Under the pieces are notes generated by a model. That model did no database searches and had not been told where the DNA came from. It was given only the letters and a program-made list of their open reading frames with translations. Positions 1 to 64,000 of a stretch of DNA of 64,000 bases are shown one piece after another (the stretch's first letter is position 1; the number at the start of each line of letters is the position of its first letter). Origin of the DNA: Saccharopolyspora gloriosae (GTDB lineage Bacteria; Actinomycetota; Actinomycetes; Mycobacteriales; Pseudonocardiaceae); assembly GCF_022828475.1 (NCBI RefSeq), contig NZ_CP059557.1, positions 3,023,470-3,087,469 of the forward strand. Direction: 5' to 3'. Made by a program: the position numbers and the translations under genes.

Positions 1-513
1 CGGGTCGCCGACGGTCTGGTCGGGCATCCGATGTTCACCGGGAAGTACGTCGACGAGTTCGTCCGCCCGGCGTTGGAGAAGGGAGCCGCGCACGCGCAGC
101 GGTCGACGGATGAGATCACGTTGATGGGCATCGTGATGTGCTCGGTCGATGCCGACGAGCAGGTGGCGCGGCGGCGGCTGGCTTACGCGATCGGGCAGTA
201 CGCGCCCTCGCGGGTGTACGACCGGTTCTTCGAGTTGCACGGCTGGTCCGCGCAGCAGCAGGAGATCAGGGAGGCCGCGCGCAGCGGTGACGACGAGGCG
301 CTGGTGGCGGCCGTGCCGGACGAGGCGATCGACGCGATCGGGGTGGCCTGCACGCCGGACCGGATCTCCGAGAAAGTCGCACGGCACACCGCCGGATTCG
401 ACCACGTCAACCTGGTCGTGCCGCCGTGGGGGCTGAGCCCGGAGTCCGCGGAGGAGTCGACCCGGCTGATCATCCAGGGGATGCGCGGAGCGCTCGGCCA
501 CCGCGCCGCGTAG
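1..513 (+). CDS. LLM-class F420-dependent oxidoreductase, C-terminal part (5' end outside window)
   Basis: The reading frame is open from base 1 and ends at 513, so the N-terminal part lies outside the window. The visible 170 residues match the C-terminal half of luciferase-like (LLM) oxidoreductases. They begin with the family's 'RVADGLVGHP' stretch, followed by the helical tail with a 'GLSPES' segment near the end. Such enzymes reduce or oxidise substrates with F420 or flavin in the cytoplasm. The tail clearly resembles that of the complete LLM protein at 6800-7822, so the two are probably paralogues. A thiolase gene follows 35 bp downstream, in keeping with a role in the same CoA-linked catabolic island. 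The family is clear; the substrate is unknown. Confidence 0.8.
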   Translation, partial: RVADGLVGHPMFTGKYVDEFVRPALEKGAAHAQRSTDEITLMGIVMCSVDADEQVARRRLAYAIGQYAPSRVYDRFFELHGWSAQQQEIREAARSGDDEALVAAVPDEAIDAIGVACTPDRISEKVARHTAGFDHVNLVVPPWGLSPESAEESTRLIIQGMRGALGHRAA

Positions 514-548
514 TTCAGCGACCCATTCCGCGGGAGAAGGAGCGAGAC

Positions 549-1712
549 ATGCAGGACGCGGTGCTGGTCGCCGGTGCCCGGACGCCGATCGGGCGGTTCC
601 TCGGTGGGCTGAGTGCGTGCACGGCCACCGACCTCGGTGCCGTCGCGATCGGAGAGGCGCTGTCCCGGGCGGGCGTGGAGCCGTCCGAAGTGGACTCAGT
701 CGTGCTGGGAAACGTGGTGCAGGCGGGAAACGGCGCCAATCCGGCGCGCATCGCGGCCGTCGCGGCGGGGCTGCCGATGTCGGCTCCCGCGACGACCGTG
801 AACAAGCTCTGCTTGTCGGGACTCGCGACCGTGGCGCAGGCCGCCCAGCTGATCGCCGTGGGCCAGTGCGAGGTGGTGGTGGCCGGCGGCATGGAGTCGA
901 TGTCGAATGCGCCGCACCTGGCCAGGCTGCGCGCGGGGCGGAAGTTCGGCGACGCGCAGCTCGCCGACGCATTGGAGAACGACGCGCTGACCTGCGCCTT
1001 CGACGGGATTCCGATGGGTGCCGCGACCGAGCGCTACCAGGAGGGCATCTCCCGCGCCGAGCAGGACGAATACGCCGCGGAGTCGCACGCCCGCGGCGCG
1101 CGCGCCGCTGCGATCGGCCACCTGGCGGCCGAGGCCGTCCCGGTCGCCACCCGCGGCGACGCGGTGGAGCACGACGAAGGAATCCGGCCCGGCACGACCG
1201 CCGAGAAGCTCGCGCGGCTGCGTCCGGCGTTCTCCGCCGACGGGACGATCACGGCAGGGTCGTCCTCGCAGCTGTCGGACGGCGCCTGCGCGGTCGTGGT
1301 GATGAGCAAGCGCCGCGCCGTGGAGCACGGGATCGAATGGCTGGCCGAACTCGGCACTTATGGCACGGTGGCCGGCCCGGATCCCTCACTGCTGTTGCAG
1401 CCCGCCGGCGCGATCCGGGACGCGGTGCGCCGGGACGGCGCGGTTTCGGTGGCCGATCTCGAGCTGGTGGAGATCAACGAGGCGTTCGCCGGGGTTCCGA
1501 TCGCCTCCACTCGGGAGTTGAGCCTCGATCCCGGGCGGGTCAACGTCAACGGCGGTGCCATCGCGCTGGGGCACCCGGTCGGGATGAGCGGCGCCCGGCT
1601 GGTCCTCTCGCTCGCGCACGAATTGCGCAGGCGGGGTGGCGGCATCGGTGCTGCGGCGCTGTGCGGTGGTGGTGGCCAGGGCGACGCACTGCTGCTGCGG
1701 ATACCGGGCTGA
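549..1712 (+). CDS. Acetyl-CoA acetyltransferase (thiolase)
   Basis: This is a 387-residue thiolase that cleaves 3-ketoacyl-CoA (or condenses acyl-CoAs), the last step of beta-oxidation. The N-terminus 'MQDAVLVAGARTPIGRF' is typical. The nucleophilic cysteine sits in 'NKLCLSGL', the second motif 'EINEAFA' is present, and the C-terminus has the paired 'NVNGGAIALGHPVG' and 'CGGGGQGDA' motifs holding the catalytic His and Cys. The ATG at 549 is preferred over an in-frame start further upstream because it follows GGAGAAGGAG at a good distance and matches the family N-terminus. It lies just downstream of the LLM gene and is probably co-transcribed with it. The IS481 element inserted 42 bp after the stop. 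Confidence 0.92.
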   Translation: MQDAVLVAGARTPIGRFLGGLSACTATDLGAVAIGEALSRAGVEPSEVDSVVLGNVVQAGNGANPARIAAVAAGLPMSAPATTVNKLCLSGLATVAQAAQLIAVGQCEVVVAGGMESMSNAPHLARLRAGRKFGDAQLADALENDALTCAFDGIPMGAATERYQEGISRAEQDEYAAESHARGARAAAIGHLAAEAVPVATRGDAVEHDEGIRPGTTAEKLARLRPAFSADGTITAGSSSQLSDGACAVVVMSKRRAVEHGIEWLAELGTYGTVAGPDPSLLLQPAGAIRDAVRRDGAVSVADLELVEINEAFAGVPIASTRELSLDPGRVNVNGGAIALGHPVGMSGARLVLSLAHELRRRGGGIGAAALCGGGGQGDALLLRIPG

Positions 1713-1754
1713 GGCCTCTGCCTTTGAGCTCGTCTTGCTTGGTGGGTCAGGTAG

Positions 1755-2863
1755 CTGTTGTGTCTCGGGAGGTTGTGAACGGGGGACACGGGGCGGATGA
1801 TCTTGGAATGAGTGAGGACCTCCGGGTTCGGTGTGGATCACGACATCTGCACCGAATACCTGGAGGTCCTCGTGTGTCACCGTAACGCTCCGTTGACTGA
1901 GACGGGCAGGCTGCGTCTGGCTCGGTGTGTCGTGGACGATCGCTGGCCGTTGCGGCGTGCGGCTGAGCGTTTCCAAGTCTCGCCCAGCACCGCGCAACGG
2001 TGGGCGGATCGGTATCGCACCGAGGGCGAGGCGGGGATGGCAGACCGGTCCTCGCGTCCGCATCACAGTCCGCGGCGCACTCCGTCGCGCACCGAGCGGC
2101 GGATCATCAAGGTCCGGGTGATCCGCCGGTGGGGGCCGGCACGGATCGCGTTTTTGCTGGGCTTGAACCCGGCTACCGTGCACCGGGTCTTGGGCCGCTA
2201 CAGGCTGGCCCGGCTCGCACACCTGGACCGGGCCACCGGGCGGGTGATCCGCCGCTACGAGTACCCGCAGCCCGGCGGCCTCGTCCACGTCGACATCAAG
2301 AAAGTCGGCAACGTCCCCGACGGCGGCGGCAGCAAAGTCCTCGGCCGCCAGGCCGGCAGCCACAACAGCCAGGCCACCGTCACCGACCGCCGCCGCGCCG
2401 GCGGGAAGAAACCCGCCATCGGCTACAGCTACCTGCACAACGCCGTCGATGACCACTCGCGGCTTGCCTACACCGAAATCCTTCCCGACGAGACACGCGA
2501 AACCGCCGCCGCGTTCTGGCAACGAGCACACACATTCTTCACCGATGCCGGGATCACCGTGCTCCGAGTACTGACCGACAACGGCTCCTGCTACCGCTCC
2601 CACCTCTGGACCGCCACACTCACCGCCGCCGGCATCACACACCTCCGCATCCGCCCCTACCGACCCCAAACCAACGGCAAAGTCGAACGCTACAACCGCA
2701 CCCTGCTCGACGAATGGGCCTACGCCCAGCTCTACCTCTCCGACACCGAACGCCGAAACGCCCTCCCACACTGGCTCCACACCTACAATCACCACCGCGG
2801 CCACACCGCACTCGGCGGCCACCCACCCGCCAGCCGCGTCCCCAACCTCACAAGACACAACAG
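1755..2863 (+). mobile_element. IS481-family insertion sequence
   Basis: A complete-looking insertion sequence of about 1.1 kb encodes one DDE transposase. The left end (CTGTTGTGTCTCGGGAGG from 1755) and the reverse complement of the right end (CTGTTGTGTCTTGTGAGG, ending at 2863) form imperfect terminal inverted repeats. Both ends are flanked by GTAG (1751-1754 and 2864-2867), a possible 4-bp target duplication. The right-hand copy supplies the transposase stop codon. The element separates the thiolase operon from the crotonase operon that begins at 3130. Confidence 0.8.
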
Positions 2864-2867
2864 GTAG
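1872..2867 (+). CDS. IS481-family transposase
   Basis: This DDE transposase of about 331 residues has an N-terminal helix-turn-helix ('AAERFQVSPSTAQRWADRYR') and a retroviral integrase core. The catalytic triad is visible as Asp in 'LVHVDIKKVG', Asp in 'VLTDNGSCYRS' and Glu in 'TNGKVERYNRTL'. The GTG at 1872, reading VCHRNAPLTETGR, matches the usual N-terminus of this family; an ATG at 1812 would add about 20 unrelated residues. The coding frame runs through the right inverted repeat, and the TAG stop uses flanking DNA. The gene appears intact. Confidence 0.88.
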   Translation: MCHRNAPLTETGRLRLARCVVDDRWPLRRAAERFQVSPSTAQRWADRYRTEGEAGMADRSSRPHHSPRRTPSRTERRIIKVRVIRRWGPARIAFLLGLNPATVHRVLGRYRLARLAHLDRATGRVIRRYEYPQPGGLVHVDIKKVGNVPDGGGSKVLGRQAGSHNSQATVTDRRRAGGKKPAIGYSYLHNAVDDHSRLAYTEILPDETRETAAAFWQRAHTFFTDAGITVLRVLTDNGSCYRSHLWTATLTAAGITHLRIRPYRPQTNGKVERYNRTLLDEWAYAQLYLSDTERRNALPHWLHTYNHHRGHTALGGHPPASRVPNLTRHNR

Positions 2868-3009
2868 CGGAACCTCAGCGGTTTCCTCCCCGCGAGAGCG
2901 ATTTCCGACATGGCTCCACTCGGCGAAATCGCTGTCCTCGCGAGGGAACCGGTGAGAACCCGCCTCTGGCCGTTCTGCTTTGGGGGTCGTTGCTCAGCGG
3001 TTCCGCCGG
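2867..3009. repeat. Nested inverted-repeat intergenic element
   Basis: The space between the IS element and the crotonase operon is strongly palindromic. Outer arms GCGGAACC (2867-2874) and GGTTCCGC (2999-3006) enclose CGCGAG/CTCGCG (2891-2896, 2937-2942) and the inner pair AGCGATTTC/GAAATCGCT (2897-2905, 2924-2932). A similar GCGGAACC...GGTTCCGC pair occurs at 14970-15033, so this may be a dispersed intergenic repeat. No gene is seen. Confidence 0.45.
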
Positions 3010-3099
3010 TGACAGGACAACGTGGCCCGGCCGCCGCGTGCCGATTCGATCTTGGCATCCGGGGGGATTGTGGTACCGCCTTCGCAGTCGTATGGTCCA

Positions 3100-3112
3100 A
3101 AGGTCAGACCTT
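3100..3112. promoter_or_regulatory. FadR/GntR-type operator
   Basis: AAGGTCAGACCTT is a perfect 13-bp palindrome 17 bp before the start of the crotonase gene at 3130. It matches the TGGTCNGACCA-type operator of FadR-subfamily GntR regulators, and related sequences precede several other operons in this window. A GntR/FadR gene is present at 21112-21873. The position overlaps or follows the expected promoter, which suggests repression. Confidence 0.6.
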
Positions 3113-3129
3113 AAGGGAGGCGATGTCGA

Positions 3130-3915
3130 ATGACGGGCGAGCTGGTCCGGTACGAGACCGACGAACACGGCGTGGCCGTGGTGACGCTGGACGATCCGGA
3201 CACGCGCAACGCGCTCAGCGATGAGCTCCTGGACGAGCTCCTGGACGCGGTGCACGCGGCGAAGGCCGACGACGACGTCCGCGTCGTTGTGCTCGCCTCC
3301 TCGCACGACCGCGTGTTCTCGGCCGGTGGCAACCTCAAGGCCTTCGCCGACGACCGCCCCGCGGTGACCAAGTACGCCGGTCTCGACCGGTTTCCGCGCC
3401 TGTTTGAGCTGATCGGCGGCCTCGGCAAGCCGGTGCTCTGCGCGGCGGGCGGCGACGTGCTGGCCGGAGCCCTGGGGCTCGCGCTCGCGTGCGATCTGGT
3501 CCTGGCCAAGGAATCGGTGCGGTTCGGCTGTCCGGAGATCAACGTGGGGGCCTTCCCGTTCATGATCTCCGCCCTGATCTACCGGAACGTCGGCCGGATG
3601 AAGGCCAACGAGCTGATGATGCTCGGCGAGAAGATCAGTGCCGCGGAGGCCCGCGAGCTCGGGATCGTCAACAAGGTCGTCCCGGACGCCGACTTCGACG
3701 GAGCGGTGCGCGACTGGGCGCGCAAGATCGCGGCGAAGTCCCCGCTGCTGATGAAGCTCGGCAAGGACGCCGTCAACAGCACCCGGGACCTGTCCCTCGG
3801 CGCGGCGCTGGACCACTTGCAGGGGCAACTCGCGCTCGCCTTCACCACCGACGACCTGGCGGAGGGAGTGCGCGCCTTCCGCGAGAAGCGCGAGCCGGTC
3901 TGGGCGCGGCGATGA
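3130..3915 (+). CDS. Enoyl-CoA hydratase/isomerase family protein
   Basis: A 261-residue crotonase-fold protein. The oxyanion-hole segments 'SAGGNLKAF' and 'AAGGDVLAGALGLALA' are present, and the Pro-Glu of the first catalytic region is kept in 'FGCPEINVGAFP'. Family members hydrate or isomerise enoyl-CoA esters as cytoplasmic trimers or hexamers. The ATG follows GGGAGG at 3115-3120. It is the first gene of a run of three crotonases, a kinase-like protein and an LLM oxidoreductase (3130-7822), and it is directly preceded by a FadR-type palindrome. It differs from the two following crotonases, which are close to each other. The precise substrate cannot be read from sequence. Confidence 0.88.
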   Translation: MTGELVRYETDEHGVAVVTLDDPDTRNALSDELLDELLDAVHAAKADDDVRVVVLASSHDRVFSAGGNLKAFADDRPAVTKYAGLDRFPRLFELIGGLGKPVLCAAGGDVLAGALGLALACDLVLAKESVRFGCPEINVGAFPFMISALIYRNVGRMKANELMMLGEKISAAEARELGIVNKVVPDADFDGAVRDWARKIAAKSPLLMKLGKDAVNSTRDLSLGAALDHLQGQLALAFTTDDLAEGVRAFREKREPVWARR

Positions 3916-4009
3916 CCACGGCTACGCGACGCGAAATGCGCCGCCATTGTCGGGACAGGACATCTCGCCGATCGCGGACCGGCGTGGCCCCGAGCCCTGG
4001 AGGCAGTCG

Positions 4010-4819
4010 ATGAAGTGCTTGGACACCGCTTACGAGACGCTGCTGCTCGCCGAACCGTCTCCTGGCGTCGTCGTGGTCACGCTGAACCGGCCGGACCGCT
4101 CGAACGCGATGACCGACACGATGTTCGTCGAGATGGAACACCTCGCACTCGGCCTCGACGACGAGGACGACTGCCGAGTCGTGATCGTGACCGGGGCGGG
4201 AACGACCTTCTGCGCCGGTTACGACCTCGCCGACGCCGACGAGCTCCCGGAACTCGGCGCGATGGCCATGCTCGACCAGCAGGAGCGTGCCGTCCGCGCG
4301 CTGCTGGCCATCCGGTCGATGCGCTCCCCGGTGATCGCCGCGGTCGAAGGCGCCGCCGCCGGTGGCGGCCTCGCGCTCGCGCTCGCCGCCGACATCCGGC
4401 TCGGCTCCGCGACCGCGAAGTTCAACGCGGCGTTCGTGCGGATCGGGCTCTCCGCAGGCGACCTCGGCACCTCGTGGCTGCTGACCCGGTTGATCGGTCC
4501 CGCCGCGGCGAGCGAGATCTGCTTCACCGGCCGGCTCGTGCGCGCCGAGGAGGCCGCCCGGATCGGTCTGCTCAACCGCGTCAGCGAGGGCGACGTGCTG
4601 GGCGACGCGGTGGCTCTCGCCGAATCGATCGTGGCCAACTCCCCTGGCGGCGTGCAGCTGTCGAAGCGCGCACTGCAGGCGAACATGGAGGTCTCTTCGT
4701 ACGCCGCCGCGCTGGAGCTGGAGAACCGCGGTCAAGCGCTGCTGACCCGAGGCAGCGACATGCCCGAGGCGCTGGCCGCCTTCAAGGAGAAGCGGGCGCC
4801 CGTCTTCACCGGCCGCTGA
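4010..4819 (+). CDS. Enoyl-CoA hydratase/isomerase family protein (tandem copy 1)
   Basis: A 269-residue crotonase-fold protein with oxyanion-hole motifs 'CAGYDLADAD' and 'EGAAAGGGLALALAADI'. The usual FGxPE catalytic glutamate segment is replaced by 'FNAAFVRIGLSAGDLG', where the acidic residue lies later in the turn, as in some isomerase and dehydratase subgroups. ATG 4010 is chosen because of the GGAGG-like site just upstream (3998-4003); an upstream in-frame ATG at 3947 lacks one. It shares a long C-terminal stretch ('SSYAAALELENRGQALLTR') with the next gene and probably arose by tandem duplication. It acts on acyl-CoA; which reaction is not known. Confidence 0.86.
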   Translation: MKCLDTAYETLLLAEPSPGVVVVTLNRPDRSNAMTDTMFVEMEHLALGLDDEDDCRVVIVTGAGTTFCAGYDLADADELPELGAMAMLDQQERAVRALLAIRSMRSPVIAAVEGAAAGGGLALALAADIRLGSATAKFNAAFVRIGLSAGDLGTSWLLTRLIGPAAASEICFTGRLVRAEEAARIGLLNRVSEGDVLGDAVALAESIVANSPGGVQLSKRALQANMEVSSYAAALELENRGQALLTRGSDMPEALAAFKEKRAPVFTGR

Positions 4820-4847
4820 CCACGACATCTCGAAGGGAGGAGTGGCC

Positions 4848-5663
4848 ATGGCCGCCTTGGACCTGCCGCAGCTCGACACGCTCACCCTGGAGCTCCTGAG
4901 CGAGGACGTCGCGGTGCTGCGCGTGAACCGTCCGGACCGGATGAACTCGCAGACCGTGCAGATGTTCTCGGACTACGGCAGGGCCGCGCACGCGCTGCGC
5001 GACAGCGGAGTACGGGCCCTGATCGTCACCGGCACCGGCGAGCGCGCGTTCTGCGCCGGGTTCGACCTCGACGAGATCGAAGTCATCACCCGGATGGGAG
5101 TCCGCGAATTCCTCAAGTTCCAGGGGACCGCCACGGGCGGCATCCAGGCGATCCGGCACCTGCCGTTCCCGGTCGTCGCGGCCGTGCACGGGCCGGCGAT
5201 CGGGGGAGGGCTGGCGCTCGCGCTCGCGGCCGACATCCGGCTCGCGGCGCCGACCGCGAAGTTCAGCGCGGCCTTCGTGAAGGTCGGGTTGTCGATGGGG
5301 GAGTTGGGCACCTCCTACAACCTGAGCCGCCTCGTCGGGCCTGCCATGGCCGCCGAGATCGGCTTCACGGGACGGTTCGTCAAAGCCGAGGAGGCCGCCC
5401 GGATCGGCCTCGTCAACCGGGTGGTGGCCGGCGATGAGCTGTTCGGCGAGGCGGTGGAGACCGCCCGGATGATCGCGTCCAACTCCCCGGCGGGCGTGCG
5501 CATGTCCAAGCGGGCCATCCAGCGAAACCAGGAGATCACCTCGTACGCCGCGGCGCTCGAACTGGAGAACCGCGGACAGGCGCTGCTGACCCGCACCGAG
5601 GACATGCTCGAGGCGTTGGCGGCGTTCAAGGACGAGCGCGCACCGCGGTTCAGGGCGAGGTGA
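4848..5663 (+). CDS. Enoyl-CoA hydratase/isomerase family protein (tandem copy 2)
   Basis: A 271-residue crotonase-fold protein. Motifs include 'CAGFDLDEI' and 'HGPAIGGGLALALAADI' (oxyanion hole) and 'FSAAFVKVGLSMGELG', which carries Glu where the previous paralogue has Asp. ATG 4848 sits 7 bp after GGGAGG; the GTG at 4842 is too close to that site. The gene overlaps the following kinase-like gene by GTGA (5660-5663), so the two are translationally coupled. With the preceding genes it forms one operon. The swap of the acidic active-site residue between neighbours suggests that the duplicates have diverged in chemistry. Confidence 0.86.
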   Translation: MAALDLPQLDTLTLELLSEDVAVLRVNRPDRMNSQTVQMFSDYGRAAHALRDSGVRALIVTGTGERAFCAGFDLDEIEVITRMGVREFLKFQGTATGGIQAIRHLPFPVVAAVHGPAIGGGLALALAADIRLAAPTAKFSAAFVKVGLSMGELGTSYNLSRLVGPAMAAEIGFTGRFVKAEEAARIGLVNRVVAGDELFGEAVETARMIASNSPAGVRMSKRAIQRNQEITSYAAALELENRGQALLTRTEDMLEALAAFKDERAPRFRAR

Positions 5664-6733
5664 GCCGGATGAGCTGGGAATGGACTCCGGGAACTCTCGA
5701 CGCGCTGTCTCTGTTCCTTCAGGTGCGCGGTCTGTGCGACGGCCCCGTGAGCGCCGAGCGCATCGGCGACGGGCACTCGAACTTGACCTATCTCGTCCGG
5801 GACGGCACGCACCGGATCGTTCTCCGGCGGCCCCCGCCACCGCCGGTCCCGCCGGGCGCGCACGACATGTTGCGCGAGGCGCGGCTCATCGCCGCGCTGG
5901 ACGCCACCGACGTCCCGGTGCCGAGCGTTCTCGCCACCTCGGATGCCGGTGAGGTCCTCGACGTGCCCTTCTACGTGATGAGCCTGGTGGAGGGTCCGGT
6001 CGTGACCACGGCGACGCCGAGCCCGCTGGAGACTCCGCAAGCACGGCGGCAGATCGGCGAGTCCCTCGTCGACACCCTCGCCGACCTGCACGCGGTCGAC
6101 TGGCGTGCTGCCGGTCTCGGCGATCTCGGCAAGCCCGAAGGCTTCAACCGGCGCCACCTGAACCGGATGGGACTCCTGGTCGCCGACGAGGACGGCTGCC
6201 CGCCGCCGCAGTTCGCGGCGATCCACCGCTGGCTGGACCGGCACGCCCCACCCGAGTCCGGCCACGCGATCGTGCACAACGACTTCCGCGTCGGAAACGT
6301 CGTGGTGGCGCCGGACGAACCCGGCCGCGTCGCCGCGGTGCTGGACTGGGAGCTGGCCACCATCGGCGATCCGCTGTTCGACGTGGGCTACTTCCTCGCT
6401 TCGGTGCCGGAGCCTGGCGTTGCCATGACGCCGACCGCGGAGTTCGGCACCGCGATGTGCGAGGACGGTTACCCGTCGCGGCGGGAACTCGCCGACCGCT
6501 ACGCGCGGCGCACCGGCCGCGATCTGTCCGGTTTGGACTGGTACACCGCGCTGGCGCTCTGGAAGCTCGCGGTGCTGTACGAGTACGGCCGTCGGCGGGC
6601 GGTGCGGGGGGTCGGGGACCAGTACTACGCCGATTCGGGCCTGGTGCGGTCCTTCCTCGAAGCCGCGCACGACACCGCAGGACTCGAACCGCCGCGGTTC
6701 CCCGCCAAGGAAGAGATCGCGGAGACGCGGTGA
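5660..6733 (+). CDS. Phosphotransferase family protein (APH fold, ACAD-associated type)
   Basis: A 357-residue aminoglycoside-phosphotransferase-fold kinase. The catalytic loop is 'IVHNDFRVGNVVV' (H-x-D-x4-N) and the metal-binding segment is 'AVLDWELATIGDPLFDVGY'. An N-terminal lobe 'IGDGHSNLTYLV' serves as the nucleotide loop. Proteins of this type are regularly encoded beside acyl-CoA dehydrogenases, and the human counterpart ACAD10 fuses the two domains; phosphorylation of a hydroxyacyl group is the presumed role. The GTG at 5660 overlaps the previous stop. An ATG at 5669 is an alternative start. It is unlikely to be an antibiotic-resistance enzyme, given the operon around it. Confidence 0.85.
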   Translation: MSRMSWEWTPGTLDALSLFLQVRGLCDGPVSAERIGDGHSNLTYLVRDGTHRIVLRRPPPPPVPPGAHDMLREARLIAALDATDVPVPSVLATSDAGEVLDVPFYVMSLVEGPVVTTATPSPLETPQARRQIGESLVDTLADLHAVDWRAAGLGDLGKPEGFNRRHLNRMGLLVADEDGCPPPQFAAIHRWLDRHAPPESGHAIVHNDFRVGNVVVAPDEPGRVAAVLDWELATIGDPLFDVGYFLASVPEPGVAMTPTAEFGTAMCEDGYPSRRELADRYARRTGRDLSGLDWYTALALWKLAVLYEYGRRRAVRGVGDQYYADSGLVRSFLEAAHDTAGLEPPRFPAKEEIAETR

Positions 6734-6799
6734 GCCGCGCCCGCCCGGCAAGACGGCGGAACGCACAGCGCCGGAATCGGTTGACGAAAGGCGGCGAAG

Positions 6800-7822
6800 A
6801 TGACGACGCGAGGGATCACGGTGCTGGCCGGCGGCCTGCGGGACACCCAGGCGGTCGCCGCGCGCGCGGAAGCGGCCGGGTTCGACGCCGCCTGGTCGGG
6901 GGAGTTCCTGAACCGCTCGGCGGTCGTCTCGGTCGCGGCCATGGCCGCGAGCACCGATCGGATCGGTGTCGGCTCGGCGATCGCCTACGCGGTCGGCCGG
7001 TCTCCGCTGGTGCTGGCCAACGACGCGAAGTTCCTCGACGAGATGAGCGGCGGCCGGTTCACGCTCGGACTCGGCACCGGAACCCGCAAGATGATGCAGG
7101 CGTGGCACGGAGTCACGGATCCGGACGGTCCTGCCACCCGCATGGAAGAACTCGTCCCGCTGATCCGGAGGCTGTGGCGGCTGCACGAGGAGCCGGTGCG
7201 GCACGAGGGGCGCTTCTACACCGTCGACATCACTCCCACGGCCGACATCGACGCACCGTTGCGGGCGGACATCCCCATCTACACCGCGGGCGTGAACTCC
7301 CGCATGGTCGAGGTCGCCGGACGGGTGTCCGACGGCCTGATCTGCCACCCGACCATGACCGATCGCTACTTGGCGGACGTCGTCCGACCGGCGATCGTCC
7401 GCGGCGCGGAGAAGACCGGCCGCTCGACGCGGGACGTCGCGCTCAAGGGCGTGATCATCTGCTCGATCTCCGACGACGTGCGGCAGGCGCGGCGCGAGGC
7501 GGCGGCTCAGATCGCGTTCTACGTGGCACCGAAGTCGTACGGCCCGGTGATGGCGGCATCCGGGTTCGGCGCCGAGGCGAGCGCGATCCAGCAGGCCTTC
7601 CGCAACCGTGACCACGAAGCGATGATCGCCGCGGTCTCGGACCGGATGCTCGCGGAGATGGCAGTGTGCGGCACGGCCGACGAAGTGCGCGATGCCCTGC
7701 CTGCGATCGAGAAGCGCTACGACCACGCGGCGCTGTACTCGCCCAGCTTCACGCTGGCGCCCGAGCGCGTCGCGGAGAACACCGAGGCGATCATCGAAAC
7801 GTTCGTCGACCGTCCGCGGTGA
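6800..7822 (+). CDS. LLM-class F420-dependent oxidoreductase
   Basis: A 340-residue luciferase-like monooxygenase-fold protein of full family length. The N-terminal barrel strands ('GITVLAGGL', 'GFDAAWSGEF', 'IGVGSAIAYA') and the segment 'GRFTLGLGTGTRKM' are typical of F420-binding members of the 5,10-methylene-H4MPT reductase-like group. ATG 6800 follows GAAAGGCGG. It is the last gene of the 3130-7822 operon and converges on the TetR gene at 7905. It would supply hydride for a reduction or oxidation of a CoA-linked or cyclic intermediate; the substrate is unknown. The C-terminal half resembles the partial protein at 1-513. Confidence 0.85.
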   Translation: MTTRGITVLAGGLRDTQAVAARAEAAGFDAAWSGEFLNRSAVVSVAAMAASTDRIGVGSAIAYAVGRSPLVLANDAKFLDEMSGGRFTLGLGTGTRKMMQAWHGVTDPDGPATRMEELVPLIRRLWRLHEEPVRHEGRFYTVDITPTADIDAPLRADIPIYTAGVNSRMVEVAGRVSDGLICHPTMTDRYLADVVRPAIVRGAEKTGRSTRDVALKGVIICSISDDVRQARREAAAQIAFYVAPKSYGPVMAASGFGAEASAIQQAFRNRDHEAMIAAVSDRMLAEMAVCGTADEVRDALPAIEKRYDHAALYSPSFTLAPERVAENTEAIIETFVDRPR

Positions 7823-7904
7823 GCCACCACCCGTTGCGGTGGAGCGGCCCAGTCGACCGGGCGGAGTCGACCGCCGCGCGGCACGAGTTCCGCGACGCGC
7901 GCGG

Positions 7905-8456
7905 TCAGGAATTGAGCGTGGCCAAGCCTTCGCGGACGAACCCGGTCACCACGTCCGCGAGATCGGGTTGCCGCGCCGTGGCCTTCGGCCAATAGGTGAT
8001 CGAGAAGATCACGCTGAGGCAGGCGTGCGTGCCGGTGGCGACCTTCGCCTGCGATGCGTTCGGGAAGCACCGTCCGATGGTCGTTTCCCAGCGCCCGACG
8101 TACTGGCGCCGCCTGCGTGCGAAGTGCCGCTGCCACGGGTCGACCAGGGAGCGGTCCTCCCGCTGGTAAACGTTGACGAGGTGCCGGTGGTCGACGGCGA
8201 AGCGGACGTGGTGCCGGATCAACCGGTCCAGGTCCAGCTCGGGATCGTCGTGCACCGGCGCGGTAGCGCTCAGCAGCTCGTCGAGGGCCTCGTTGAACAG
8301 CGTCGCCAGGATCTCGTCCTTGCCGGAGAAGTGCCGGTAAAGCGCCGGACCGCTCAGGCCGGCACGCGTTCCCAGCTCGTCGACGCTGGCACCGTGGAAC
8401 CCCTTCTCGAAGAAGACCGCGGCTGCCGTATCAAGGATCTTCCGGTCCCTGTCCAC
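7905..8456 (-). CDS. TetR-family transcriptional regulator
   Basis: A 183-residue TetR protein. The N-terminal DNA-binding domain is clear ('ILDTAAAVFFEKGFHGASVDELGTR' is the first part, then 'GLSGPALYRHFSGKDEIL'), followed by a helical ligand-binding domain. The GTG at 8456 (VDRDRKILD) is preferred because an upstream ATG (8507) would place the palindrome at 8483-8492 inside the coding region. The gene is divergent from the LuxR-type gene at 8548. It probably represses itself and may also act at similar palindromes at 16725 and 17619, near genes for ring-cleavage-type acyl-CoA enzymes. Confidence 0.85.
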   Translation of the reverse strand: MDRDRKILDTAAAVFFEKGFHGASVDELGTRAGLSGPALYRHFSGKDEILATLFNEALDELLSATAPVHDDPELDLDRLIRHHVRFAVDHRHLVNVYQREDRSLVDPWQRHFARRRRQYVGRWETTIGRCFPNASQAKVATGTHACLSVIFSITYWPKATARQPDLADVVTGFVREGLATLNS

Positions 8457-8482
8457 CCGGCTGAACCTACCACAATCCTGTG

Positions 8483-8492
8483 AACGATCGTT
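8483..8492. promoter_or_regulatory. TetR-type palindromic operator
   Basis: AACGATCGTT, within TGAACGATCGTTATC, is a perfect 10-bp palindrome between the TetR gene (minus) and the GAF-LuxR gene (plus). It has the same AACG-N2-CGTT core as the palindromes at 16725-16736 and 17619-17634. Its place just upstream of the TetR start fits autoregulation. Confidence 0.55.
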
Positions 8493-8547
8493 ATCCTGAA
8501 GTGGCATCGTCCGCATCGGAGCGGACGCCGACGGAGGGCACGGGATC

Positions 8548-9684
8548 GTGCGCGCGGAGTTTCGGCACGGGGAGACCGGTGGTGGCGGAGGTGCTCGCAA
8601 GCGGGCCGAACTGCTCGACCGCGGCCGTCGGCTGCTGCAGGCGGTCGAGGGTCTGACGGGGCGCCGCAGGGGAGTCGTCCACGACCCGGCGGGCTTGGAA
8701 TCCGCGCTGGTGGTCGTGGTGGGGGAGCTCGCGGAGGAAATGTCCGGCGGGCAGCCGGAATCTCGATTTGGGGCCACCTTGGCCGAGGTGCACGCGTTGC
8801 GGTTCGAACTCCGGGATCTCCTCGCGCGGGAACGAAGCCGGCGGCTCGACGCCGTCGAGTCGGAGCTCGGCCCGCTCCGCGACGTGCGGGACCCGGAACA
8901 GCTGCTGGGGCAGGTGTGCGAGGCGGTGGTGCGCGGCTGCGGGCTCGACCGCGTTCTGCTCTCCCGCGTCGAAGGCGTGACGTGGCGGCCGCACAAGTCC
9001 CACGCGATCGACAACCGCGAGGCGGAACGTACGTTTCGCGACTGGCTGCGGGTGACCCCGGAGGTCCCGCTGGCGGACATGCCGTTGGAGAGCGAGATGG
9101 TCCGGCGGCGCGGGCCCGCGATCGTCACCGATCCCACCGGCGATCCGCGGGTGTACCGCCCGCTGCTCGACGCGTCCGCGATGAACTCCTACGTCGCCGC
9201 ACCCGTGATGCCGACCGGCCGGGTCATCGGTTTCTTGCACGCCGATCGCATGGCCGAGCCGGTCACTCAGCTCGACCGTGACGTGCTGTGGTTCTTCGCG
9301 GTCGGCTTCGGTCGGATCTTCGAGCGCGCGGTGCTGATGGCGAGGCTGCGGGAACAGCGCGACCAGGTGCGCTCGGCCTTGCAGGCGGTGGAGGAGGTGC
9401 TCGACGGGCTCGCGTCGGCGGAGATCGAACTCGGTGGCAACGACGCCGGGAGGCGCGGCGGGGGCGGCAGCCGATCCGAACGTCCGCCGCTGGAGCCCTC
9501 GCTGACCGGCCGCGAGCTCGAAGTGCTGGCGCTGATGGCCACCGGCGCGACGAACAACCGGATCGCCGAGGAACTGGTGATTTCCAGCGGCACGGTCAAG
9601 TCGCACGTCAAGCGGATCCTGCGCAAGCTGGGTGCGGAGAACCGCGCGGAGGCGATCTCGCAGTACCTGCGCCTGACGATGTAG
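8548..9684 (+). CDS. GAF-domain LuxR-family transcriptional regulator
   Basis: A 378-residue regulator. The first 110 residues are charged and helical. Residues of about 115-275 look like a GAF sensory domain ('VYRPLLDASAMNSYVAAPVM', then 'GRVIGFLHADRMAEP'). The C-terminus (about 315-375) is a LuxR/NarL helix-turn-helix: 'LTGRELEVLALMATGATNN' leads into 'GTVKSHVKRILRKLGAENR'. This layout is common in actinobacterial activators that sit beside acyl-CoA catabolic genes. It is divergent from the TetR gene and converges on the MaoC pair. The ligand is unknown. The start is uncertain: the chosen codon is a GTG at 8548. Confidence 0.82.
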   Translation: MRAEFRHGETGGGGGARKRAELLDRGRRLLQAVEGLTGRRRGVVHDPAGLESALVVVVGELAEEMSGGQPESRFGATLAEVHALRFELRDLLARERSRRLDAVESELGPLRDVRDPEQLLGQVCEAVVRGCGLDRVLLSRVEGVTWRPHKSHAIDNREAERTFRDWLRVTPEVPLADMPLESEMVRRRGPAIVTDPTGDPRVYRPLLDASAMNSYVAAPVMPTGRVIGFLHADRMAEPVTQLDRDVLWFFAVGFGRIFERAVLMARLREQRDQVRSALQAVEEVLDGLASAEIELGGNDAGRRGGGGSRSERPPLEPSLTGRELEVLALMATGATNNRIAEELVISSGTVKSHVKRILRKLGAENRAEAISQYLRLTM

Positions 9685-9701
9685 CGGGGCGCGGCGCCGG
9701 G

Positions 9702-10100
9702 TCAGCCGGTGACGACCGCGGCGCGGGCGCGCAGCACCGCGTCCTCGCCGCGGGTGGCGGTGAGCTGCAACTCGGCGAGTCCGTTGTCGACCGAGCGCAC
9801 TTCACCGGAGAACAGCAGGGTGTCGCCGAGGAAGACGGGAGCGGCGAACCGCACTTCGTACTCGCGCAGGTGCTCCACCCCGGCCCAGTCGGTCAGCCAC
9901 GCCGCCAGCATGCCCGCGTGCATCTGCCCCATCGCCAGCACGCCCGGGAATCCGGCGGAGCGGGCGAACTCGGGATCGTGGTGCAGCGGGTTGAAATCCC
10001 CGCCCGCCCCAGCGAAGCGCACGACGTGGGTCTGGGTCACCGGGCCGACCTCCCGTGCGGGGAGCGACGTGCCGGGTCGTACCGCGACGGGTGCTCTCAC
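9702..10100 (-). CDS. MaoC-like (hot-dog fold) dehydratase
   Basis: A 132-residue single hot-dog domain protein with the hydratase-2 motif: 'AGAGGDFNPLHHDPEFARSAGFPGVLAMGQM' contains the catalytic Asp and His of R-specific enoyl-CoA hydratases. GTG 10100 overlaps the stop of the upstream hot-dog gene (GTGA, 10097-10100), so the two subunits are translationally coupled. Such pairs form heterodimers, as in HadAB/HadBC or ChsH1/ChsH2, in which this subunit carries the active site. The long open frame upstream of 10100 is only the antisense of other coding sequence and was not used. The likely role is hydration of a 2-enoyl-CoA in the surrounding pathway. Confidence 0.85.
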   Translation of the reverse strand: MRAPVAVRPGTSLPAREVGPVTQTHVVRFAGAGGDFNPLHHDPEFARSAGFPGVLAMGQMHAGMLAAWLTDWAGVEHLREYEVRFAAPVFLGDTLLFSGEVRSVDNGLAELQLTATRGEDAVLRARAAVVTG

Positions 10101-10522
10101 TGCTGGTCTCCTCGCTCGATCAACGTTTCGTGGAGCACGACCACCGGCTCCGCCTCGGCGTCGAGGTATTCGGTCTCCAGGGTCACGAAGCGCATCCCCT
10201 TCTTGCGGACGTCCTCGGCGACTCGGCGCACGCCGCGCAGGGCGTCCCCGGCCAGCAGCGGCCGGTGGTAGATCCACTTCACCGAGCCCACCACGACGCG
10301 TTCGAAGGCCAGGCCGAGCTCGGCGACGAAGGCGCGCTGGTCCCGGTGGTGCCCGGCGACCACGACGTGCGTGGCCGTAGCGGGCACGTCGCCGAACCCG
10401 GCCCGCTGCGCGGCGCCGCGGTCGGTGTGCACCGGATCCGTCGCGCCGGTGGCTCGGGCGAACTCGCGGATCTTACCCCGCTCGACGTCGAAGGCGACCT
10501 CGTCCAGCGACTCTGCCGTCAT
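10097..10522 (-). CDS. FAS1-like/MaoC N-terminal dehydratase partner subunit
   Basis: A 141-residue hot-dog protein of the 'FAS1-like dehydratase domain' type that lacks the catalytic D-x4-H of its partner. The segments 'VERGKIREFARATGATDPVH' and 'FERVVVGSVKWIYHRPLLAGD' are typical. It overlaps the catalytic MaoC gene by four bases and should be the substrate-binding half of a heterodimeric enoyl-CoA hydratase. ATG 10522 is preceded by GGAAGG in the minus-strand leader. It is divergent from the acyl-CoA dehydrogenase at 10594; a FadR-type site lies between the two. Confidence 0.82.
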   Translation of the reverse strand: MTAESLDEVAFDVERGKIREFARATGATDPVHTDRGAAQRAGFGDVPATATHVVVAGHHRDQRAFVAELGLAFERVVVGSVKWIYHRPLLAGDALRGVRRVAEDVRKKGMRFVTLETEYLDAEAEPVVVLHETLIERGDQQ

Positions 10523-10540
10523 CGTCGAACACCTTCCTAT

Positions 10541-10553
10541 TTTGGTCTGTCCT
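10541..10553. promoter_or_regulatory. FadR-type operator in divergent promoter
   Basis: TTTGGTCTGTCCT lies between the divergent MaoC pair and the acyl-CoA dehydrogenase gene. GGTCTGTCC differs at one base from the GGTCTGACC core seen at 13793. It is followed by TATAATAC, a good -10 candidate for the plus strand. Confidence 0.45.
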
Positions 10554-10593
10554 ATAATACCATTCGACCAATCACGAGATGAAGGGTTCGTTC

Positions 10594-11769
10594 ATGGAGC
10601 TCGCAGACTCTCCGGCGGAGGCCCGGTTCCGGGGCGAGATCAGCAAGTGGCTGGGCTACGCGCTGCCGCAGCTGCCCTGGCCGGAACCGCCGGACCTCGA
10701 AGGCAAGGCGCCGTTCTGGCGCCAGTGGCAGCGGATGCTCTTCGACGCCGGATACGCGGGCGTGTACTGGCCGACGGAGTACGGCGGTCGCGGCGTCGAC
10801 GAGAAACTGCGGGCGATCTTCAACGAAGAAGCCGATCGGGCAGGAGCGCCCGAACGCCTCAACATCATCGGTGAGGACTTCGCCGGCCCGACCATCATCG
10901 ACTTCGGCACCGATGCGCAGAAGGAGCGCTTCCTGCGCCCGATCCTCACCGGTGAGGAGATCTGGTGCCAGCTGTTCTCAGAGCCGGACGCCGGGTCGGA
11001 CCTGGCTTCGCTGCGCACCAAGGCGACCAAGGTCGACGGTGGCTGGCGCATCGAGGGGCAGAAGATCTGGACCAGTCGCGCCCAGCTCGCCACGCACGCG
11101 ATTCTGCTGGCGCGCACCGGAGGTGGACCGCGGCACAAGGGAATCACGTATTTCCTGCTTCCGATGAGCAGCGAGGGCGTCACGGTGCGCCCGCTGTCGC
11201 ACATGCTCGGTGAGGCGGAGTTCAACGAGGTGTTCCTGGACGACGTCTTCGTGCCGGACGAACTGGTCGTCGGTGACGTTGACGGAGGGTGGCGCGTGGC
11301 GATGAGCACGCTGTCCTACGAGCGGGTCGCGATCGCGACCGGTCGCGTCAACACGAAGCGCGCGGTGGACGACATCATCGCCGACATCGCCGCGCGAACC
11401 GGCGAAGACGCCCGTCCACTGGGGACCGATCCGCGAGTTCGCGAGCAGGTGGCCGACCTCTACGGCCGAGCGCTGACGCACTACCTCATCGGCCAACGGG
11501 TGATCACTCAGGCAGCGGAGGGCGGCCCGCCCGGTCCGGCGGCTTCGATTGGCAAGCTGTTCTTCTGCCCGCTCGTGGAGGACTTGGCCGATTTCCGGCT
11601 CTCCCTGGATTCGCTCGGCGGCCAGTTCGGCTTGGACGACGAGCAGGTCGCCGAGTCCCGCTGGTTGCGGCTTGCCAACCAGGCCCGGGGAACCGCGATC
11701 GCCGGCGGGTCGACCTTCATCCAGCGCAACATCATCGCCGAGCGGATGCTCGGGATGCCGAGGAGCTGA
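10594..11769 (+). CDS. Acyl-CoA dehydrogenase
   Basis: A 391-residue FAD-dependent acyl-CoA dehydrogenase. The three usual domains can be followed: N-terminal helices; the middle strand domain with 'QLFSEPDAGSDLASLRT' and 'IEGQKIWTSRAQLA'; and C-terminal helices ending in 'GSTFIQRNIIAERMLGMPR'. ATG 10594 is preferred over ATG 10579 because GAAGGG (10581-10586) lies at the right distance. It introduces a 2,3-double bond in an acyl-CoA and passes electrons to ETF. The AMP-ligase gene at 11771 begins two bases after its stop, so the two are co-transcribed: activation followed by dehydrogenation. Confidence 0.92.
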   Translation: MELADSPAEARFRGEISKWLGYALPQLPWPEPPDLEGKAPFWRQWQRMLFDAGYAGVYWPTEYGGRGVDEKLRAIFNEEADRAGAPERLNIIGEDFAGPTIIDFGTDAQKERFLRPILTGEEIWCQLFSEPDAGSDLASLRTKATKVDGGWRIEGQKIWTSRAQLATHAILLARTGGGPRHKGITYFLLPMSSEGVTVRPLSHMLGEAEFNEVFLDDVFVPDELVVGDVDGGWRVAMSTLSYERVAIATGRVNTKRAVDDIIADIAARTGEDARPLGTDPRVREQVADLYGRALTHYLIGQRVITQAAEGGPPGPAASIGKLFFCPLVEDLADFRLSLDSLGGQFGLDDEQVAESRWLRLANQARGTAIAGGSTFIQRNIIAERMLGMPRS

Positions 11770-11770
11770 C

Positions 11771-13687
11771 GTGTACACCTGGAAGCCCAGCGACGACTAC
11801 GTCGAGAACGCCAACGTCACGCGGTTCGCGCGAGCGCACGGGATCGGCTCCATCGACGAGCTGCGCGCGCGGTCGGTGGCCGACATCGGCTGGTACTGGG
11901 ACGCGGTGGTGCGGGACCTGGGGCTGCCGTTTCGCCGGGCCTATTCGGAGGTCGTGGACGTCACTGCCGGGATCGAGCATCCCGACTGGTTCACGGGCGG
12001 GGAGCTGAACATCGCGGATGCCTGCCTGGGCCGGTGGGCGAGCGAGGCGCCGGACCGCGCGGCCGTGGTGCACGAAGCCGAGGACGGCAGCACCCGGACG
12101 CTGACCTTCGCAGAGCTGGCGGAGCAGGTCGACCGGCTCGCCGCCGGACTGCGCGGGCTCGGCGTGGGGCGAGGCGACTCCGTCGGCCTTTACCTGCCCA
12201 TGATCCCGGAGGCGGTCATCGCCTGCTACGCGGTGGCCCGGCTGGGCGCGGTCCTGGTGCCGCTGTTCTCCGGCTTCGCTCCGGCCGCGATCGCCGCTCG
12301 CTTGCAGGACGCCGACGCGAAGGTGGTCGTCGTCGCCGACGGCACGATCCGGCGCGGGCGCGAGGTTGCGATGAAGCCGCTGCTCGACGCCGCGCTGGAG
12401 TCGTGTCCGACGGTGGGGCACGTCGTGCTGGTCGGCAATGTCGATCCGGAACCCGGAACGAGCACCGAACGCGATGTGCGGTGGTCGGAGCTTCCCGCCG
12501 GGAAGGCCGGTCCGGCGGCGGCGATGGGGCCGACCGAGACGTTGCTGCTGGCCTACACCTCCGGTACCACCGGACGTCCGAAGGGGGCCGTGCACACCCA
12601 CGCCGGGTTCCTGGTCAAAACGGCCAGCGAGGTGGCGTACGCCTTCGACGTCGGGCCGGACGGGGTGTTCTGCTGGGTGACCGACATGGGCTGGATCATG
12701 GGCCCGCTGTCCATCTTCGGCACGCACGCCAACGGCGCGACGCTGCTGCTCTACGAAGGTTCCCCCGACGTGCCGGGCAACGACCGGCTGTGGCAGCTGG
12801 TCGAACGGCACCGGGTGAGCATGCTCGGAGTGTCTCCGACGCTGATCCGTTCGTTGCGCACGGGCGCGGAGCCCGCGCACGAGCGGTTCGACCTGTCGTC
12901 GGTGCACGTCCTGGGGTCCACGGGTGAGCCGTGGGACCCGGATTCCTACGACTGGCTGGCCGGGACCGTCTTCGGCGGGAGGGTCCCGGTCATCAACTTC
13001 TCCGGCGGCACCGAGGTCGGCGGTTCGTTCCTGTCGCCCTACCCGGTCGAGCCGATCCGGAGCTGCTCGCTCGGCGGGCCGTCGCTGGGGATGGACGTCG
13101 ACGTGGTCGACGACGCAGGCCGGTCGGTGCGCGGGCAGGTGGGCGAGCTGGTCTGCCGCCAGCCGTGGCCGGCGATGACGCGCGGAGTCTGGAAGGACGA
13201 CGCGCGTTATCTGGAGGAGTACTGGTCGACGTTCCCGGGGATGTGGCGGCACGGCGACTTCGCGCTGGTGGAGGACGGCCAGTGGTTCATCCGCGGGCGC
13301 TCCGACGACGTCATGAACATCGCGGGCAAGCGGCTCGCGCCTGCGGAGGTGGAGGCGGTGCTGACCGCGCACCCCGCGGTGTCGGAGGCCGCGGCGGTCG
13401 GCGTGCCCGATCCGAAGAAGGGCGAGGCCGTGCGGGCGTTCTGGGTTCCCGTCGCCGGGGCCGAAGAGGACGTCTCGGAACGACTTCGGGACATGGTCGC
13501 TCAGGAGCTGGGAAAGCCGTTCGCGCCCAGTGCGGTGCACCGGGTCGGGCAGCTGCCCAAGACCCGATCGGCGAAGATCCTCCGCCGCGCGATCCGGGCC
13601 GTGGTGCTCGACCAGGACCCCGGCGACCTCTCCGGCGCCGAGAACGTCGAGGCGATCGACGAGATCCGGAAGGCGATCGAGGACTGA
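11771..13687 (+). CDS. AMP-dependent acyl-CoA synthetase (Acs-like)
   Basis: A 638-residue member of the acetyl-CoA synthetase branch of ANL ligases. It activates a carboxylate to acyl-AMP and then acyl-CoA. It has the Acs N-terminal segment ('YTWKPSDDYVENANV'), the P-loop 'YTSGTTGRPKG', the substrate-side 'GGTEVGG', and a C-terminal domain with 'RGRSDDVMNIAGKRL' and the acylation-type lysine motif 'LPKTRSAKILRR'. Start GTG 11771 lies directly after the preceding stop; reading further upstream would go through the dehydrogenase. It is probably a short- or medium-chain acid ligase feeding the dehydrogenase of the same operon. Confidence 0.9.
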   Translation: MYTWKPSDDYVENANVTRFARAHGIGSIDELRARSVADIGWYWDAVVRDLGLPFRRAYSEVVDVTAGIEHPDWFTGGELNIADACLGRWASEAPDRAAVVHEAEDGSTRTLTFAELAEQVDRLAAGLRGLGVGRGDSVGLYLPMIPEAVIACYAVARLGAVLVPLFSGFAPAAIAARLQDADAKVVVVADGTIRRGREVAMKPLLDAALESCPTVGHVVLVGNVDPEPGTSTERDVRWSELPAGKAGPAAAMGPTETLLLAYTSGTTGRPKGAVHTHAGFLVKTASEVAYAFDVGPDGVFCWVTDMGWIMGPLSIFGTHANGATLLLYEGSPDVPGNDRLWQLVERHRVSMLGVSPTLIRSLRTGAEPAHERFDLSSVHVLGSTGEPWDPDSYDWLAGTVFGGRVPVINFSGGTEVGGSFLSPYPVEPIRSCSLGGPSLGMDVDVVDDAGRSVRGQVGELVCRQPWPAMTRGVWKDDARYLEEYWSTFPGMWRHGDFALVEDGQWFIRGRSDDVMNIAGKRLAPAEVEAVLTAHPAVSEAAAVGVPDPKKGEAVRAFWVPVAGAEEDVSERLRDMVAQELGKPFAPSAVHRVGQLPKTRSAKILRRAIRAVVLDQDPGDLSGAENVEAIDEIRKAIED

Positions 13688-13792
13688 TGCCACCGACGCG
13701 GGTCGCGGCAGGCAGCCCCGGACCAGGCATCGTTCACCCCTGTCCGGAAGGGCGAGGTAGGTGGGGGCACCCGAAAGCATTTATGGACCAAT

Positions 13793-13801
13793 GGTCTGAC
13801 C
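13793..13801. promoter_or_regulatory. FadR-type operator
   Basis: GGTCTGACC within ATGGTCTGACCTAAAG lies 73 bp before the acyl-CoA dehydrogenase gene at 13875. The core is a perfect 9-bp palindrome with the same spacing as the site at 3102-3110. The rest of the 187-bp spacer (13688-13874) shows no gene. Confidence 0.6.
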
Positions 13802-13874
13802 TAAAGTATTATTTGGGTGGACATGGTAGTAGCGAAGCCGCGGGAAGCGCCGTGGAACTCCGGGAGGAGCGGGA

Positions 13875-14933
13875 ATGCGGTGGACATTGACCGAGGACCA
13901 GGAGCTGTTCAGGTCCTCCTTCCAGGGGTGGCTCGAACGGTTCGCCCCGGCGGAGGCCGTGCGCGGCTGGCTGGACTCCGGCGACCCCTCTGCGTTCGAG
14001 CGGCGGTTCGCCGACGAAGGCTGGTTCGCCATCGGCTCACCGGAGGAATGCGGCGGCCAAGGCGGCGGCCTGGTCGAACTGGCGCTGGCAGCCGAGCAGC
14101 TAGGCGGTTGCGCGGCGCCCTCGGCGGCCTGGTCGGCCGCAGTGGTGGCGGCGCCGCTGCTCGCCGGAGCACCCGACCTGGCGGCAGAATCCCTCGCTGA
14201 GGGCGAGTTCGCCGTGCTCGCGGTGAACGCCGACCGCCCGCTGGACGCCGGTGGCGCGGTGTCGCGGAGCGGAGGCACCGTGCCGAACGTGCTCGGTGCG
14301 GACAGGGCGCGGCGGTTCGTCGTGCCGATCCGCGAGAACGGGCGGCTCGCATTGGCCGTGGTGGACGCGGCGGACGTGGAGCTCGTGCCGCGCGAACTGC
14401 TCGATCGCAGCCGTTCGGTCGCCGAGGTCGTCGTTCCGGACCTGTCGCGGCACGACGCGATCGAGGTCGCCGACGGCATCCTCGCCGAGGCCGCATCTCG
14501 TGCGGCCGTCCTGGCGGCGGCGGACAGCCTCGGGACGGCTGAGCGCATGCTGACGATGGCGGTGGACTACAGCAAGCAACGACAGCAGTTCGGCGTACCG
14601 ATCGCGTCGTTCCAGGCCGTCAAGCACGCCGCGGCCGCCATGCTGGTCGCCGTCGAATCCGCGCGTTCGCTCGTCTACTACGCGGCGGCGTCCGTGGAGC
14701 AGGGGCATGAAGACGCCGCACTGCACGCCGCCGCGGCCAAATCCCAGACGTGTCCGGCAGCCGAGGACGTGGCCGACAGCGCGCTGACCATGCACGGTGC
14801 GATCGGCTACACGTGGGAGCACGACCTCCACCTGTTCTACAAGCGGGCGAAGCTCAACTCGCGCTTGTTCGGCTCGTCGAAGACGTGGAACGAGCGCTTG
14901 GCCACGGCCCTCCCACTGCTGCCGGCCGCCTAG
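13875..14933 (+). CDS. Acyl-CoA dehydrogenase family protein
   Basis: A 352-residue acyl-CoA dehydrogenase of the short, divergent type often paired with another dehydrogenase subunit, as in FadE26/27-like heterotetramers. The N-terminus is 'MRWTLTEDQELFRSSFQGWL'. The middle domain is poorly conserved and glycine-poor. The C-terminal helices contain 'YSKQRQQFGVPIASFQAVKH' and 'TMHGAIGYTWEHDLHLFYKR', typical of the FAD-binding and dimer region. The ATG follows GGAGGAGCGGG. It is monocistronic with a FadR-type site upstream. The substrate is unknown; it may not be a complete enzyme alone. Confidence 0.87.
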   Translation: MRWTLTEDQELFRSSFQGWLERFAPAEAVRGWLDSGDPSAFERRFADEGWFAIGSPEECGGQGGGLVELALAAEQLGGCAAPSAAWSAAVVAAPLLAGAPDLAAESLAEGEFAVLAVNADRPLDAGGAVSRSGGTVPNVLGADRARRFVVPIRENGRLALAVVDAADVELVPRELLDRSRSVAEVVVPDLSRHDAIEVADGILAEAASRAAVLAAADSLGTAERMLTMAVDYSKQRQQFGVPIASFQAVKHAAAAMLVAVESARSLVYYAAASVEQGHEDAALHAAAAKSQTCPAAEDVADSALTMHGAIGYTWEHDLHLFYKRAKLNSRLFGSSKTWNERLATALPLLPAA

Positions 14934-14969
14934 GCGTCCTCGCAGGGTGATTTGCGCAGCGGGACGGGT

Positions 14970-15033
14970 GGCGGCGGAACCTCAGCCGGTGGTCGTCCTG
15001 CTCTGGTGATCGCTGCGCGGTGGTTCCGCCGCC
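14970..15033. repeat. Intergenic inverted repeat (12-bp stem)
   Basis: GGCGGCGGAACC (14970-14981) and GGTTCCGCCGCC (15022-15033) can form a 12-bp stem with a 40-base loop after the acyl-CoA dehydrogenase stop. The arms share GCGGAACC/GGTTCCGC with the structure at 2867-3009, which suggests a dispersed repeat that may also terminate transcription. Confidence 0.45.
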
Positions 15034-15198
15034 GACGAGACACAGATCAAGACCATTCCGCGGGGATCACTGGCTCGCCCGGGTCGATGCGGTTCGTTGT
15101 GATTTCGCTTTGATGGCGGGAGTTTTCGCTTTGGGTTCGGAACCGACCGAATGCAGGAACGTAGGAACGACGAGGCCGCAGGAGGCAGGTGGGCTCCC

Positions 15199-16419
15199 GT
15201 GATCGACCTGTCACCCCACGTCCGGCCAGGGATCGGCGTCTGGTGGAGCCAGGCCGGTGCCGAGCCGACGCCGCTGGTGCACGCGTTGCTCGATCAGGCC
15301 GACGATCTCGGGCCCGTGCGCGCGTTCTGCGGGCTGAGCTGGGACCAACGGCTGGTTCGCGAGCTGCCGAGCAGCGTGTCGCTGTCCTCCTACGGAGCCC
15401 TCGGCCAATTGCGCCGGCTCAGCCGGGCCGGGCGGCTCAACGTGGTTCCCTGCCACTACTCCGCCTTGCCGCGGTTGTTCGCGGAGGGAGCGTTGCCGGC
15501 TGACGTGGGATTCGTCCAGGTGTCCCCGCCCGACGCCGCGGGCACTTGCTCGCTGGGAATCGGGGTGGACTACATCGCGGACGCGATCGCGCACACCCCG
15601 GTGCTGATCGCCGAGATCAACCGCAGGATGCCGGTCACGGCAGGGGCCGCGCGCCTGCCGCTGAGCCGGTTCGCCGCCGTGGTCGAGACCGACCGCCCTG
15701 TCGGCGAAGCACCCGCTCGCCCGGCCGACGACGTCGAACAGGCGATCGCGCGGAACGTCGCCGAGTTGATCGAGGACGGCGACACCCTGCAGATGGGCGT
15801 CGGCTCACTGCCCGCCGCCGTGCTCGACCGCCTCGCCGGACATCAGGACCTCGGCTTCCACACCGGGATGATCTCCGACGGCGTGCTGAGCCTGGTGGAG
15901 AAGGGCGTGCTCACCGGGGCGCGGAAGGAGATCGACCCCGGGCTGATCGTCACCGGCGCCGCGCTCGGCAGCTCCGAGCTCTACGAGCGGCTGGGAGACC
16001 TGCCCGTCGAGTTCCGCCCGGCCAGCTACACGCACTCGCCTGCGACGCTGTCCCGGCTGCGATCCCTCGTGTCGATCAACTCCGCCATCGAGGTCGACCT
16101 CACCGGCCAGGTGTGCTCCGAGCGGCGGCGCGGGGACTACATCGGCGCGATCGGCGGGCAGGTCGACTTCTCCAGAGCGGCGGCGCTCACCGGAGCGCGG
16201 TCGATCATCACGCTCAGGGCGACTTCCGGGGAGAACTCCACGATCGTTCCCACTCCTACCGGGCCGGTCACCACGGGACGCTCCGATGTGGACATCGTGG
16301 TCACCGAGCACGGCGCGGCACACCTGCGGGGGTGCGACCTGCCGGAGCGGACACGCAGGCTGACGGCCATCGCCGGACCCGAGCACCGGGACGCGCTGTC
16401 CAGGGCGGCCATCCAGTGA
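15199..16419 (+). CDS. Acetyl-CoA hydrolase/CoA-transferase (4-hydroxybutyrate CoA-transferase type)
   Basis: A 406-residue family I CoA-transferase. The N-terminal half includes 'GVDYIADAIAHTPVLIAEIN'. The C-terminal half has 'MGVGSLPAAVLDRL', 'HTGMISDG', 'GQVDFSRAA' and the conserved 'VVTEHGAAHLRG', which carries the catalytic-region glutamate. It moves CoA between carboxylic acids. GTG 15199 is chosen because GGAGGCAGG lies 10 bp upstream; an ATG at 15151 has no ribosome site. It stands alone between two intergenic stretches and may recycle CoA from end products of the pathway. Confidence 0.87.
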   Translation: MIDLSPHVRPGIGVWWSQAGAEPTPLVHALLDQADDLGPVRAFCGLSWDQRLVRELPSSVSLSSYGALGQLRRLSRAGRLNVVPCHYSALPRLFAEGALPADVGFVQVSPPDAAGTCSLGIGVDYIADAIAHTPVLIAEINRRMPVTAGAARLPLSRFAAVVETDRPVGEAPARPADDVEQAIARNVAELIEDGDTLQMGVGSLPAAVLDRLAGHQDLGFHTGMISDGVLSLVEKGVLTGARKEIDPGLIVTGAALGSSELYERLGDLPVEFRPASYTHSPATLSRLRSLVSINSAIEVDLTGQVCSERRRGDYIGAIGGQVDFSRAAALTGARSIITLRATSGENSTIVPTPTGPVTTGRSDVDIVVTEHGAAHLRGCDLPERTRRLTAIAGPEHRDALSRAAIQ

Positions 16420-16593
16420 CGTCGGAGCGCACCAGCCGCGACCGGCGTTTCCTCGTCTTGACGGGCTCACGTGTTCGGCGAGCGGATTTCGGGCACCGGA
16501 CACCGAATCGGTGAACGACTTCGAGGGCGCTGCCACCCGCGGATCCGGAGAGCCGTGGAGGTGGAAGCGCCCTCGGCGTTCGGCCGGAGCGGG

Positions 16594-16656
16594 TCAGAGC
16601 CCGAGGCTCTTGCTGATGATCTCGCGCTGGATCTCATTGGTGCCACCGCAGATCGG
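16594..16656 (-). pseudogene. Acyl-CoA dehydrogenase C-terminal remnant
   Basis: Read on the minus strand, this segment encodes 'ICGGTNEIQREIISKSLGL' followed by a TGA stop. This is the hallmark C-terminus of acyl-CoA dehydrogenases, which normally follows about 360 residues. Nothing upstream in frame resembles the rest of the enzyme and no start is present. It is a leftover of a deleted dehydrogenase gene that once followed the BadI-like gene on the same strand. Confidence 0.7.
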
Positions 16657-16724
16657 CGGAGCGAGCGCCTCGCGCGAACCTGCCCCTCCATGCCGAATTC
16701 CCGGGCGCGCACTCCTACCTACGT

Positions 16725-16736
16725 GAACGGTCGTTC
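16725..16736. promoter_or_regulatory. TetR-type palindrome (orphaned)
   Basis: GAACGGTCGTTC has arms GAACG/CGTTC around GT, the same arrangement as the palindromes at 8483 and 17619. It lies between the BadI-like gene and the dehydrogenase remnant, so it may be the surviving operator of the lost dehydrogenase gene. Confidence 0.4.
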
Positions 16737-16740
16737 CCGA

Positions 16741-17535
16741 TCAAGCGCCGCGGTAGGGGGAGAAGTCCGGCTTGCGCTTCTCGTTGAAGGCGTTGACGCC
16801 TTCCTTCGCCTCGTCGGACTCCCCGAACGTCTTGAGGTAGGAGTACGCCAGCGATCCGACGCTGGCGAAGTGCTCGGTGTCGGTGTTGAAGGACTGCTTG
16901 AGGACCTTGAGCGTGGTCGGCGACAGTGCGAGGATCTCGTCCGCCCAGGCGCGCACTTCGGAGTGCAGCTCGGCCGGCGCCACGACCTTGTTCACCAGGC
17001 CCCAGTTCTCGGCCTGCGCCGCGCTGTAGCGGCGGCACAGGAACCACACTTCGCGAGCCCGCTTCTCGCCGAGCACGCGCGCGAGGTACGCACTGCCGAA
17101 GCCAGCGTCGAACGACCCGACGCGCGGCCCGTTCTGGCCGAACACCGCGGTGTCCGCGGCGATCGTGAGGTCGCACAGCACGTGCAGCACGTGCCCGCCG
17201 CCGATGGCGAAACCGTTCACGGCGGCGATCACCGGCTTGGGCACGTCGCGGATGACCCGGTGCAGCGCGTCGACCTCGAACAGGCCGGAATCGGATGGGC
17301 CGTAGTCGCCGGTCTCGGCGCGCTGCTTCTGGTCGCCGCCCGCGCAGAACGCCTTCTCTCCGGCGCCCGTCAGGCAGATGGCTCCGACCTCCGAGCTCGC
17401 CCAGGCCTGCTTGAACGCCTTGACCAGCTCGTCGACGGTCTGCGCGCGGAACGAGTTGTACCGTTCGGGACGGTTGATGGTGATCCAGGCCAGCCCGTTG
17501 TCGATCTCGTACGTCACGTCGGTGAACTCGTGCAT
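16741..17535 (-). CDS. badI: Crotonase-fold hydrolase, BadI-like (2-ketocyclohexanecarboxyl-CoA hydrolase)
   Basis: A 264-residue crotonase close in pattern to BadI and MenB rather than to hydratases. Features are 'FCAGGDQKQR', 'NGFAIGGGHVLHVLCDLTIA', 'FGQNGPRVGSFDAGFGSAYL' and 'EVWFLCRRYSAAQAENWGLV'. In BadI this architecture opens the ring of 2-ketocyclohexanecarboxyl-CoA to pimelyl-CoA. The ATG at 17535 is preceded by GAAAGG. The GATAACG-TG-CGTTATC palindrome 84 bp upstream is a likely operator. Genes resembling the other steps (ligase 22210, dehydrogenase 26369, hydratase 17975, SDR 27535) lie within 12 kb. MenB itself is less likely, as there are no menaquinone genes nearby. Confidence 0.72.
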   Translation of the reverse strand: MHEFTDVTYEIDNGLAWITINRPERYNSFRAQTVDELVKAFKQAWASSEVGAICLTGAGEKAFCAGGDQKQRAETGDYGPSDSGLFEVDALHRVIRDVPKPVIAAVNGFAIGGGHVLHVLCDLTIAADTAVFGQNGPRVGSFDAGFGSAYLARVLGEKRAREVWFLCRRYSAAQAENWGLVNKVVAPAELHSEVRAWADEILALSPTTLKVLKQSFNTDTEHFASVGSLAYSYLKTFGESDEAKEGVNAFNEKRKPDFSPYRGA

Positions 17536-17618
17536 CGTTGCGACGACCTTTCACATTCGAAGGGTGGTGGGCGCATGGCCCGTGTTCGGGGCGCTGCGGT
17601 ACCCCGACCGTAGGTCGC

Positions 17619-17634
17619 GATAACGTGCGTTATC
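17619..17634. promoter_or_regulatory. TetR-type palindromic operator
   Basis: GATAACG-TG-CGTTATC has perfect 7-bp arms and lies upstream of the minus-strand BadI-like gene. It shares AACG-N2-CGTT with the palindrome beside the TetR gene at 7905, so that regulator is the first candidate to bind here. Confidence 0.55.
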
Positions 17635-17639
17635 AAGGC

Positions 17640-17974
17640 GACGACATTCGATCGGTCTCGGCAGGTCGCTGATTTACCCACAAAGGGAGAGGGGACTGCC
17701 CATTGCGGGTGGTGCGCCGACGGCTGGGGTGTCGAACTCGGTCAACTTTTCGCGGGTTCGCGGATGCGCCGGGACACGCGCCCGCTGTCCGTCGGAGGTG
17801 TCGCGCGACACACTCGCTTTGACTTGAAGTCCGTCTCGTCCTCGGTGAACATCTCGACTCAGGTAGTTGGACGACCAAGTAAATTTCTGGCGTTTTCCGT
17901 TGCCGGCGTCCCTGATGCGGGAGCGATGGCGCGTTCTGGATGCGGCCCGCGAAGGCCGTTCCCGAGGAGGACCG
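17640..17974. promoter_or_regulatory. Divergent intergenic region with a FadR-like half palindrome
   Basis: This 335-bp stretch separates the BadI-like gene (minus) from the enoyl-CoA hydratase (plus). No gene is supported. TTGGACGACCAA at 17867-17878 resembles the FadR-type sites elsewhere with a shifted centre, and could also serve as a -35 region. The hydratase ribosome site GAGGAGG is at 17964-17970. Confidence 0.35.
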
Positions 17975-18751
17975 ATGAGCGAGTACGAGACCATCGAGAT
18001 CGAGCGCACCGGCAGGGTGGCCACGGTCAAGCTGAACCGGCCGCAAGCGCTGAACGCGTTGAACCTCCAGCTGATGCGGGAGGTCACCGAGGAGGTGGCC
18101 GCGCTCGACCAGGACGATCATGTTGGTTGCATCCTGCTGACCGGTTCTCCCAAGGCGTTCGCGGCCGGTGCTGACATCAAGGAGATGCAGTCGCAGTCCT
18201 ACATGGACGTTTACCTCAACGACTGGTTCGCCGGGTGGGATCGGCTCGCCGCGGTGCGCAAGCCGCTGGTGGCGGCGGTGTCCGGTTACGCGCTCGGCGG
18301 TGGCTGCGAGCTCGCCATGCTGTGCGACGTGATCATCGCCGCGGAGAGCGCGAAGTTCGGGCAGCCGGAGATCAAGCTGGGCGTGATCCCGGGCATCGGT
18401 GGATCGCAGCGGCTCACCCGCGCTATCGGGAAGGCCAAGGCGATGGAGATGTGCTTGACCGGGCGGACGATGAGCGCTCCGGAAGCTGAACGCAGCGGTC
18501 TCGTCGCTCGGGTGGTGCCCGACGACGCGCTGCTCGGAGAAGCGATGGAGACCGCTGGAACCGTGGCGGGCATGTCGGGGCCGGTGACGATGATGGTCAA
18601 GGAGTGCGTGAACCGGGCGTTCGAGACCACCTTGGCTGAAGGCGTTCGCTTCGAGCGCCGCACGTTCCACGCGACCTTCGCGACTGAGGACCAGAAGGAA
18701 GGCATGGCGGCCTTCGTGGACAAGCGGCCGCCGTCGTTCTCGCACCGCTGA
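17975..18751 (+). CDS. Enoyl-CoA hydratase (EchA8/BadK-like)
   Basis: A 258-residue classical enoyl-CoA hydratase. Both oxyanion-hole segments ('[10 protein letters not shown]' and '[14 protein letters not shown]') and the two catalytic glutamates ('[13 protein letters not shown]' for the first, 'GCEL' region for the second) fit the short-chain hydratase pattern. ATG 17975 follows GAGGAGG; earlier in-frame starts give a non-conserved extension. In the alicyclic-acid route this position is filled by BadK, which hydrates cyclohex-1-ene-1-carboxyl-CoA; general beta-oxidation is equally possible. The EtfD-like gene follows 47 bp downstream, which suggests co-transcription with the electron-transfer partner. 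Confidence 0.9.
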
Positions 18752-18798
18752 CCGTTGCGAATGAACCGGCAGCGTCGCCGGAGAGGGGAACCGCGAGC

Positions 18799-21003
18799 AT
18801 GGGTGCTCTGCAGCTGGTCCTGGGCCTGATCTGCCTGGCCGTCACGGCCGTCGCGGTGGTCATGGTCGTCAAGACCGTGCGGCGGATGATCTCGTCCATC
18901 CGTCTCGGACAACCGGACCCGACCAGGCGTGGCCCATTCGGGGCGAGGTTCGGGAACATGCTCAAGGAGGTCTTGGGCCACACCAAGATGCTCAAGTGGG
19001 GCCACGTCGGTGTGGCGCACTGGTTCGTCATGGCCGGCTTCGGCGGCCTGAGCCTGAGCGTGCTGGAGGCCTACTTCGAGGTCTTCGTCCCCACCTTCGA
19101 AACCCCGGTGCTGAGCTGGTTCGGCCCGTGGAACCTGATCGTCGAACTGCTCGGCATCACCACGGTGCTCGGCGGTTTCTGGCTGATCGCGGTGCGCCAG
19201 CTCAACCACCCGCGCCGCGCGGGCCGCGTGTCGCGGTTCCAGGGCTCCAACTTCGGCCAGGCGTACTTCGTCGAGGCCGTCGTGGTGCTGGAAGGCTTCG
19301 GCATCATGGGCCTGCGCGCGTTCAAGCAGGCATCGGACCTGTTCGAGGCGCCGCTGTGGTCCTCGCCGATCACCTACGCGCTGGGTGCCGTCCTGCCTTC
19401 GAGCACGGCGGCGATCTCCCTCTTCGCCGGGTTCAAGATCCTGTCCGCGATGATCTGGGTCATCGTCATCGCCTCGAACATCACGATGGGCGTGGCGTGG
19501 CACCGGTTCACCGCGTTCTTCAACATCTACTTCAAGCGCGAGGTCGGCGACGGCCGGGCGCTGGGCGCGCTGCAGCCGATGATGTCCGGCGGCAAGGAGC
19601 TCGACTTCGAGGAAGCCGACCCCGACGAGGACGTGTTCGGCGTCGGCAAGGTCGAGGACTTCAAGTGGAAGGGCTGGCTGGACTTCACGACCTGCACCGA
19701 GTGCGGTCGCTGCCAGTCCCAGTGCCCCGCGTGGAACACCGCGAAGCCGCTGTCGCCGAAGCTGCTGGTCACCTCGCTGCGCGACCACGCCTACGCGAAG
19801 GCCCCGTACCTGCTGGCCGGTGGCGGCAAGGACATGGCGGGCGACGAGGTCGGCATCACCGGCGACGGCGCCGAGGAGAAGCTGGCGAGCATCAACGCGC
19901 TGGCGCTGGCCGAGGCCGAGCGCCCGCTGGTCGGCGGCCCCGAGGAGATGGGCGTCATCGACCCCGAGGTCCTGTGGGGCTGCACCAACTGCGGCGCCTG
20001 CGTCGAGCAGTGCCCGGTGGACATCGAGCACGTCGACCACATCGTCGACATGCGCCGCTACCAGGTGCTGATCGAGTCGAACTTCCCCACCGAGCTCGGC
20101 GGGATGTTCAAGAACCTGGAGAACAAGGGCAACCCGTGGGGCCAGAACGCCAAGGACCGGTTGAACTGGACCGAGGAACTGGACTTCGAGGTCCCGGTTT
20201 TCGACGGTGAGCTCGCCGAGGACACCGAGTACGTGTTCTGGGTCGGCTGCGCCGGTGCCTTCGAGGACCGCGCGAAGAAGACCACCCGTGCGGTGTCCGA
20301 GCTGCTGCACATGGCCGGGGTGAAGTACACGGTGCTCGGCGGCGAGGAGACCTGCACCGGTGACCCGGCCAGGCGAGCGGGCAACGAGTTCCTGTTCCAG
20401 ATGCTCGCGCAGCAGAACGTCGAGACGCTGAACTCGGTGTTCGAGGGCCGTGAGCCCGGCAAGCGCAAGATCGTCGCCACGTGCGCGCACTGCTTCAACA
20501 GCCTCGCCAACGAGTACTCGCAGCTCGGCGGGAACTTCGAGGTCGTGCACCACACGCAGCTGCTGAACAAGCTGGTCCGCGAGAAGCGCCTCACCCCGGT
20601 CGCCCCGGTCGCCGAGGACGTGACCTACCACGACCCCTGCTTCCTGGGTCGGCACAACAAGGTCTACACGCCGCCGCGTGACCTGGTCGGCGCCTCCGGT
20701 GCGAACTTCCGCGAGATGCCGCGCCACGGCGACCGCTCCATGTGCTGCGGCGCGGGCGGCGCCCGGATGTGGATGGAGGAGAAGACCGGCAAGCGCATCA
20801 ACGTGGAGCGCGTCGACGAGGCGCTGGGCACCGCGCCCCAGAAGATCGCCACCGGCTGCCCGTTCTGCCGCGTGATGCTCAACGACGGCCTCACCGCCCG
20901 CCAGAACGAAGGCGCGGCGTCGGAGAACGTCGAGGTCCTCGACGTCGCACAGCTGCTGCTGTCCTCGGTGAAGCGCGGCGGTTCATCCACGCAGGACGGA
21001 TGA
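18799..21003 (+). CDS. etfD: Membrane Fe-S oxidoreductase, EtfD-like ETF:menaquinone reductase
   Basis: A 734-residue membrane protein. The N-terminus (about residues 1-240) has several hydrophobic helices of the nitrate-reductase-gamma type. Two 4Fe-4S ferredoxin clusters follow: C299, C302, C305, C309 and C395, C398, C401, C405. The C-terminal half has two CCG-type modules, the second with C649-C650 in 'MCCGAGGARMW'. This matches actinobacterial EtfD (Mycobacterium tuberculosis Rv0338c family), which passes electrons from ETF to menaquinone during fatty-acid oxidation. Here it would serve the three acyl-CoA dehydrogenases of the island. The ATG follows GAGAGGGG. The length and all cysteine motifs look intact. 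Confidence 0.88.
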   Translation: MGALQLVLGLICLAVTAVAVVMVVKTVRRMISSIRLGQPDPTRRGPFGARFGNMLKEVLGHTKMLKWGHVGVAHWFVMAGFGGLSLSVLEAYFEVFVPTFETPVLSWFGPWNLIVELLGITTVLGGFWLIAVRQLNHPRRAGRVSRFQGSNFGQAYFVEAVVVLEGFGIMGLRAFKQASDLFEAPLWSSPITYALGAVLPSSTAAISLFAGFKILSAMIWVIVIASNITMGVAWHRFTAFFNIYFKREVGDGRALGALQPMMSGGKELDFEEADPDEDVFGVGKVEDFKWKGWLDFTTCTECGRCQSQCPAWNTAKPLSPKLLVTSLRDHAYAKAPYLLAGGGKDMAGDEVGITGDGAEEKLASINALALAEAERPLVGGPEEMGVIDPEVLWGCTNCGACVEQCPVDIEHVDHIVDMRRYQVLIESNFPTELGGMFKNLENKGNPWGQNAKDRLNWTEELDFEVPVFDGELAEDTEYVFWVGCAGAFEDRAKKTTRAVSELLHMAGVKYTVLGGEETCTGDPARRAGNEFLFQMLAQQNVETLNSVFEGREPGKRKIVATCAHCFNSLANEYSQLGGNFEVVHHTQLLNKLVREKRLTPVAPVAEDVTYHDPCFLGRHNKVYTPPRDLVGASGANFREMPRHGDRSMCCGAGGARMWMEEKTGKRINVERVDEALGTAPQKIATGCPFCRVMLNDGLTARQNEGAASENVEVLDVAQLLLSSVKRGGSSTQDG

Positions 21004-21111
21004 GCGGTCCTCTGCACGTCATCGCGAGAACGCGGCCGTACCTCGTTGAACGTGAGAGGCCGGAAGTCGTTCGCCGCATCGCGAGCGCCATTCGCCCGGC
21101 GGCGGGGACCG

Positions 21112-21873
21112 TCAGTCGTCGACCGGAATCTCGACGCGCTCGTCGGTCTCCAACACGGCCTTGGCGTAGGAGTGCACGTGCCGGGTCATCCGGCGCACCG
21201 CGGCGTCGGGGTTCTTCTGGCGGATCGCGGTGGTGATGGACTTGTGCGCCCGCGCCGTCACCCCGCGGACCTCGGCGTCGACGAACGCTTCGTTCTCGGT
21301 GGCCGTGTAGATCGCCTTGGACAGCGCGATCATCAGGGCCTCCAGCAGTTCGTTGTGGCTCGCGGTGGCCACGCCGATGTGCCAGTCGATGTTCGCGTTT
21401 AGGAAGTCCGAGAGGTTCCCTTCGGCCGTCTCCAGCGCCTTGTTCGCCTGGTCCAGCACCGCCAGCTCGTCGTCGGTGCGGTTCTGCGCCGCGAGCCGGG
21501 CGCAGACGGGCTCGATGGCCTCGCGCGTCTCCAGCAGGGACGAGAGGCGGAGCTGACGTCCCCGGATCAGCAGGCTCATCGACGTTGCGACCGAGTTCTG
21601 GCTCGGTCGCTGCACGAACGCGCCACCCGCACGGCCGGACTTGATGCGCACCAGCCCCTGGACCTCGAGGATGCGCAAGGCCTCGCGGACCGTGCTGCGG
21701 CTCATCTGGGTTTGGGTGACGAGATCTCGCTCCGGTGGGAGCTGGGTGTCCTCGACGAACTCCCCGCTGAGGATGCGCTCGCGCAAGTCGCCGGCGAGCA
21801 CGTCGGAAGCCTTCGGCACTTCCATCGGCGCCAGTCGCACCGCAGAACGAGGGCTCTTGGGTGAGTCAGCCAC
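21112..21873 (-). CDS. GntR-family regulator, FadR subfamily
   Basis: A 253-residue regulator. The winged helix is N-terminal ('DVLAGDLRERILSGEF', 'LPPERDLVTQTQMSRSTVRE', 'GLVRIKSGRAGGAFV'), followed by an all-helical FCD ligand domain in which 'DWHIGVATASHNELL' carries metal/ligand-binding residues. GTG 21873 is preferred: GGAG lies 7 bp upstream, and an operator-like sequence lies just before that. Starts further upstream (for example ATG 21918) would put the operator inside the gene. Divergent from the acyl-CoA ligase at 22210. It is the natural candidate to bind the GGTCNGACC-type palindromes upstream of many operons here and to respond to an acyl-CoA. Confidence 0.88.
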   Translation of the reverse strand: MADSPKSPRSAVRLAPMEVPKASDVLAGDLRERILSGEFVEDTQLPPERDLVTQTQMSRSTVREALRILEVQGLVRIKSGRAGGAFVQRPSQNSVATSMSLLIRGRQLRLSSLLETREAIEPVCARLAAQNRTDDELAVLDQANKALETAEGNLSDFLNANIDWHIGVATASHNELLEALMIALSKAIYTATENEAFVDAEVRGVTARAHKSITTAIRQKNPDAAVRRMTRHVHSYAKAVLETDERVEIPVDD

Positions 21874-21887
21874 CTGGATCTCCAGAT

Positions 21888-21898
21888 TTTGGTCGGAT
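21888..21898. promoter_or_regulatory. FadR-type site before the GntR gene
   Basis: TTTGGTCGGAT lies directly upstream of the ribosome site of the GntR gene (start at 21873). It keeps one perfect GGTC half-site and part of the other. The position suggests autoregulation. The whole 21874-22209 spacer contains no gene; it is AT-rich around 21895-21920, as expected of promoters. Confidence 0.45.
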
Positions 21899-22120
21899 AT
21901 TATGGTTGATTCTATCATTTTCGGACCAGCGCCCTGATGCTCGGGCGGCCGCGTCCGGGCATGTCGCCTGCCGTTCCCGCGTCTTCCGTCGCGTCGCCGC
22001 AGCGGGTATTCGCTCTCTCCTTCCTGGTTCTCGTGTGCCTCGGGTGCCTGTGTGTTCAAGCGCGTCGGCCTCCGTGATCACCGCCCCGGATCGGGCGGGA
22101 ACGGAAATGCCTCTTTCATT

Positions 22121-22134
22121 TTTGGACTGACCTT
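22121..22134. promoter_or_regulatory. FadR-type site before the acyl-CoA ligase
   Basis: TTTGGACTGACCTT contains GGACTGACC, one base away from the palindromic GGTCTGACC. It lies about 75 bp upstream of the ligase gene and is followed by TTGTAATAG, a plausible -10 region. Confidence 0.5.
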
Positions 22135-22209
22135 TGTAATAGTTGAAGGATCGTGGCGTGATGCGGGACATGCCAGGCGACGTGCAGGCGAAGTGACAGG
22201 TAGGTGCTC

Positions 22210-23847
22210 ATGGCGCTCATGACCGTGCGCGACCGTTATGGCGAGGATGAGATCCGCGCCCACCACAGCAACGGGATCTGGCGCGAGCAGCGGCTGTTCG
22301 ACGTGGTCGAGCAGCACGCCGCTGAGCGCGGGGACCGCTTGTTCGGCACCGACTCGACCACCTCGTGCACGTACCGGGAGCTGCGGGACGCGGCGCTGCG
22401 CCTGGCGACCGGACTGGCACGGCGGGGGATCGTGCCCGGGGATCGGGTGGCGGTGCAGTTGCCCAACTGGACCGAGTTCTTCGTGATCGCCACGGCGATC
22501 GCGCGCGTCGGCGCGGTCGTGGTCCCGATCATGCCCATCTACCGCAGGGACGAGGTCGGCTACATCATCGAGAGCGCCGGTGTGCGCGCGGTGTTCACGG
22601 CCCCCGAGTACCGGGGTTTCGACCACGCCGGCCTCTTCCTCGACCTGGCCCGTGCACACCCGTACTTGCACACGGTGGTCGTCGTCCGGTCCGAGGAGGT
22701 TCCCGGCGGCGCCGTGCGGTATCACGACATGTTCGAGGACCCGTGGACCGCGGACTTCGGGCCGGGCACCGGACCCGACGAGCCGTTCACGATCATGTAC
22801 AGCTCCGGGACGACCACCCACCCCAAGGGCTGCGTGCACACCTTCAACACGATGTGCGCGGGCGCCCGGCTGCTCGGACAGGCGTGGCGCTACGGCCCGG
22901 CGGACGTCCAGTTCGGACCGTCGCCCATCACGCACACCACGGGCTTCGTCACCAGCTACCTGCTGCCGCTGCTCCACGGCGCGTCTTCGCACTTGGTGGA
23001 GAGGTGGGAACCGCACGAGGGGCTGGAGCGGATCGCGAAGTTCGGCTGCACGGCGGCGGTGACCGCGACGACCTTCCTGCAATCGGTGATCGAGGTGTAC
23101 GACCCGGACGTGCACGACGCGCGGACCATGCGCTTCTGGACGTCGGCCGGGGCGCCGGTACCGGGCAGCGTGGTCGAATCCGCCCGCGAGGTCCTCCCGG
23201 ACATGCAGGTTCTCAGCCTCTACGGCAGGACGGAGAACATCACCACCACGACGTGCACGGTGGAGGACGACCCGTCCCGAGCGCTCACTTCGGACGGACG
23301 TGCGCTGCCGCATCAGGAAGTGCGGATCGTGGGGATGGAAGGCGAGGAGCTGCCCAGGGGCGAACAAGGCGACATCGCCTACCGCGGGGCGATGAACTGC
23401 CTCGGGTACATCAACCAGCCGGAAGAGACTGCAGCCAACTACACCGCGGACGGCTTCCACCGCTCCGGTGATCTGGGGGTCATGGACGACGACGGATTCG
23501 TGCGGGTCACCGGCCGGGTCAAGGACATCATCATCCGGGGCGGGCTGAACATCAGCGTCCGGCAGGTCGAAGACCTGCTGGCGGCGCATCCGGCGGTCCG
23601 CGAGATCGCTTGCGTCGGCATGCCCGATCAGCGGCTGGGCGAGAAGATGTGCGCCTACCTGGTTCCGGTCGACGAGGCGGATCCGCCGACGTTCGAGGAG
23701 ATCAAGGCCTACTTGCTGGACGCGGGTCTGGCGATCCAGAAGGTGCCGGAGCGGCTGGAACTCATCGGCGAGATGCCCGCTACTGCCACCGGAAAGATCA
23801 AGAAGCACGTGCTGCGGGCCGACATCAAGAGCAGGCTGTTGGAGTGA
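22210..23847 (+). CDS. Acyl-CoA ligase, cyclohexanecarboxylate-CoA ligase type
   Basis: A 545-residue ANL-family ligase. The P-loop is 'MYSSGTTTHPKGCVHT'. Later motifs are 'LSLYGRTENITTTT', 'GFHRSGDLGVMDDDGFVRVTGRVKD' (shortened form of the family motif) and the C-terminal lysine region 'PATATGKIKKHVL'. The N-terminal pattern resembles AliA-type ligases, which activate cyclohexanecarboxylate and related cyclic acids. ATG 22210 is placed 6-7 bp after AGGTAGG. Divergent from the GntR regulator with two FadR-like sites between them. The ligase could accept other ring or branched acids; the assignment rests on pattern and neighbours. Confidence 0.8.
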   Translation: MALMTVRDRYGEDEIRAHHSNGIWREQRLFDVVEQHAAERGDRLFGTDSTTSCTYRELRDAALRLATGLARRGIVPGDRVAVQLPNWTEFFVIATAIARVGAVVVPIMPIYRRDEVGYIIESAGVRAVFTAPEYRGFDHAGLFLDLARAHPYLHTVVVVRSEEVPGGAVRYHDMFEDPWTADFGPGTGPDEPFTIMYSSGTTTHPKGCVHTFNTMCAGARLLGQAWRYGPADVQFGPSPITHTTGFVTSYLLPLLHGASSHLVERWEPHEGLERIAKFGCTAAVTATTFLQSVIEVYDPDVHDARTMRFWTSAGAPVPGSVVESAREVLPDMQVLSLYGRTENITTTTCTVEDDPSRALTSDGRALPHQEVRIVGMEGEELPRGEQGDIAYRGAMNCLGYINQPEETAANYTADGFHRSGDLGVMDDDGFVRVTGRVKDIIIRGGLNISVRQVEDLLAAHPAVREIACVGMPDQRLGEKMCAYLVPVDEADPPTFEEIKAYLLDAGLAIQKVPERLELIGEMPATATGKIKKHVLRADIKSRLLE

Positions 23848-24034
23848 TCCGCGCAGGCCGCGCTTTCGTCGCGGTCCAGCCGAGCCCTGGCGCGGATCGA
23901 TCCGCCGCCGCTTCCCCAGGTGCCCGGTCGGCTCCGGTCGACTGGGCTTGCCGGAGGGGTGGTGCCGCCGGTGTGGTCAGTGCCTTCGGCGACCCGAGCG
24001 CTGATTCCGCGCGACCCACCACCGAGGAGAACCG

Positions 24035-25045
24035 ATGAGCAAGGACTTCCACGACCCCCTGGTCGCCCCCGGCACGACCGACTTGCCGGAGCGGTTCTTC
24101 GACCGCTTCATGTTCAACCTGCACCCGACCTGGGAGACCACGCCGTCGGTGATCACGGGATTCGGCCACTACCCGGCGAAGGACGTCGCCGACGGCTTCG
24201 CGATCGTCAGCACGAAGACCGAACAGCGCAACGTCCGGTTCTCGACCGAACTCAGCGCCACCGAAGGGCACGGCGCAGGGCCGTTGCGGTTCGAAGTGAT
24301 CGAGCCGAACCAGGCGTGGCGGCTCCGGCTCGGCCCGAACCCGACCGGCATGGAATACGACGTGATCTGGCGGGCGCGCACCCCGTACTGGCTCGGTGAT
24401 GTGGCGGTCGACAACGCCGACGCCGAGACCACCGACTTCGAACACCTCGTGCAGTCCGGCCGGTACGAGGGCACGTTGACGATCGATGGCGATACGCAGC
24501 GGGTCAACGGCTGGTACGGCCAGCGGGACCGGTCCCGAGGCGTGCGCAACCTCTCCGGCGGTCAGGGCATGCACATCTGGTTCCAGGCGCAGTTCCCGGA
24601 CCGCTCGGTCAGCATCCTGCTGGTCGAGGACCGCCAAGGCGGACGACTGCTGCTGGACGGCGCGGTGCTGCACGAGCACGGCGCGGTCGACGACGTCATC
24701 GACGTGCGGCACGACCTCCGCTTCGACGGGATCGACCTCCGGGGCGGCACCGTCGAGGTGGTGACCCAGCGCGGCACCACGTACTCGATCGGCGTGGACG
24801 CCTCGAGCGGCGGTGGGCTGATGGCCGGTGGCGGGTACGGCGGGCACCACGGCCGCCGGAAGGGGCTGGACCATCTGGAGCACGACACCTACCCGTTGGA
24901 CGGGTCGGTGCACCAACGGACCCTCGACTCGCCGTTGACCGACCGGTTGGCCGCGTACACCTGGAACGGGTCGCGCGGAACGGGGATCTTCGAGTTCGCG
25001 CTCAGTCGCAGCGATTCCTACACCTACCGGCCGAGCCCGGCCTGA
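24035..25045 (+). CDS. Conserved protein of unknown function (possible lipocalin-like/CrtC-AttH type)
   Basis: A 336-residue soluble protein with no signal peptide and no catalytic motif that I recognise. It is rich in beta-type segments and aromatic residues ('FNLHPTWETTPSV', 'GQRDRSRGVRNLSGGQGMHI', 'TWNGSRGTGIFEFALSRSDS'). This recalls the two-barrel CrtC/AttH-like proteins that bind or modify hydrophobic ligands and are often found among acyl-CoA and steroid catabolic genes. The ATG follows GAGGAG. A strong hairpin terminator follows at 25077-25120, so it may be transcribed with the ligase. The function is not assigned. Confidence 0.75.
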   Translation: MSKDFHDPLVAPGTTDLPERFFDRFMFNLHPTWETTPSVITGFGHYPAKDVADGFAIVSTKTEQRNVRFSTELSATEGHGAGPLRFEVIEPNQAWRLRLGPNPTGMEYDVIWRARTPYWLGDVAVDNADAETTDFEHLVQSGRYEGTLTIDGDTQRVNGWYGQRDRSRGVRNLSGGQGMHIWFQAQFPDRSVSILLVEDRQGGRLLLDGAVLHEHGAVDDVIDVRHDLRFDGIDLRGGTVEVVTQRGTTYSIGVDASSGGGLMAGGGYGGHHGRRKGLDHLEHDTYPLDGSVHQRTLDSPLTDRLAAYTWNGSRGTGIFEFALSRSDSYTYRPSPA

Positions 25046-25076
25046 TGCCGCGCTGTGGCGTCAGCCGGAGCGCGGT

Positions 25077-25120
25077 CGGGAGCTCCGGGCTCGGTCGGCG
25101 CACCGAGCCCGGAGCTCCCG
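25077..25120. terminator. Intrinsic hairpin terminator
   Basis: A perfect 19-bp stem (25077-25095 with 25102-25120) around a 6-base loop lies 32 bp after the stop at 25045. It is the strongest hairpin in the first half of the window and separates this transcription unit from the dehydrogenase gene at 25284. Confidence 0.75.
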
Positions 25121-25257
25121 TTGACGCTGCTCGAGCGCACCACGGCCTTTCCAACGGCGACAGTCAGAGGTCCCGCTCGATGGTCGTTCACGCGGTCCTG
25201 GTCGGAGTGTGCGGGCTCCGGTTCCTGCCACCGCCGAGTGCGGCCCTGCTGTTCAAA

Positions 25258-25267
25258 GGACCTGACC
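25258..25267. promoter_or_regulatory. Weak FadR-like site
   Basis: GGACCTGACC, 16 bp before the GTG start at 25284, keeps the TGACC half-site but has one extra central base compared with the other sites. It is listed because of its position only. Confidence 0.25.
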
Positions 25268-25283
25268 GAATGGGGAGATCCAG

Positions 25284-26264
25284 GTGTACGCGGTAGTGCT
25301 GCGGGAGTTCGGTCTCGCGGAGAACCTTCGCTGCGAAGAGCTCGCCGAACCGCCCGCGAAGCCGGGCTGGGTGACCGTGCGGCTGCGGGCGAGCGCGCTC
25401 AACTGGCACGACGTGCTGGTCCGCCAGGGGAAGTACGAATCCGAGCTGCCGCACGTTCCGGGGGCGGATGGAGCGGGCACCCGGGTCGACACCGGTGAAG
25501 AGGTGGTCGTCCTCCCCTCGCTGTGGTGGGGAGAGGACGAGAGCGCTCCGGGGCCGGGGTGGGAGATCCTCGGCGATCACCACGCGGGCACCTACGCGGA
25601 GCTCGTCGCGGTGCCCGCCGATTGCGTGTTCCCCAAACCGGCGCGGCTGGGTTGGCGAGCGGCCGCCGCGCTTCCCCTGGTCGGGCTGACCACCTACCGC
25701 GCGCTGTTCACGCGCGGCCGCCTCGGGAAGGGCGAATCGCTCCTCGTGCTCGGCGCCGGTGGTGGTGTCGCGACGATGGCGGTGCAGCTCGGGGCGGCGT
25801 GCGGTGCGGAGGTTGTCGTCACATCCTCGTCACAGGACAAGATCGACCGGGCGCGGGAACTCGGAGCCGCTGGTGGCGTGCTCTACATGGACGACGACTG
25901 GTGCGAGCAGGCGAAGCGGATGTCCCCGGGCGGCCGTGGTTTCGACGTCGTGCTGGATCCGGTGGGCAGCTGGCAGGAATCGATTCGCTCACTGCGGCCT
26001 GGTGGGCGGCTCGTGGTGCTGGGCGCGTCGCTGCGCTCGGACGCGGTGCTCGACGTGCGGCACTTCTACTTCGGCCAGTACGACCTGCTCGGGACGACGG
26101 TGGGAAGCCCGCGGGACTTCTCCGGCCTGCTCTCGCTCGTGGACAGCGGCGCGGTCGGAGCCCCGGTGGTCGACCGGGCCTTCCCGCTGGATCGGGCAGC
26201 CGAGGCGCACGCGCACCTGGAGCGGGGGAGCGGGTTCGGCAAGGTCGTTCTCGAACACGAGTGA
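25284..26264 (+). CDS. Zinc-type alcohol dehydrogenase/quinone oxidoreductase (MDR) family protein
   Basis: A 326-residue medium-chain dehydrogenase/reductase. It has the GroES-like N-terminal domain ('LRASALNWHDVLVRQGKY', 'PHVPGADGAG') and a Rossmann domain with 'LLVLGAGGGVATMAVQLG' and 'TSSSQDKIDRARELGA'. The zinc-ligating cysteines of true alcohol dehydrogenases are missing, so it is probably an NADPH-dependent quinone- or enoyl-reductase type enzyme. GTG 25284 follows GGGGAG. It lies between the terminator at 25120 and the acyl-CoA dehydrogenase operon. The substrate is unknown. Confidence 0.87.
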   Translation: MYAVVLREFGLAENLRCEELAEPPAKPGWVTVRLRASALNWHDVLVRQGKYESELPHVPGADGAGTRVDTGEEVVVLPSLWWGEDESAPGPGWEILGDHHAGTYAELVAVPADCVFPKPARLGWRAAAALPLVGLTTYRALFTRGRLGKGESLLVLGAGGGVATMAVQLGAACGAEVVVTSSSQDKIDRARELGAAGGVLYMDDDWCEQAKRMSPGGRGFDVVLDPVGSWQESIRSLRPGGRLVVLGASLRSDAVLDVRHFYFGQYDLLGTTVGSPRDFSGLLSLVDSGAVGAPVVDRAFPLDRAAEAHAHLERGSGFGKVVLEHE

Positions 26265-26307
26265 TCTCCCCTTGGGCGGGGCGGTGAGGGGGTCACTCTG
26301 GTTTTAT

Positions 26308-26322
26308 TTTGGTCAGGCCTTT
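26308..26322. promoter_or_regulatory. FadR-type operator
   Basis: TTTGGTCAGGCCTTT contains GGTCAGGCC, one base from GGTCAGACC. It lies 47 bp before the GTG of the acyl-CoA dehydrogenase at 26369 and is followed by TAGTATGAT, a -10-like element. Confidence 0.5.
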
Positions 26323-26368
26323 AGTATGATTAAGCCAAAGCCTAGCCGGGCCGAGTGGGAGATCTGCT

Positions 26369-27535
26369 GTGGACTTTGAGTTGACCGAGGATCAAGCGAC
26401 GATCCGCAAAGCGGTCGCCGAGTTGGCCGGGAAGTTCAGCGACCAGTACTGGCTGGAGAAGGATGCGGCGCACGAGTTCCCGGCCGAGTTCTACGACGCG
26501 TTCGCGCGAGGCGGGTGGTTGGGGATCACCACGCCCGAGGAGTTCGGCGGCCACGGGTACGGCATCACCGAGGCGTCGCTGTTGCTGGAGGAGGTCTCCG
26601 CCTCCGGCGGCGGGATGAACGCGGCCAGCTCGATGCACCTGTCGATCTTCGGGATGCATCCGGTGATCGTGCACGGTTCGGAAGAGCTGAAGCGCCGCAA
26701 CCTCCCGCGCATCGTCAACGGCGACCTGCACGTGTGCTTCGGTGTCACCGAACCGGAAGCGGGGCTGGACACCACCAAGATCACCACGTTCGCGCGCCGC
26801 GACGGCGACGACTACGTGGTCAACGGCCGCAAGGTGTGGATCTCCAAGGCGCAGGAGTCCGAGAAGGTCCTGCTGCTGACGCGCACGACCAAGTTCGAGG
26901 ACGCCAAGAAGAAGACCGACGGCCTCACGCTGTTCTTCACCGAGCTGGACCGCGACCACGTGGACATCCGTCCTATCGACAAGATGGGACGCAACGCCGT
27001 CAGCTCCAACGAGCTGTTCATCGATGAGCTGCGCATCCCGGTCGAGGACCGCGTCGGCGAAGAGGGCCAGGGCTTCAAGTACATCTTGGACGGCCTGAAC
27101 CCGGAGCGGATGCTGGTCGCCGCCGAGGCGCTCGGGCTCGGCCGCGCGGCGTTGCGCAAAGCCGTGCAGTACGGCAACGAGCGGGAGGTCTTCGGGCGCC
27201 CGATCGGCATGAACCAGGGACTCCAGTTCCCGCTCGCGGACTCGCTCGCCCGGCTGGACGCCGCGGAGCTGGCGCTGCGCAAGGCGACCTGGCTCTACGA
27301 CAACGGAAAGCCCTGCGGTCGCGAGGCCAACACGGCGAAGTACCTCTGCGCCGACGCGGGCTTCCAAGCCGCCGACCGAGCGCTCCAGACCCACGGGGGC
27401 ATGGGGTACTCGGAGGAATACCACGTCTCCCGCTACTTCCGGGAGGCTCGCCTGCTGCGGATCGCTCCGCTCAGCCAGGAGATGGTCCTGAACTACCTCG
27501 GTTCGCACGTCCTCGGTCTTCCCAGGAGCTACTGA
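26369..27535 (+). CDS. Acyl-CoA dehydrogenase (possible AliB-like)
   Basis: A 388-residue acyl-CoA dehydrogenase with all usual blocks: 'MDFELTEDQATIRKAVAEL', 'CFGVTEPEAGLDTTKI', 'VNGRKVWISKAQESEK', 'YGNEREVFGRPIGMNQ' and 'THGGMGYSEEYHVSRYFREA'. The last block covers the region of the catalytic base in several family members. The GTG start follows GGGAG. It is the first gene of the operon 26369-29483, and its stop overlaps the next start. In an alicyclic-acid route it would make the 1-ene from cyclohexanecarboxyl-CoA; a branched-chain acyl-CoA is the main alternative. Electrons would leave through ETF and the EtfD-like protein. Confidence 0.9.
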   Translation: MDFELTEDQATIRKAVAELAGKFSDQYWLEKDAAHEFPAEFYDAFARGGWLGITTPEEFGGHGYGITEASLLLEEVSASGGGMNAASSMHLSIFGMHPVIVHGSEELKRRNLPRIVNGDLHVCFGVTEPEAGLDTTKITTFARRDGDDYVVNGRKVWISKAQESEKVLLLTRTTKFEDAKKKTDGLTLFFTELDRDHVDIRPIDKMGRNAVSSNELFIDELRIPVEDRVGEEGQGFKYILDGLNPERMLVAAEALGLGRAALRKAVQYGNEREVFGRPIGMNQGLQFPLADSLARLDAAELALRKATWLYDNGKPCGREANTAKYLCADAGFQAADRALQTHGGMGYSEEYHVSRYFREARLLRIAPLSQEMVLNYLGSHVLGLPRSY

Positions 27536-28284
27536 TGTTCGATCTGAACGACCGGGCCGCCCTGGTCACCGGAGCCGGCGGTGGCATCGGCGCCGCTGTG
27601 GCGGAGGCGTTCGCGCACGCAGGTGCGCGCGTGCTCGTCTCCGACATCGACGAGCAGGCGGCCAAGAGCGTCGCCGAACGCATCCGCGATGCCGGTGGCA
27701 TCGCGGAATCCGCTCAGCTGGACGTCCGCGACTCCGTCGCGGCCGGTGCGGCCGCGGAGCGCGCGGCGGGACTGGCCGGCGGCACGCTGCACATCCTGGT
27801 CAACAACGCCGGTGCGATCGCCCCGGCGATGTTCCCGAACCTCGAGGAAGAGGCGTTCCGCCGCATCGTCGACATCCACCTGATGGGCAGTTACGCGTGC
27901 AGCAAGGCAGTGCTGCCGTACCTGGCCGAGGACGGACGGGGGCGCATCATCAACGTCACCTCCGCCGCCGGGTTGCAGGGAACCATCGGCCAGGCCAACT
28001 ACGGTGCGGCCAAGGCCGGGATCATCGGGCTGACCAAGTCGCTCGCGCGCGAGCTCGCGCGCCGCAACGTCACGGTGAACGCGCTCGCCCCGCTGGCGGC
28101 CACTGCCATGACCGAGAACATCCGCGGCAACGAGAAGCTCGCCGCCAAGACCCTGGCGCGGATCCCGCTCGGCCGCTGGGCCGAACCGGCCGAGATCGCG
28201 GGATCCTTCGTGTTCATGGCCTCCGACGCGGCCGGGTACATCACGGGACAGGTTCTGCCCGTCGACGGCGGGACGGTGATCTGA
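27535..28284 (+). CDS. SDR-family dehydrogenase (BadH/FabG-like)
   Basis: A 249-residue classical short-chain dehydrogenase. The NAD(P) motif is 'VTGAGGGIGAAVA'. An Asp after the second strand ('LVSDIDE') suggests NAD+. The NNAG motif is present, with catalytic Ser in 'NVTSAAG' and Y-x3-K in 'YGAAKAG'. The start overlaps the stop of the dehydrogenase (TGATG) and its stop overlaps the thiolase start, so the three genes are coupled. In this setting it would oxidise a 3-hydroxyacyl-CoA (BadH oxidises 2-hydroxycyclohexanecarboxyl-CoA). FabG activity in fatty-acid synthesis is less likely because no synthase genes are nearby. Confidence 0.9.
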   Translation: MFDLNDRAALVTGAGGGIGAAVAEAFAHAGARVLVSDIDEQAAKSVAERIRDAGGIAESAQLDVRDSVAAGAAAERAAGLAGGTLHILVNNAGAIAPAMFPNLEEEAFRRIVDIHLMGSYACSKAVLPYLAEDGRGRIINVTSAAGLQGTIGQANYGAAKAGIIGLTKSLARELARRNVTVNALAPLAATAMTENIRGNEKLAAKTLARIPLGRWAEPAEIAGSFVFMASDAAGYITGQVLPVDGGTVI

Positions 28285-29483
28285 TGAGCCGCCCGCGCAC
28301 CGGGCCGATGCAGAGCGCAGGCCGGGAAGTCGTCCTCGCCGAAGCCGTCCGGACACCGGTGGGCAAAGGCCATCCCGAGAAGGGGTGGTACCGCGACACG
28401 CATCCGAACGAGATGCTCGCGGCCTGCTACGACGAACTGCTCGCCCGCACCGACCTGCCCGCGGGCGAGGTCGAGGATCTGATCATCGGCTGCACCGCCC
28501 CGTTCGGCGAGCAATCCCGAAACATCGGCCGCAACGCCTGGCTGCAGGCGGGGCATCCGCCGGAGGTTCCCGCCGTCACGCTCGACCGCCGGTGCGGCTC
28601 GGCGCAGACCGCGGTCGAGATGGGCGCCGGGCTCGTCGGGTCCGGCACCCACGACGTCGTGATCGCGGGCGGTGTCGAGCACATGGGGCGCGTGCCGATC
28701 AACTCCCCGGGCGAGATCTCCAAGCTCTACGGCGATCCGTGGCCTGCCGAGCTGCGCGAGCAGTACGCCTTCGTGCACCAGGGCGAGAGCGCGGAGCTCA
28801 TCGCCGAGCGGTGGGGGATCGAGCGCGCCGAGATGGACGAGTTCGCGGTGCGCTCCCACCGGTTGGCCGCGCAGGCGGACGCCGAAGGCCGGTTCGCGGC
28901 CGAGATGATCTCGATGGAGCTGGCCGGGGAAACGCGCAGCACCGACCAGGGAATCCGGCCGGACACCGAGCTGTCGGCGCTGGCGCGGCTGAAAACTCCC
29001 TTCCGCGCGGAGAACGGCAGGATCACCGCGGGCACCTCCTCGCCGATCTCGGACGGCGCCGCCGCGGTGCTGCTCGCGTCCCGTGCGGGGACGGAGGAGT
29101 TCGGGCTCAACGCCCGTGCGCGGGTGCTGGATCAAACGACGGTCGGCGTCGATCCGATCATTATGCTGACCGGTCCGATCCCGGCGACCCGCAAGCTGCT
29201 CGACCGCAACGGCCTGAGCATCCACGACATCGACCTGATCGAGATCAACGAGGCGTTCGCGTCGGTGGTGCTGGCCTGGGAGCGCGAGTTCAAGCCGGAC
29301 CTCGACCGCGTGAACGTCAACGGCGGCGCGATCGCGCTCGGGCATCCGGTAGGCGCCACCGGAGCACGGCTGATGGCCACGCTCGTCGCCGAGATGGAAC
29401 GGCGCGACGTCGAACTCGGCCTCGTCACCATGTGCTGCGGCGGCGGCCTCGGGACCGCGACGTTGATCGAACGGACCGCCTGA
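28284..29483 (+). CDS. Acetyl-CoA acetyltransferase (FadA5-like thiolase)
   Basis: A 399-residue thiolase. The nucleophilic Cys lies in 'LDRRCGSAQTAVEM', the variant seen in FadA/FadA5-type degradative thiolases. 'EINEAFASVV', 'NVNGGAIALGHPVG' and 'CCGGGLGTATL' supply the other catalytic residues. The start ATG at 28284 overlaps the SDR stop. An N-terminal extension of about 15 residues precedes the conserved 'REVVLAEAVRTPVGK'. It closes a dehydrogenation, (hydration), oxidation and thiolysis module. It differs from the thiolase at 549 in its active-site neighbourhood, so the two probably act on different chain types. Confidence 0.92.
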   Translation: MSRPRTGPMQSAGREVVLAEAVRTPVGKGHPEKGWYRDTHPNEMLAACYDELLARTDLPAGEVEDLIIGCTAPFGEQSRNIGRNAWLQAGHPPEVPAVTLDRRCGSAQTAVEMGAGLVGSGTHDVVIAGGVEHMGRVPINSPGEISKLYGDPWPAELREQYAFVHQGESAELIAERWGIERAEMDEFAVRSHRLAAQADAEGRFAAEMISMELAGETRSTDQGIRPDTELSALARLKTPFRAENGRITAGTSSPISDGAAAVLLASRAGTEEFGLNARARVLDQTTVGVDPIIMLTGPIPATRKLLDRNGLSIHDIDLIEINEAFASVVLAWEREFKPDLDRVNVNGGAIALGHPVGATGARLMATLVAEMERRDVELGLVTMCCGGGLGTATLIERTA

Positions 29484-29555
29484 CCCGCGAGCCGGGCACC
29501 GAATCGGCGGTAGGACCGGCTTCGGGACGCACCTGACCAGAAAGGAGCGGCTGCC

Positions 29556-30482
29556 ATGAGCCACCGCCCAGCAACTGTGCACATCCGGGAGGTCGGTCCA
29601 CGCGACGGCTTCCAGAACGAACCTGATCACATCAGCACCGACGACAAGGTCCGGCTGATCAACGAGCTGGGGCGCACCGGCCTCGAACGCATCGAGGTGG
29701 CGAGCTTCGTGCGCCCGGACCTCATCCCGCAGCTGTCCGACGGAGCCGAGGTGCTGCGCCGCGTGGACGTGCCTGACGACGTCCGGCTGATGGTGCTGAT
29801 CCCCAACAACAAGGGACTCGACAACGCGCTGAAGGTGCGGGAGACGTTCCACGAGGCCGCGATCTTCGTCAGCGCCTCGGAGACGCACAACAAGAAGAAC
29901 GTCAACCGCACCGTCCGCGAGTCGATGGACGAGAACGCCGTCGTGGCCCGGCGAATCCGCGAGGAAGGGCTCGGTTGCGCCGCGGTGGTCGCGACGTCGT
30001 TCGGGTGCCCCTACGAGGGCGAGGTGAAGATGGACGCGGTGCTGGACCTTGCGGAGCGCTTCGTGGAAGCCGGTGCGACGGAGATCGGTTTCGGCGACAC
30101 CACCGGCATGGCCAACCCCGCTTACGCCTCGGAGTTCTTCACCGCCGCCTTGCGACGGCTGCCCGGTGTCGAAGTCACGGCGCACTTCCACAACACTCGC
30201 GGACAGGGCTTGGCCAATGCGTTCGCCGCGCTGGAGGCGGGATGCGGCAGCTTCGAGTCGAGCTTCGGTGAGCTCGGTGGCTGCCCGGTTCCGCCGGGAT
30301 CGACCGGCAACATCGCGACCGAGGACCTGCTGGGCATGTTCCACGAGATGGGTGTGGAGACCGGCGTGTCGCTGCCGTCCGCCATCGCGGCCGCACGCTC
30401 GGTTCAGGCGGTTCTGGGGAGGAAGCTGACGAGCCATTCGATCGTCGCCGGGCCCGTGGAGTGGAGCTCCGGCGCCCGCTGA
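29556..30482 (+). CDS. Hydroxymethylglutaryl-CoA lyase family protein
   Basis: A 308-residue DRE-TIM barrel enzyme. 'EVGPRDGFQNE' holds the metal-binding Asp and catalytic Arg. 'GFGDTTGMANP' and 'TAHFHNTRGQGLAN' contribute the His ligands. The mobile-loop cysteine lies in 'ELGGCPVPPGSTGNIATED', matching the HMG-CoA lyase signature. The reaction would be cleavage of HMG-CoA to acetoacetate and acetyl-CoA, or of a related 3-hydroxy-3-methyl acyl-CoA. The ATG follows AAAGGAG. The 72-bp gap after the thiolase still allows co-transcription. Related lyases act on other branched substrates, so the exact one is uncertain. Confidence 0.88.
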   Translation: MSHRPATVHIREVGPRDGFQNEPDHISTDDKVRLINELGRTGLERIEVASFVRPDLIPQLSDGAEVLRRVDVPDDVRLMVLIPNNKGLDNALKVRETFHEAAIFVSASETHNKKNVNRTVRESMDENAVVARRIREEGLGCAAVVATSFGCPYEGEVKMDAVLDLAERFVEAGATEIGFGDTTGMANPAYASEFFTAALRRLPGVEVTAHFHNTRGQGLANAFAALEAGCGSFESSFGELGGCPVPPGSTGNIATEDLLGMFHEMGVETGVSLPSAIAAARSVQAVLGRKLTSHSIVAGPVEWSSGAR

Positions 30483-30627
30483 CGAGCGCAGCGCCTCGGC
30501 CACATTCCGACAGCCGCACGTCCACACCTCGGAGGCGAGGTGCGGGCGTGCGGAAACGGTTCGTGCGCCGACGAGTCGGTGTCCTGCTCCTGATCCACGC
30601 TGATCAGGAGACGATCGAGGAGGGTGC

Positions 30628-31569
30628 CTACTCCGAGAGGCGGGCCTCGAGTCGGGGGACGAGTTGTTCGGCGAGCAGCTGGATCTGGGTGCTGGTCGTG
30701 TCGGCGTCGCCGCCGGGCAGGTGCACGCGGAGGCTGATCCCGGTCAGGCCCAGATCGAGCATCAGCTGGTGCAGTCGGTCGGCCAGTGAGTCGGGGTCGT
30801 GTTCGTGCAGCACGCCTGGTGCGTAGGCCTGCTTCCCGGAGTTGTCGACGTCCGGGTATGCCTGGGCGAGGGCGTCCAGCCCGGCCGGTGGCGGTTCGCC
30901 GAGCCAGACCCATTGTCCTGCGATGCGTGGTCCGATTCCGCTTGCCGCGTGGTAGGAATCGACGGCGGGCCGGTTCTTCGCATGATCATCCACGGGTGGC
31001 AGGAACAGGCCGAATCCGTTGCGCGCCGCCAAAGCCGCCGTCTTCGGGCCGCCGGTGCACACCATCACCGGGGTCTGCGGGAGCACGCCGGAGATCGCCG
31101 GGTCGTCGTGCAGCGGCGCCGAGTCGTCGGCGATCCGCTCGTGCCACTCGGCGAGTTGGGCGCGGAAGGTCTTCGCCGCCGCGTTCCGGTCGAGGCCGTA
31201 AACGTCGAAGTCGCGCTGCGAGTAACCGGCCGCCAGGCCGGCGGCCACCCGGCCGGGGTGGGACGCGGCGAGCCAGGCGATCTCCTCCATGACCAGCGGA
31301 ACCGGGCGGAGAGGGAGCAGGATCGGGCTCGGTGCGACCCATCCTCGCTGCGTGGCGCCGAGGATCGTCGCCGCTATCGTGGCCGGTACCGGAACGTAGC
31401 CGGGGAATCCGGCGTGGTGCTCGCTGATGGTGATCCCGTGGAACCCGCCGTCCAGGGCGGTGCGTGCCTGCCCCAGAAGGGTGCGCGCGGCTCGCTCCGG
31501 TTCATCGTCGTGCAAGTAGAGAGCCATGCTCACGCTACCCAGGTGCTCACCCGACGCTGCCGATGACAT
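30628..31569 (-). CDS. LLM-class flavin-dependent oxidoreductase
   Basis: A 313-residue luciferase-like protein of the bacterial-luciferase/alkanal-monooxygenase-like group rather than the F420 group. The barrel segments 'GFHGITISEHHAGFPGYVPVP' (split here), 'WLAASHPGRVAAGLAAGYSQ' and 'TPVMVCTGGPKTAALAARNG' are characteristic. It stands alone on the minus strand between the HMG-CoA lyase-like gene and the SDR. The start could be ATG 31569 or the internal 'MALYLHDD' codon, which matches family N-termini better. A flavin-dependent oxygenation of an unknown substrate is expected. Confidence 0.85.
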   Translation of the reverse strand: MSSAASGEHLGSVSMALYLHDDEPERAARTLLGQARTALDGGFHGITISEHHAGFPGYVPVPATIAATILGATQRGWVAPSPILLPLRPVPLVMEEIAWLAASHPGRVAAGLAAGYSQRDFDVYGLDRNAAAKTFRAQLAEWHERIADDSAPLHDDPAISGVLPQTPVMVCTGGPKTAALAARNGFGLFLPPVDDHAKNRPAVDSYHAASGIGPRIAGQWVWLGEPPPAGLDALAQAYPDVDNSGKQAYAPGVLHEHDPDSLADRLHQLMLDLGLTGISLRVHLPGGDADTTSTQIQLLAEQLVPRLEARLSE

Positions 31570-31754
31570 CGTTCATCCGCCTTCGTTCGTCTCGCTCTGA
31601 GCCGTCCTCGCCGCCCCGGACCGTACCCGCGGGCTTCGCACGCGGCTGCGGGGTCGGCCGAGGCGACTCCGTTCCGGGAAGGGCGGACGTGGTTGCCGCT
31701 GTCCGCCCTCCCCGGCACTCTGGAGCCGTTGGCCGCCTGTCCGCGGTCAGGGGC

Positions 31755-32501
31755 TTACTGCGCTGTCAGGCCACCGTCGATGACGTGTTCCATGCCGCTG
31801 ATGTAAGAGGAGTCATCGCAGGCCAGGAAGAGGACGAGGTTGGAGACCTCCTCGGGGTCGGACATGCGGCGCAGCGGCACCTGGTCGGCGATGCCACCGC
31901 CGTCCTCGTCGGTTGCGGCCTCCATCATCGGGGTCTTGATGTAGCCGGGGTGCACGGAGTTCACCCGGATGTTGTCCGGGCCGTACTGGACGGCGACGTG
32001 CTTGGTCATGCCGCGGGACGCGAACTTGCTGCCGACGTAGGCGAGGTTCGGTGCGCCGACGATCGAGACCATTCCCGCCGTGGACGAGATGTTGACGATC
32101 GCGCCGCCGCCCGCGTTCTGCATGGAGGGGATGACCGTCTTCATGCCGTAGAACTGCGAGTGCTGGTTGACCGCGCATACCTTGAGGTACTCGTCCTCGT
32201 CGAACTCCGCCGTCGAACTGATGGGCCCCAGGATCCCCGCGTTGTTCACCAGGACGGTCACCTTGCCGTACGCCTGCTCCGCTTCCTGGAGCACGCGGCG
32301 CCAGTTGGCCGGTTCGGTGACGTCGTGGTGCAGGAACAGGGCGTTGTCGCCCAGTTCAGCGGCCAGCTGCTTGCCCTGGTCGTCGTTGACGTCGGTGAGG
32401 ACGACCTTCGCTCCCTCGCTGACGAACCGTCGCGCGTGGGTGTCGCCCATTCCCTGAGCGGCGCCGGTGATGATGGCGACCTTGCCATCGAGCTTCCCCA
32501 T
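31755..32501 (-). CDS. SDR-family oxidoreductase (3-alpha/20-beta-hydroxysteroid dehydrogenase-like)
   Basis: A 248-residue classical SDR. It has 'IITGAAQGMGDTHARRF' with Asp in 'VVLTDVND' (NAD preference), 'NNAG', catalytic Ser in 'NISSTAG' and Y-x3-K in 'YVGSKFA'. The TGAAQGMG form of the glycine motif is common in the hydroxysteroid and alicyclic alcohol group. ATG 32501 follows GGAAGG; the 43 codons upstream are not conserved. It is divergent from a TetR gene with the palindrome GGTAC-TCG-GTACC between them, so that regulator probably controls it. Confidence 0.9.
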   Translation of the reverse strand: MGKLDGKVAIITGAAQGMGDTHARRFVSEGAKVVLTDVNDDQGKQLAAELGDNALFLHHDVTEPANWRRVLQEAEQAYGKVTVLVNNAGILGPISSTAEFDEDEYLKVCAVNQHSQFYGMKTVIPSMQNAGGGAIVNISSTAGMVSIVGAPNLAYVGSKFASRGMTKHVAVQYGPDNIRVNSVHPGYIKTPMMEAATDEDGGGIADQVPLRRMSDPEEVSNLVLFLACDDSSYISGMEHVIDGGLTAQ

Positions 32502-32597
32502 GATGCGCACCTTCCGTGATCCCGCTCTGCTATCGGCCCTTTCGGGCTGGTCCGCACTGCCCTGTCGGACTACCGCGGCTCCTCCCGCACAATAGTG

Positions 32598-32610
32598 GTA
32601 CTCGGTACCG
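32598..32610. promoter_or_regulatory. TetR operator candidate between divergent genes
   Basis: GGTAC-TCG-GTACC is a 13-base palindrome with 5-bp arms between the SDR (minus, 32501) and the TetR gene (plus, 32663). Two overlapping GGTAC repeats lie in an AT-richer patch, as expected for a shared promoter region. Confidence 0.55.
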
Positions 32611-32662
32611 AAATCCACCGGTGATCGCACGCCACCCGACGGCTACTGCCTAAACTCGTGCG

Positions 32663-33304
32663 ATGTCCTCTGATTCGGCTCGTCGCGGGCCCGGACGACC
32701 GCCGGCCGCTCCTCGCGGTGAGGTGGAGCGTGTCGCGGTCGACCTGATGCAGCGCCACGGCTACGACCACGTGAGCGTGCAGACCATCGTCGAGGCGGCG
32801 GGGATCGGCCGTACGACGTTCTTCCGCTACTTCCAGTCCAAGCCCGGTGTCATCTGGTACGCCTTCGACGACACGATCGAAGCTCTGGGCGCGCGGCTCG
32901 GTGAGGCCCCGCCGGACACCGATCAGCTGGACGAGGTGCTACGGGCGGTGGTCGCCTCGACGCGTTCAGCCGTGCTGAGCAGCGGTGTCTGGCTGGAGCG
33001 CTTCGAACTGCTCGACACCAGCCCCGACCTGCGCGCGGGCGCCTACGAGCATTGGGAACGGTGGAAACAGGTCATCGCCCGATGGCTGGCGGAGCGCGTC
33101 GGCAGTTCGCCGGAGGACGTCGCCCCCGTCGCCATCGCCAGCGCCTGCCAAGGGGTCTTCGTCGCGGAGCTGCGCAACTGGGTCAACGGTGGTGATTCCG
33201 ACGAAGCGTTCCTGGAACGGCTGGACCGGAACCTGGCGACCGTCACGACCCCGATGAAGGTGCTGCTCCCGAGGACGACCCCGCACGGCAACTCCCTCCC
33301 ATGA
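32663..33304 (+). CDS. TetR-family regulator (MftR-like C-terminal domain)
   Basis: A 213-residue TetR protein. The DNA-binding domain is 'RGEVERVAVDLMQRHGYDHV' followed by 'GIGRTTFFRYFQSKPGVIWY'. The R-R-T-F-F-R-Y-F-x-S-K pattern and the 'acyl-CoA-binding-like' C-terminal half resemble MftR, the regulator of mycofactocin systems. No mycofactocin genes are seen in the window. It is divergent from the SDR at 31755 and probably represses it. No clear gene is seen in the 273 bp between this stop and the hydrolase at 33578. Confidence 0.85.
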   Translation: MSSDSARRGPGRPPAAPRGEVERVAVDLMQRHGYDHVSVQTIVEAAGIGRTTFFRYFQSKPGVIWYAFDDTIEALGARLGEAPPDTDQLDEVLRAVVASTRSAVLSSGVWLERFELLDTSPDLRAGAYEHWERWKQVIARWLAERVGSSPEDVAPVAIASACQGVFVAELRNWVNGGDSDEAFLERLDRNLATVTTPMKVLLPRTTPHGNSLP

Positions 33305-33577
33305 CCGCTCGGGCCGAGGCGAGATCACCGCGGCTGCGGACGAGTCGGCACCGCCCGGCTGCGATGTCCGTGCCGGAAGACGGGCGGATTCGACCTTCGT
33401 GGTCGGCTCCTGGTCGCACCTGCTGATCCCGGAGACTGCCCGGATCGGTCCTGCTGGCAAGCCGCGCCCAGTCATGACCAGCGGACCAGTCAGAAATGAT
33501 GACCTTCATGGCGCGCTTCAAGGAATGGGCGAACGAACCTGCGAGCGAGTCCGTCCCGCTCTGCTCCGCGACGACGG

Positions 33578-34357
33578 TCAACTCGCGTCGGACGCCGCAG
33601 CCGCGGCCTCGAAGGCTTCATCGCGCCCGTCGAGCGCGCACATGATCGCGTGATGGTCGAGCACTCGGGCGAAACCGCGACGCATCGTCCGCAGCGTCGC
33701 CCGCTGCGCCTCGGCGTTGTCGGTGGCGTTCACATCGGAGCCGAAGACCACTTGGTACCCGCGACCATATGCGCTGCGCGCGGTGGTCTCGCAGCAGAAG
33801 TTGGTCAGCGTCCCACAGATGATCACCGTTCGGACGCCGCGTTGCCGCAAGACGTAGTCCAGCGGTGTGCCGTTGAACGAGTCGAACCCGAACTTGGTGT
33901 CGATCACGCGCTCGCCAGGCTGCGGCGCCAACTCGCGGTACACGCGCATCCCGGGAGTGCCCTCGCTCACGGCCCCGGCGCGTATCGGCGGGAAGAAGTC
34001 CCGGTACTGGTGTGGAGCGTCGTCCGGAATCGTCACCTCGGTGAAGATCACGGGCACACCCGTGCCGCGGCAGTGCTGGATCAGACGTTTGATGCGCGGG
34101 ACCTGCCGGTACGCCTCGGGTACGCACATCGGACCCTCCGGCGCCACGAGGTCTTCTTGCATGTCGATGACCAGCAACGCGGATTCCTCGGCCCGGATCC
34201 GGAACACGCCGTGCTGGTCGGTGTCGTAGGCTCGGTCGGCGAGTTCGACGAATTCCCGCTCGCCATCGAAGGCGCCGGCACCGTTCAGGCGGTCGCCCTG
34301 CAACAGCTCCTGTTCGCCGCGGCCGTACTCGGAGAGGTATGCGTCCACTGCGTCCAT
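33578..34357 (-). CDS. Cysteine hydrolase, isochorismatase fold
   Basis: A 259-residue isochorismatase-like hydrolase. The catalytic triad can be proposed as Asp in 'LLVIDMQEDLVAP', Lys in 'VIDTKFGFDSF' and Cys in 'CGTLTNFCCETTAR', the pattern of amidases and nicotinamidase-like enzymes rather than true isochorismatases. The N-terminus is about 55 residues longer than the core domain. ATG 34357 follows GGAAGG; a TTG 10 codons upstream is possible but weaker. It is not flanked by related genes. The reaction is probably hydrolysis of an amide or carbamoyl group; the substrate is unknown. Confidence 0.85.
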   Translation of the reverse strand: MDAVDAYLSEYGRGEQELLQGDRLNGAGAFDGEREFVELADRAYDTDQHGVFRIRAEESALLVIDMQEDLVAPEGPMCVPEAYRQVPRIKRLIQHCRGTGVPVIFTEVTIPDDAPHQYRDFFPPIRAGAVSEGTPGMRVYRELAPQPGERVIDTKFGFDSFNGTPLDYVLRQRGVRTVIICGTLTNFCCETTARSAYGRGYQVVFGSDVNATDNAEAQRATLRTMRRGFARVLDHHAIMCALDGRDEAFEAAAAASDAS

Positions 34358-34933
34358 CCGGTCTTGCCTTCCCGTCGAAATCGGCAATCCGTCTACCTGT
34401 CCGGCTTCCTATTGCCCACCCAGATGTCCGGAGTCCTGTTCGACTCCGATCCGCGCTTGACTCGCGTACCGTGACTAACGCCAGGGTGGCCGCTCGGGTC
34501 GGCCCGGGTTCATTGAGTCCAGTACGCGGGTCGCGAGGCCTCCCCGCTCGGGGTGCCAGTCCCAGATAGCCGAATCGCTGTGCTTGCGGTAGCGGAGATC
34601 TGGTGTCGAGGTGCGAGAAATCAGCGATCTCACTAAGCACGCACAACGCGATAAGCTACTAGATCATATAACGTGTCGTGTTTTCTTGGCAAGCTCTCGA
34701 CGTTCCTAGCCAGTCCCACCGAACGGCTGGGCGCCGACACTCTGCGGGTGGGGACCGGCTGCTGGCGCCGGTGAACCCCACGGTCGGCTACGGCGGCGCG
34801 GACTCGAGCCCCGCGGAGTGCTCGGCGCTCTTCACGCTGATGGCGGTGGCTGAGGCGGTGACCGATAGGCCGCTGATCGGCGTCAACATCCTGAACGCGC
34901 CAGTGGCACGTGTCGGTGGCATCGAACCATTGC
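34358..34933. other. Intergenic stretch without a supported gene
   Basis: No convincing gene is seen in these 576 bases. Third-position GC bias fades here, and an AT-rich patch occurs near 34655-34690. It marks the transition from the catabolic island into lower-GC, probably foreign DNA. Confidence 0.5.
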
Positions 34934-35407
34934 CTAGAGATCGAGCGGAACGTGGAAACATTCTCGCACCAAGTCAATTACTGGACCGAGGTCATCAGGG
35001 TTTCTTCGGTCTACCCGCCAGCATAGGTATGTCGTCACCTTTGACTTTTCGATGGTCAATGGCCGGATGATCACACCGTTGCACGCGAGGTATTTGTGCC
35101 ACGGCACGGTGGGGTTCGCGAGGGTGAAGCAGCAGTAGTCGCCGTCCACGAGAATGGAAGACGGGCCGCCTATGATGTGACTTTCGACGGGTTGGATGTC
35201 GAGCGCGGCTTTTTTGAATTCCTCGAGATCAGGATTGTCGGGATCGCTCCCCGGCTGTATGAGTAGGCGAAGTCCGGACAAGTCGCCGGCGGCGACTTCC
35301 GGGAGCGCGCTGTTCACGAGGAGATGAAACAGACACCGGATGTCATTGAGATGAACTGTCTCGCTAATGGCGCTAATGATCTTCTTGCGCAGCCTGTGCT
35401 TGATCAT
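34934..35407 (-). CDS. Hypothetical protein, possibly the C-terminal part of a LysR-type regulator
   Basis: A 157-residue open frame with lower GC than its neighbours. The N-terminus is basic ('MIKHRLRKKIISAISE'). The body ('SILVDGDYCCFTLANPTVPW', then 'KVTTYLCWRVDRRNPDD') weakly recalls the end of a LysR effector domain, but no helix-turn-helix is present. If it is LysR-derived it has lost its DNA-binding half. The function is not assigned. Its start lies in the same intergenic strip as the fragment on the opposite strand, which suggests a decayed region. Confidence 0.4.
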   Translation of the reverse strand: MIKHRLRKKIISAISETVHLNDIRCLFHLLVNSALPEVAAGDLSGLRLLIQPGSDPDNPDLEEFKKAALDIQPVESHIIGGPSSILVDGDYCCFTLANPTVPWHKYLACNGVIIRPLTIEKSKVTTYLCWRVDRRNPDDLGPVIDLVRECFHVPLDL

Positions 35408-35516
35408 GGTGGATACTAGTTGTCATGGTTGTCGCCGCGATGGTCTGGCTGTGGAGCACCAGGTCAGTTTTGACTCGCTGACGGCGTGTATCGGATTTTG
35501 TGCGACTCGGCTGTGT

Positions 35517-35693
35517 GGGGTCACTGCGCAATCTCAGGTGGTCGCTGGAATCGACATGATTGAGCGAACTGATCGGCTCATCGTGGTCTGGGACGGCGGG
35601 CCGGCGAGAGGCTTTGGAGGTACCGGCGATGTCGTGGACCTGGCGAGAGAACGCGAGATGCCGGTCACAGTGATTTGCCTGCGGGTTGTTTGA
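35517..35693 (+). pseudogene. Gene fragment: C-terminal 'WDGGPARGFGGTxDVV' domain
   Basis: The frame ends with 'IERTDRLIVVWDGGPARGFG' then 'GTGDVVDLAREREMPVTVI', a C-terminal segment found in actinobacterial hypothetical proteins with a Rossmann-like nucleotide- or nucleoside-binding fold. The upstream part of the frame looks unrelated and lacks a convincing start, so only the tail of a gene appears to remain. Confidence 0.4.
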
Positions 35694-36204
35694 CGGGACT
35701 AGAGCAGTAGCGGTGTTGATCGGTTCGAGCCGGTTGCGTAAGCCAATTCCAACGTGACCAGGTGAGGTGACTTAGTTCTTCGTGGATCGCTCGGCATTGT
35801 TGAGGTAACAAACGTTGGGCGGGACGCAGTTGGTCCGGGGTTGCTCCGTGAAGGTTCAGGTGCCGGGTACCGACCAGCAAGCCAAGCACGGACAGATCGA
35901 CTGCTGGCGCAACCAATGGTGCCACGTACGTCGGCACTCCGAGTCTCAGCCCCAGGCCGAGTAAATTGCCGAACCCGAACAAGAATGTCAGCGCGAGGCC
36001 ATTCCAATGATCACTGTCAGCGAACGTAAAACAGTATCGCGACTGGTGGCCATCCCAGATCACCAGCTTGGCCGCGCCGCCGACGAACGATGGTGAACCG
36101 CGCCGATAGTCGCAGCTCGCGGCTGGAACGGAGCTGTGAGGATGCTGTACCTGCCCCCGGCCTGGCTTGAGCGGACAGGGAAGGCGTTGCGGCCGTCGGC
36201 GCAC
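35665..36204 (-). pseudogene. Fragment of a DUF2637/SpdB-like membrane protein
   Basis: The middle of this frame, 'LGVPTYVAPLVAPAVDLSVL' followed by 'GLLVGTRHLNLHGATPDQLR', matches a membrane-protein family carried by actinomycete integrative and conjugative elements. The ends on both sides are not conserved and the expected further membrane helices are missing, so the gene is broken, probably by frameshifts or deletion. Its presence beside an integrase supports an integrative-element origin for this segment. Confidence 0.45.
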
Positions 36205-36244
36205 GATTGCGGAAAGAGCAGGCGCTTCGGTTAGTATCTGTCAC

Positions 36245-36281
36245 AGCGAGAGGAATCCTCGGTTCGAGGATTCCTCTCGCT
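36245..36281. terminator. Perfect 17-bp hairpin
   Basis: A perfect stem (36245-36261 with 36265-36281) around a 3-base loop. It lies downstream of the integrase on the minus strand and upstream of the DUF2637-like fragment. It probably isolates transcription units; no U-tract is obvious. Confidence 0.6.
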
Positions 36282-36523
36282 GACGGGGGCGTCCCTTATG
36301 CGACTCGGTTTCATACACGGGCGATGTAAGAGAACAGGATCGTGGCCGCTTGTTGATGACTTCGGACGTTGCGAACTCGTATGACTGATCCAGGCCTGTA
36401 TGAGGTCGGCTGGCACAGCTCGGGCGGGGATGTGTTCCTCGGTGGCGATCGTGACGAGTGCGCGGTTCGAACCAAGTGTTCCCTAAGTGGCTGGTTCCCA
36501 TATCGATGAGCTGGAAGGCATCC

Positions 36524-36556
36524 GCCTACGCCTTGGTCTTGGGCCAAGGCGTAGGC
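36524..36556. terminator. Terminator hairpin after the integrase
   Basis: GCCTACGCCTTGG (36524-36536) pairs perfectly with CCAAGGCGTAGGC (36544-36556) around a 7-base loop, 18 bases beyond the integrase stop. It is a likely terminator for the minus-strand integrase operon. Confidence 0.65.
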
Positions 36557-36573
36557 CGATGCGGGGATGGGGT

Positions 36574-37638
36574 TCAGTCGTGCTGCTGTTTCCGTCGTTG
36601 TGCGTCGAGGGCGAGTGGGTGGGGTTCGTTGGTGAGTGCTGCTAGTGCGGTGGCGACTTCGTCGAGGCTGGCGCGAACGTAGGTTGTGGTGGTGCTCGTG
36701 TCGCCGCTGGTGCTGGTGTGTCCGGCGAATGCTCTGGCGACGGCGTAGCCGAAGTGTCGTTCGACCCAGGTCAGGGTGGTGTGGCGGAGCCAGTGGGTGC
36801 TGATCTGCTGGATGGCCACCCACGGCAGGTGGGTGCCAATCCGGCTCCACAGATGGTCGTAACGGCGAGAGGTGATCGGCGCACGGGAGCGGTATCGCAG
36901 CAACTGTCCACCGTCGACGGACGCGCCGCGTTCTTCGGCGTGGGCCAGCAGATGGCGCATCAGCGTCGGCGAGACCGGTTGCCAGCGGACCGTGCCTCCC
37001 TTCTCGTGCAACAGGATCAGGCATTGGTCGGCATCGAGGTCGTGCGGGCGCAGGGCGAGCGCGCCGCCCCGTCGGCATGCCGTCTCGGTGTGCAGCCGCA
37101 GCAGCAGCGTGTCCAACGCGGGGTCGTTGCCTGTGGTGGCCGCGACCCGCTGAACCTCCTCAAGGCCGGTCGCCGGTAGTCCGCGCCGGGTGCTGGGCAG
37201 ACGACGGGGCTTCGGCACCCGCTTCGCCGGGTTCTCGGCCTCGCCGATCAGCTCGTCAGCGACCGCGTGCCGGTACAGGCACCGCAGCGCAGCGATGAGG
37301 TGCTCGGCGGCGCTGCGCCCACCGCGGGCGTTGCGCCGCGACACCACGTGCTCCCGGACGTGCTCGGCCAGCTGTTTGATCTCCAGCGGTGTGGGCTCGT
37401 CCAAGTGCCGATCACCCCACTGCTGCTCGATCCGCTTCCAGTAGGAGGCATACACCCGGCGCGTGCCCTGCGAGACCGCCGCTGAGACCTTCGGGATGTA
37501 GTCGGCGAACGTCGGCAGCGGAGCGCGCTGCGCGGAAGCGCCGAGCAGGTCCTCCGGCGAGACTCCCATCCGCTCCAGCACGACCCGCGCCGCTTCCAAC
37601 TCCGCAGCGCCCGCTGCCTTCTCCGAACCCGTACTCAC
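36574..37638 (-). CDS. int: Tyrosine recombinase/integrase
   Basis: A 354-residue site-specific integrase. An N-terminal SAM-like core-binding domain (about 45-160; 'TRRVYASYWKRIEQQWGD') precedes the catalytic domain. Catalytic residues visible are Arg in 'TACRRGGALAL', H-x-x-R in 'THWLRHTTL', the second His in 'FAGHTSTSG' and the Tyr nucleophile in 'TTTTYVRASLDE'. Its start overlaps the stop of the AbrB-like gene (37635-37638), so the two are coupled. A tRNA-3'-end-like sequence at 38222-38246, on the promoter side, may be its attachment site. The gene appears intact although the element around it has decayed. Confidence 0.9.
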   Translation of the reverse strand: MSTGSEKAAGAAELEAARVVLERMGVSPEDLLGASAQRAPLPTFADYIPKVSAAVSQGTRRVYASYWKRIEQQWGDRHLDEPTPLEIKQLAEHVREHVVSRRNARGGRSAAEHLIAALRCLYRHAVADELIGEAENPAKRVPKPRRLPSTRRGLPATGLEEVQRVAATTGNDPALDTLLLRLHTETACRRGGALALRPHDLDADQCLILLHEKGGTVRWQPVSPTLMRHLLAHAEERGASVDGGQLLRYRSRAPITSRRYDHLWSRIGTHLPWVAIQQISTHWLRHTTLTWVERHFGYAVARAFAGHTSTSGDTSTTTTYVRASLDEVATALAALTNEPHPLALDAQRRKQQHD

Positions 37639-38174
37639 GACCGCTCACCCCCGTCAGCCGGGAGGCGGAACTCGTTGATCATGGATTCCAAAGCGGCCAT
37701 CGTGTACACGGCCAGCAGGCCGCGTTGCACGCTGGCGGCCAGCAGCACCCGATCGCCTGCCTGCACGCCGCACCACCGCCGCACCGGGACGGGCAGTGGG
37801 ATGTGGCCTCGCCGGGTGAGACCGAACAACCCGGCCGTCTCCGGCCGGACCACCAGCGCCGTAGCCGAGAGCAGATCGAACCGCACCCGCTGCCCAGCGC
37901 TCCACCCCAACGCCTGGATCACTGCACGCTCGGCGATACGCCCTCGCTCATCGACCGCGGCGATCCGATACACGGCGCTCGAACCGTTGGGCACCGCAGC
38001 CAGATCAGGCATGGGCAGAACCGGGGCTGACACCGGCCCGGCGTGATCGATACCGGCCCACCGTCGCGGCACGACTGCGGGCACATTCGCCTCAGCCACG
38101 GCCGCCACCCCCGCGGACACGGGACTGACGACCCAACGCAACAAGGCGGCGGGCGCACTGCGCCACACCGCCAT
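37635..38174 (-). CDS. AbrB/SpoVT-like protein coupled to the integrase
   Basis: Up to 179 residues. The C-terminal 110 residues ('VYRIAAVDERGRIAERAVIQ', then 'GWSAGQRVRFDLLSATALVV', then a second similar repeat) look like two swapped-hairpin AbrB-type DNA-binding units. The N-terminal 60 residues are Ala/Val-rich and may not be translated; an internal GTG or ATG start is possible. The stop overlaps the integrase start by ATGA, an arrangement seen repeatedly in actinobacterial integrative elements. It probably regulates integrase expression or accessory DNA binding. Confidence 0.65.
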   Translation of the reverse strand: MAVWRSAPAALLRWVVSPVSAGVAAVAEANVPAVVPRRWAGIDHAGPVSAPVLPMPDLAAVPNGSSAVYRIAAVDERGRIAERAVIQALGWSAGQRVRFDLLSATALVVRPETAGLFGLTRRGHIPLPVPVRRWCGVQAGDRVLLAASVQRGLLAVYTMAALESMINEFRLPADGGERS

Positions 38175-38202
38175 GTCGACTGCCGAACTGCTTCGTAATG
38201 TG

Positions 38203-38220
38203 TGGGAGGGATCCCACCCA
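38203..38220. repeat. 18-bp near-perfect palindrome
   Basis: TGGGAGGGATCCCACCCA is a palindrome with one mismatched pair. It lies just before the AbrB-like gene on its promoter side and may be its operator or part of an attachment region. Confidence 0.4.
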
Positions 38221-38221
38221 C

Positions 38222-38246
38222 TGGTGTCCGAGGCCGGAGTCGAACC
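38222..38246 (-). other. tRNA 3'-end-like sequence, candidate att site
   Basis: On the minus strand this reads GGTTCGACTCCGGCC followed by TCGGACACCA: a T-loop (TTCGA) and a CCA-terminated acceptor strand. The bases that should form the 5' part of a tRNA (up to about 38297) do not pair with it, so it is not a complete tRNA gene. Tyrosine integrases commonly use tRNA 3' ends, and the integrase gene lies on the expected side. Confidence 0.35.
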
Positions 38247-38647
38247 AAAGGCCCAGCCTCTCGTGGTTACTGGCAGGATTGGCGTGCTCAGGCTCTGATC
38301 AGGCTTTTCGCTTCTCGTGGCCGATGCTTACGTGACGGACCGCAGGGCATGCACACGAGCTACGTGGCCGTCATCTAATTCCCAAATACCACACCCCTCG
38401 CAACACGCGGCAAAACCCCAGCTCAATACAACCCGCGCCGTCCGCACGTCTACGGTCCGGTCGAAGTCCGAAGACATGGAACGCCGCGGCTTCCTGGAAG
38501 CGGGCGGTGAGGCTGCGCCGGATGTGCGCGCGCATGAGATCGCGTGCTCCAGGCGCATCGATCCAGTCCGATCCGTCGGTAGCGGTCGGACTTGTCCCAG
38601 ACGTCGTCGAGAAAGGCCGGAGAAGCATGCCAGCGGCGAGTCGTTCC
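38247..38647. other. Intergenic stretch without a supported gene
   Basis: Short frames occur on both strands but none has a good ribosome site or recognisable domain. It separates the integrase module from the STAND/cyclase operon, whose last stop is at 38648. Confidence 0.45.
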
Positions 38648-40678
38648 TCATTGTTCAGGGGCCAGCCCGAACCTCCTGTAAAGGTTCTTTAAGGTTACGA
38701 ATGCGCGGTTGATTCGTTGTGTGTTTCCGGGGAACACCTTCTTCCAGTGCTGGAACAGCGCTCGGGCGCGCTCGAGCTCGGGGACCACAGCGAACAGGAG
38801 CTGGGCGAAGCCGACCGCCTCATCGCTCGTCGGATCTGCTGCACTCCGGGCACTGAGTTCGAGCAACGCGTGCAGCGATTCCGCACGCTTGTTCTGGTCT
38901 TGGAACAGCCGACCGAACAGCTTGGCCACCAGCCGCGTATTCGGGTCGCCGAACGAACCGCCGGCACGAATCGAGCGCAGGTAGCTGGTGCCGTGCATGA
39001 GTCCGAGAACCGCTTGCGCACAGTCGAGCCCGATGGCCCGCAGGTTCGCGCCCTGCTCCATGGAATCCGTGTCGATGGCTCGTACCCCGGTCCACTGCAC
39101 CAAGGTTCGTAGCACCTTCGTGCGATTTGCAGGCTCGTCGAGCAGGGAGATGATCGCTGCGTTCACCGCGGAGTTGAGGTTGGCGTTGGTCCGCGCGATC
39201 TTCTCCAGCTCGCGAAGCGCTGTATCGGGCTGGCGCCGTCCGTACTCGGTCGCGTAGACCGAAGCGGCAGTCCACTTGCGATGAAAGTCCCGGTCGCCGT
39301 CGCACCATTCCAGCAGCGTCGGCTCGACGACGTGCTTGGTGCGGTCGTCCCGCGCGAGCCGGCCCACGAGCTCGGCCGCCAGTTCGTTGGCGTGCCGGGA
39401 CTGCTTGGCAGCCAAGGCGCCGATGTGCGCGAGCGGTTCACTGTGCGGGACGTTGACCAGCACGTCGTGGAGCGCTTTAGCGCAGTACCACTGGAATCCG
39501 AGCTTCGCCTGCTGCGCCATCCAGTCCACGAGAACGGGGCGGAAGAGGTCGTACTCACTCCACGCCCGGCGGAATGCCTCTCGGGCCCAGTCAGAGCGGT
39601 GGAAATGCACGGCTTCCCTTGGGAATCCACTTCCGTCCGTGTCCTCGTGCGGAGTGACCGCGGCGTTGAGTCGGAAGAGGATCACCGTTTTGCTGAATTC
39701 GAAGATCTTGCGGGACTCGACGTCCTTACCGCTGTCCCGCTTGTAGATCATGTTCTCGAGGTCCTCGGCCAACTGTACGACGTCGTCGTACTCCCGGCCC
39801 TCGAACACCGCGATCGCCACGAGCATCGCGTATTCGATCGGGCTGCGCTTATCTACCTCCAGGAACCATCGGGCCACAGACGTACGAAGGTCCGACGAAG
39901 CGTCCGCGATAGCCTGCTCCTTGTCCCGGTCACCCCGATGCACCTCCCAAGCCCGGATGGCGACGAACTCGGCGTCGTTCGGCGCCGATGTGCTGGTGAG
40001 TTGTTCGCGGAATTCCGCGTCCAAGACCTTCTCGGCGGTATCCGCCGCCAGCCCGTGTTGGGAACGCAGCACGGACAAGGCCACTTGCACCGGGTCTGGC
40101 TTCCCCAGCCGCTCGGTGTACTTGCGCAGGTCGACCTCCACGCGGTGATCGACGATCACCACGACGAAGCTGTGCTGCTTCAAGGCCCAGGTCGCCACCC
40201 GGTCAACGGAAGCGGGGGTGATCTGCTCGTGCCACTCGCGGTCCAGACCCTGCCAGATGTAGCCACCCCCCGGTTCCAGGTCTGAGTCGGCAAGGCTGTC
40301 GAACGACCGGCGTTCGCTGAGGCACGAGATGGAAGCGACCGCGCATTTGGTGAGCAATCGGACGCTTGCCAGTGAGCGGCCGGTCCCGGTGTTGCGGAGG
40401 AACAGCACGCGGCTGCGTTCCAGCGTCGCCTGGGCTTCTTCGAAACCCGGGCATGGCACGAAGTGATCGCGGGCACGGGCGATCTCGGTCTCGGAGACCT
40501 GGCGGTCCTTGAGGGGCGGCTGCTTGGACTCCGCATACCAGTTGAAGATGTTGTAATCCCCGTTGAAATTCTCCGATTGGACACCGCTGTTGTGCTCGGC
40601 CGTGTTGCTCGTCGAACCACCTGGGCTGCCCGGATCCTGGGACCGGGCGGTTTCTCCGGTCTCGCTCGTCGCGGTCAA
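38648..40678 (-). CDS. STAND-like P-loop protein with N-terminal amyloid/RHIM-like motif
   Basis: A 676-residue protein with no known name. Residues 1-50 are polar and disordered but contain 'NSGVQSENFNGDYNIF' (30-45). A nucleotide-binding region follows: the Walker-A-like loop 'RNTGTGRS' (95-102) carries Arg in place of the usual Lys, and a later strand 'FVVVIVDHR' could be Walker B. The C-terminal 400 residues are helical and repeat-like, as in the sensor part of STAND/NLR proteins. Its ATG overlaps the stop of the cyclase-like gene (40675-40678), whose C-terminus carries the same GVQ-x3-FNG motif. A receptor that recruits its neighbour through matching motifs is the most economical reading. 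Whether it binds ATP is open because of the altered Lys. Confidence 0.65.
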   Translation of the reverse strand: MTATSETGETARSQDPGSPGGSTSNTAEHNSGVQSENFNGDYNIFNWYAESKQPPLKDRQVSETEIARARDHFVPCPGFEEAQATLERSRVLFLRNTGTGRSLASVRLLTKCAVASISCLSERRSFDSLADSDLEPGGGYIWQGLDREWHEQITPASVDRVATWALKQHSFVVVIVDHRVEVDLRKYTERLGKPDPVQVALSVLRSQHGLAADTAEKVLDAEFREQLTSTSAPNDAEFVAIRAWEVHRGDRDKEQAIADASSDLRTSVARWFLEVDKRSPIEYAMLVAIAVFEGREYDDVVQLAEDLENMIYKRDSGKDVESRKIFEFSKTVILFRLNAAVTPHEDTDGSGFPREAVHFHRSDWAREAFRRAWSEYDLFRPVLVDWMAQQAKLGFQWYCAKALHDVLVNVPHSEPLAHIGALAAKQSRHANELAAELVGRLARDDRTKHVVEPTLLEWCDGDRDFHRKWTAASVYATEYGRRQPDTALRELEKIARTNANLNSAVNAAIISLLDEPANRTKVLRTLVQWTGVRAIDTDSMEQGANLRAIGLDCAQAVLGLMHGTSYLRSIRAGGSFGDPNTRLVAKLFGRLFQDQNKRAESLHALLELSARSAADPTSDEAVGFAQLLFAVVPELERARALFQHWKKVFPGNTQRINRAFVTLKNLYRRFGLAPEQ

Positions 40679-41586
40679 CGCCGATCTTCACCCTGGTTGA
40701 AGCGCCCGTTGAAGGTCCCGGCCTGGACCCCAGCGTTCCTGCCGCCGACGTAATTACTCACGTTGGTGGTCGGATTCGGCGTGAAGCTGTTCCCGTCGCC
40801 GGTGACCAGATTTCCGTCGACAGTGCCCTGGTTGCTGATCGATCGCTCACCGGGTGCATGGCCGAGGCCCGAGATCGGCGTCTGCGGCGCCTCCGGTGTC
40901 GGCTCGCCGTCGATGGGGATGTTCTCTAGCTGTGTCGGGTGCACTCCGGTGATGCGGACCCACGCATCCTCGTTGAACTCGTTGTGCACAATGGGCAACG
41001 AGGCGAACTCGCCCCGCCGGAGCACCTGCGTGTAGTCACCCCCGAATACGGTCTTATACGCGCTGTTCGAGACGATCAGCGCTGTCGTCAGCGCATCGTT
41101 GGTGATGTGTTCCCGACAGTGCCGGATGACTCGCTTGAACACCTCCGCACCCAACAGCCTGTTGAGATCGATGTTCGGTCGGTGGAAGCCTCGTTCCAGT
41201 GGCAACGGCCCAAGGTGCACCGCGATCCGCAACCGCACTTCGGGTTTCGTGGACCTGTTGCGCGTGGCCAGGAGCTCGTCGAGCACGCTGACCATGTCGA
41301 TCAACGCCGGCAGGAATTCGCTCGGGTACGCGCGCAGGAATCCGTCACCGGTGAACTGCTCGTCCTGGGCTGAATCACGGTTGAGGCCGACCGCCCGCAG
41401 GGCGGCGTGTACCGGTTCCCGGACGAGATCCGGGACCTGGCCGAGGTGTTCTGGACGGCTGCCCCCCGATTCGATCATGTCCACAGCTAGTAAGGCCCGA
41501 TGCTCGGGCATCAGGGCTGGTTCTGAGCTTTCGGTCAAGGTTTCGGCTCCGTTCGGTTCGTCGCGTCGGACGGAACGGAGTTTCAT
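40675..41586 (-). CDS. Class III nucleotide cyclase-like protein with C-terminal amyloid/RHIM-like motif
   Basis: A 303-residue protein. Residues of about 28-190 look like a class III cyclase catalytic domain: a first metal Asp in 'LLAVDMIESGG' (D36), 'TGDGFL' with a second Asp (D81), then 'VRLRIAVHLGPLP' and 'NIDLNRLLGAEVFKR'. Both metal-binding Asp residues are kept, so activity is possible. A low-complexity linker rich in Asn, Gly and Thr (about 235-285) leads to 'GVQAGTFNGRFNQ' (286-298), almost the last residues. The same motif occurs in the downstream STAND-like protein. The Crp-type gene lies upstream on the same strand. Start ATG 41586, or TTG 41538 with a better ribosome site. Confidence 0.65.
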   Translation of the reverse strand: MKLRSVRRDEPNGAETLTESSEPALMPEHRALLAVDMIESGGSRPEHLGQVPDLVREPVHAALRAVGLNRDSAQDEQFTGDGFLRAYPSEFLPALIDMVSVLDELLATRNRSTKPEVRLRIAVHLGPLPLERGFHRPNIDLNRLLGAEVFKRVIRHCREHITNDALTTALIVSNSAYKTVFGGDYTQVLRRGEFASLPIVHNEFNEDAWVRITGVHPTQLENIPIDGEPTPEAPQTPISGLGHAPGERSISNQGTVDGNLVTGDGNSFTPNPTTNVSNYVGGRNAGVQAGTFNGRFNQGEDRR

Positions 41587-41644
41587 CGGACGTGCACGGC
41601 CGTGTCTCCCTTGTCCTAGGGAAATTCACGTAGTGGTCCGTTCA

Positions 41645-42505
41645 CTACCCGTGTTCGCGGTCTCCGCTATCGACGTGCTCGCGCAAGCGCACGACTGAAG
41701 GCAACACATACTTCCGCCAGTGCGTGCGCACCAGTCCGCGCCCGGTGAACTCCTTGAGCACAGCGTCGACCGTGGTCTCACCAGCACCGATGCACTGCGA
41801 CAGGTCCTTCCGGCTGAGCCCGCTGATCACGACACCCTCGGCGGTCTCGATGCCGAGCGTTTCGGACCATGCGAGAAGTTGGCGCGCCACCCGGGTTGCC
41901 ACGTTTTGGAAGGCGAAGGTCACCTGGCGGTGATCTGCCTTGCGGAGGCGATGGCGGAGGATGCCGCACAGCGCCACGAACACCGCGGGGTTCCGGTCGA
42001 GATAATTCAGGAACAGACGTCCCGAGATCCGCGTCGCCGCGCCTCGCGTGTGCGCCACCACGGTGGCGCTGCGGCGGGCACCGTCCAGCACCCCCTGGTC
42101 GCCCATCAACTCGCCCGGTCCGTAGATCCCCGCGGCGAGTTCCCTGCCCTGCCCAGGCAGCAGTACTTTGACGAGCCCCTCCTCGATTAGGAGAACGTGG
42201 TCGCTCGCCGCGTTGAAGGGGAGCAGGGTGTCGTTGCGGGCGAACCTGGTCAGGGTGCCGAGCTCGCGGAGCTGCGCGCACACCTGCTTCCCCGCCTGGT
42301 TAATGAAGGTACCGCGCGCCAACGCGTATCCGGCGTGATCGTCCCGGTTCTCCGACGCGGGCCGGACTTCGCCACCATCCAACACGGACTCCCAAAGATC
42401 AGTCTTCGACTGCTGCGGACGACCGGCGGGCCGATCGGTCACTCGATGTGGATCGTGGGCACGCGCTTGGAACAGTGCCACCAAGCTCGCTTCGCACCAC
42501 GCCAC
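41645..42505 (-). CDS. Crp/Fnr-family cyclic-nucleotide-binding regulator
   Basis: About 286 residues. A cNMP-binding beta-barrel ('LLIEEGLVKVLLPGQGRELA', 'GIYGPGELMGDQGVLDGARR', 'SATVVAHTRGAATRISGRLF') is followed by a long helix and a winged helix ('GVVISGLSRKDLSQCIGAGE', 'LVRTHWRKYVLPS'). GTG 42505 is chosen because GAGG lies upstream and it leaves the palindrome at 42530-42552 in the leader; a longer frame runs to 42565. The gene lies 58 bp upstream of the cyclase-like gene on the same strand. A cNMP sensor beside a cyclase suggests they form a signalling pair, either controlling expression of the STAND system or sensing its product. Confidence 0.8.
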   Translation of the reverse strand: MAWCEASLVALFQARAHDPHRVTDRPAGRPQQSKTDLWESVLDGGEVRPASENRDDHAGYALARGTFINQAGKQVCAQLRELGTLTRFARNDTLLPFNAASDHVLLIEEGLVKVLLPGQGRELAAGIYGPGELMGDQGVLDGARRSATVVAHTRGAATRISGRLFLNYLDRNPAVFVALCGILRHRLRKADHRQVTFAFQNVATRVARQLLAWSETLGIETAEGVVISGLSRKDLSQCIGAGETTVDAVLKEFTGRGLVRTHWRKYVLPSVVRLREHVDSGDREHG

Positions 42506-42529
42506 GTCGATTCGCCTCGTCGTACTGCT

Positions 42530-42552
42530 GTTGCACGATGCGATAGTGCAAC
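42530..42552. promoter_or_regulatory. Palindromic operator upstream of the Crp-type gene
   Basis: GTTGCAC (42530-42536) and GTGCAAC (42546-42552) form perfect 7-bp arms around 9 bases, 25 bp before the proposed start. The spacing fits a dimeric Crp-type regulator and suggests autoregulation of the operon. Confidence 0.55.
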
Positions 42553-42643
42553 ATGATCGACTCATTCATCCAGAATCGGGTCGATAATCCACACGATCAT
42601 CGCATCGACTCGATGTCGGACTGCCTGCGGGACTGTCGGTCAG

Positions 42644-44021
42644 ACGGTGTTTTCGGCCTGACGCGCCGGGCGTGGTTCCGGCGGGAAGGGCGTTGTGACT
42701 GATGGCATCGGATGCTGTGAGCCCACGCAAAAATGAGAAAAGTTCAGATCAGAAGCTGTCTCCGGAACAGGCCGCAGCGGCAGCCATGATCGCCCAGGAT
42801 CGCCGGGACGGGCCGGACTTGACCGGCCCGGGCGGGTTGTTGAAAGTGTTCACCAAAAACGTGCTGGAAACCGCGCTGAACGAGGAAATGACCGCACACC
42901 TCGGCCACGCAAAGAATCAAGCGGACACGGACCGGGACTCGGACAACATCCGAAACGGCACACGATCGAAAACGGTGTTCTCAGATGCGGCCGGCGAGGT
43001 GGACATCGCCGTGCCCCGAGATCGGGCGGGCACGTTCACACCACAGATCGTGAAAAAGCGGCAACGACGCCTGGGCAGTGTGGACGCGATCGTGCTGTCG
43101 CTGTACGCGAAAGGACTCACCACCGGCGAGATCGCAGCGCATTTCGCCGACATCTACGGCGCCTCGGTGTCCAAAGACACGATCTCGACCATCACCGACA
43201 CAGTCGTGACAGAGATGGACGCCTGGTCCGACCGGCCCCTGGACGGCGTGTACGCGGCCGTGTTCATCGACGCGATCCATGTCAAGGTCCGCGACGGCCA
43301 AGTCGCCAACCGGCCCGTCTACGCCGCCATCGGCGTGACCCTGGACGGCCGCAAAGACGTCCTGGCCCTGACGATGGGACATGGCGGCGGCGAAGGCGCG
43401 AAGTTCTGGCTGAGCGTCCTCATCGACCTCAAAAACCGCGGCATCAAAGACGTTTTCTTCCTCGTCTGCGACGGACTCAAAGGACTCCCCGAAGGCGTGG
43501 CGAACGTGTGGCCGCAGACCATCGTGCAAACCTGCATCATCCACCTGATCCGCAACTCGTTCCGCCTCGTGCCACGGAAACACTGGGATGAACTCAAACG
43601 CGACCTCACACCGATCTACACCGCCCCCTCGCCACAGGCCGCCGAGAGCGCACTCGACGAACTCGACGACAAATGGGGCACACGACACGCAGCGATGATC
43701 CGCCTCTGGCGCAACGCATGGCCCGAATTCATCCCATTCCTCGACTACGACATCGATATCCGCAGAATGATCTGCTCCACGAACGCCATCGAATCACTCA
43801 ACGCCCGCTACCGCCGGGCCGTGCGAGCACGCGGACATTTCCCCACCGAACAGGCCGCCATGAAGTGCCTCTACCTCGTCACCCGTAGCCTGGACCCCAC
43901 CGGCACCGGACGAGCACGCTGGACCCAACGCTGGAAACCAGTGATCAACGCCTTCGCGATCACCTTCAACGACCGCTGGCCCACCGCAGAAACCTACTAA
44001 CCCCACCGCCGAAAACACCGT
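42644..44021 (+). mobile_element. IS256-family insertion sequence
   Basis: ACGGTGTTTTCGGC (42644-42657) and its reverse complement GCCGAAAACACCGT (44008-44021) are the inner inverted ends of an IS256-type element of about 1.38 kb. No direct repeat is seen in the bases flanking the two ends, which suggests that the two sides were joined by recombination after insertion. The right end is also the landing place of the following ISL3 element. Confidence 0.75.
42702..44000 (+). CDS. IS256-family (mutator-type) transposase
   Basis: A 432-residue transposase with the IS256 DDE triad: Asp in 'AVFIDAIHVKVRDG', Asp in 'FLVCDGLKGLPEGV' and Glu in 'CSTNAIESLNARYR'. The C/D-x2-H-like insertion ('QTCIIHLIRNSFR') between the second Asp and Glu is typical. 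The length is complete for the family, so the enzyme may be active. The ATG lies 58 bp inside the left inverted repeat. Confidence 0.92.
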   Translation: MASDAVSPRKNEKSSDQKLSPEQAAAAAMIAQDRRDGPDLTGPGGLLKVFTKNVLETALNEEMTAHLGHAKNQADTDRDSDNIRNGTRSKTVFSDAAGEVDIAVPRDRAGTFTPQIVKKRQRRLGSVDAIVLSLYAKGLTTGEIAAHFADIYGASVSKDTISTITDTVVTEMDAWSDRPLDGVYAAVFIDAIHVKVRDGQVANRPVYAAIGVTLDGRKDVLALTMGHGGGEGAKFWLSVLIDLKNRGIKDVFFLVCDGLKGLPEGVANVWPQTIVQTCIIHLIRNSFRLVPRKHWDELKRDLTPIYTAPSPQAAESALDELDDKWGTRHAAMIRLWRNAWPEFIPFLDYDIDIRRMICSTNAIESLNARYRRAVRARGHFPTEQAAMKCLYLVTRSLDPTGTGRARWTQRWKPVINAFAITFNDRWPTAETY

Positions 44022-44027
44022 TCAAGC

Positions 44028-45660
44028 GGTTCTGGCGCACTTTCGGTGGTGGTGTGGTGGGTCCCCGGTCGAGACGGGGTCGGGGTTGTCATGATCGTTT
44101 GTGTCTGCGATGGCGAAGCTGGTCGGTGCAGTGTTCTCGGGGCTTTCGGCGTTGTCCATCGAGGGCGTCGAGGACGCTGGCGATGTGATCGTGGTACGGG
44201 CATCAACCAGGGGCGATGTGGTGGCATGTCCTGCTTGTGGGACGCCGACGGGCCGGGTTCATGCCCTCCACGAGCGGGTCCCCGCGGATGTGCCGGTCGA
44301 TGGACGTCGGGTGCTGGTGAGGTTGCGGATACGCCGGATGCGATGCCCTGTCACCGAGTGCACGCGCCAGACCTTCCGGGAGCAAGTACCGGGCTTGATC
44401 GAGCGATACCAGCGACGCACCGTACGGCTCGGTGAACAGGTTCGCAGTATCGTGCGCGAGCTTGCTGGCAGGGCCTCTGCCCGGTTGCTGCCCGCGATCG
44501 GGATCGTCCTCGGGCGGGACACCGCTGTGCGTGTTCTGCTGGGCATCCCGTTACCGGATCACGCGGTGCCGCGAGTGCTGGGGATCGATGATTTCGCCCT
44601 GCGCAGGTGTCATGACTACGCCACCGTGTTGATCGATGCCGACACCGGCACCCGGATCGACGTGCTGCCCGGGCGCGGTGCCGAGGTAGTGGCCGGTTGG
44701 CTGCGGGCGCATCCAGGAGTCGAGGTCGTGTGCCGGGACGGTTCGGCAGCCTATGCGCAGGCCGTGCGGGATGCGCTGCCGCAAGCGATCCAAGTCGCCG
44801 ACCGATGGCATCTCTGGCACGGCCTATGCGACGCCGCGGGCAAAGAGGTCGCAGCCCACAGCGCGTGCTGGGCCGCGGCCACGGGACTACGCCAGGGAAA
44901 GCTTGCCGAGACCACCCTCCAGCGGTGGCAGCAGATCCATGCCCTACTCGAGGCCGGAGTGGGACTGCTGGATTGCTCACGCCGCCTTGGCCTGGCGCTG
45001 AATACCGTCAAGCGATACGCCCGCGCAGCCGCACCGGAGCGCATCCAGCGTGTCCCCAAGTACCGGGCCTGCATGGTCGACCCGTACCGGAACCACCTAC
45101 GCGCCCGCCGTGAACAGGAGCCGGGTGTAGGGGCCACCGCGCTGCTGGGCGAAATCCGTGCTCTGGGCTACAACGGCAGCCAGAACCTCCTCGTGCGGTA
45201 CCTGAACCAGGGGCGACATCTCGACGAGCGTCCGCACCTTTCGCCACGCCGGGCCAGCCGGCTGCTGCTGACCCGGCCCGAGAATCTCACCGAACGGCAA
45301 CACGAACGACTCGAAGCTCTGGCCACGGCCTGCCCCGAAATGGCGGCGCTGGCCAGTGTTGTGCGTTCCTTCGCCGCCCTGCTCACTCCCTGCAAGGACA
45401 ACCCGGCCCGGTTGGCGGCATGGACCACCGCCGCACGCGAGGCGGATCTACCCCACGTCCATTCCTTCACCCGAGGCATTGAAGGGGACATCAACGCCGT
45501 CACCGCTGCGATCACCCTCGATCACCATAACGGGCGAACCGAAGGCGTGAACACCAAAACGAAGCTGCTCAAGCGACAGATGTACGGAAGAGCCAGCATC
45601 AAGCTCCTGCGCCACCGCATCCTCCTCGGATAACACCACCACCGAAAGTGCGCCAGAGCC
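44028..45660 (+). mobile_element. ISL3-family insertion sequence with 8-bp target duplication
   Basis: The left end reads GGTTCTGGCGCACTTTCGGT and the right end, reverse-complemented, GGCTCTGGCGCACTTTCGGT; the identity continues through GGTGGTGT. GTTCAAGC is present on both sides (44020-44027 and 45661-45668), a perfect 8-bp target-site duplication of the ISL3 size. The insertion point is the right inverted repeat of the IS256 element. It is probably a recent insertion, because the duplication is intact. Confidence 0.92.
44101..45633 (+). CDS. ISL3-family transposase
   Basis: A 510-residue transposase. An N-terminal zinc-finger-like unit ('VACPACGTPTGRVHALHERV' with 'MRCPVTECTRQTF') precedes the catalytic core. 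Catalytic Asp lies in 'VLGIDDFALRRC', the second Asp in 'VVCRDGSAAYAQAV' and Glu in 'GRTEGVNTKTKLLKRQMYGR', the ISL3 signature. The gene is full length. The start may be GTG 44101 or the ATG three codons later. Confidence 0.93.
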   Translation: MSAMAKLVGAVFSGLSALSIEGVEDAGDVIVVRASTRGDVVACPACGTPTGRVHALHERVPADVPVDGRRVLVRLRIRRMRCPVTECTRQTFREQVPGLIERYQRRTVRLGEQVRSIVRELAGRASARLLPAIGIVLGRDTAVRVLLGIPLPDHAVPRVLGIDDFALRRCHDYATVLIDADTGTRIDVLPGRGAEVVAGWLRAHPGVEVVCRDGSAAYAQAVRDALPQAIQVADRWHLWHGLCDAAGKEVAAHSACWAAATGLRQGKLAETTLQRWQQIHALLEAGVGLLDCSRRLGLALNTVKRYARAAAPERIQRVPKYRACMVDPYRNHLRARREQEPGVGATALLGEIRALGYNGSQNLLVRYLNQGRHLDERPHLSPRRASRLLLTRPENLTERQHERLEALATACPEMAALASVVRSFAALLTPCKDNPARLAAWTTAAREADLPHVHSFTRGIEGDINAVTAAITLDHHNGRTEGVNTKTKLLKRQMYGRASIKLLRHRILLG

Positions 45661-45668
45661 GTTCAAGC

Positions 45669-46101
45669 GATAGACCCCTGCCTTGCTGAACCGCGGGGCC
45701 TGAACAGTTACGTCTGGCAAGGCTGCCACCACGATGTCGATCTGCAAATCACGTAGTGCCGCAGCCGCCCACGTGCGTCCCTCACGGAAGGGCTCGGCCG
45801 CGGCGACATCGGAGGAGCAAAGGACGAGCTGTGGCTTGGACGTGAGCGTCGAGGCGATCCAGCTGAGCTTGAAGGCGTCGGCTAGAACTTTGTTCTTCTG
45901 AGCAGGCTTTGGTGGTCCCTGGTGAGCCCAAGCTTCGACCAGGACTGTACGTGCCTCGTCGACTCCGTCGATCTCTACCTGAGCGCCGGTCGGTGTTGTG
46001 ATCCGCTGAGGCGTCAGCTCGACGCCAAGTTCATCCGCTACGTGCGCGATCATCATGGCTTCGCCGGCTCGCTGTTCAACGCTGGAGCCGGGTGGCGTCG
46101 T
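45669..46101 (-). pseudogene. PD-(D/E)XK-nuclease-like hypothetical protein, 3' end cut by IS insertion
   Basis: On the minus strand the frame contains 'SVEQRAGEAMMIAHVADELG' and 'VEIDGVDEARTVLVEAWAHQ' followed by 'GPPKPAQKNKVLADAFKLSW'. The Asp...Glu-x-Trp-Ala pattern with a downstream Lys is typical of small restriction-endonuclease-fold proteins of actinomycetes. After 'RFSKAGVYRL' the frame runs into insertion-sequence DNA, so the native C-terminus is lost. The 5' boundary is unclear because the open frame continues upstream into the ABM remnant; no good start is visible. Confidence 0.5.
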
Positions 46102-46199
46102 GGCGGCTAGCTCCCTGGTTGAGGGGCCGGGGGGATCGCCGGTCCTCCCGTGGTTGGTGACCGGCCACGGACAAGCCGCGGAAGCCGCCGCCCGTCCGG

Positions 46200-46440
46200 A
46201 TCGGTCCGAACTTCGCTCGGTGTGCGGCGTGCACCGCGCCTCGAACGCTCGGAACGCCGCTTCGTCCACCCAGTCGCTCATGATTGTCAGCCCAGCGCCG
46301 TCCGAGGCGAAGAGGCATTGATCGAGGACGCCGGTGGTGGTGGCGACCTCGGCCGCCATCTCGGGCCAGACAGCGCGGAAGCGTTCCACGTCCAGGGGAT
46401 CCATCCGCAGCTCGATCACCGCACGGAATCCGGCGTTCAC
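46200..46440 (-). pseudogene. Antibiotic biosynthesis monooxygenase (ABM) domain remnant
   Basis: The minus strand from GTG 46440 reads 'VNAGFRAVIELRMDPLDVER' then 'GVLDQCLFASDGAGLTIMSD' and 'WVDEAAFRAFEARC', the dimeric alpha/beta-barrel ABM fold found in type II polyketide clusters. After about residue 80 the pattern is lost and the frame continues into the nuclease-like fragment. It directly follows the TcmI-type remnant, the order seen in aromatic polyketide loci. Confidence 0.6.
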
Positions 46441-46458
46441 GCGAGCCCAGTCGTAGAA

Positions 46459-46759
46459 GCGGGTCGCCCGCGAGTCCCGCGCCCCCGCCAGGTGCCCGGG
46501 TCCCACGGGGTCACCAGTTCGTCGACGTCGGCGCTGATGCGAGCAAAGCCCGTGCCCATCGAAGGCGATCACCCAGTCCCGGTGTGGCCTCGATCAGATA
46601 TGCGTACACGCCGTGGAACCGGAACAGCGAGCGATGCCGTACCCCCAGCCGCTCCGGCAGCCCGGTCGCGTCGGACTCGGTGAACAGCTCCTCGACCCGC
46701 CGCGCGTTCGACTCGGGCATCCGCGCCACCATCAGCGTGCGCTCGACCGGTTCACTCAT
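46459..46759 (-). pseudogene. TcmI-family polyketide cyclase, two frameshifts
   Basis: ATG 46759 opens a clear TcmI-type cyclase ('RTLMVARMPESNARRVEELF', 'LPERLGVRHRSLFRFHGVYA'), but the frame is broken twice. After 'HLIEATPGLGD'-like sequence the family pattern continues in another frame as 'ISADVDELVTPWDPGTWR', then in a third frame as 'ATRFYDWA'. All three pieces together match a complete cyclase of about 105 residues, so the gene died recently. These proteins cyclise aromatic polyketides; the rest of such a cluster is missing here. Confidence 0.7.
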
Positions 46760-47261
46760 CGGACCGGCCGCCCGGTGACGAGCAACCTGACCATGATCAG
46801 GCTTTCCGTTTCGGCTCGGCATGCGGTGGGTTCCGCACCTACGACGCTCGCATGGCTATCTCGACTGTCATTGGTGAAGGAGACGAACCCGGTGCATCGA
46901 CCGCCGTTCACGAGCCCATGAACGACCCGATACGGAGCCTCATCGCGCGGAGGGCCGACGGGCGGCCTCGATCGGCGAGTACCTCGACCTCAGCCGCGAA
47001 GGGTTTCGGCAGCGGCAGGTTCCGGAGGCTGTGTGAGGCCGCCAGCACGTCATCGCTGGGCAAGATCTCCCGATCATGGGACCATGTTCACGGAGCAGGT
47101 TCGGAGCCTTGAAGCCCGAACACGCGCGGGACCGTGCTGAGCCGCAGCAGCCGACCGTGCAGCTAGCCCGCGACGCAGCCCGGCGTGGCGACAATACGGC
47201 GTGGACACTTTGCTTCGACCGGGTGTGCCGGCGCGGAACTCTTCTCAAGAAAGGAGTATAC
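46760..47261. other. Intergenic stretch without a supported gene
   Basis: No convincing gene is seen. The strand bias is mixed and the region probably contains further debris of the lost polyketide locus. A ribosome site AAAGGAG at 47249-47255 belongs to the gene starting at 47262. Confidence 0.45.
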
Positions 47262-47855
47262 GTGGGCGAACGCGGTATTCTTGCAACGCAGAGGCGTACT
47301 GGTGCTGCCCGGCCGACGGCAATCCCGGATGCGAAAATCTGCGATATCGCAGGCGTTTATCTCGGTCGGCTGGGGAAAGTATTCGCGCTGGGAACTATCG
47401 AAGACCGCTTACGCAGGGAACGGCTCCCGTCGGATCTTCCAATGGATACCGGGATAATCGCCCTCGTCGATGAGTTGACCGCCGTGGCGCAAGCTCTGGA
47501 CTGGAAAGGCAGCGGCGACGATCCGGAGTCGAGCTATCGCGAATTCCTGTCCAAAGTGGACAGAAAAGTAGCACCCGATCGCTGCGTACACCTCGTATGC
47601 CTTCAGCGCGGACCGGGCATGGCCGACGCGACCCGAGGCTGGATGTCCACCCATCCTCGCTCCTCTGTCTCGTGCCCCGCGACAGAGGAGCTGTGGGCGG
47701 ACGAGATAGTCCGGTACTTGGGCAAGCGCAGTTCCCGTGGCATACGACCGCTTGCCTTGGAGCTGACGGAAGCCTTTCGCCAGTGGGTCGGGACCGGCGC
47801 CGCTCCCGAAAGTGCCTTCGCCTGGGTATGGCGCACGGCACGGCCTGTGAGCTGA
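47262..47855 (+). CDS. Hypothetical protein at the left edge of the aminocyclitol cluster
   Basis: 197 residues from GTG 47262, which follows AAAGGAG at 6 bp; a longer frame upstream has no ribosome site. It is soluble, with no signal peptide. Features are 'IIALVDELTAVAQALDW', 'SYREFLSKVDRKVAPDRCVH', and a C-terminal helical part 'WADEIVRYLGKRSSRGIRPL'. I do not recognise the family. It converges on stsC and lies just outside the recognisable cluster genes, so it may belong to the cluster or be a flanking gene. Confidence 0.5.
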   Translation: MGERGILATQRRTGAARPTAIPDAKICDIAGVYLGRLGKVFALGTIEDRLRRERLPSDLPMDTGIIALVDELTAVAQALDWKGSGDDPESSYREFLSKVDRKVAPDRCVHLVCLQRGPGMADATRGWMSTHPRSSVSCPATEELWADEIVRYLGKRSSRGIRPLALELTEAFRQWVGTGAAPESAFAWVWRTARPVS

Positions 47856-47963
47856 ACCGCCACGACCCAGGCCCGGTCGGCTCAAGAGGCTGAGGGCGAC
47901 ATCGAGGAATTCGTGCCCGCGCCGGGGCGTTCAGGGCCGGCGTACGTCAGTCAGGTCGCGGTG

Positions 47964-49238
47964 TTACCCGGCGATGTCGCCTATATTGGACAGGACCTTG
48001 TTGAAGGCGGACACTATTTCTTCCATCGCCTCGGGCGGTGCGAGCAATATTTCGTGACCGAAGGTCACTACGCTGTCATTGATACTCGTCGTCACCGGGA
48101 GATCAAATCTTTGCGGATTCACCTGCTCCAGATAGTCCGGGCTTATGGAAAATCTGCGTCGTGTCGTCGGCCGGTACAGTACATTGTCGTTGAGCGGCCG
48201 GTATGTCTCCAGCAAGCGGAACCCCAGCTCGGCGGACAGAGCCTCGATTATAGTCGCGACGGAAGCGACCTCCAGTGCCGCTTCTGGCAGTTTCACCGCA
48301 TATCGATAGTAGGTGCGTCCTGTCGTTCCTTCAGTCGTCGCCTGGCCGACGCACCCCAGTTCGGCCAACTGCTGATCGAGATATGCCGATGACTCCCGCC
48401 TGCGCTTGTGCATCTCGTCGACGAGATCGAGCTGATCGAGCAGGAGTGCCGCGTGAAACTCGGACAGGCAGGAGTTGCTGCCCATGATCCGCCCGGTTTC
48501 GAGCAGTTCCATACCACCCACGCTCAGCTGCGAGCGGCTGCGCATCCGGCCGTCGGAACCCAGGTGGCCCGCCCTGTCCGCGACCTCGGGGTCGTTGGTG
48601 ATGATCGCGCCGCCCTCGCCGGAGGTCAACAGTTTGGACCCCTGCATACTGAAAGCGCCCGCGTCCCCGAACGTGCCGACTGCCCGGCCCTGGTAGGTCG
48701 CACCGTGCGCGTGGGCGCAGTCCTCGATGAGCGGAATGCCATGTTGACGTGCAACAGCCGTCAACGCGGCGAGATCGGCGACAGCCGAGTACGCGTGCAC
48801 GATGGTGATGGCGCGGGTCCGCCCGGTGATCGCCGAAGCGACCGCTCCAGGGTCGACACAGTAGGTCGCCGGATCGACGTCGACGAGCACGGGAACCGCG
48901 TTGATGCCCAGTACCGCGGAGGCTGACGCCACCCAGCTCAGGCCGGGGACCACGACCTCGTCGAAGGCGCCCACGTCGCATGCCTCCAAGGCGATCGCCA
49001 GGCTGGCGGACCCGGTCGAGGTCGGCACGCAGTATTCGGCACCGCAGTACTCGGCGAACGCGGCCGCGAATCGCTGCTCATAGGACGGCCTGCCCTGGTA
49101 GGCGCAGCTCAGTGTCCATCGTCCACTGTTCAGGACATCTTCCAGGTTCTTGAGAGCGCGCGGTCCTGGCTGTGGCCAGCGAGGCCATTGACGATTACTG
49201 ACCTGCGCCCCGCCGAGAATTGCCAAAGAATTGCCCAT
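47964..49238 (-). CDS. stsC: L-glutamine:scyllo-inosose aminotransferase (StsC/BtrR-like)
   Basis: A 424-residue PLP enzyme of the DegT/DnrJ/EryC1/StrS family. The PLP lysine is K202 in 'SMQGSKLLTSGEGG'; D173 in 'IEDCAHAHG' holds the cofactor nitrogen. 'GSNSCLSEFHAALLLDQLDL' and the N-terminal 'WPRWPQPGPRALKNLE' follow the pattern of the scyllo-inosose aminotransferases StsC and BtrR, and the length fits that group. The reaction adds the first amino group to the cyclitol ring. It is divergent from strB1 with a StrR operator between them. Amination of a keto-sugar is the alternative, but the neighbouring amidinotransferase supports the cyclitol role. Confidence 0.85.
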   Translation of the reverse strand: MGNSLAILGGAQVSNRQWPRWPQPGPRALKNLEDVLNSGRWTLSCAYQGRPSYEQRFAAAFAEYCGAEYCVPTSTGSASLAIALEACDVGAFDEVVVPGLSWVASASAVLGINAVPVLVDVDPATYCVDPGAVASAITGRTRAITIVHAYSAVADLAALTAVARQHGIPLIEDCAHAHGATYQGRAVGTFGDAGAFSMQGSKLLTSGEGGAIITNDPEVADRAGHLGSDGRMRSRSQLSVGGMELLETGRIMGSNSCLSEFHAALLLDQLDLVDEMHKRRRESSAYLDQQLAELGCVGQATTEGTTGRTYYRYAVKLPEAALEVASVATIIEALSAELGFRLLETYRPLNDNVLYRPTTRRRFSISPDYLEQVNPQRFDLPVTTSINDSVVTFGHEILLAPPEAMEEIVSAFNKVLSNIGDIAG

Positions 49239-49637
49239 GATTCCGCCTCTTCCTTCGTTGGCCGAGACTCATTATGCCCGGCGGATGTACCAGGAGCGGT
49301 CAGGTCGGTGCAGGGTTCTCGCACTGCGTTGCCATGGTACCTATCGAACGCCGCCATATGTGAATGCGAAAGTCATAAGTGCGCGGCGTGTATTGCCTTC
49401 CCGGTGTTCGACTGCTTGCCGTACTCAGTCGAACGGGGCGGCCGATCTCGTTGCGAACGTCTGATCCGCCCTGGTAGAAGGAAGGTATCGAGAGACGTGT
49501 TCGACTTATTGGGCCAAGCGCACCGATTTTCCGCAGTTGTGTTCGTTGTCGGTGTTGTGGCGGCCGTATCGAAGACCGTCTGAATGCCGGAGTCCTCCGG
49601 TGGTCTTGAACAAAGTCAACCAGCGAAAGGCACTGGC
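49239..49637. promoter_or_regulatory. Divergent stsC/strB1 control region
   Basis: This 399-bp spacer has no gene. It contains the StrR operator at 49406-49434 and a further half-site, GTTCGACTT, at 49499-49507. The amidinotransferase ribosome site GAAAGG is at 49625-49630. The operator is placed to activate both directions. Confidence 0.7.
49406..49434. promoter_or_regulatory. StrR activator binding site
   Basis: GTTCGACTG-N11-CAGTCGAAC is a perfect match to the inverted-repeat consensus known for StrR of the streptomycin pathway, including the 11-base spacer. It lies between the divergent stsC and strB1 genes. A StrR-type activator is encoded at 56057-57079. Confidence 0.9.
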
Positions 49638-50684
49638 ATGAGCCTGGTAAGTGTGTACAACGAGTGGGATCCGCTGGAAGAGATTATCGTCGGCACGGCC
49701 ACGGGTGCGCGGGTCCCGCGAGTCGATCGGAGCGTCTATACCGTCGAATTCGCCGGGCGTTACGATCGTCAGGACGAGGTGCCGTCGGGCCTGTACCCGG
49801 ACCGGGTGATTCAGGAGACCGAGGCGGAACTGCAGAACCTGTGCGAGGAACTGGAGAAGATCGGCGTCGTGGTACGGCGTCCGGGGCAACGGGAAACCGC
49901 TGCGGAAATCACCACCCCGGACTGGTCGACCGACGGCTTCCATGACTACTGCCCGCGCGATGGTCTGCTCGCCATCGGTGACCTCGTTATCGAGACACCG
50001 ATGGCACTGCGTGCGCGTTTCCTCGAGTCACTCGCGTACAAGGATCTGTTGCTCGAGTACTTCGCAAGCGGAGCCCGCTGGATTTCGGCGCCCAAACCCC
50101 GATTGCTGGACGAGATGTTCGAGCCGGCGGCACCCGCCGGTGAGCGGCTGCAGAATCTGGAGCCGGTGTTCGACGCGGCCAACATCATGCGCGTCGGCAC
50201 CGATGTGCTCTACCTGGTGTCCGACAGCGGTAACGAGCTGGGCTGGCAGTGGCTGCAGGCGGTGCTGGGGAAGAAATACACAGTCCACCCCTGCCGGAAT
50301 CTCTATTCGTCGACGCATGTCGACTCGACCGTCGTGCCGTTGCGGCCCGGCTTGGTGCTTGTCAATCCGTCACGGGTGAACGACGACAACATGCCTGATT
50401 TCCTCCGCTCGTGGAATGTGCTGCACTGCCCGGAGCCGGTGGACATCGGCTTCACCGGTGATCGGCCACACTGTTCGGTCTGGATCGCGATGAATCTTTT
50501 GATGGTCCGGCCGGATCTGGCGGTCGTCGATCGCCGCCAGACCGATCTCATGCGCCTGTTGGAGAAGAACGGCATCGACGTGTTGCCACTCCAGCTCACG
50601 CACTCCAGGACACTGAGCGGCGGGTTTCACTGCGTGACCATGGACGTGCGGCGCTCCGGTTCACTGGAAACGTATCAATTCTGA
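49638..50684 (+). CDS. strB1: Inosamine-phosphate amidinotransferase (StrB1-like)
   Basis: A 348-residue amidinotransferase. The catalytic triad known from glycine and inosamine amidinotransferases can be placed: Asp179 ('EPVFDAANIMRVG'), His227 ('SSTHVDST') and Cys332 ('SGGFHCVTMDVRR'). It moves the guanidino group of arginine onto scyllo-inosamine 4-phosphate. ATG 49638 follows GAAAGG. The next genes are strF-like and strG-like, exactly the strB1-strF-strG order of the streptomycin cluster. Only one amidinotransferase is present in the window. Confidence 0.92.
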   Translation: MSLVSVYNEWDPLEEIIVGTATGARVPRVDRSVYTVEFAGRYDRQDEVPSGLYPDRVIQETEAELQNLCEELEKIGVVVRRPGQRETAAEITTPDWSTDGFHDYCPRDGLLAIGDLVIETPMALRARFLESLAYKDLLLEYFASGARWISAPKPRLLDEMFEPAAPAGERLQNLEPVFDAANIMRVGTDVLYLVSDSGNELGWQWLQAVLGKKYTVHPCRNLYSSTHVDSTVVPLRPGLVLVNPSRVNDDNMPDFLRSWNVLHCPEPVDIGFTGDRPHCSVWIAMNLLMVRPDLAVVDRRQTDLMRLLEKNGIDVLPLQLTHSRTLSGGFHCVTMDVRRSGSLETYQF

Positions 50685-50715
50685 GTCCGGAGTCACCCGA
50701 CAGGAAGGCCGCGGA

Positions 50716-51561
50716 ATGATCGGCTACGGAGTCTGTGTCGGACCTTCCGACTTGTACCATCGGATCTGCCGTCCTGGAATAGAAAGAGTCAGCACACCGG
50801 GCAGCCCGGTGTTCACCGTGAGCGGTCAGAAGTCCTTGTTCGCCGCGTACAACCAGCTCTTCGATCAGGCCGCCGCGGACGACCAGTGCAGCGGAATCGT
50901 GCTTCTGCACGATGATGTCGAGTTGCAGAAGAACCCGGTCGATGTGGCTGGTCCGGTTCTCGAGGATCCTTCGGTGGGTGTGCTCGGCACGCTCGGCGGA
51001 TCGAACACCGTGTCACTGGCCTGGTGGAACGAAAAATCCGAACGGCGGGGTCGTATCACCGACTACAATAAGGCGCACGAGCATGGGGGCGATCGCTACG
51101 AAGTCGATTCGCTTGATGACGTGATCCTGGTTGCTTCTCGTTGGGTCATCGAGAATATTCGATTTCCAGAGGGCAGGTACGTCGGATTCGAGGGACTGGG
51201 CGTCGTCATCGCCACCATGGTGAGAGCCGCCGGGAAACGTGTGATTGTCGAGGACCTGCGGGACGTCATACACCACAATGCCGGCCGCGGGTTCAATGGC
51301 CTCGGAGACTGGCGTCGCAACGAACTGCGGTGGCAGCGGGAGTTCTTCCGGTTGAGTGCGCTGGAGCGACTGAGCAACCATTTGGAGGACCTCGCCCTGC
51401 CCGCCCTGCCCGTGCGTGTCGGCGCGCGCCGGCTGGCTCTGCGCCTTGCCGGTCGTCACCAACAGGTCAGTGACGGTGAGTCAGGTGATCCCGCGATCGA
51501 CGCGATCGTGGACGGTTGGTACCGCAGGTGCCGGAGCCTGCGCGGCCGAATGATCGTGTAA
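50716..51561 (+). CDS. strF: StrF-like protein (family 2 glycosyltransferase-like)
   Basis: 281 residues. The pattern 'VFTVSGQKSLFAAYNQLFDQ', 'GIVLLHDDVELQKNPVDV' and 'GVLGTLGGSN' is that of the StrF-type GT2 domain, with 'HDDVEL' as the probable metal/nucleotide-binding Asp motif. 'GFEGLGVVIATMVRAAGKRV' continues the fold. In the streptomycin cluster strF lies between strB1 and strG, and its role is thought to be glycosyl or epimerase-related but is unproven. The ATG lies 31 bp after strB1, so the two are in one operon. Confidence 0.82.
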   Translation: MIGYGVCVGPSDLYHRICRPGIERVSTPGSPVFTVSGQKSLFAAYNQLFDQAAADDQCSGIVLLHDDVELQKNPVDVAGPVLEDPSVGVLGTLGGSNTVSLAWWNEKSERRGRITDYNKAHEHGGDRYEVDSLDDVILVASRWVIENIRFPEGRYVGFEGLGVVIATMVRAAGKRVIVEDLRDVIHHNAGRGFNGLGDWRRNELRWQREFFRLSALERLSNHLEDLALPALPVRVGARRLALRLAGRHQQVSDGESGDPAIDAIVDGWYRRCRSLRGRMIV

Positions 51562-51635
51562 TGAGGTGAAGCCGGGTCGGTAGGCGCAAAATCGGTATAC
51601 GGGGACCGTTCGGTCCAGGTTAATGTGGTGAGGAA

Positions 51636-52235
51636 ATGGCGAAATTTGAGAGGTTGCGGTACGACGTCACTGACATCGCGATCGCCGACGCGGTGTGCGA
51701 TATCGTGAACGTCGCAGATCTGGAGCAACTCGCACCGAACGATAGGGTAGCCACCAGGGAAACAGATCAGGCGACTACGTATCATAAACTGTTCTACGAC
51801 AAATTCGACCAGGTGTGGCCATTATATCGTAAATTGGCTACCACGGTGCTCGGCGCGCGGAGGCAAGATTTCTACATCCAGAAGGTTCCGACCTTCCGGG
51901 TTCACCTGCGAAATTCTGTCGCGGTGGGTACCTGGCACCGGGACAGTGACTTCGGGCATGACTCCAGTGAAACCAACTACTGGGTTCCGCTGACTCGCGC
52001 CTTCGGTAACAACACCTTATGGATAGACAACGCGCCTGTTGACTCGGAATACGGCGACATAGTCGTCTTCGATGGTGCGAACACATGGCACGGCAACAAG
52101 GTCAACGATACGGAAATCAGTCGGGTCAGCATGGATTTCCGCACTATTCCGCGGAGTGCTTACCGGGACACGGGGAAGCGTTCGGTGTCAGCCGGCGTCC
52201 CCTTTGTCCTCGGCGAGTACTGGGACATTCTCTGA
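51636..52235 (+). CDS. strG: StrG-like 2-oxoglutarate/Fe(II) dioxygenase-type protein
   Basis: A 199-residue double-stranded beta-helix protein. The metal triad of Fe(II)/2OG enzymes is visible: H101-x-D103 in 'TWHRDSDFGH' and H152 in 'TWHGNK', with R163 ('ISRVSMDFR') as the likely 2-oxoglutarate anchor. It resembles StrG of the streptomycin cluster in size and position. The ATG follows GAGGAAA. It ends just before a very strong bidirectional terminator. The oxidation it performs in aminocyclitol assembly is not established. Confidence 0.85.
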   Translation: MAKFERLRYDVTDIAIADAVCDIVNVADLEQLAPNDRVATRETDQATTYHKLFYDKFDQVWPLYRKLATTVLGARRQDFYIQKVPTFRVHLRNSVAVGTWHRDSDFGHDSSETNYWVPLTRAFGNNTLWIDNAPVDSEYGDIVVFDGANTWHGNKVNDTEISRVSMDFRTIPRSAYRDTGKRSVSAGVPFVLGEYWDIL

Positions 52236-52249
52236 AGGTACGCTTCGGC

Positions 52250-52303
52250 AATGGAAAGGGGTGGCCCCGGCGGATGCGTCCGCCGGGGCCACCCCTTTCC
52301 ATT
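52250..52303. terminator. Very strong bidirectional terminator
   Basis: A perfect 25-bp stem (52250-52274 with 52279-52303) closed by the 4-base loop TGCG lies between the convergent strG-like gene (stop 52235) and the aldo/keto reductase gene (stop 52310). It should end transcription from both sides. Confidence 0.9.
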
Positions 52304-52309
52304 GTGCTG

Positions 52310-53236
52310 TCAAACAGGTCGTCCTTCGCCGGTCTCCAGCCAGTCGCGTTCGTGCGGGGTGAGCTGGAACTCCAGCGCGGCAAGGGAGTCGTGTACTTCT
52401 TCGACGGTACGTGGCCCGATCAGCGGGATCACCGGGAACGGCTGGGAGCGGGTCCAGGCCAGCGCCAGACCTGTCGGTGATATCGCGCGCCGCCCGGCGA
52501 CCTCGCGGACCCGGCCGATCCGTTCGAGATTGACTTCGCTGAACCAGCTTTCGGTGAGCGGACCGTCCCGCAGTTCCTCGGGATCCACCAGGGCGTGGCA
52601 ACCGCGGCCCTGGCTTGCCCACGGGTAGAGCGGGATTTTCGTCGTCGCCAGCCAGGTACGCCAGTCCCTATCGTTGGAGCTGATCGTCCCAGGGTAGATG
52701 GGGTGCACCATGTCGACCAGGCTGAACTGGTTGCTGATCCCCGCCGGCGCGGGCAGCCCGTGCTGCGCGGCGTAAGCCACTGCTTCCCTGACCCGGTCCA
52801 GCGGCCAATTGGACATCCCGTATCCGCCGATCACCTGGCGTTTGACGAGATCGGCCAGTGCGGTGACGAACTCACCGACCGGCACCTCGAGGTTGTCACG
52901 GTGCAGCATGTACAGCGCGGCGTCGGATCGCCGCATGCGGTCGAGACTCTCGGTGAGCTGGACTTCGACCCGGCTCGGCAGGCACTCCGGTGTGTGGGCG
53001 CCTTTGGCGAGCACCCACACCTCGTCGGTGACGCCGCGGTCGGCCGCCCACTCGCCGAACGTGCTTTCACAGCAACCGGGACCATAGGCGAATCCGTAGA
53101 TCCAGGCCGTGTCGAAGCCACGGCCGCCGCCTTCCCAGTATGCGTCGTAGATCGGGAAACCACGGTCGGGCTGGCCGAAGGACGACGTCCCCAGCACTAC
53201 CTGTGGCCTGCCGGGTCCGGTGGTGGGGTCAGGCAT
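52310..53236 (-). CDS. Aldo/keto reductase
   Basis: A 308-residue NADP-dependent aldo/keto reductase. The catalytic tetrad can be placed: Asp and Tyr in 'GFDTAWIYGFAYG', Lys in 'WVLAKGAHTPE' and His in 'ALYMLHRDN'. 'GYGMSNWPLDRVREAVAYA' and the C-terminal 'IPLIGPRTVEEVHDSLAAL' complete the barrel and cofactor site. ATG 53236 is chosen; the longer frame upstream enters the aminotransferase region. Together with the aminotransferase just upstream on the same strand it may form a keto-sugar reduction/amination unit. Streptomycin-type clusters contain such a reductase, but I cannot say which step it serves. Confidence 0.88.
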   Translation of the reverse strand: MPDPTTGPGRPQVVLGTSSFGQPDRGFPIYDAYWEGGGRGFDTAWIYGFAYGPGCCESTFGEWAADRGVTDEVWVLAKGAHTPECLPSRVEVQLTESLDRMRRSDAALYMLHRDNLEVPVGEFVTALADLVKRQVIGGYGMSNWPLDRVREAVAYAAQHGLPAPAGISNQFSLVDMVHPIYPGTISSNDRDWRTWLATTKIPLYPWASQGRGCHALVDPEELRDGPLTESWFSEVNLERIGRVREVAGRRAISPTGLALAWTRSQPFPVIPLIGPRTVEEVHDSLAALEFQLTPHERDWLETGEGRPV

Positions 53237-53274
53237 GGTTTTTCCTGCCTTTCGGGGCTTGGAAGGCGGCGTGA

Positions 53275-54411
53275 TCACTGGACGAGAGCCTGTTTCACCT
53301 GTGCGGCCACATGATCGAGATGGCCTTCGGCGAGGCCAGGATGCGAGGGGAGGGCCAGCAGTTCCTGGGAAAGCCGCTCGGCGACCGGGCACGACTCGCC
53401 ACGGTGATCACGGAACGCGGGTTGCCGGTGGAGCGGGTATGGGTAGCGCAGTAGCGCGGGGATCTTGCGGGACCGTAGTTCCGCGGCCAGTTCCGCGGCG
53501 GTGCGGCGGCCAGGTCCTGGTACCACGCGCAGCGCGTACTTCCAGTAGGCGTGCACCGTTCCCTCAGGTTCGGTCGGTACCTCCAGCTCCTCGACGTCGG
53601 CCAACAGCTCCGAAAGGTAGGCCGCATTGTGACGCCGGAGTTCGACCTGCTCGTCGAGCCGCTTCAGCTGGCTGACCCCGATGGCGGCCTGCATGGTCGT
53701 GAGCCGGTAGTTGTAGCCGACCTCGTGCGCCCAGATCATGCCGGGCTGCCCCTCGATCGGGCCTTCGCCGTGGGTGCGCAGTCGCTTGACCCGCTCGGCA
53801 TAGGCCGCATTGTCGGTCAGGACCAGGCCGCCCTCGCCGCCGGAAGTGATCACTTTCTGCTCGAAGAGACTGATGCAGGCCAGGTCCCCGAATCCGCCGA
53901 CCGGCCGGTCACCGATCTTGGTGCCGAGTGCCTGCGCCATGTCTTCGACCAGGGCGACGCCGACCGGCTCGACCACCGCACGCAGTGCCGCCATGTCGGC
54001 CGCACAACCATTGATGTGGACGACGACGACCGCTTTCGTCCGCTCGGTCAGCAGCGATTTGACCGAGTCCGCGTCGACGCAATGGGTGTCCGGCCTGACA
54101 TCGGCGAACACCGGCCGCGCGCCGAGGTAGACGATGGGGCTGGCAGAGCCGACGAAGGTGTGCGCGGGCACGATCACCTCGTCGCCGGGACCGACGCCGG
54201 CCGCCTGCAGGGCCAGATGGACGGCGGCGGTGCCTGAGGACACCGCCACGGCCCGCGACACGCTCTGCTTCTGGGCTATCGCTGCCTCCAGCTCGTCGAC
54301 CAGGCTGCCTGGTGCGCCGACCAGTCTGTTCGACCTGAGTGCGGACACAGCTGCGTCGATATCACCATCGGTGAGCTGCGGCCAGCGAGGCAATTCGGTA
54401 AAATTCGTCAA
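53275..54411 (-). CDS. DegT/DnrJ/EryC1/StrS-family sugar aminotransferase
   Basis: A 378-residue PLP-dependent aminotransferase. PLP lysine K186 lies in 'LFEQKVITSGGEGG', with D157 in 'LVEDMAQALG'. 'VPAHTFVGSASPIVYLGARP' and 'VGYNYRLTTMQAAIGVSQLK' are typical. The TTG at 54411 is preferred: GGAGG lies 8 bp upstream, while the ATG at 54462 has no ribosome site. It is only distantly like the StsC-type protein at 47964. It probably aminates a nucleotide-bound keto-sugar (StrS role, for an N-methyl-glucosamine-like unit) or a second position of the cyclitol (StsA role). Confidence 0.85.
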   Translation of the reverse strand: MTNFTELPRWPQLTDGDIDAAVSALRSNRLVGAPGSLVDELEAAIAQKQSVSRAVAVSSGTAAVHLALQAAGVGPGDEVIVPAHTFVGSASPIVYLGARPVFADVRPDTHCVDADSVKSLLTERTKAVVVVHINGCAADMAALRAVVEPVGVALVEDMAQALGTKIGDRPVGGFGDLACISLFEQKVITSGGEGGLVLTDNAAYAERVKRLRTHGEGPIEGQPGMIWAHEVGYNYRLTTMQAAIGVSQLKRLDEQVELRRHNAAYLSELLADVEELEVPTEPEGTVHAYWKYALRVVPGPGRRTAAELAAELRSRKIPALLRYPYPLHRQPAFRDHRGESCPVAERLSQELLALPSHPGLAEGHLDHVAAQVKQALVQ

Positions 54412-54600
54412 GATTCTCGTCCTCCGACCTGTCTGGGGAGTGGATCGTGTTGACGCAGGCAATGGATAATCTGACGTACGTGGATTCCGGCTATTTGCCG
54501 CTGGTTACATGGTATCCGGGGTCGGCGGATTATCAACTGTGTCCCGGCCGGTAATTCATGCACTTTGACAGACGTCTTCAAGCGGATCTAACCTGCGATT

Positions 54601-55770
54601 ATGGTGACCAGCGGAGTGAATGAAGTAAATCAATCCACCGGTGTGCTGTCCGACGATGCCGACGTACTTGGCGCCCTGGACGAGAGATTTCAGATTTTCG
54701 TGTCGAGACTGCCGGAGGACCGGCCGATATGGTTCTGTTTCTTCTCCTCGGGGCTGCTGCATGTGATCCAGCACTTTTTGCGCTTCGTTCCGGACGATCT
54801 GAACTGTGCATTCATCACCAGTGGTTTGACACGGGAAGAGGGGGAGCTGTGGGGCGAGCTGACGTCGTTGCCGACTTTCGGCATGACGGAGAGCGTCGGT
54901 AGCCACGAGATCTTCGAGCTGCTGTTCCGGAACATGGACCGGCCCTTCGGGCTCGTGGACAGCGATTGCTTCGTCATCCGCTCGGAGTTCTTCGCCGAGT
55001 GCATGGCTGACCTGAAGCCGGGGGTTGCGATCAGTGGGCCACTTTGCTACGGGCCGATCCCCTTGGCAGCGCCGCCTTTCATGGCCATCGACCCGCGGGC
55101 CAGGATCGAGATCGAACGAGCGATCGGAGGTTCTGTCTCCCCGGCTGCCTACGCGTTCGTCCCGCCGGGGCCCGAGCGGGAGATTGACGGGGCAATGGTG
55201 CGATTGATCGAGGAACACCATCGTGCGGCGCTGTCGACGGTGCTCGGCATGGAGAGTGCGCACCTGCCTTTTCCTCAGGGTGGCCTGATGGATGTCCTCG
55301 ACGATGGGCGCGAAGTCCGCAGTCATGAGCGGTACCACCATCGGCGGGTCGGACACGAAATCGTCCGGGCCGTGTTCGACGGCCTGATGTTCTATCAGCT
55401 CATGGCGCTGGCAGCCGGCATGCGGATAGCTCACTTCCGAACCTTCCCGGGGACCAAGGTCTTCGCGCCGGAGATGGTCCATGCCGGTGGCATCTCGTAC
55501 TGGGCCCGGCTACGGGAGAGCGAGTTGACAAAGGCGGGCATCCGCACCCTGCCGTGGTCGGCGCATGTCGATGCGCTGTTGCTGACCGACTTCGTCGAGG
55601 GGACCGACGCGCCGGAGCCTTACCTCCAGCGGAGCCGTGACCTCGACGCGGTCCTGCGCCAGAGCGAAATGGAACTGGACCTGCCGTCTTTGCGGCGGCA
55701 ACTGTGCGCCAAGCTGGCCGAGACCGGCGCCGACGTCACGGATCCACGCTGGAGGCCTGTGCTGGGCTGA
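54601..55770 (+). CDS. Probable glycosyltransferase (StrH-like)
   Basis: A 389-residue soluble protein. A central 'GLVDSDCFVIRSEFF' contains a D-x-D-like motif as in GT-A glycosyltransferases. 'PIWFCFFSSGLLHVIQHFLR' and 'HFRTFPGTKVFAPEMVHAGG' are the other conserved-looking parts. Size and context fit StrH, the proposed glycosyltransferase of streptomycin assembly, although it is not placed next to strG here. The ATG at 54601 has no strong ribosome site. Function from context only. Confidence 0.6.
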   Translation: MVTSGVNEVNQSTGVLSDDADVLGALDERFQIFVSRLPEDRPIWFCFFSSGLLHVIQHFLRFVPDDLNCAFITSGLTREEGELWGELTSLPTFGMTESVGSHEIFELLFRNMDRPFGLVDSDCFVIRSEFFAECMADLKPGVAISGPLCYGPIPLAAPPFMAIDPRARIEIERAIGGSVSPAAYAFVPPGPEREIDGAMVRLIEEHHRAALSTVLGMESAHLPFPQGGLMDVLDDGREVRSHERYHHRRVGHEIVRAVFDGLMFYQLMALAAGMRIAHFRTFPGTKVFAPEMVHAGGISYWARLRESELTKAGIRTLPWSAHVDALLLTDFVEGTDAPEPYLQRSRDLDAVLRQSEMELDLPSLRRQLCAKLAETGADVTDPRWRPVLG

Positions 55771-56056
55771 GTACGGATGCCTGCTCCCGGCCGTCGAATC
55801 AGCAGTCTGCTCTCGTTGATCTCTCTTGACATGTAGCCCACAATTGGTAACCTGCTATGCACGGAGTGTGACTGAGGGGGCTTGCGTGTCGGCTTATCGT
55901 ATCCCGTTGCCTAAGCTATTCGGTGAAAGTTTCAATGCTGCCGCTCCCCGTCTCCGTCGTGCGATGGGGATTTACTGAGTGTTGTCGATTAATCCGTCGG
56001 AGTACTGACGTGGGCTCCTGATGTAATTGCAATGTACCGTGTTCAAGGAGGACGGT
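55771..56056. promoter_or_regulatory. strR leader region
   Basis: A 286-bp spacer before the StrR-type gene with no gene of its own. It is relatively AT-rich (for example around 55840-55860 and 56010-56035), as expected for a regulated promoter. No copy of the StrR operator is seen here, so the activator may not control its own gene. AAGGAGG at 56045-56051 is the ribosome site. Confidence 0.45.
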
Positions 56057-57079
56057 ATGCTCAATAGGGATTTCGACGCTTCTGCTCGTGACTTGTCGGT
56101 GGCAGGTGAGCAAGATTTCGGGCGCCCTGAGCGGGTTTTGATATCACTGCTCAATTCCGCGGACTCCCCTAGATTATCCGGGGAGGACCCGGAGCATGTC
56201 CGAATATTGATCGAGGCGGGCTTCGATGCTCCGCCGATTCTCGTGCATCGTGAAACGATGCGGGTCATCGATGGAATGCACCGATTGCGTGCCGCGACGG
56301 CACGTGGCCAAGACCACATCGCGGTGTGCTTCTTCGATGGGGACGCTGACGAGGCTTTCATACTCGCGGTTCGTACCAACATAAACCACGGGCTGCCGCT
56401 GTCCTTCGCCGATCGTGCGGCGGCAGCGCGACGGATCATCCTTTCCCATCCCAACTGGTCCGATCGGACGATCGCCAAGATCGCGGGAATCTCGCCGAAG
56501 AGCGCGAGCAACGTGCGGGTCAAGGTGTTCGGCGAGGACTCGCAAATGGCCGAGCGGGTTGGTGCCGATGGCAGGGAGCGACCACACAATTCGTCGCCTG
56601 GTGGCAGGTTGCGGGCCGCGGAGCTGCTGGAGAAGAGTCGGGGCGCTTCGCTGCGCGAGATCGCCAAGGCCGCTGCCATCTCGGTCAGCACCGCGAATGA
56701 CGTTCGCAAGCGCATCAGTCGTGGTGAAGACCCGGTGCTGCCAAGTCAGCGGAGCAAGAGCGAACGGGATCCCGGTGTCCCGTTCGTACCGGAGCAGTGC
56801 CGAGCCAAGAAGCGGGACGTACTGCTCAAATCCGGGGTGACCATGCTGTATGAGCTGAAACGGGACCCCTCCCTGCGTTTTTCCGAGCCGGGCCGGCAGC
56901 TGCTTCGTACGCTCCATGAGACCTTCGCCAATGCGACCAACTGGCCGGAGCTCGTCGAAACCGTGCCGGACCATCAGGCACACGTCGTCGCCGAGCTGGC
57001 CGAACATTTCGCGGTCCAGTGGCAGGAATTCGCGGCCCGAATCCGATCGAATGCTTCGTCAGATGTCAAGGAAGGATAG
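56057..57079 (+). CDS. strR: StrR-type pathway-specific activator (ParB-like fold)
   Basis: A 340-residue DNA-binding activator. The N-terminal ParB/sulfiredoxin-like part ('PPILVHRETMRVIDGMHRLR') is followed by two helix-turn-helix segments ('WSDRTIAKIAGISPKSASNV' and 'SLREIAKAAAISVSTANDVR'). This is the StrR architecture. ATG 56057 sits after AAGGAGG. A rare TTA leucine codon occurs at 56174-56176 ('PRLSGED'), which may make translation depend on the bldA-type tRNA. The perfect StrR operator at 49406 is its expected target. The gene overlaps the following transporter frame. Confidence 0.9.
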   Translation: MLNRDFDASARDLSVAGEQDFGRPERVLISLLNSADSPRLSGEDPEHVRILIEAGFDAPPILVHRETMRVIDGMHRLRAATARGQDHIAVCFFDGDADEAFILAVRTNINHGLPLSFADRAAAARRIILSHPNWSDRTIAKIAGISPKSASNVRVKVFGEDSQMAERVGADGRERPHNSSPGGRLRAAELLEKSRGASLREIAKAAAISVSTANDVRKRISRGEDPVLPSQRSKSERDPGVPFVPEQCRAKKRDVLLKSGVTMLYELKRDPSLRFSEPGRQLLRTLHETFANATNWPELVETVPDHQAHVVAELAEHFAVQWQEFAARIRSNASSDVKEG

Positions 57080-58856
57080 GGGGCCACACGACACCAGGGG
57101 GCGACAGACGCTGCCCCACACCGAATTGGGGAATCCGAATACCCGTTCAGCCGGGCGCTATCTGGTCTGGCTGGCTGCCCGAACCTCTCTGCCGCTCCTC
57201 GGATCGGCTTTCTTCGGCGTCTTGTGGATGGGTTCGCAAGCGTTGATGCCTGCAATCATCCGGAAAGCGATCGATGATGGCCTGGTGCCGCGGGATATGC
57301 GCGGGATCCTGGGCTGGTCGGCGGCGCTATTCGGGCTGGGGATCGTTTACGCCGTCGCAGGCGCCGCGCGGCGCCGGATCAGTCAGTATTGTTCGTTGTC
57401 GACGGGCTACCGCACCGTGCAGCTCGTGGTCCGGCACGCGAACACGCTCGGCGTCTCGTTGGAGAGCCGGGTCGCGGACGGCGAGATCATCAGTGTCGGC
57501 ACCATGGATCTCACGTCGATCGGCAGAGCTTTCGACATCGTCGGCCGGACCACCGGGGCGGTGGCTTCTGTCGTCGTGGTGGCCGTCGTGCTGCTCGGGC
57601 AGTCCACGTCACTCGGTCTGCTGTCGATCGTCGCGCTGCCCGCCATCGTCGTGGCCATGGGGTTGACGTTGCGTCCGCTCCAGGACCGGGAGGCGGTCTG
57701 CCGGGGATTGCGAGTCGAACTCGCGTCCAAGCTGGCGGATTTCGTCACCGGATTACGGGTTCTGCGCGGGATCGGTGGCGAGAACGAGTTCGCGAGTTCC
57801 TACCGGCGGGACTCCCAGCGGGTTCGGGCCGCCGGGATCCGGGTGGCTCACACCGAGGCGGTCGTCCGTGCGAGCGGGATCCTGCTGCCCGGGCTGTTGG
57901 TCGGCGCCGTGACCTGGGTCGGTGCGGTGGTCGCGCTGCGCGGGGTGGTGAGCGCGGGTGAACTCGTGTCGTTCTATGCCTACGCGGCGTTCCTGATCGA
58001 ACCGCTGGCCACCTTCACCGAGGCGGCCGATCGGTTCGTTCGCGCCCGTGTCTCAGCCAGGCGGGTGGTCGCGCTCCTGAATCTGCGCCCGGATTTCGAA
58101 CCGGTCGTGCCCGGCCCGTCCCACCGATTCCCCGACGGTGTCCAGGATCTGGTCGACGAGCGCTCCGGGCTCGTCGTCACCGCGGGCGCGTATCTGGCGG
58201 TGGTCGCGTCTCCCGGTGACGGAATGAGCCTGGCCGATCGGCTCGGTGGCTATACCGACGCGCGGGTCAGCTATGGCGGGGTGCCACTCGAGGAGTCGCC
58301 TGCCGACGCGGTGCGGGAACGCATTCTCGTGGTGGACGACCATCCCCGGCTTTTTCGCGGCACACTCCGCACCAGCCTGGGTGTGCACTGCGTGGCGGCC
58401 GGCGACAAGGCCATCGCCGCTGCTCTGCGGGTGGCAGTGGCCGAGGACATCGTCGAGGCGCTGCCCGGTCGTCTCGACGCCGAGATCGCGACGAATGGGC
58501 GGCAGTTCTCCGGCGGCCAGCGCCAGCGGCTCATCGTGGCCCGGGCGCTGCTGGGTGAGCCCGACGTGCTGGTCCTGATGGACCCGACTTCGGCGGTCGA
58601 CGCCTACACCGAGGCCATCATCGCGCGCCGGCTGCGGGCGAATCGCGCGGGACGGACAACCGTGCTGCTGACCCGGAGTTCGATGATGCTGGCGCAGGCC
58701 GACCAGGTGGCCTTCCTCGTGGACGGGCGGGTGGGTGCTCAGGGCACGCACCGGGAACTGCTGGCGACCCGGGCGGACTACCGCGCTGCGACCGCACCCG
58801 CACCGTTCGGGCTGGAGTCCTCTGTGGGGGACGGGGCAGCGGGGGCGGCCCGGTGA
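57051..58856 (+). CDS. strV: ABC exporter half, degenerate nucleotide-binding site (StrV-like)
   Basis: About 601 residues. An N-terminal exporter-type membrane domain has about six helices (roughly 40-320), followed by a nucleotide-binding domain. The signature 'FSGGQRQRL' is intact. The Walker A position reads 'SPGDGMSL' (Lys replaced by Met), Walker B 'VLVLMDPTSA' (catalytic Glu replaced by Pro), and the H-loop 'LLTRSSM' has no His. It therefore cannot hydrolyse ATP at its own Walker site but offers its signature to the partner encoded next. The start is uncertain (57051 or 57063), both inside the end of strR. It probably exports the antibiotic or its phosphorylated precursor. Confidence 0.85.
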   Translation: MLRQMSRKDRGPHDTRGRQTLPHTELGNPNTRSAGRYLVWLAARTSLPLLGSAFFGVLWMGSQALMPAIIRKAIDDGLVPRDMRGILGWSAALFGLGIVYAVAGAARRRISQYCSLSTGYRTVQLVVRHANTLGVSLESRVADGEIISVGTMDLTSIGRAFDIVGRTTGAVASVVVVAVVLLGQSTSLGLLSIVALPAIVVAMGLTLRPLQDREAVCRGLRVELASKLADFVTGLRVLRGIGGENEFASSYRRDSQRVRAAGIRVAHTEAVVRASGILLPGLLVGAVTWVGAVVALRGVVSAGELVSFYAYAAFLIEPLATFTEAADRFVRARVSARRVVALLNLRPDFEPVVPGPSHRFPDGVQDLVDERSGLVVTAGAYLAVVASPGDGMSLADRLGGYTDARVSYGGVPLEESPADAVRERILVVDDHPRLFRGTLRTSLGVHCVAAGDKAIAAALRVAVAEDIVEALPGRLDAEIATNGRQFSGGQRQRLIVARALLGEPDVLVLMDPTSAVDAYTEAIIARRLRANRAGRTTVLLTRSSMMLAQADQVAFLVDGRVGAQGTHRELLATRADYRAATAPAPFGLESSVGDGAAGAAR

Positions 58857-60595
58857 GCGGTGCGACGCTTCCGGTCGCGGACGCGGCCGCGGTGTGGCGG
58901 CATGTCCGGGTACTGGCGCGACGGCACCTTGGGGCGGTGGTGCGTTTGCTCGGTCTGCACGGTGCGGCCGCCGTCGCGGGCTTGGTCGGACCATGGCTCA
59001 TCGGCAGGCTGATCGACGTGGTGGTGCACGGCACGACCCTGGCCGAGGTTCATCTCATCGGAACCGCCCTGGTGGCATCGCTGATCTCGTACGCGTCGTT
59101 GATGTACTGGGCTGTTCGGTCTTCGTGCCGGTTCGGTGAGCAGGTCACCGCTGAGCTGCGCGAAGACTTCGCCGACGCCATCGTCGGACTGCCGCTGTCC
59201 ACCGTCGAGGACGCCGATCCCGGTGATCTGATCACCCGGGCCTCCCGGGACGTCGACGCGCTGGCGAATGCGGCACGATTCGCCGTGCCCGAAGCGATGG
59301 TCGCCTTGGTGACTGCTCTGCTCACCGCCGCCGCGCTGGTGCTGACCGGGCCGTTGACCGCTTTGCCGTGCCTGGCGGCGCTTCCGCTGCTGTGGGGTGG
59401 AACGCGCTGGTATCTGCGCCGTTCACCGACCGCCTACCGGCAGCGCAGCGCCAGCTACGTCTCATTGGGTGACAGCCTGGCCGAGACGGTTTCGGGGGCA
59501 CGGACGGTGGACGCGTTGAGGCTGCAGACCTGGCGGCGACGGGTTCTCGATCGGAATCTGCGAGAGGCGTATACTGCGGAGCGCCACACCATGCGTCTCC
59601 GCAGCACCTGGTACTTGCTGGTCGAATTCGGCTATGTGCTCCCGGTGGTCGCGACGATCGCGATCGGCGGGGTGCTGTACCTCGATGATCTGGCCACGCT
59701 CGGTCAGGTCACCGCGGCCACCCTGTACGTCCGGCAGCTGATCTTTCCACTGGACGAGCTGCTCAACTGGGTGGACGAACTGCAGGTCGGCGCGGCTTCA
59801 CTGGCTCGGTTGCGTGGCGTGCACGACGTGCCGGCGGATCGGCGGCCATCCGGACAGCGGCCGCGTGACCAGGGGATCAGCGCCCGCGAGGCTGGCTACG
59901 CCTATCCGGGAGAGCGCGTGGTCCTGCGCGCGGTGGACCTCACGGTCGCGCCGGGTGAGCGGCTCGCGATCGTCGGGCCGTCCGGGTCCGGCAAATCCAC
60001 ATTGGGCAAATTACTCGCCGGAATATACGCACCTTCCTCCGGTGCGGTGGAACTCGGCGGTGTCCGATTGACGGAATTACCTGACGGCGAGCTGCGCCGT
60101 CGAATAGTTTTGATTACCCAAGAGCATCATATTTTTCGCGGAACCATACGGGATAATGTCGCCTTGGCGCGATCCGATGTGCCGGATAGTATGGTGTGGA
60201 ACGCGCTGGCGGTGGTCGGTGCTGATAGTTGGGCTGATGGAATGCCCGACGGAGTGCACACCCGGATCGGCTCGGGTGGGCAACCGCTGACCGCGGCGCA
60301 GGCGCAGCAGATGGCGCTCGCGCGACTGATCGTTGCAGAGCCGGACGTAGTGGTACTCGACGAGGCCACGGCGCTACTGGATTTGGAAAGTGCCAGGCAG
60401 GCAGAGCGCGCCGTGGCGGCGGTGACGGAGAATCGGACTGTCATCACCATTGCTCACCGGCTGCATGCGATCCAGTCCGTGGACCGGATCGCGGTGGTCG
60501 AGGGCGGCCGGATTCGCGAGCTTGGCAGCCACGAAGAACTGGTGAACGCGAACGGTACCTATGCCAGGCTGTGGCGCGCGTGGCGCGGCATTTGA
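58853..60595 (+). CDS. strW: ABC exporter half, intact Walker sites and degenerate signature (StrW-like)
   Basis: A 580-residue exporter subunit, translationally coupled to the previous one (GTGA overlap at 58853-58856). The membrane domain spans about residues 20-310. In the nucleotide-binding domain Walker A is 'VGPSGSGKSTLGKLL', Walker B 'VVVLDEATALLD' with the catalytic Glu, and the H-loop is 'ITIAHRLHAI'. The signature reads 'LTAAQAQQM' instead of LSGGQ. This is the mirror image of its partner, so the heterodimer has one good composite ATP site and one dead one. Bases 60000-60200 are lower in GC and include TTA codons. Confidence 0.9.
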   Translation: MSGATLPVADAAAVWRHVRVLARRHLGAVVRLLGLHGAAAVAGLVGPWLIGRLIDVVVHGTTLAEVHLIGTALVASLISYASLMYWAVRSSCRFGEQVTAELREDFADAIVGLPLSTVEDADPGDLITRASRDVDALANAARFAVPEAMVALVTALLTAAALVLTGPLTALPCLAALPLLWGGTRWYLRRSPTAYRQRSASYVSLGDSLAETVSGARTVDALRLQTWRRRVLDRNLREAYTAERHTMRLRSTWYLLVEFGYVLPVVATIAIGGVLYLDDLATLGQVTAATLYVRQLIFPLDELLNWVDELQVGAASLARLRGVHDVPADRRPSGQRPRDQGISAREAGYAYPGERVVLRAVDLTVAPGERLAIVGPSGSGKSTLGKLLAGIYAPSSGAVELGGVRLTELPDGELRRRIVLITQEHHIFRGTIRDNVALARSDVPDSMVWNALAVVGADSWADGMPDGVHTRIGSGGQPLTAAQAQQMALARLIVAEPDVVVLDEATALLDLESARQAERAVAAVTENRTVITIAHRLHAIQSVDRIAVVEGGRIRELGSHEELVNANGTYARLWRAWRGI

Positions 60596-60641
60596 CGAAC
60601 CGCTGCTTGCCTGTAATTCAGTGATGAACGGAGGAATCGGC

Positions 60642-61436
60642 GTGAATCAGGACCTTCCTGTGATAATTCTGTGCGGGGGTTATGGCACTCGGATCAGGGA
60701 AGCGAGCGAACGTCTTCCCAAGGCCATGGTCGATATTGGTGGAAGGCCGATTCTGTGGCACATCATGAAGCTGTACGGCCATTACGGATTTCGGCGTTTC
60801 GTGCTGTGCCTCGGCTACAAGGGCTGGGAGGTGAAACAGTTCTTCATGGATTATCGAACGCATATGTCGGATTTCACGATCTCGCTGTCGGATGGGCATC
60901 GAGTCGAGTTTCACAACGATCGCGCCGACGAGAACTGGGAGATCACGTTCGCCGAGACCGGTTTGGAAACGGCGACCGGCGCGCGGCTTCGCCGGATTCG
61001 CCCCTATGTCGACACCAGCGACTTCATGATGAGCTATGGCGACGGCCTCGGCAACATCAACCTGAAGGAGCTGGAGAAGGCGCACCGCGACGCCGGGCGT
61101 GTCGGCACGGTCACCGGCATCCACCCGACCTCGAAGTTCGGTGAGATGGAGGTGTCCGGGGCAGAGGTGGTGGAGTTCAACGAGAAGCCGACGCAGGTCA
61201 GTGGGTTCGTCTCCGGCGGCTTCTTCATGTTCAAGCGGGACTTCCTGGAGGACTACCTGGACGACGATCCGATGCTGTGGCTGGAGAGCGAGCCGTTGCA
61301 GCGCCTGGCTCGCGACAACCAGATGACCCTGCATCCTCATCACGACTTCTGGCACGCGATGGACACCTACAAGGACTACCAGTATCTCAACTCCTTGTGG
61401 GCGGCCGGCGACGCGCCATGGAAGATCTGGCCGTGA
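60642..61436 (+). CDS. strQ: Glucose-1-phosphate cytidylyltransferase-like sugar nucleotidyltransferase (StrQ/RfbF)
   Basis: A 264-residue nucleotidyltransferase. The N-terminal nucleotide-binding motif is 'VIILCGGYGTRIREASERLP' with 'KAMVDIGGRPILWHIMKLYG'. 'MSYGDGLGNINLKEL' is the metal-binding region and 'FWHAMDTYKDYQYL' the C-terminal part typical of CDP-glucose synthases (RfbF). GTG 60642 follows GGAGG; in-frame codons upstream run into the transporter gene. In streptomycin clusters StrQ is such an enzyme, thought to make the CDP-activated precursor of the amino-sugar unit. The gene converges on the oxidoreductase at 61463. Confidence 0.88.
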   Translation: MNQDLPVIILCGGYGTRIREASERLPKAMVDIGGRPILWHIMKLYGHYGFRRFVLCLGYKGWEVKQFFMDYRTHMSDFTISLSDGHRVEFHNDRADENWEITFAETGLETATGARLRRIRPYVDTSDFMMSYGDGLGNINLKELEKAHRDAGRVGTVTGIHPTSKFGEMEVSGAEVVEFNEKPTQVSGFVSGGFFMFKRDFLEDYLDDDPMLWLESEPLQRLARDNQMTLHPHHDFWHAMDTYKDYQYLNSLWAAGDAPWKIWP

Positions 61437-61462
61437 GCGTCGCGGGCCGCCCGGCGGACCGG

Positions 61463-62746
61463 TCAGGTGAACATCTTGTTCTGCTCCTCGAGCAGCCGGT
61501 CGATCAGCCGCCCCGGCGGCAACGTCACCTGCTCGTAGGTGATCACGGTGTCCTTGGGCACGGCGGTCCGTAGTACGCAGCCACCGGCGACACCCATCGG
61601 CAACAGCCGCTGGGCACGGGCGATCGGGTGGGCCTCGGCCACGCCGTAGGTGTCGTATCCGCCAAGGCCGTCGAGAACATGCCCGGCGGGCAGGTCCCGT
61701 TTGGCGGTGGTGACCACCTCGACCCGGGGGCCGCCGGGCGCGGCGATCGTGGCGTCGGCGAAGTCGACCGCGCGGACCACGGTGTTGGGCACTTCGAAGT
61801 GGCACAGATGGTAAGGCGCGTAGAAACTGTAGAGCGGTCCCTTGCCGAGCTTGTACAACTCCAGATAGTGACGCTGCCGCGGGTCGTCATGTGTACCGAG
61901 GACATACACGCCCGGACCGGGCTTCGCGCCGACCACATAGTCGACGACCCCGCCGAGCGCGCGCAGCTCGTCGATGTCGTAGGCACTGGTCAGGTCGTCG
62001 ACATGGCCGCCGTGATCGCGGGCGTACATGCCGCGCCTGCCGACCGTGAAACCGAAGGCGTTGGCCACCACGGCCTGTTCGAAGGACACCTTGGTGCCAT
62101 CGGCGAAGCTGGTGACCATGTGCACGTCCTGTCCCCAGCGCTCGGCGAATCCCCGCTGGGTCGCCGGCGTCCGGTAGGGGTCCTGCAACCCCTTCACGTT
62201 GCCCGCGACCAGTGGTGTGACCCCGAGTCCGCGCACGAACCTCAGTAGATTCGCCTGTACCCCTGGCTGATCGCCATCCGCACCGGTGAACAGCGTGCCT
62301 GCCGCCCTTGCCCGGTGCGCCAGCAGGGGGCCGACGGTGGCATCGAGCTCGGCGTTCATCGTGACGATCGGCAGCCGGCGTTCGATCGCGGCGACAGTGA
62401 TTCGCGCGCCAAAATCGACGGCACCGGTGACATCCACGACACAGTCCAGTTGTTCGGTCGCGAGTAGTTCGAAGGCATCTTGGGTGATGGCCGGCTTGCC
62501 CGAGCGGATGGCCGTGTCGATATGACGCGAGAGGTCGGCCACCACGAGCTCGAGGCCGGCCTCGGCGTATGCCCGCTCGGCGTGTGCGAGGGTCCGGTTG
62601 GCCACCGCGACCAGGCGCATCCCCGGCACCGAACGCACGATCTGACTGGCCAGTCCCCGGCCCATGAAGCCCGCTCCGATCATGCCGACCCGAATCGGGC
62701 GGTTCGCGGCCGCGCGCTCGCGTAGCGCCGTGTCGACGAGGATCAT
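61463..62746 (-). CDS. NAD(P)-binding oxidoreductase with C-terminal SAF-like domain
   Basis: A 427-residue protein. The N-terminal Rossmann fold ('IRVGMIGAGFMGRGLASQIV') resembles homoserine-dehydrogenase and Gfo/Idh-type enzymes. The central part ('GADGDQPGVQANLLRFVRGL') binds substrate. The C-terminal 80 residues ('LLPMGVAGGCVLRTAVPKDT') form a SAF-like domain. ATG 62746 overlaps the stop of the epimerase gene (62743-62745). Such proteins occur in several sugar and aminocyclitol clusters and probably oxidise or reduce a sugar hydroxyl or carbonyl; the exact step is not known. Confidence 0.78.
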   Translation of the reverse strand: MILVDTALRERAAANRPIRVGMIGAGFMGRGLASQIVRSVPGMRLVAVANRTLAHAERAYAEAGLELVVADLSRHIDTAIRSGKPAITQDAFELLATEQLDCVVDVTGAVDFGARITVAAIERRLPIVTMNAELDATVGPLLAHRARAAGTLFTGADGDQPGVQANLLRFVRGLGVTPLVAGNVKGLQDPYRTPATQRGFAERWGQDVHMVTSFADGTKVSFEQAVVANAFGFTVGRRGMYARDHGGHVDDLTSAYDIDELRALGGVVDYVVGAKPGPGVYVLGTHDDPRQRHYLELYKLGKGPLYSFYAPYHLCHFEVPNTVVRAVDFADATIAAPGGPRVEVVTTAKRDLPAGHVLDGLGGYDTYGVAEAHPIARAQRLLPMGVAGGCVLRTAVPKDTVITYEQVTLPPGRLIDRLLEEQNKMFT

Positions 62747-63291
62747 CGATCCAGCGCCGACTCGACCGACAGCAACGGCCAACGTGCGTCCTTGGCCGAG
62801 ACGAGCTCGACCTCGACGGGCCAGTCGATGTCCAGCGCGGGATCGTCCCAGCGCAGGCCGCCCTCCGCCGCTGGTGCGTGGTTCGCCGAGACCTGGTACA
62901 TCGTCTCGGTGTCGTCGGTCAGCGTCAGGTAGCCGTGCGCGAAGTTCTCCGGCACATACATGGCCAGACGATTGTCGGCCGACAGTTCGGTGCCGAAATG
63001 TCGCAGATAGGTCGGTGACTCGGGCCGGAGATCCACGATGACGTCGTAGATGGCACCGCGGACACAACGGATCGTCTTGGCTTCGGCGTGCGGCTCCGAC
63101 TGGAAGTGGAGGCCGCGCAGAGTGCCACGGCGGTGATTGAACGAGATGTTGCAGTTCTCGATGGTCGGCTCGAGCCCGGCCTCGGCGAAGTCGTCGCGGG
63201 CGAAAGCCCTGGCGAAGAATCCGCGATCGTCTTCCAGCAGCTGGAGTTCGATCACGGCCGAACCGCCGAGCGGCGTGGTCTTGATCAACAT
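62743..63291 (-). CDS. dTDP-4-dehydrorhamnose 3,5-epimerase-like protein (RmlC/StrM family)
   Basis: A 182-residue cupin epimerase. The catalytic His lies in 'RRGTLRGLHFQSEPH', and the conserved 'PENFAHGYLTLTDDTETMYQ' contains the second His and the catalytic Tyr. ATG 63291 follows GGAGG; the longer frame upstream is not conserved. In streptomycin clusters StrM epimerises the dTDP-keto-sugar on the way to dihydrostreptose, and this could be the same step. It is translationally coupled to the oxidoreductase at 61463 and follows the carbamoyltransferase on the same strand. Confidence 0.85.
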   Translation of the reverse strand: MLIKTTPLGGSAVIELQLLEDDRGFFARAFARDDFAEAGLEPTIENCNISFNHRRGTLRGLHFQSEPHAEAKTIRCVRGAIYDVIVDLRPESPTYLRHFGTELSADNRLAMYVPENFAHGYLTLTDDTETMYQVSANHAPAAEGGLRWDDPALDIDWPVEVELVSAKDARWPLLSVESALDR

Positions 63292-63369
63292 CGGTGTCCT
63301 CCTTCGATTGATCCACCCACCGGGCGACGGCACGGCGCGTGATGATGTCTTTCGCCGCTTCCGGCGAAA

Positions 63370-64000
63370 TCAGGGCGTCCTGGGCCGCAGGGTGATCCGG
63401 CGTTGATCCCACAGCCGAAGGATTTCGTCCAGCAGGCCGTTGTCGTTCCCGGAGGTACTGACGCCAAGCTGACGAAGGCTGCGTCGGCCGTCGGCCGCGG
63501 TCAGGATCTCCAATGCCGCTCTCGAGGTGCCCGTGCGGCCCGACCTGCCCTCGTCGAGCACGACGCTGCTGGTCTCGGCGGGCCGTCCTGTGCCGGAATC
63601 GAGATCATGCCGGGAATGCAGCGAGGTACGGCTCATCGGGCTTGGGACAAGGTTCAGGAAGGCGTCCCTGTGAACCTCGCGCTTCCGTACTATCCAGTCG
63701 TCCACGACCAGCGTGTCGAGATCGGTGGTGAGGAACGCGACCACCGAGTCTTCGACCGACTGGACGATCGGCTCGGCGTTGTTGTTGAACGAGGTGTTCA
63801 AGACGACAGGTAGCCCGGTGATCTCGCCGAAATCGCGGATAAGCTGCCAGTACTCCGGGGTGGTGGCCTGATTCACCACCTGGACTCGTGCTGTGCCGTC
63901 GACATGGGTGACGGCGCCGAGCAGTTCGCGGAATTCCGGTAGCACTTCGACGATCGCGATCATGAAGTAGAGGTTCGGTGCGGCAGGAGGGATGTCGAAG
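63370..64000 (-). CDS. Carbamoyltransferase (NodU/CmcH family), C-terminal part
   Basis: The frame is open to the window edge, so the 5' part lies beyond base 64000. The visible part has the C-terminal carbamoyltransferase domain: 'GAVTHVDGTARVQVVNQATT', 'GLPVVLNTSFNNNAEPIVQS' and 'VVAFLTTDLDTLVVDDWIV'. These enzymes transfer the carbamoyl group of carbamoyl phosphate to a hydroxyl of a small molecule. The last 80 residues are an unusual extension. Bluensomycin, a streptomycin relative, has a carbamoyl group in place of one guanidino group, which fits this gene beside a single amidinotransferase. Confidence 0.85.
   Translation of the reverse strand, partial: FDIPPAAPNLYFMIAIVEVLPEFRELLGAVTHVDGTARVQVVNQATTPEYWQLIRDFGEITGLPVVLNTSFNNNAEPIVQSVEDSVVAFLTTDLDTLVVDDWIVRKREVHRDAFLNLVPSPMSRTSLHSRHDLDSGTGRPAETSSVVLDEGRSGRTGTSRAALEILTAADGRRSLRQLGVSTSGNDNGLLDEILRLWDQRRITLRPRTP

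Follow-up and report, generated by a model that had tools for sequence, protein, structure and literature searches.

Within the window, a 64,000-nucleotide stretch of the Saccharopolyspora gloriosae genome, a Crp-type regulator, a class III cyclase-like protein and a STAND-like protein are encoded side by side, and the last two carry similar short sequences at their facing termini. This arrangement raises the question of whether the three proteins act as one signalling pathway, with the shared sequences as the contact between receptor and enzyme, and whether such a pathway would serve immunity.

The gene unit and its three proteins

The genes lie head to tail along the minus strand in the order crp, cyclase-like, STAND-like (Table 1), with an overlap of 4 nt between the STAND start and the cyclase stop. 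An earlier sequence-only reading of the DNA had described a Crp-type cNMP-binding regulator, a class III cyclase-like protein with both metal Asp residues and a STAND-like P-loop protein as one minus-strand operon, and this arrangement is confirmed.

Table 1 Features of the three-gene unit, with positions counted from the first letter of the window
Feature	Position	Strand	Basis
Crp/CAP-type regulator gene	41645..42565	minus	Pfam cNMP_binding and HTH_Crp_2 matches
Class III nucleotidyl cyclase-like gene	40675..41586	minus	Translation, predicted fold
STAND-like (nSTAND3-related) receptor gene	38648..40678	minus	TTG start; hhalign via L188
Cyclase C-terminal tag NAGVQAGTFNGRFN, residues 284-297	40696..40737	minus	Translation and pair tests
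STAND N-terminal tag NSGVQSENFNGDYN, residues 30-43	40550..40591	minus	Translation and pair tests
Degenerate Walker A motif NTGTGRS (Lys to Arg)	40373..40393	minus	GTGR invariant in 7-row alignment
Perfect 8-bp inverted repeat TGTTGCAC-N9-GTGCAACA	42529..42553		crp ORF 5' end; candidate operator
Cassette common to window and G120 (locus L102), 98.8%	38224..42628		blastn

Both domains expected of the Crp-type regulator are clear by Pfam, cNMP_binding at E = 1.6e-12 (about 41990–42247) and HTH_Crp_2 at E = 1.5e-7 (about 41678–41893), and Crp/Fnr-family regulators are matched in the PDB (best E = 6e-18). The start codon of crp is uncertain because the listed open reading frame begins ~100 residues ahead of the cNMP domain; the true start probably lies downstream of 42565. 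The cNMP pocket is conserved across 34 aligned rows (window and near-copy L102 included), with Arg165 and Ala167 each present in 34/34, and Ser166 and Glu156 each in 32/34. In the window protein, the phosphate-binding cassette residues R165, S166 and A167 are present and Asp156 replaces the usual Glu, a substitution confined to the window and its copy L102 (2/34). As for the candidate operator, among at least 24 crp upstream stretches scanned only that of the near-identical L102 has it, and the genome holds no second exact copy; sites with 3 mismatches were not commoner than in the control, and a Crp regulon defined through the palindrome was dropped for that reason.

Above cut-off, neither the cyclase nor the STAND protein matches any family in Pfam, NCBIfam or PADLOC, and Pfam cyclase models match none of the 34 aligned cyclase rows (0/34); profile and fold evidence was therefore needed for both. 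The cyclase-like protein has a cyclase fold, which was the outcome of the structural check that the sequence-only reading had proposed, with the domain at approximately residues 26–216. The two metal-binding residues, Asp36 and Asp81, are present as had been claimed and are kept in 34/34 rows, and the transition-state Arg (Arg143) is likewise invariant (34/34). The C-terminal tail, residues 228–303, is of low confidence in the structure model and, on that model, is probably disordered.

The STAND-like protein gave no direct Pfam match and no convincing PDB sequence match. By hhalign, a seven-row profile (the window protein and six relatives) matched L188 with probability 92.8 over residues 69–523, and in L188 itself nSTAND3 scores above the Pfam cut-off (E = 1.9e-7). 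Matches to nSTAND3 below the cut-off were seen in L103, L104, L108 and L113, and several other relatives tested against Pfam had no match. The P-loop named by the earlier reading exists as GTGRS, without the intact Walker A Lys: this residue is replaced by Arg, which makes NTP-driven switching doubtful. Among relatives, Arg is common at the same position, with Lys or Ala in some.

The genes adjoining the STAND gene vary between subclades. One family lies beyond it in eight loci, and its two tested members (L171, L104) are DUF4407 proteins; two more families (9 and 11 loci) look SPFH/Band-7-like by eye only, and L104 has one of these two as a fusion with its STAND protein. Neither DUF4407 nor SPFH-like families were seen beside the window operon, where the cassette shared with G120 ends ~420 bp past the STAND stop codon.

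Recurrence of the unit and its matched tags

With part of the first-look candidates scored, relatives of the cyclase were found in at least 96/200 genomes of the family and at least 63/394 of the class (own genome included), and relatives of the STAND protein in at least 35/200 family genomes. For the family set, 50 matches were listed at E up to 3.2e-22, of which 39 were taken as loci (L063, L065–L102); the 11 left out were the window itself and paralogues, fragments or contig-edge hits. Addition of thirteen weaker loci (L064, L103–L114), one of them (L114) with no cyclase call, brought this set to 51 loci. The class set comprised 40 regions (L163–L202), none from the window's family, and the strong matches G254, G497, G474 and G350 were left out of it. 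Family pairs were defined by a gap of ≤60 nt and a next open reading frame of ≥550 aa (24/51, with L088 lost), and class pairs by an adjacent STAND-HMM gene (23/40). A search for partners near stand-alone cyclases showed that L088 has a STAND partner; the best-scoring open reading frames at L064 and L071 were inspected and were not convincing.

The three-gene unit is real and recurrent: the cyclase is preceded by a Crp gene and followed by a STAND-HMM gene in 20/51 family and 20/40 class loci. Crp is encoded upstream on the same strand in 48/51 family loci, 24/40 class loci and 20/23 class pairs. The co-occurrence that the sequence-only reading had put forward as a check thus holds for part of the loci, whereas neither rule finds an adjacent partner for 26/51 cyclase loci of the family (a list of 27 minus L088) and 14 of 30 STAND-seeded loci have no cyclase upstream by HMM, the other 16 having one. 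In two of these 14 (L119, L120), the upstream protein ends in a cyclase-domain-like manner, as judged by eye only.

The matching motif previously noticed at the facing termini is in place, as GVQAGTFNGRFN at the cyclase C-terminus and GVQSENFNGDYN at the STAND N-terminus. The [IV]QxG (RHIM-type) core attributed to it is present in the cyclase tag and absent from the STAND tag. For the window pair alone, 21/5000 shuffled N-termini reached its own score, and 5/5000 did so with the comparison cut to the final 40 residues of the cyclase and the initial 60 of the STAND protein.

Across relatives, cyclase C-terminal tails were locally aligned with STAND N-termini and own pairs were compared with re-dealt ones, the near-copy L102 representing the window pair. 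The 24 family pairs reached an own sum of 1748 against 861 ± 65 when re-dealt (maximum 1205 in 100,000), in a procedure that ignores descent, such that related operons raise cross scores and a shared history of cyclase and neighbour would raise own scores. The own partner ranked first in 16/24 and was not best-scoring in 8/24, and in 23/24 pairs ≤10/1000 N-terminus shuffles scored as high, the exception being L104 with 50. A similar pattern was obtained for the 23 class-set pairs, all from other families (own sum 1497 versus 831 ± 51, maximum 1112; own partner first in 16/23, not best-scoring in 7/23), while a control alignment of class-set tails with STAND C-termini had no effect (27.3 own versus 26.7 other). 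For all 47 pairs together, the own sum was 3122 versus 1524 ± 71 re-dealt (maximum 1859), with the own partner strictly best in 29/47 and among the top three in 38/47. Three genomes carry two operons each, and there 6/6 tails scored higher with their own partner. We regard these results as strong evidence, at the level of sequence, for a putative operon-specific pairing of the STAND-like receptor with the cyclase.

The VQ tag type is common to many family operons, the window included; the own partner of L102, standing for the window pair, ranks 3 of 24, and its specificity is unseparated from that of related tags. Unrelated tag types still match inside the operon, for example in L108, L109, L166, L170 and L200, and most operons outside the family carry neither of the two patterns tested (RHIM-type core, PP-type core). 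An nSTAND1-WD40 protein takes the receptor's place in L067 and L068, where a second tag on the cyclase tail, GVQIGDGNTQ, matches it; L065 also has an nSTAND1-WD40 receptor, with a tag of another type that matches its partner. What homologues retain of the motif is therefore the pair rather than a fixed sequence, and not in every case, as class pairs L171, L172 and L174 have no useful tag match and L104 is weak by shuffling.

A proposed relay and competing explanations

The reading we favour, and hold to be fairly probable, is that the three proteins constitute a signalling relay from a STAND receptor through a tag-clustered cyclase and cNMP to Crp. The STAND-like protein would act as the receptor, oligomerising upon a trigger and presenting its N-terminal tag; this tag would recruit the matching tag in the cyclase tail, probably by templating it in an amyloid-like way, and the contact would bring cyclase domains together and activate them. 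Class III cyclases are generally active only as dimers, and clustering could for this reason serve as activation. The cNMP product would then be read by the Crp encoded upstream, and transcription would change as a result, perhaps starting with the operon itself.

The same genes could instead form a regulatory module of the cAMP type, with a housekeeping or developmental task and no immune function, which we consider unlikely, although it survives better than the other alternatives. The family cyclases with no adjacent partner are in keeping with such a module, and Crp regulators are described, in the source excerpts available, as influencing antibiotic production in Streptomyces. The patchy spread of cyclase and STAND relatives among family genomes argues the other way, as do the presence of STAND receptors, the existence of EAD1-cyclase-TIR relatives and a shared cassette with unmatched flanks. 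A blastn comparison of the window with a 16-kb region (L102) from G120, a genome of the same genus, showed one shared stretch that holds just the three genes, and the flanks of the cassette in L102 had no match to the window. A stretch of one G120 flank was found in the window's genome at 96% identity, ~38 kb from the cassette, and a stretch of the other flank had no match in the window's genome in a search run without a positive control. The three genes most likely moved as one unit, a larger rearrangement being possible, and the unit is probably mobile.

A viral scan confirmed no relative, and the STAND-like protein (P0001) had no match in plasmids or phages; the cyclase (P0002) had five weak matches in plasmids. 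By eye, the left edge of the cassette could have been a tRNA attachment site; no tRNA gene was called, and this reading was given up. Separately, the surroundings of the cassette include a Mutator-family and an ISL3 transposase on one side and an integrase on the other.

A somewhat more doubtful alternative treats the cyclase as a dead scaffold, with the tagged STAND/cyclase complex or a membrane partner providing the output and Crp controlling expression only. Its main attraction lies in two catalytic positions: in sequence alignments only, the position of the transition-state Asn is Ile or Val in 31/34 rows, with no recognisable Asn in the window cyclase, and that of the adenine-specifying Lys is Gln, Glu or others in the 34-row alignment. 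Cyclase activity and its product are predictions because both positions are substituted. Several vWA-fused cyclase domains look inactive, according to the portion of Kaur 2020 (PMC7159879) consulted, and the DUF4407 or SPFH-looking genes that follow STAND in other subclades could be an output. A protein serving purely as a scaffold fits poorly with the invariance of both metal Asp residues and Arg143, and with a Crp of conserved cNMP pocket encoded next door in nearly all family loci.

It is very improbable that the matching termini are mere by-products of a local tandem duplication where the two genes meet, maintained by drift or gene conversion and with no binding role. In favour of this reading is a small excess of identical codons over 747 matched residues (415 versus 379 expected, sd 12.4, z 2.9), pronounced in a few pairs, L072 (14/15) and L166 (16/17) among them, which look freshly copied. 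Against it, many pairs keep their residues with chance-level codon agreement, as does the window pair (as L102; 6/11 versus 6.6 expected). Because the codons of matched residues are close to independent choice, the similarity in most pairs is held at the protein level; many tags are thus kept alike as protein, with some input from DNA copying. A weak point against duplication comes from six genomes in which cyclase and STAND genes are unlinked: the tags are alike by eye in 3/6, where the own tail ranks 3 (G126), 8 (G109) and 32 (G057) of 51 tails, and not alike in the other 3/6. In none of the six does the own tail score best, which counts against the relay.

Relation to known tag-sharing and cyclase systems

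In the excerpts available, pairs of NLR and effector proteins share amyloid motifs (PMC7889193, PMC8086366, PMC12261475, PMC9815663), and BASS, the bacterial amyloid signalling pairs associated with NLRs, comprise ten sequence-diverse motif families with actinobacteria among their hosts (PMC7889193, PMC8086366, PMC9815663). As described in those excerpts, BASS (Dyrka et al. 2020) resemble the window operon in their adjacent or overlapping genes and in having the motif at the NLR N-terminus and the effector C-terminus. Effectors of BASS are given in part of that literature as BELL, less often CHAT or TIR (PMC7889193), whereas the window operon has a class III cyclase in the effector's place, next to a Crp; none of BELL, CHAT or TIR was found as its effector, which has a cyclase fold and no Pfam match above cut-off. 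The term 'cyclase' has 0 occurrences in the main text of PMC7889193, PMC8086366, PMC12261475 and PMC9815663. Among the titles and abstract openings listed, none concerns a cyclase-Crp-STAND tag system, a mention in the primary BASS paper being possible. The core of the fungal PP motif is given as NxGxQxGxN in the portion of PMC9815663 seen, and the cyclase tag, NAGVQAGTFN, resembles it, whereas the STAND-side tag, NSGVQSENFN, differs from fungal PP and mammalian RHIM in having no second Gly.

A likeness to Pycsar suggested by the sequence-only reading survives in outline only, with neither a PycC-type profile nor a cNMP-gated toxic effector found. No PADLOC model matches the cyclase P0002 at E up to 1, the cNMP reader here is a Crp with an HTH rather than a toxic effector, and a STAND-like gene is present.

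By analogy, the recurrent cyclase-Crp-STAND unit may be a variation on the known tag-sharing NLR pairs, its immune function and amyloid nature being putative. That it represents an undescribed immune relay, with prion-like operon-specific templating, a dedicated Crp and tag pairs serving as insulated, interchangeable channels, is a tentative proposal to which we assign a little less than even weight, and under which the unit would act in immunity or cell death. If true, one circuit would connect receptors of the NLR type with amyloid-like templating and cyclic-nucleotide signalling. The downstream role of tag-sharing NLR pairs in filamentous bacteria is left to explore in the available part of PMC7889193; the relay offers a testable answer, and the dozens of diverged matched tag pairs are material for direct tests of binding specificity.

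Cyclases of this kind also border on systems built around EADs. The excerpts consulted connect cNMP cyclases with conflict systems, either through fusions or through EADs, and also describe a peptide-processing system that is linked with a CRP-like factor (PMC7159879, PMC8195603). The EAD systems of Kaur et al. (2020, 2021) resemble the unit in that one adaptor is found both on the core component and on domains with effector or signalling roles, cNMP cyclases included, with adjacent adaptor copies closest to each other and with STAND and inactive STAND proteins present. EADs are, in those same extracts, small folded domains, whereas the tag here is short and part of a tail to which the model gives no structure. 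A search at E up to 1 detected no EAD in the proteins of the window, EAD1 being found only in distant cyclase relatives. In two such relatives the cyclase is joined to EAD1 and TIR. Three of the 16 class loci with no upstream Crp were examined: L180 and L196 encode EAD1-cyclase-TIR proteins, and a GUN4-like domain is present in L183.

Cyclase relatives and their partners

The EAD1-cyclase-TIR architecture ties the window's cyclase family to conflict systems: at two loci in other genomes (L180 and L196), the protein starts with EAD1 and ends with a TIR domain, and a distant relative of the cyclase domain lies in the middle. At three further loci (L065, L067 and L068), a cyclase closely related to the window's has an nSTAND1-WD40 protein as its partner. 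Tags are the short motifs shared by cyclase and STAND termini, and the tail of each of these cyclases bears an extra one that matches this partner.

Eight loci (L104, L168, L171, L174, L175, L178, L185 and L187) encode, on the same strand and ~3 to 4 kb past the cyclase, one protein family, which was DUF4407 in both members tested. At L104, a second family, which elsewhere adjoins the STAND gene, is fused to the STAND protein.

Coordinates of the features discussed
Feature	Locus	Position
Crp protein P0003	window	41645-42565
tRNA-like left cassette edge	window	38221-38246
EAD1-cyclase-TIR protein	L180	6341-7846
EAD1-cyclase-TIR protein	L196	6190-7902
cyclase with nSTAND1-WD40 partner	L065	3006-7058
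cyclase with nSTAND1-WD40 partner	L067	7431-11318
cyclase with nSTAND1-WD40 partner	L068	6835-9882
Crp-cyclase pair	L064, own genome	contig ~973800
Crp-cyclase pair	L063, own genome	contig ~3773900

Crp-cyclase pairs and the PycC label

The genome that contains the window holds two more Crp-cyclase pairs, neither adjoined by a gene matching the STAND-family profile; the L064 cyclase tail includes a VLQIG stretch.

PADLOC model PDLC00734, labelled PycC, matches the window's Crp protein rather than its cyclase, and the label may therefore denote a cNMP-binding protein.

Left edge of the cassette

By eye, the left edge looks like a tRNA gene's 3' end, but tRNA gene calling in the window and in its near-copy L102 returned none.
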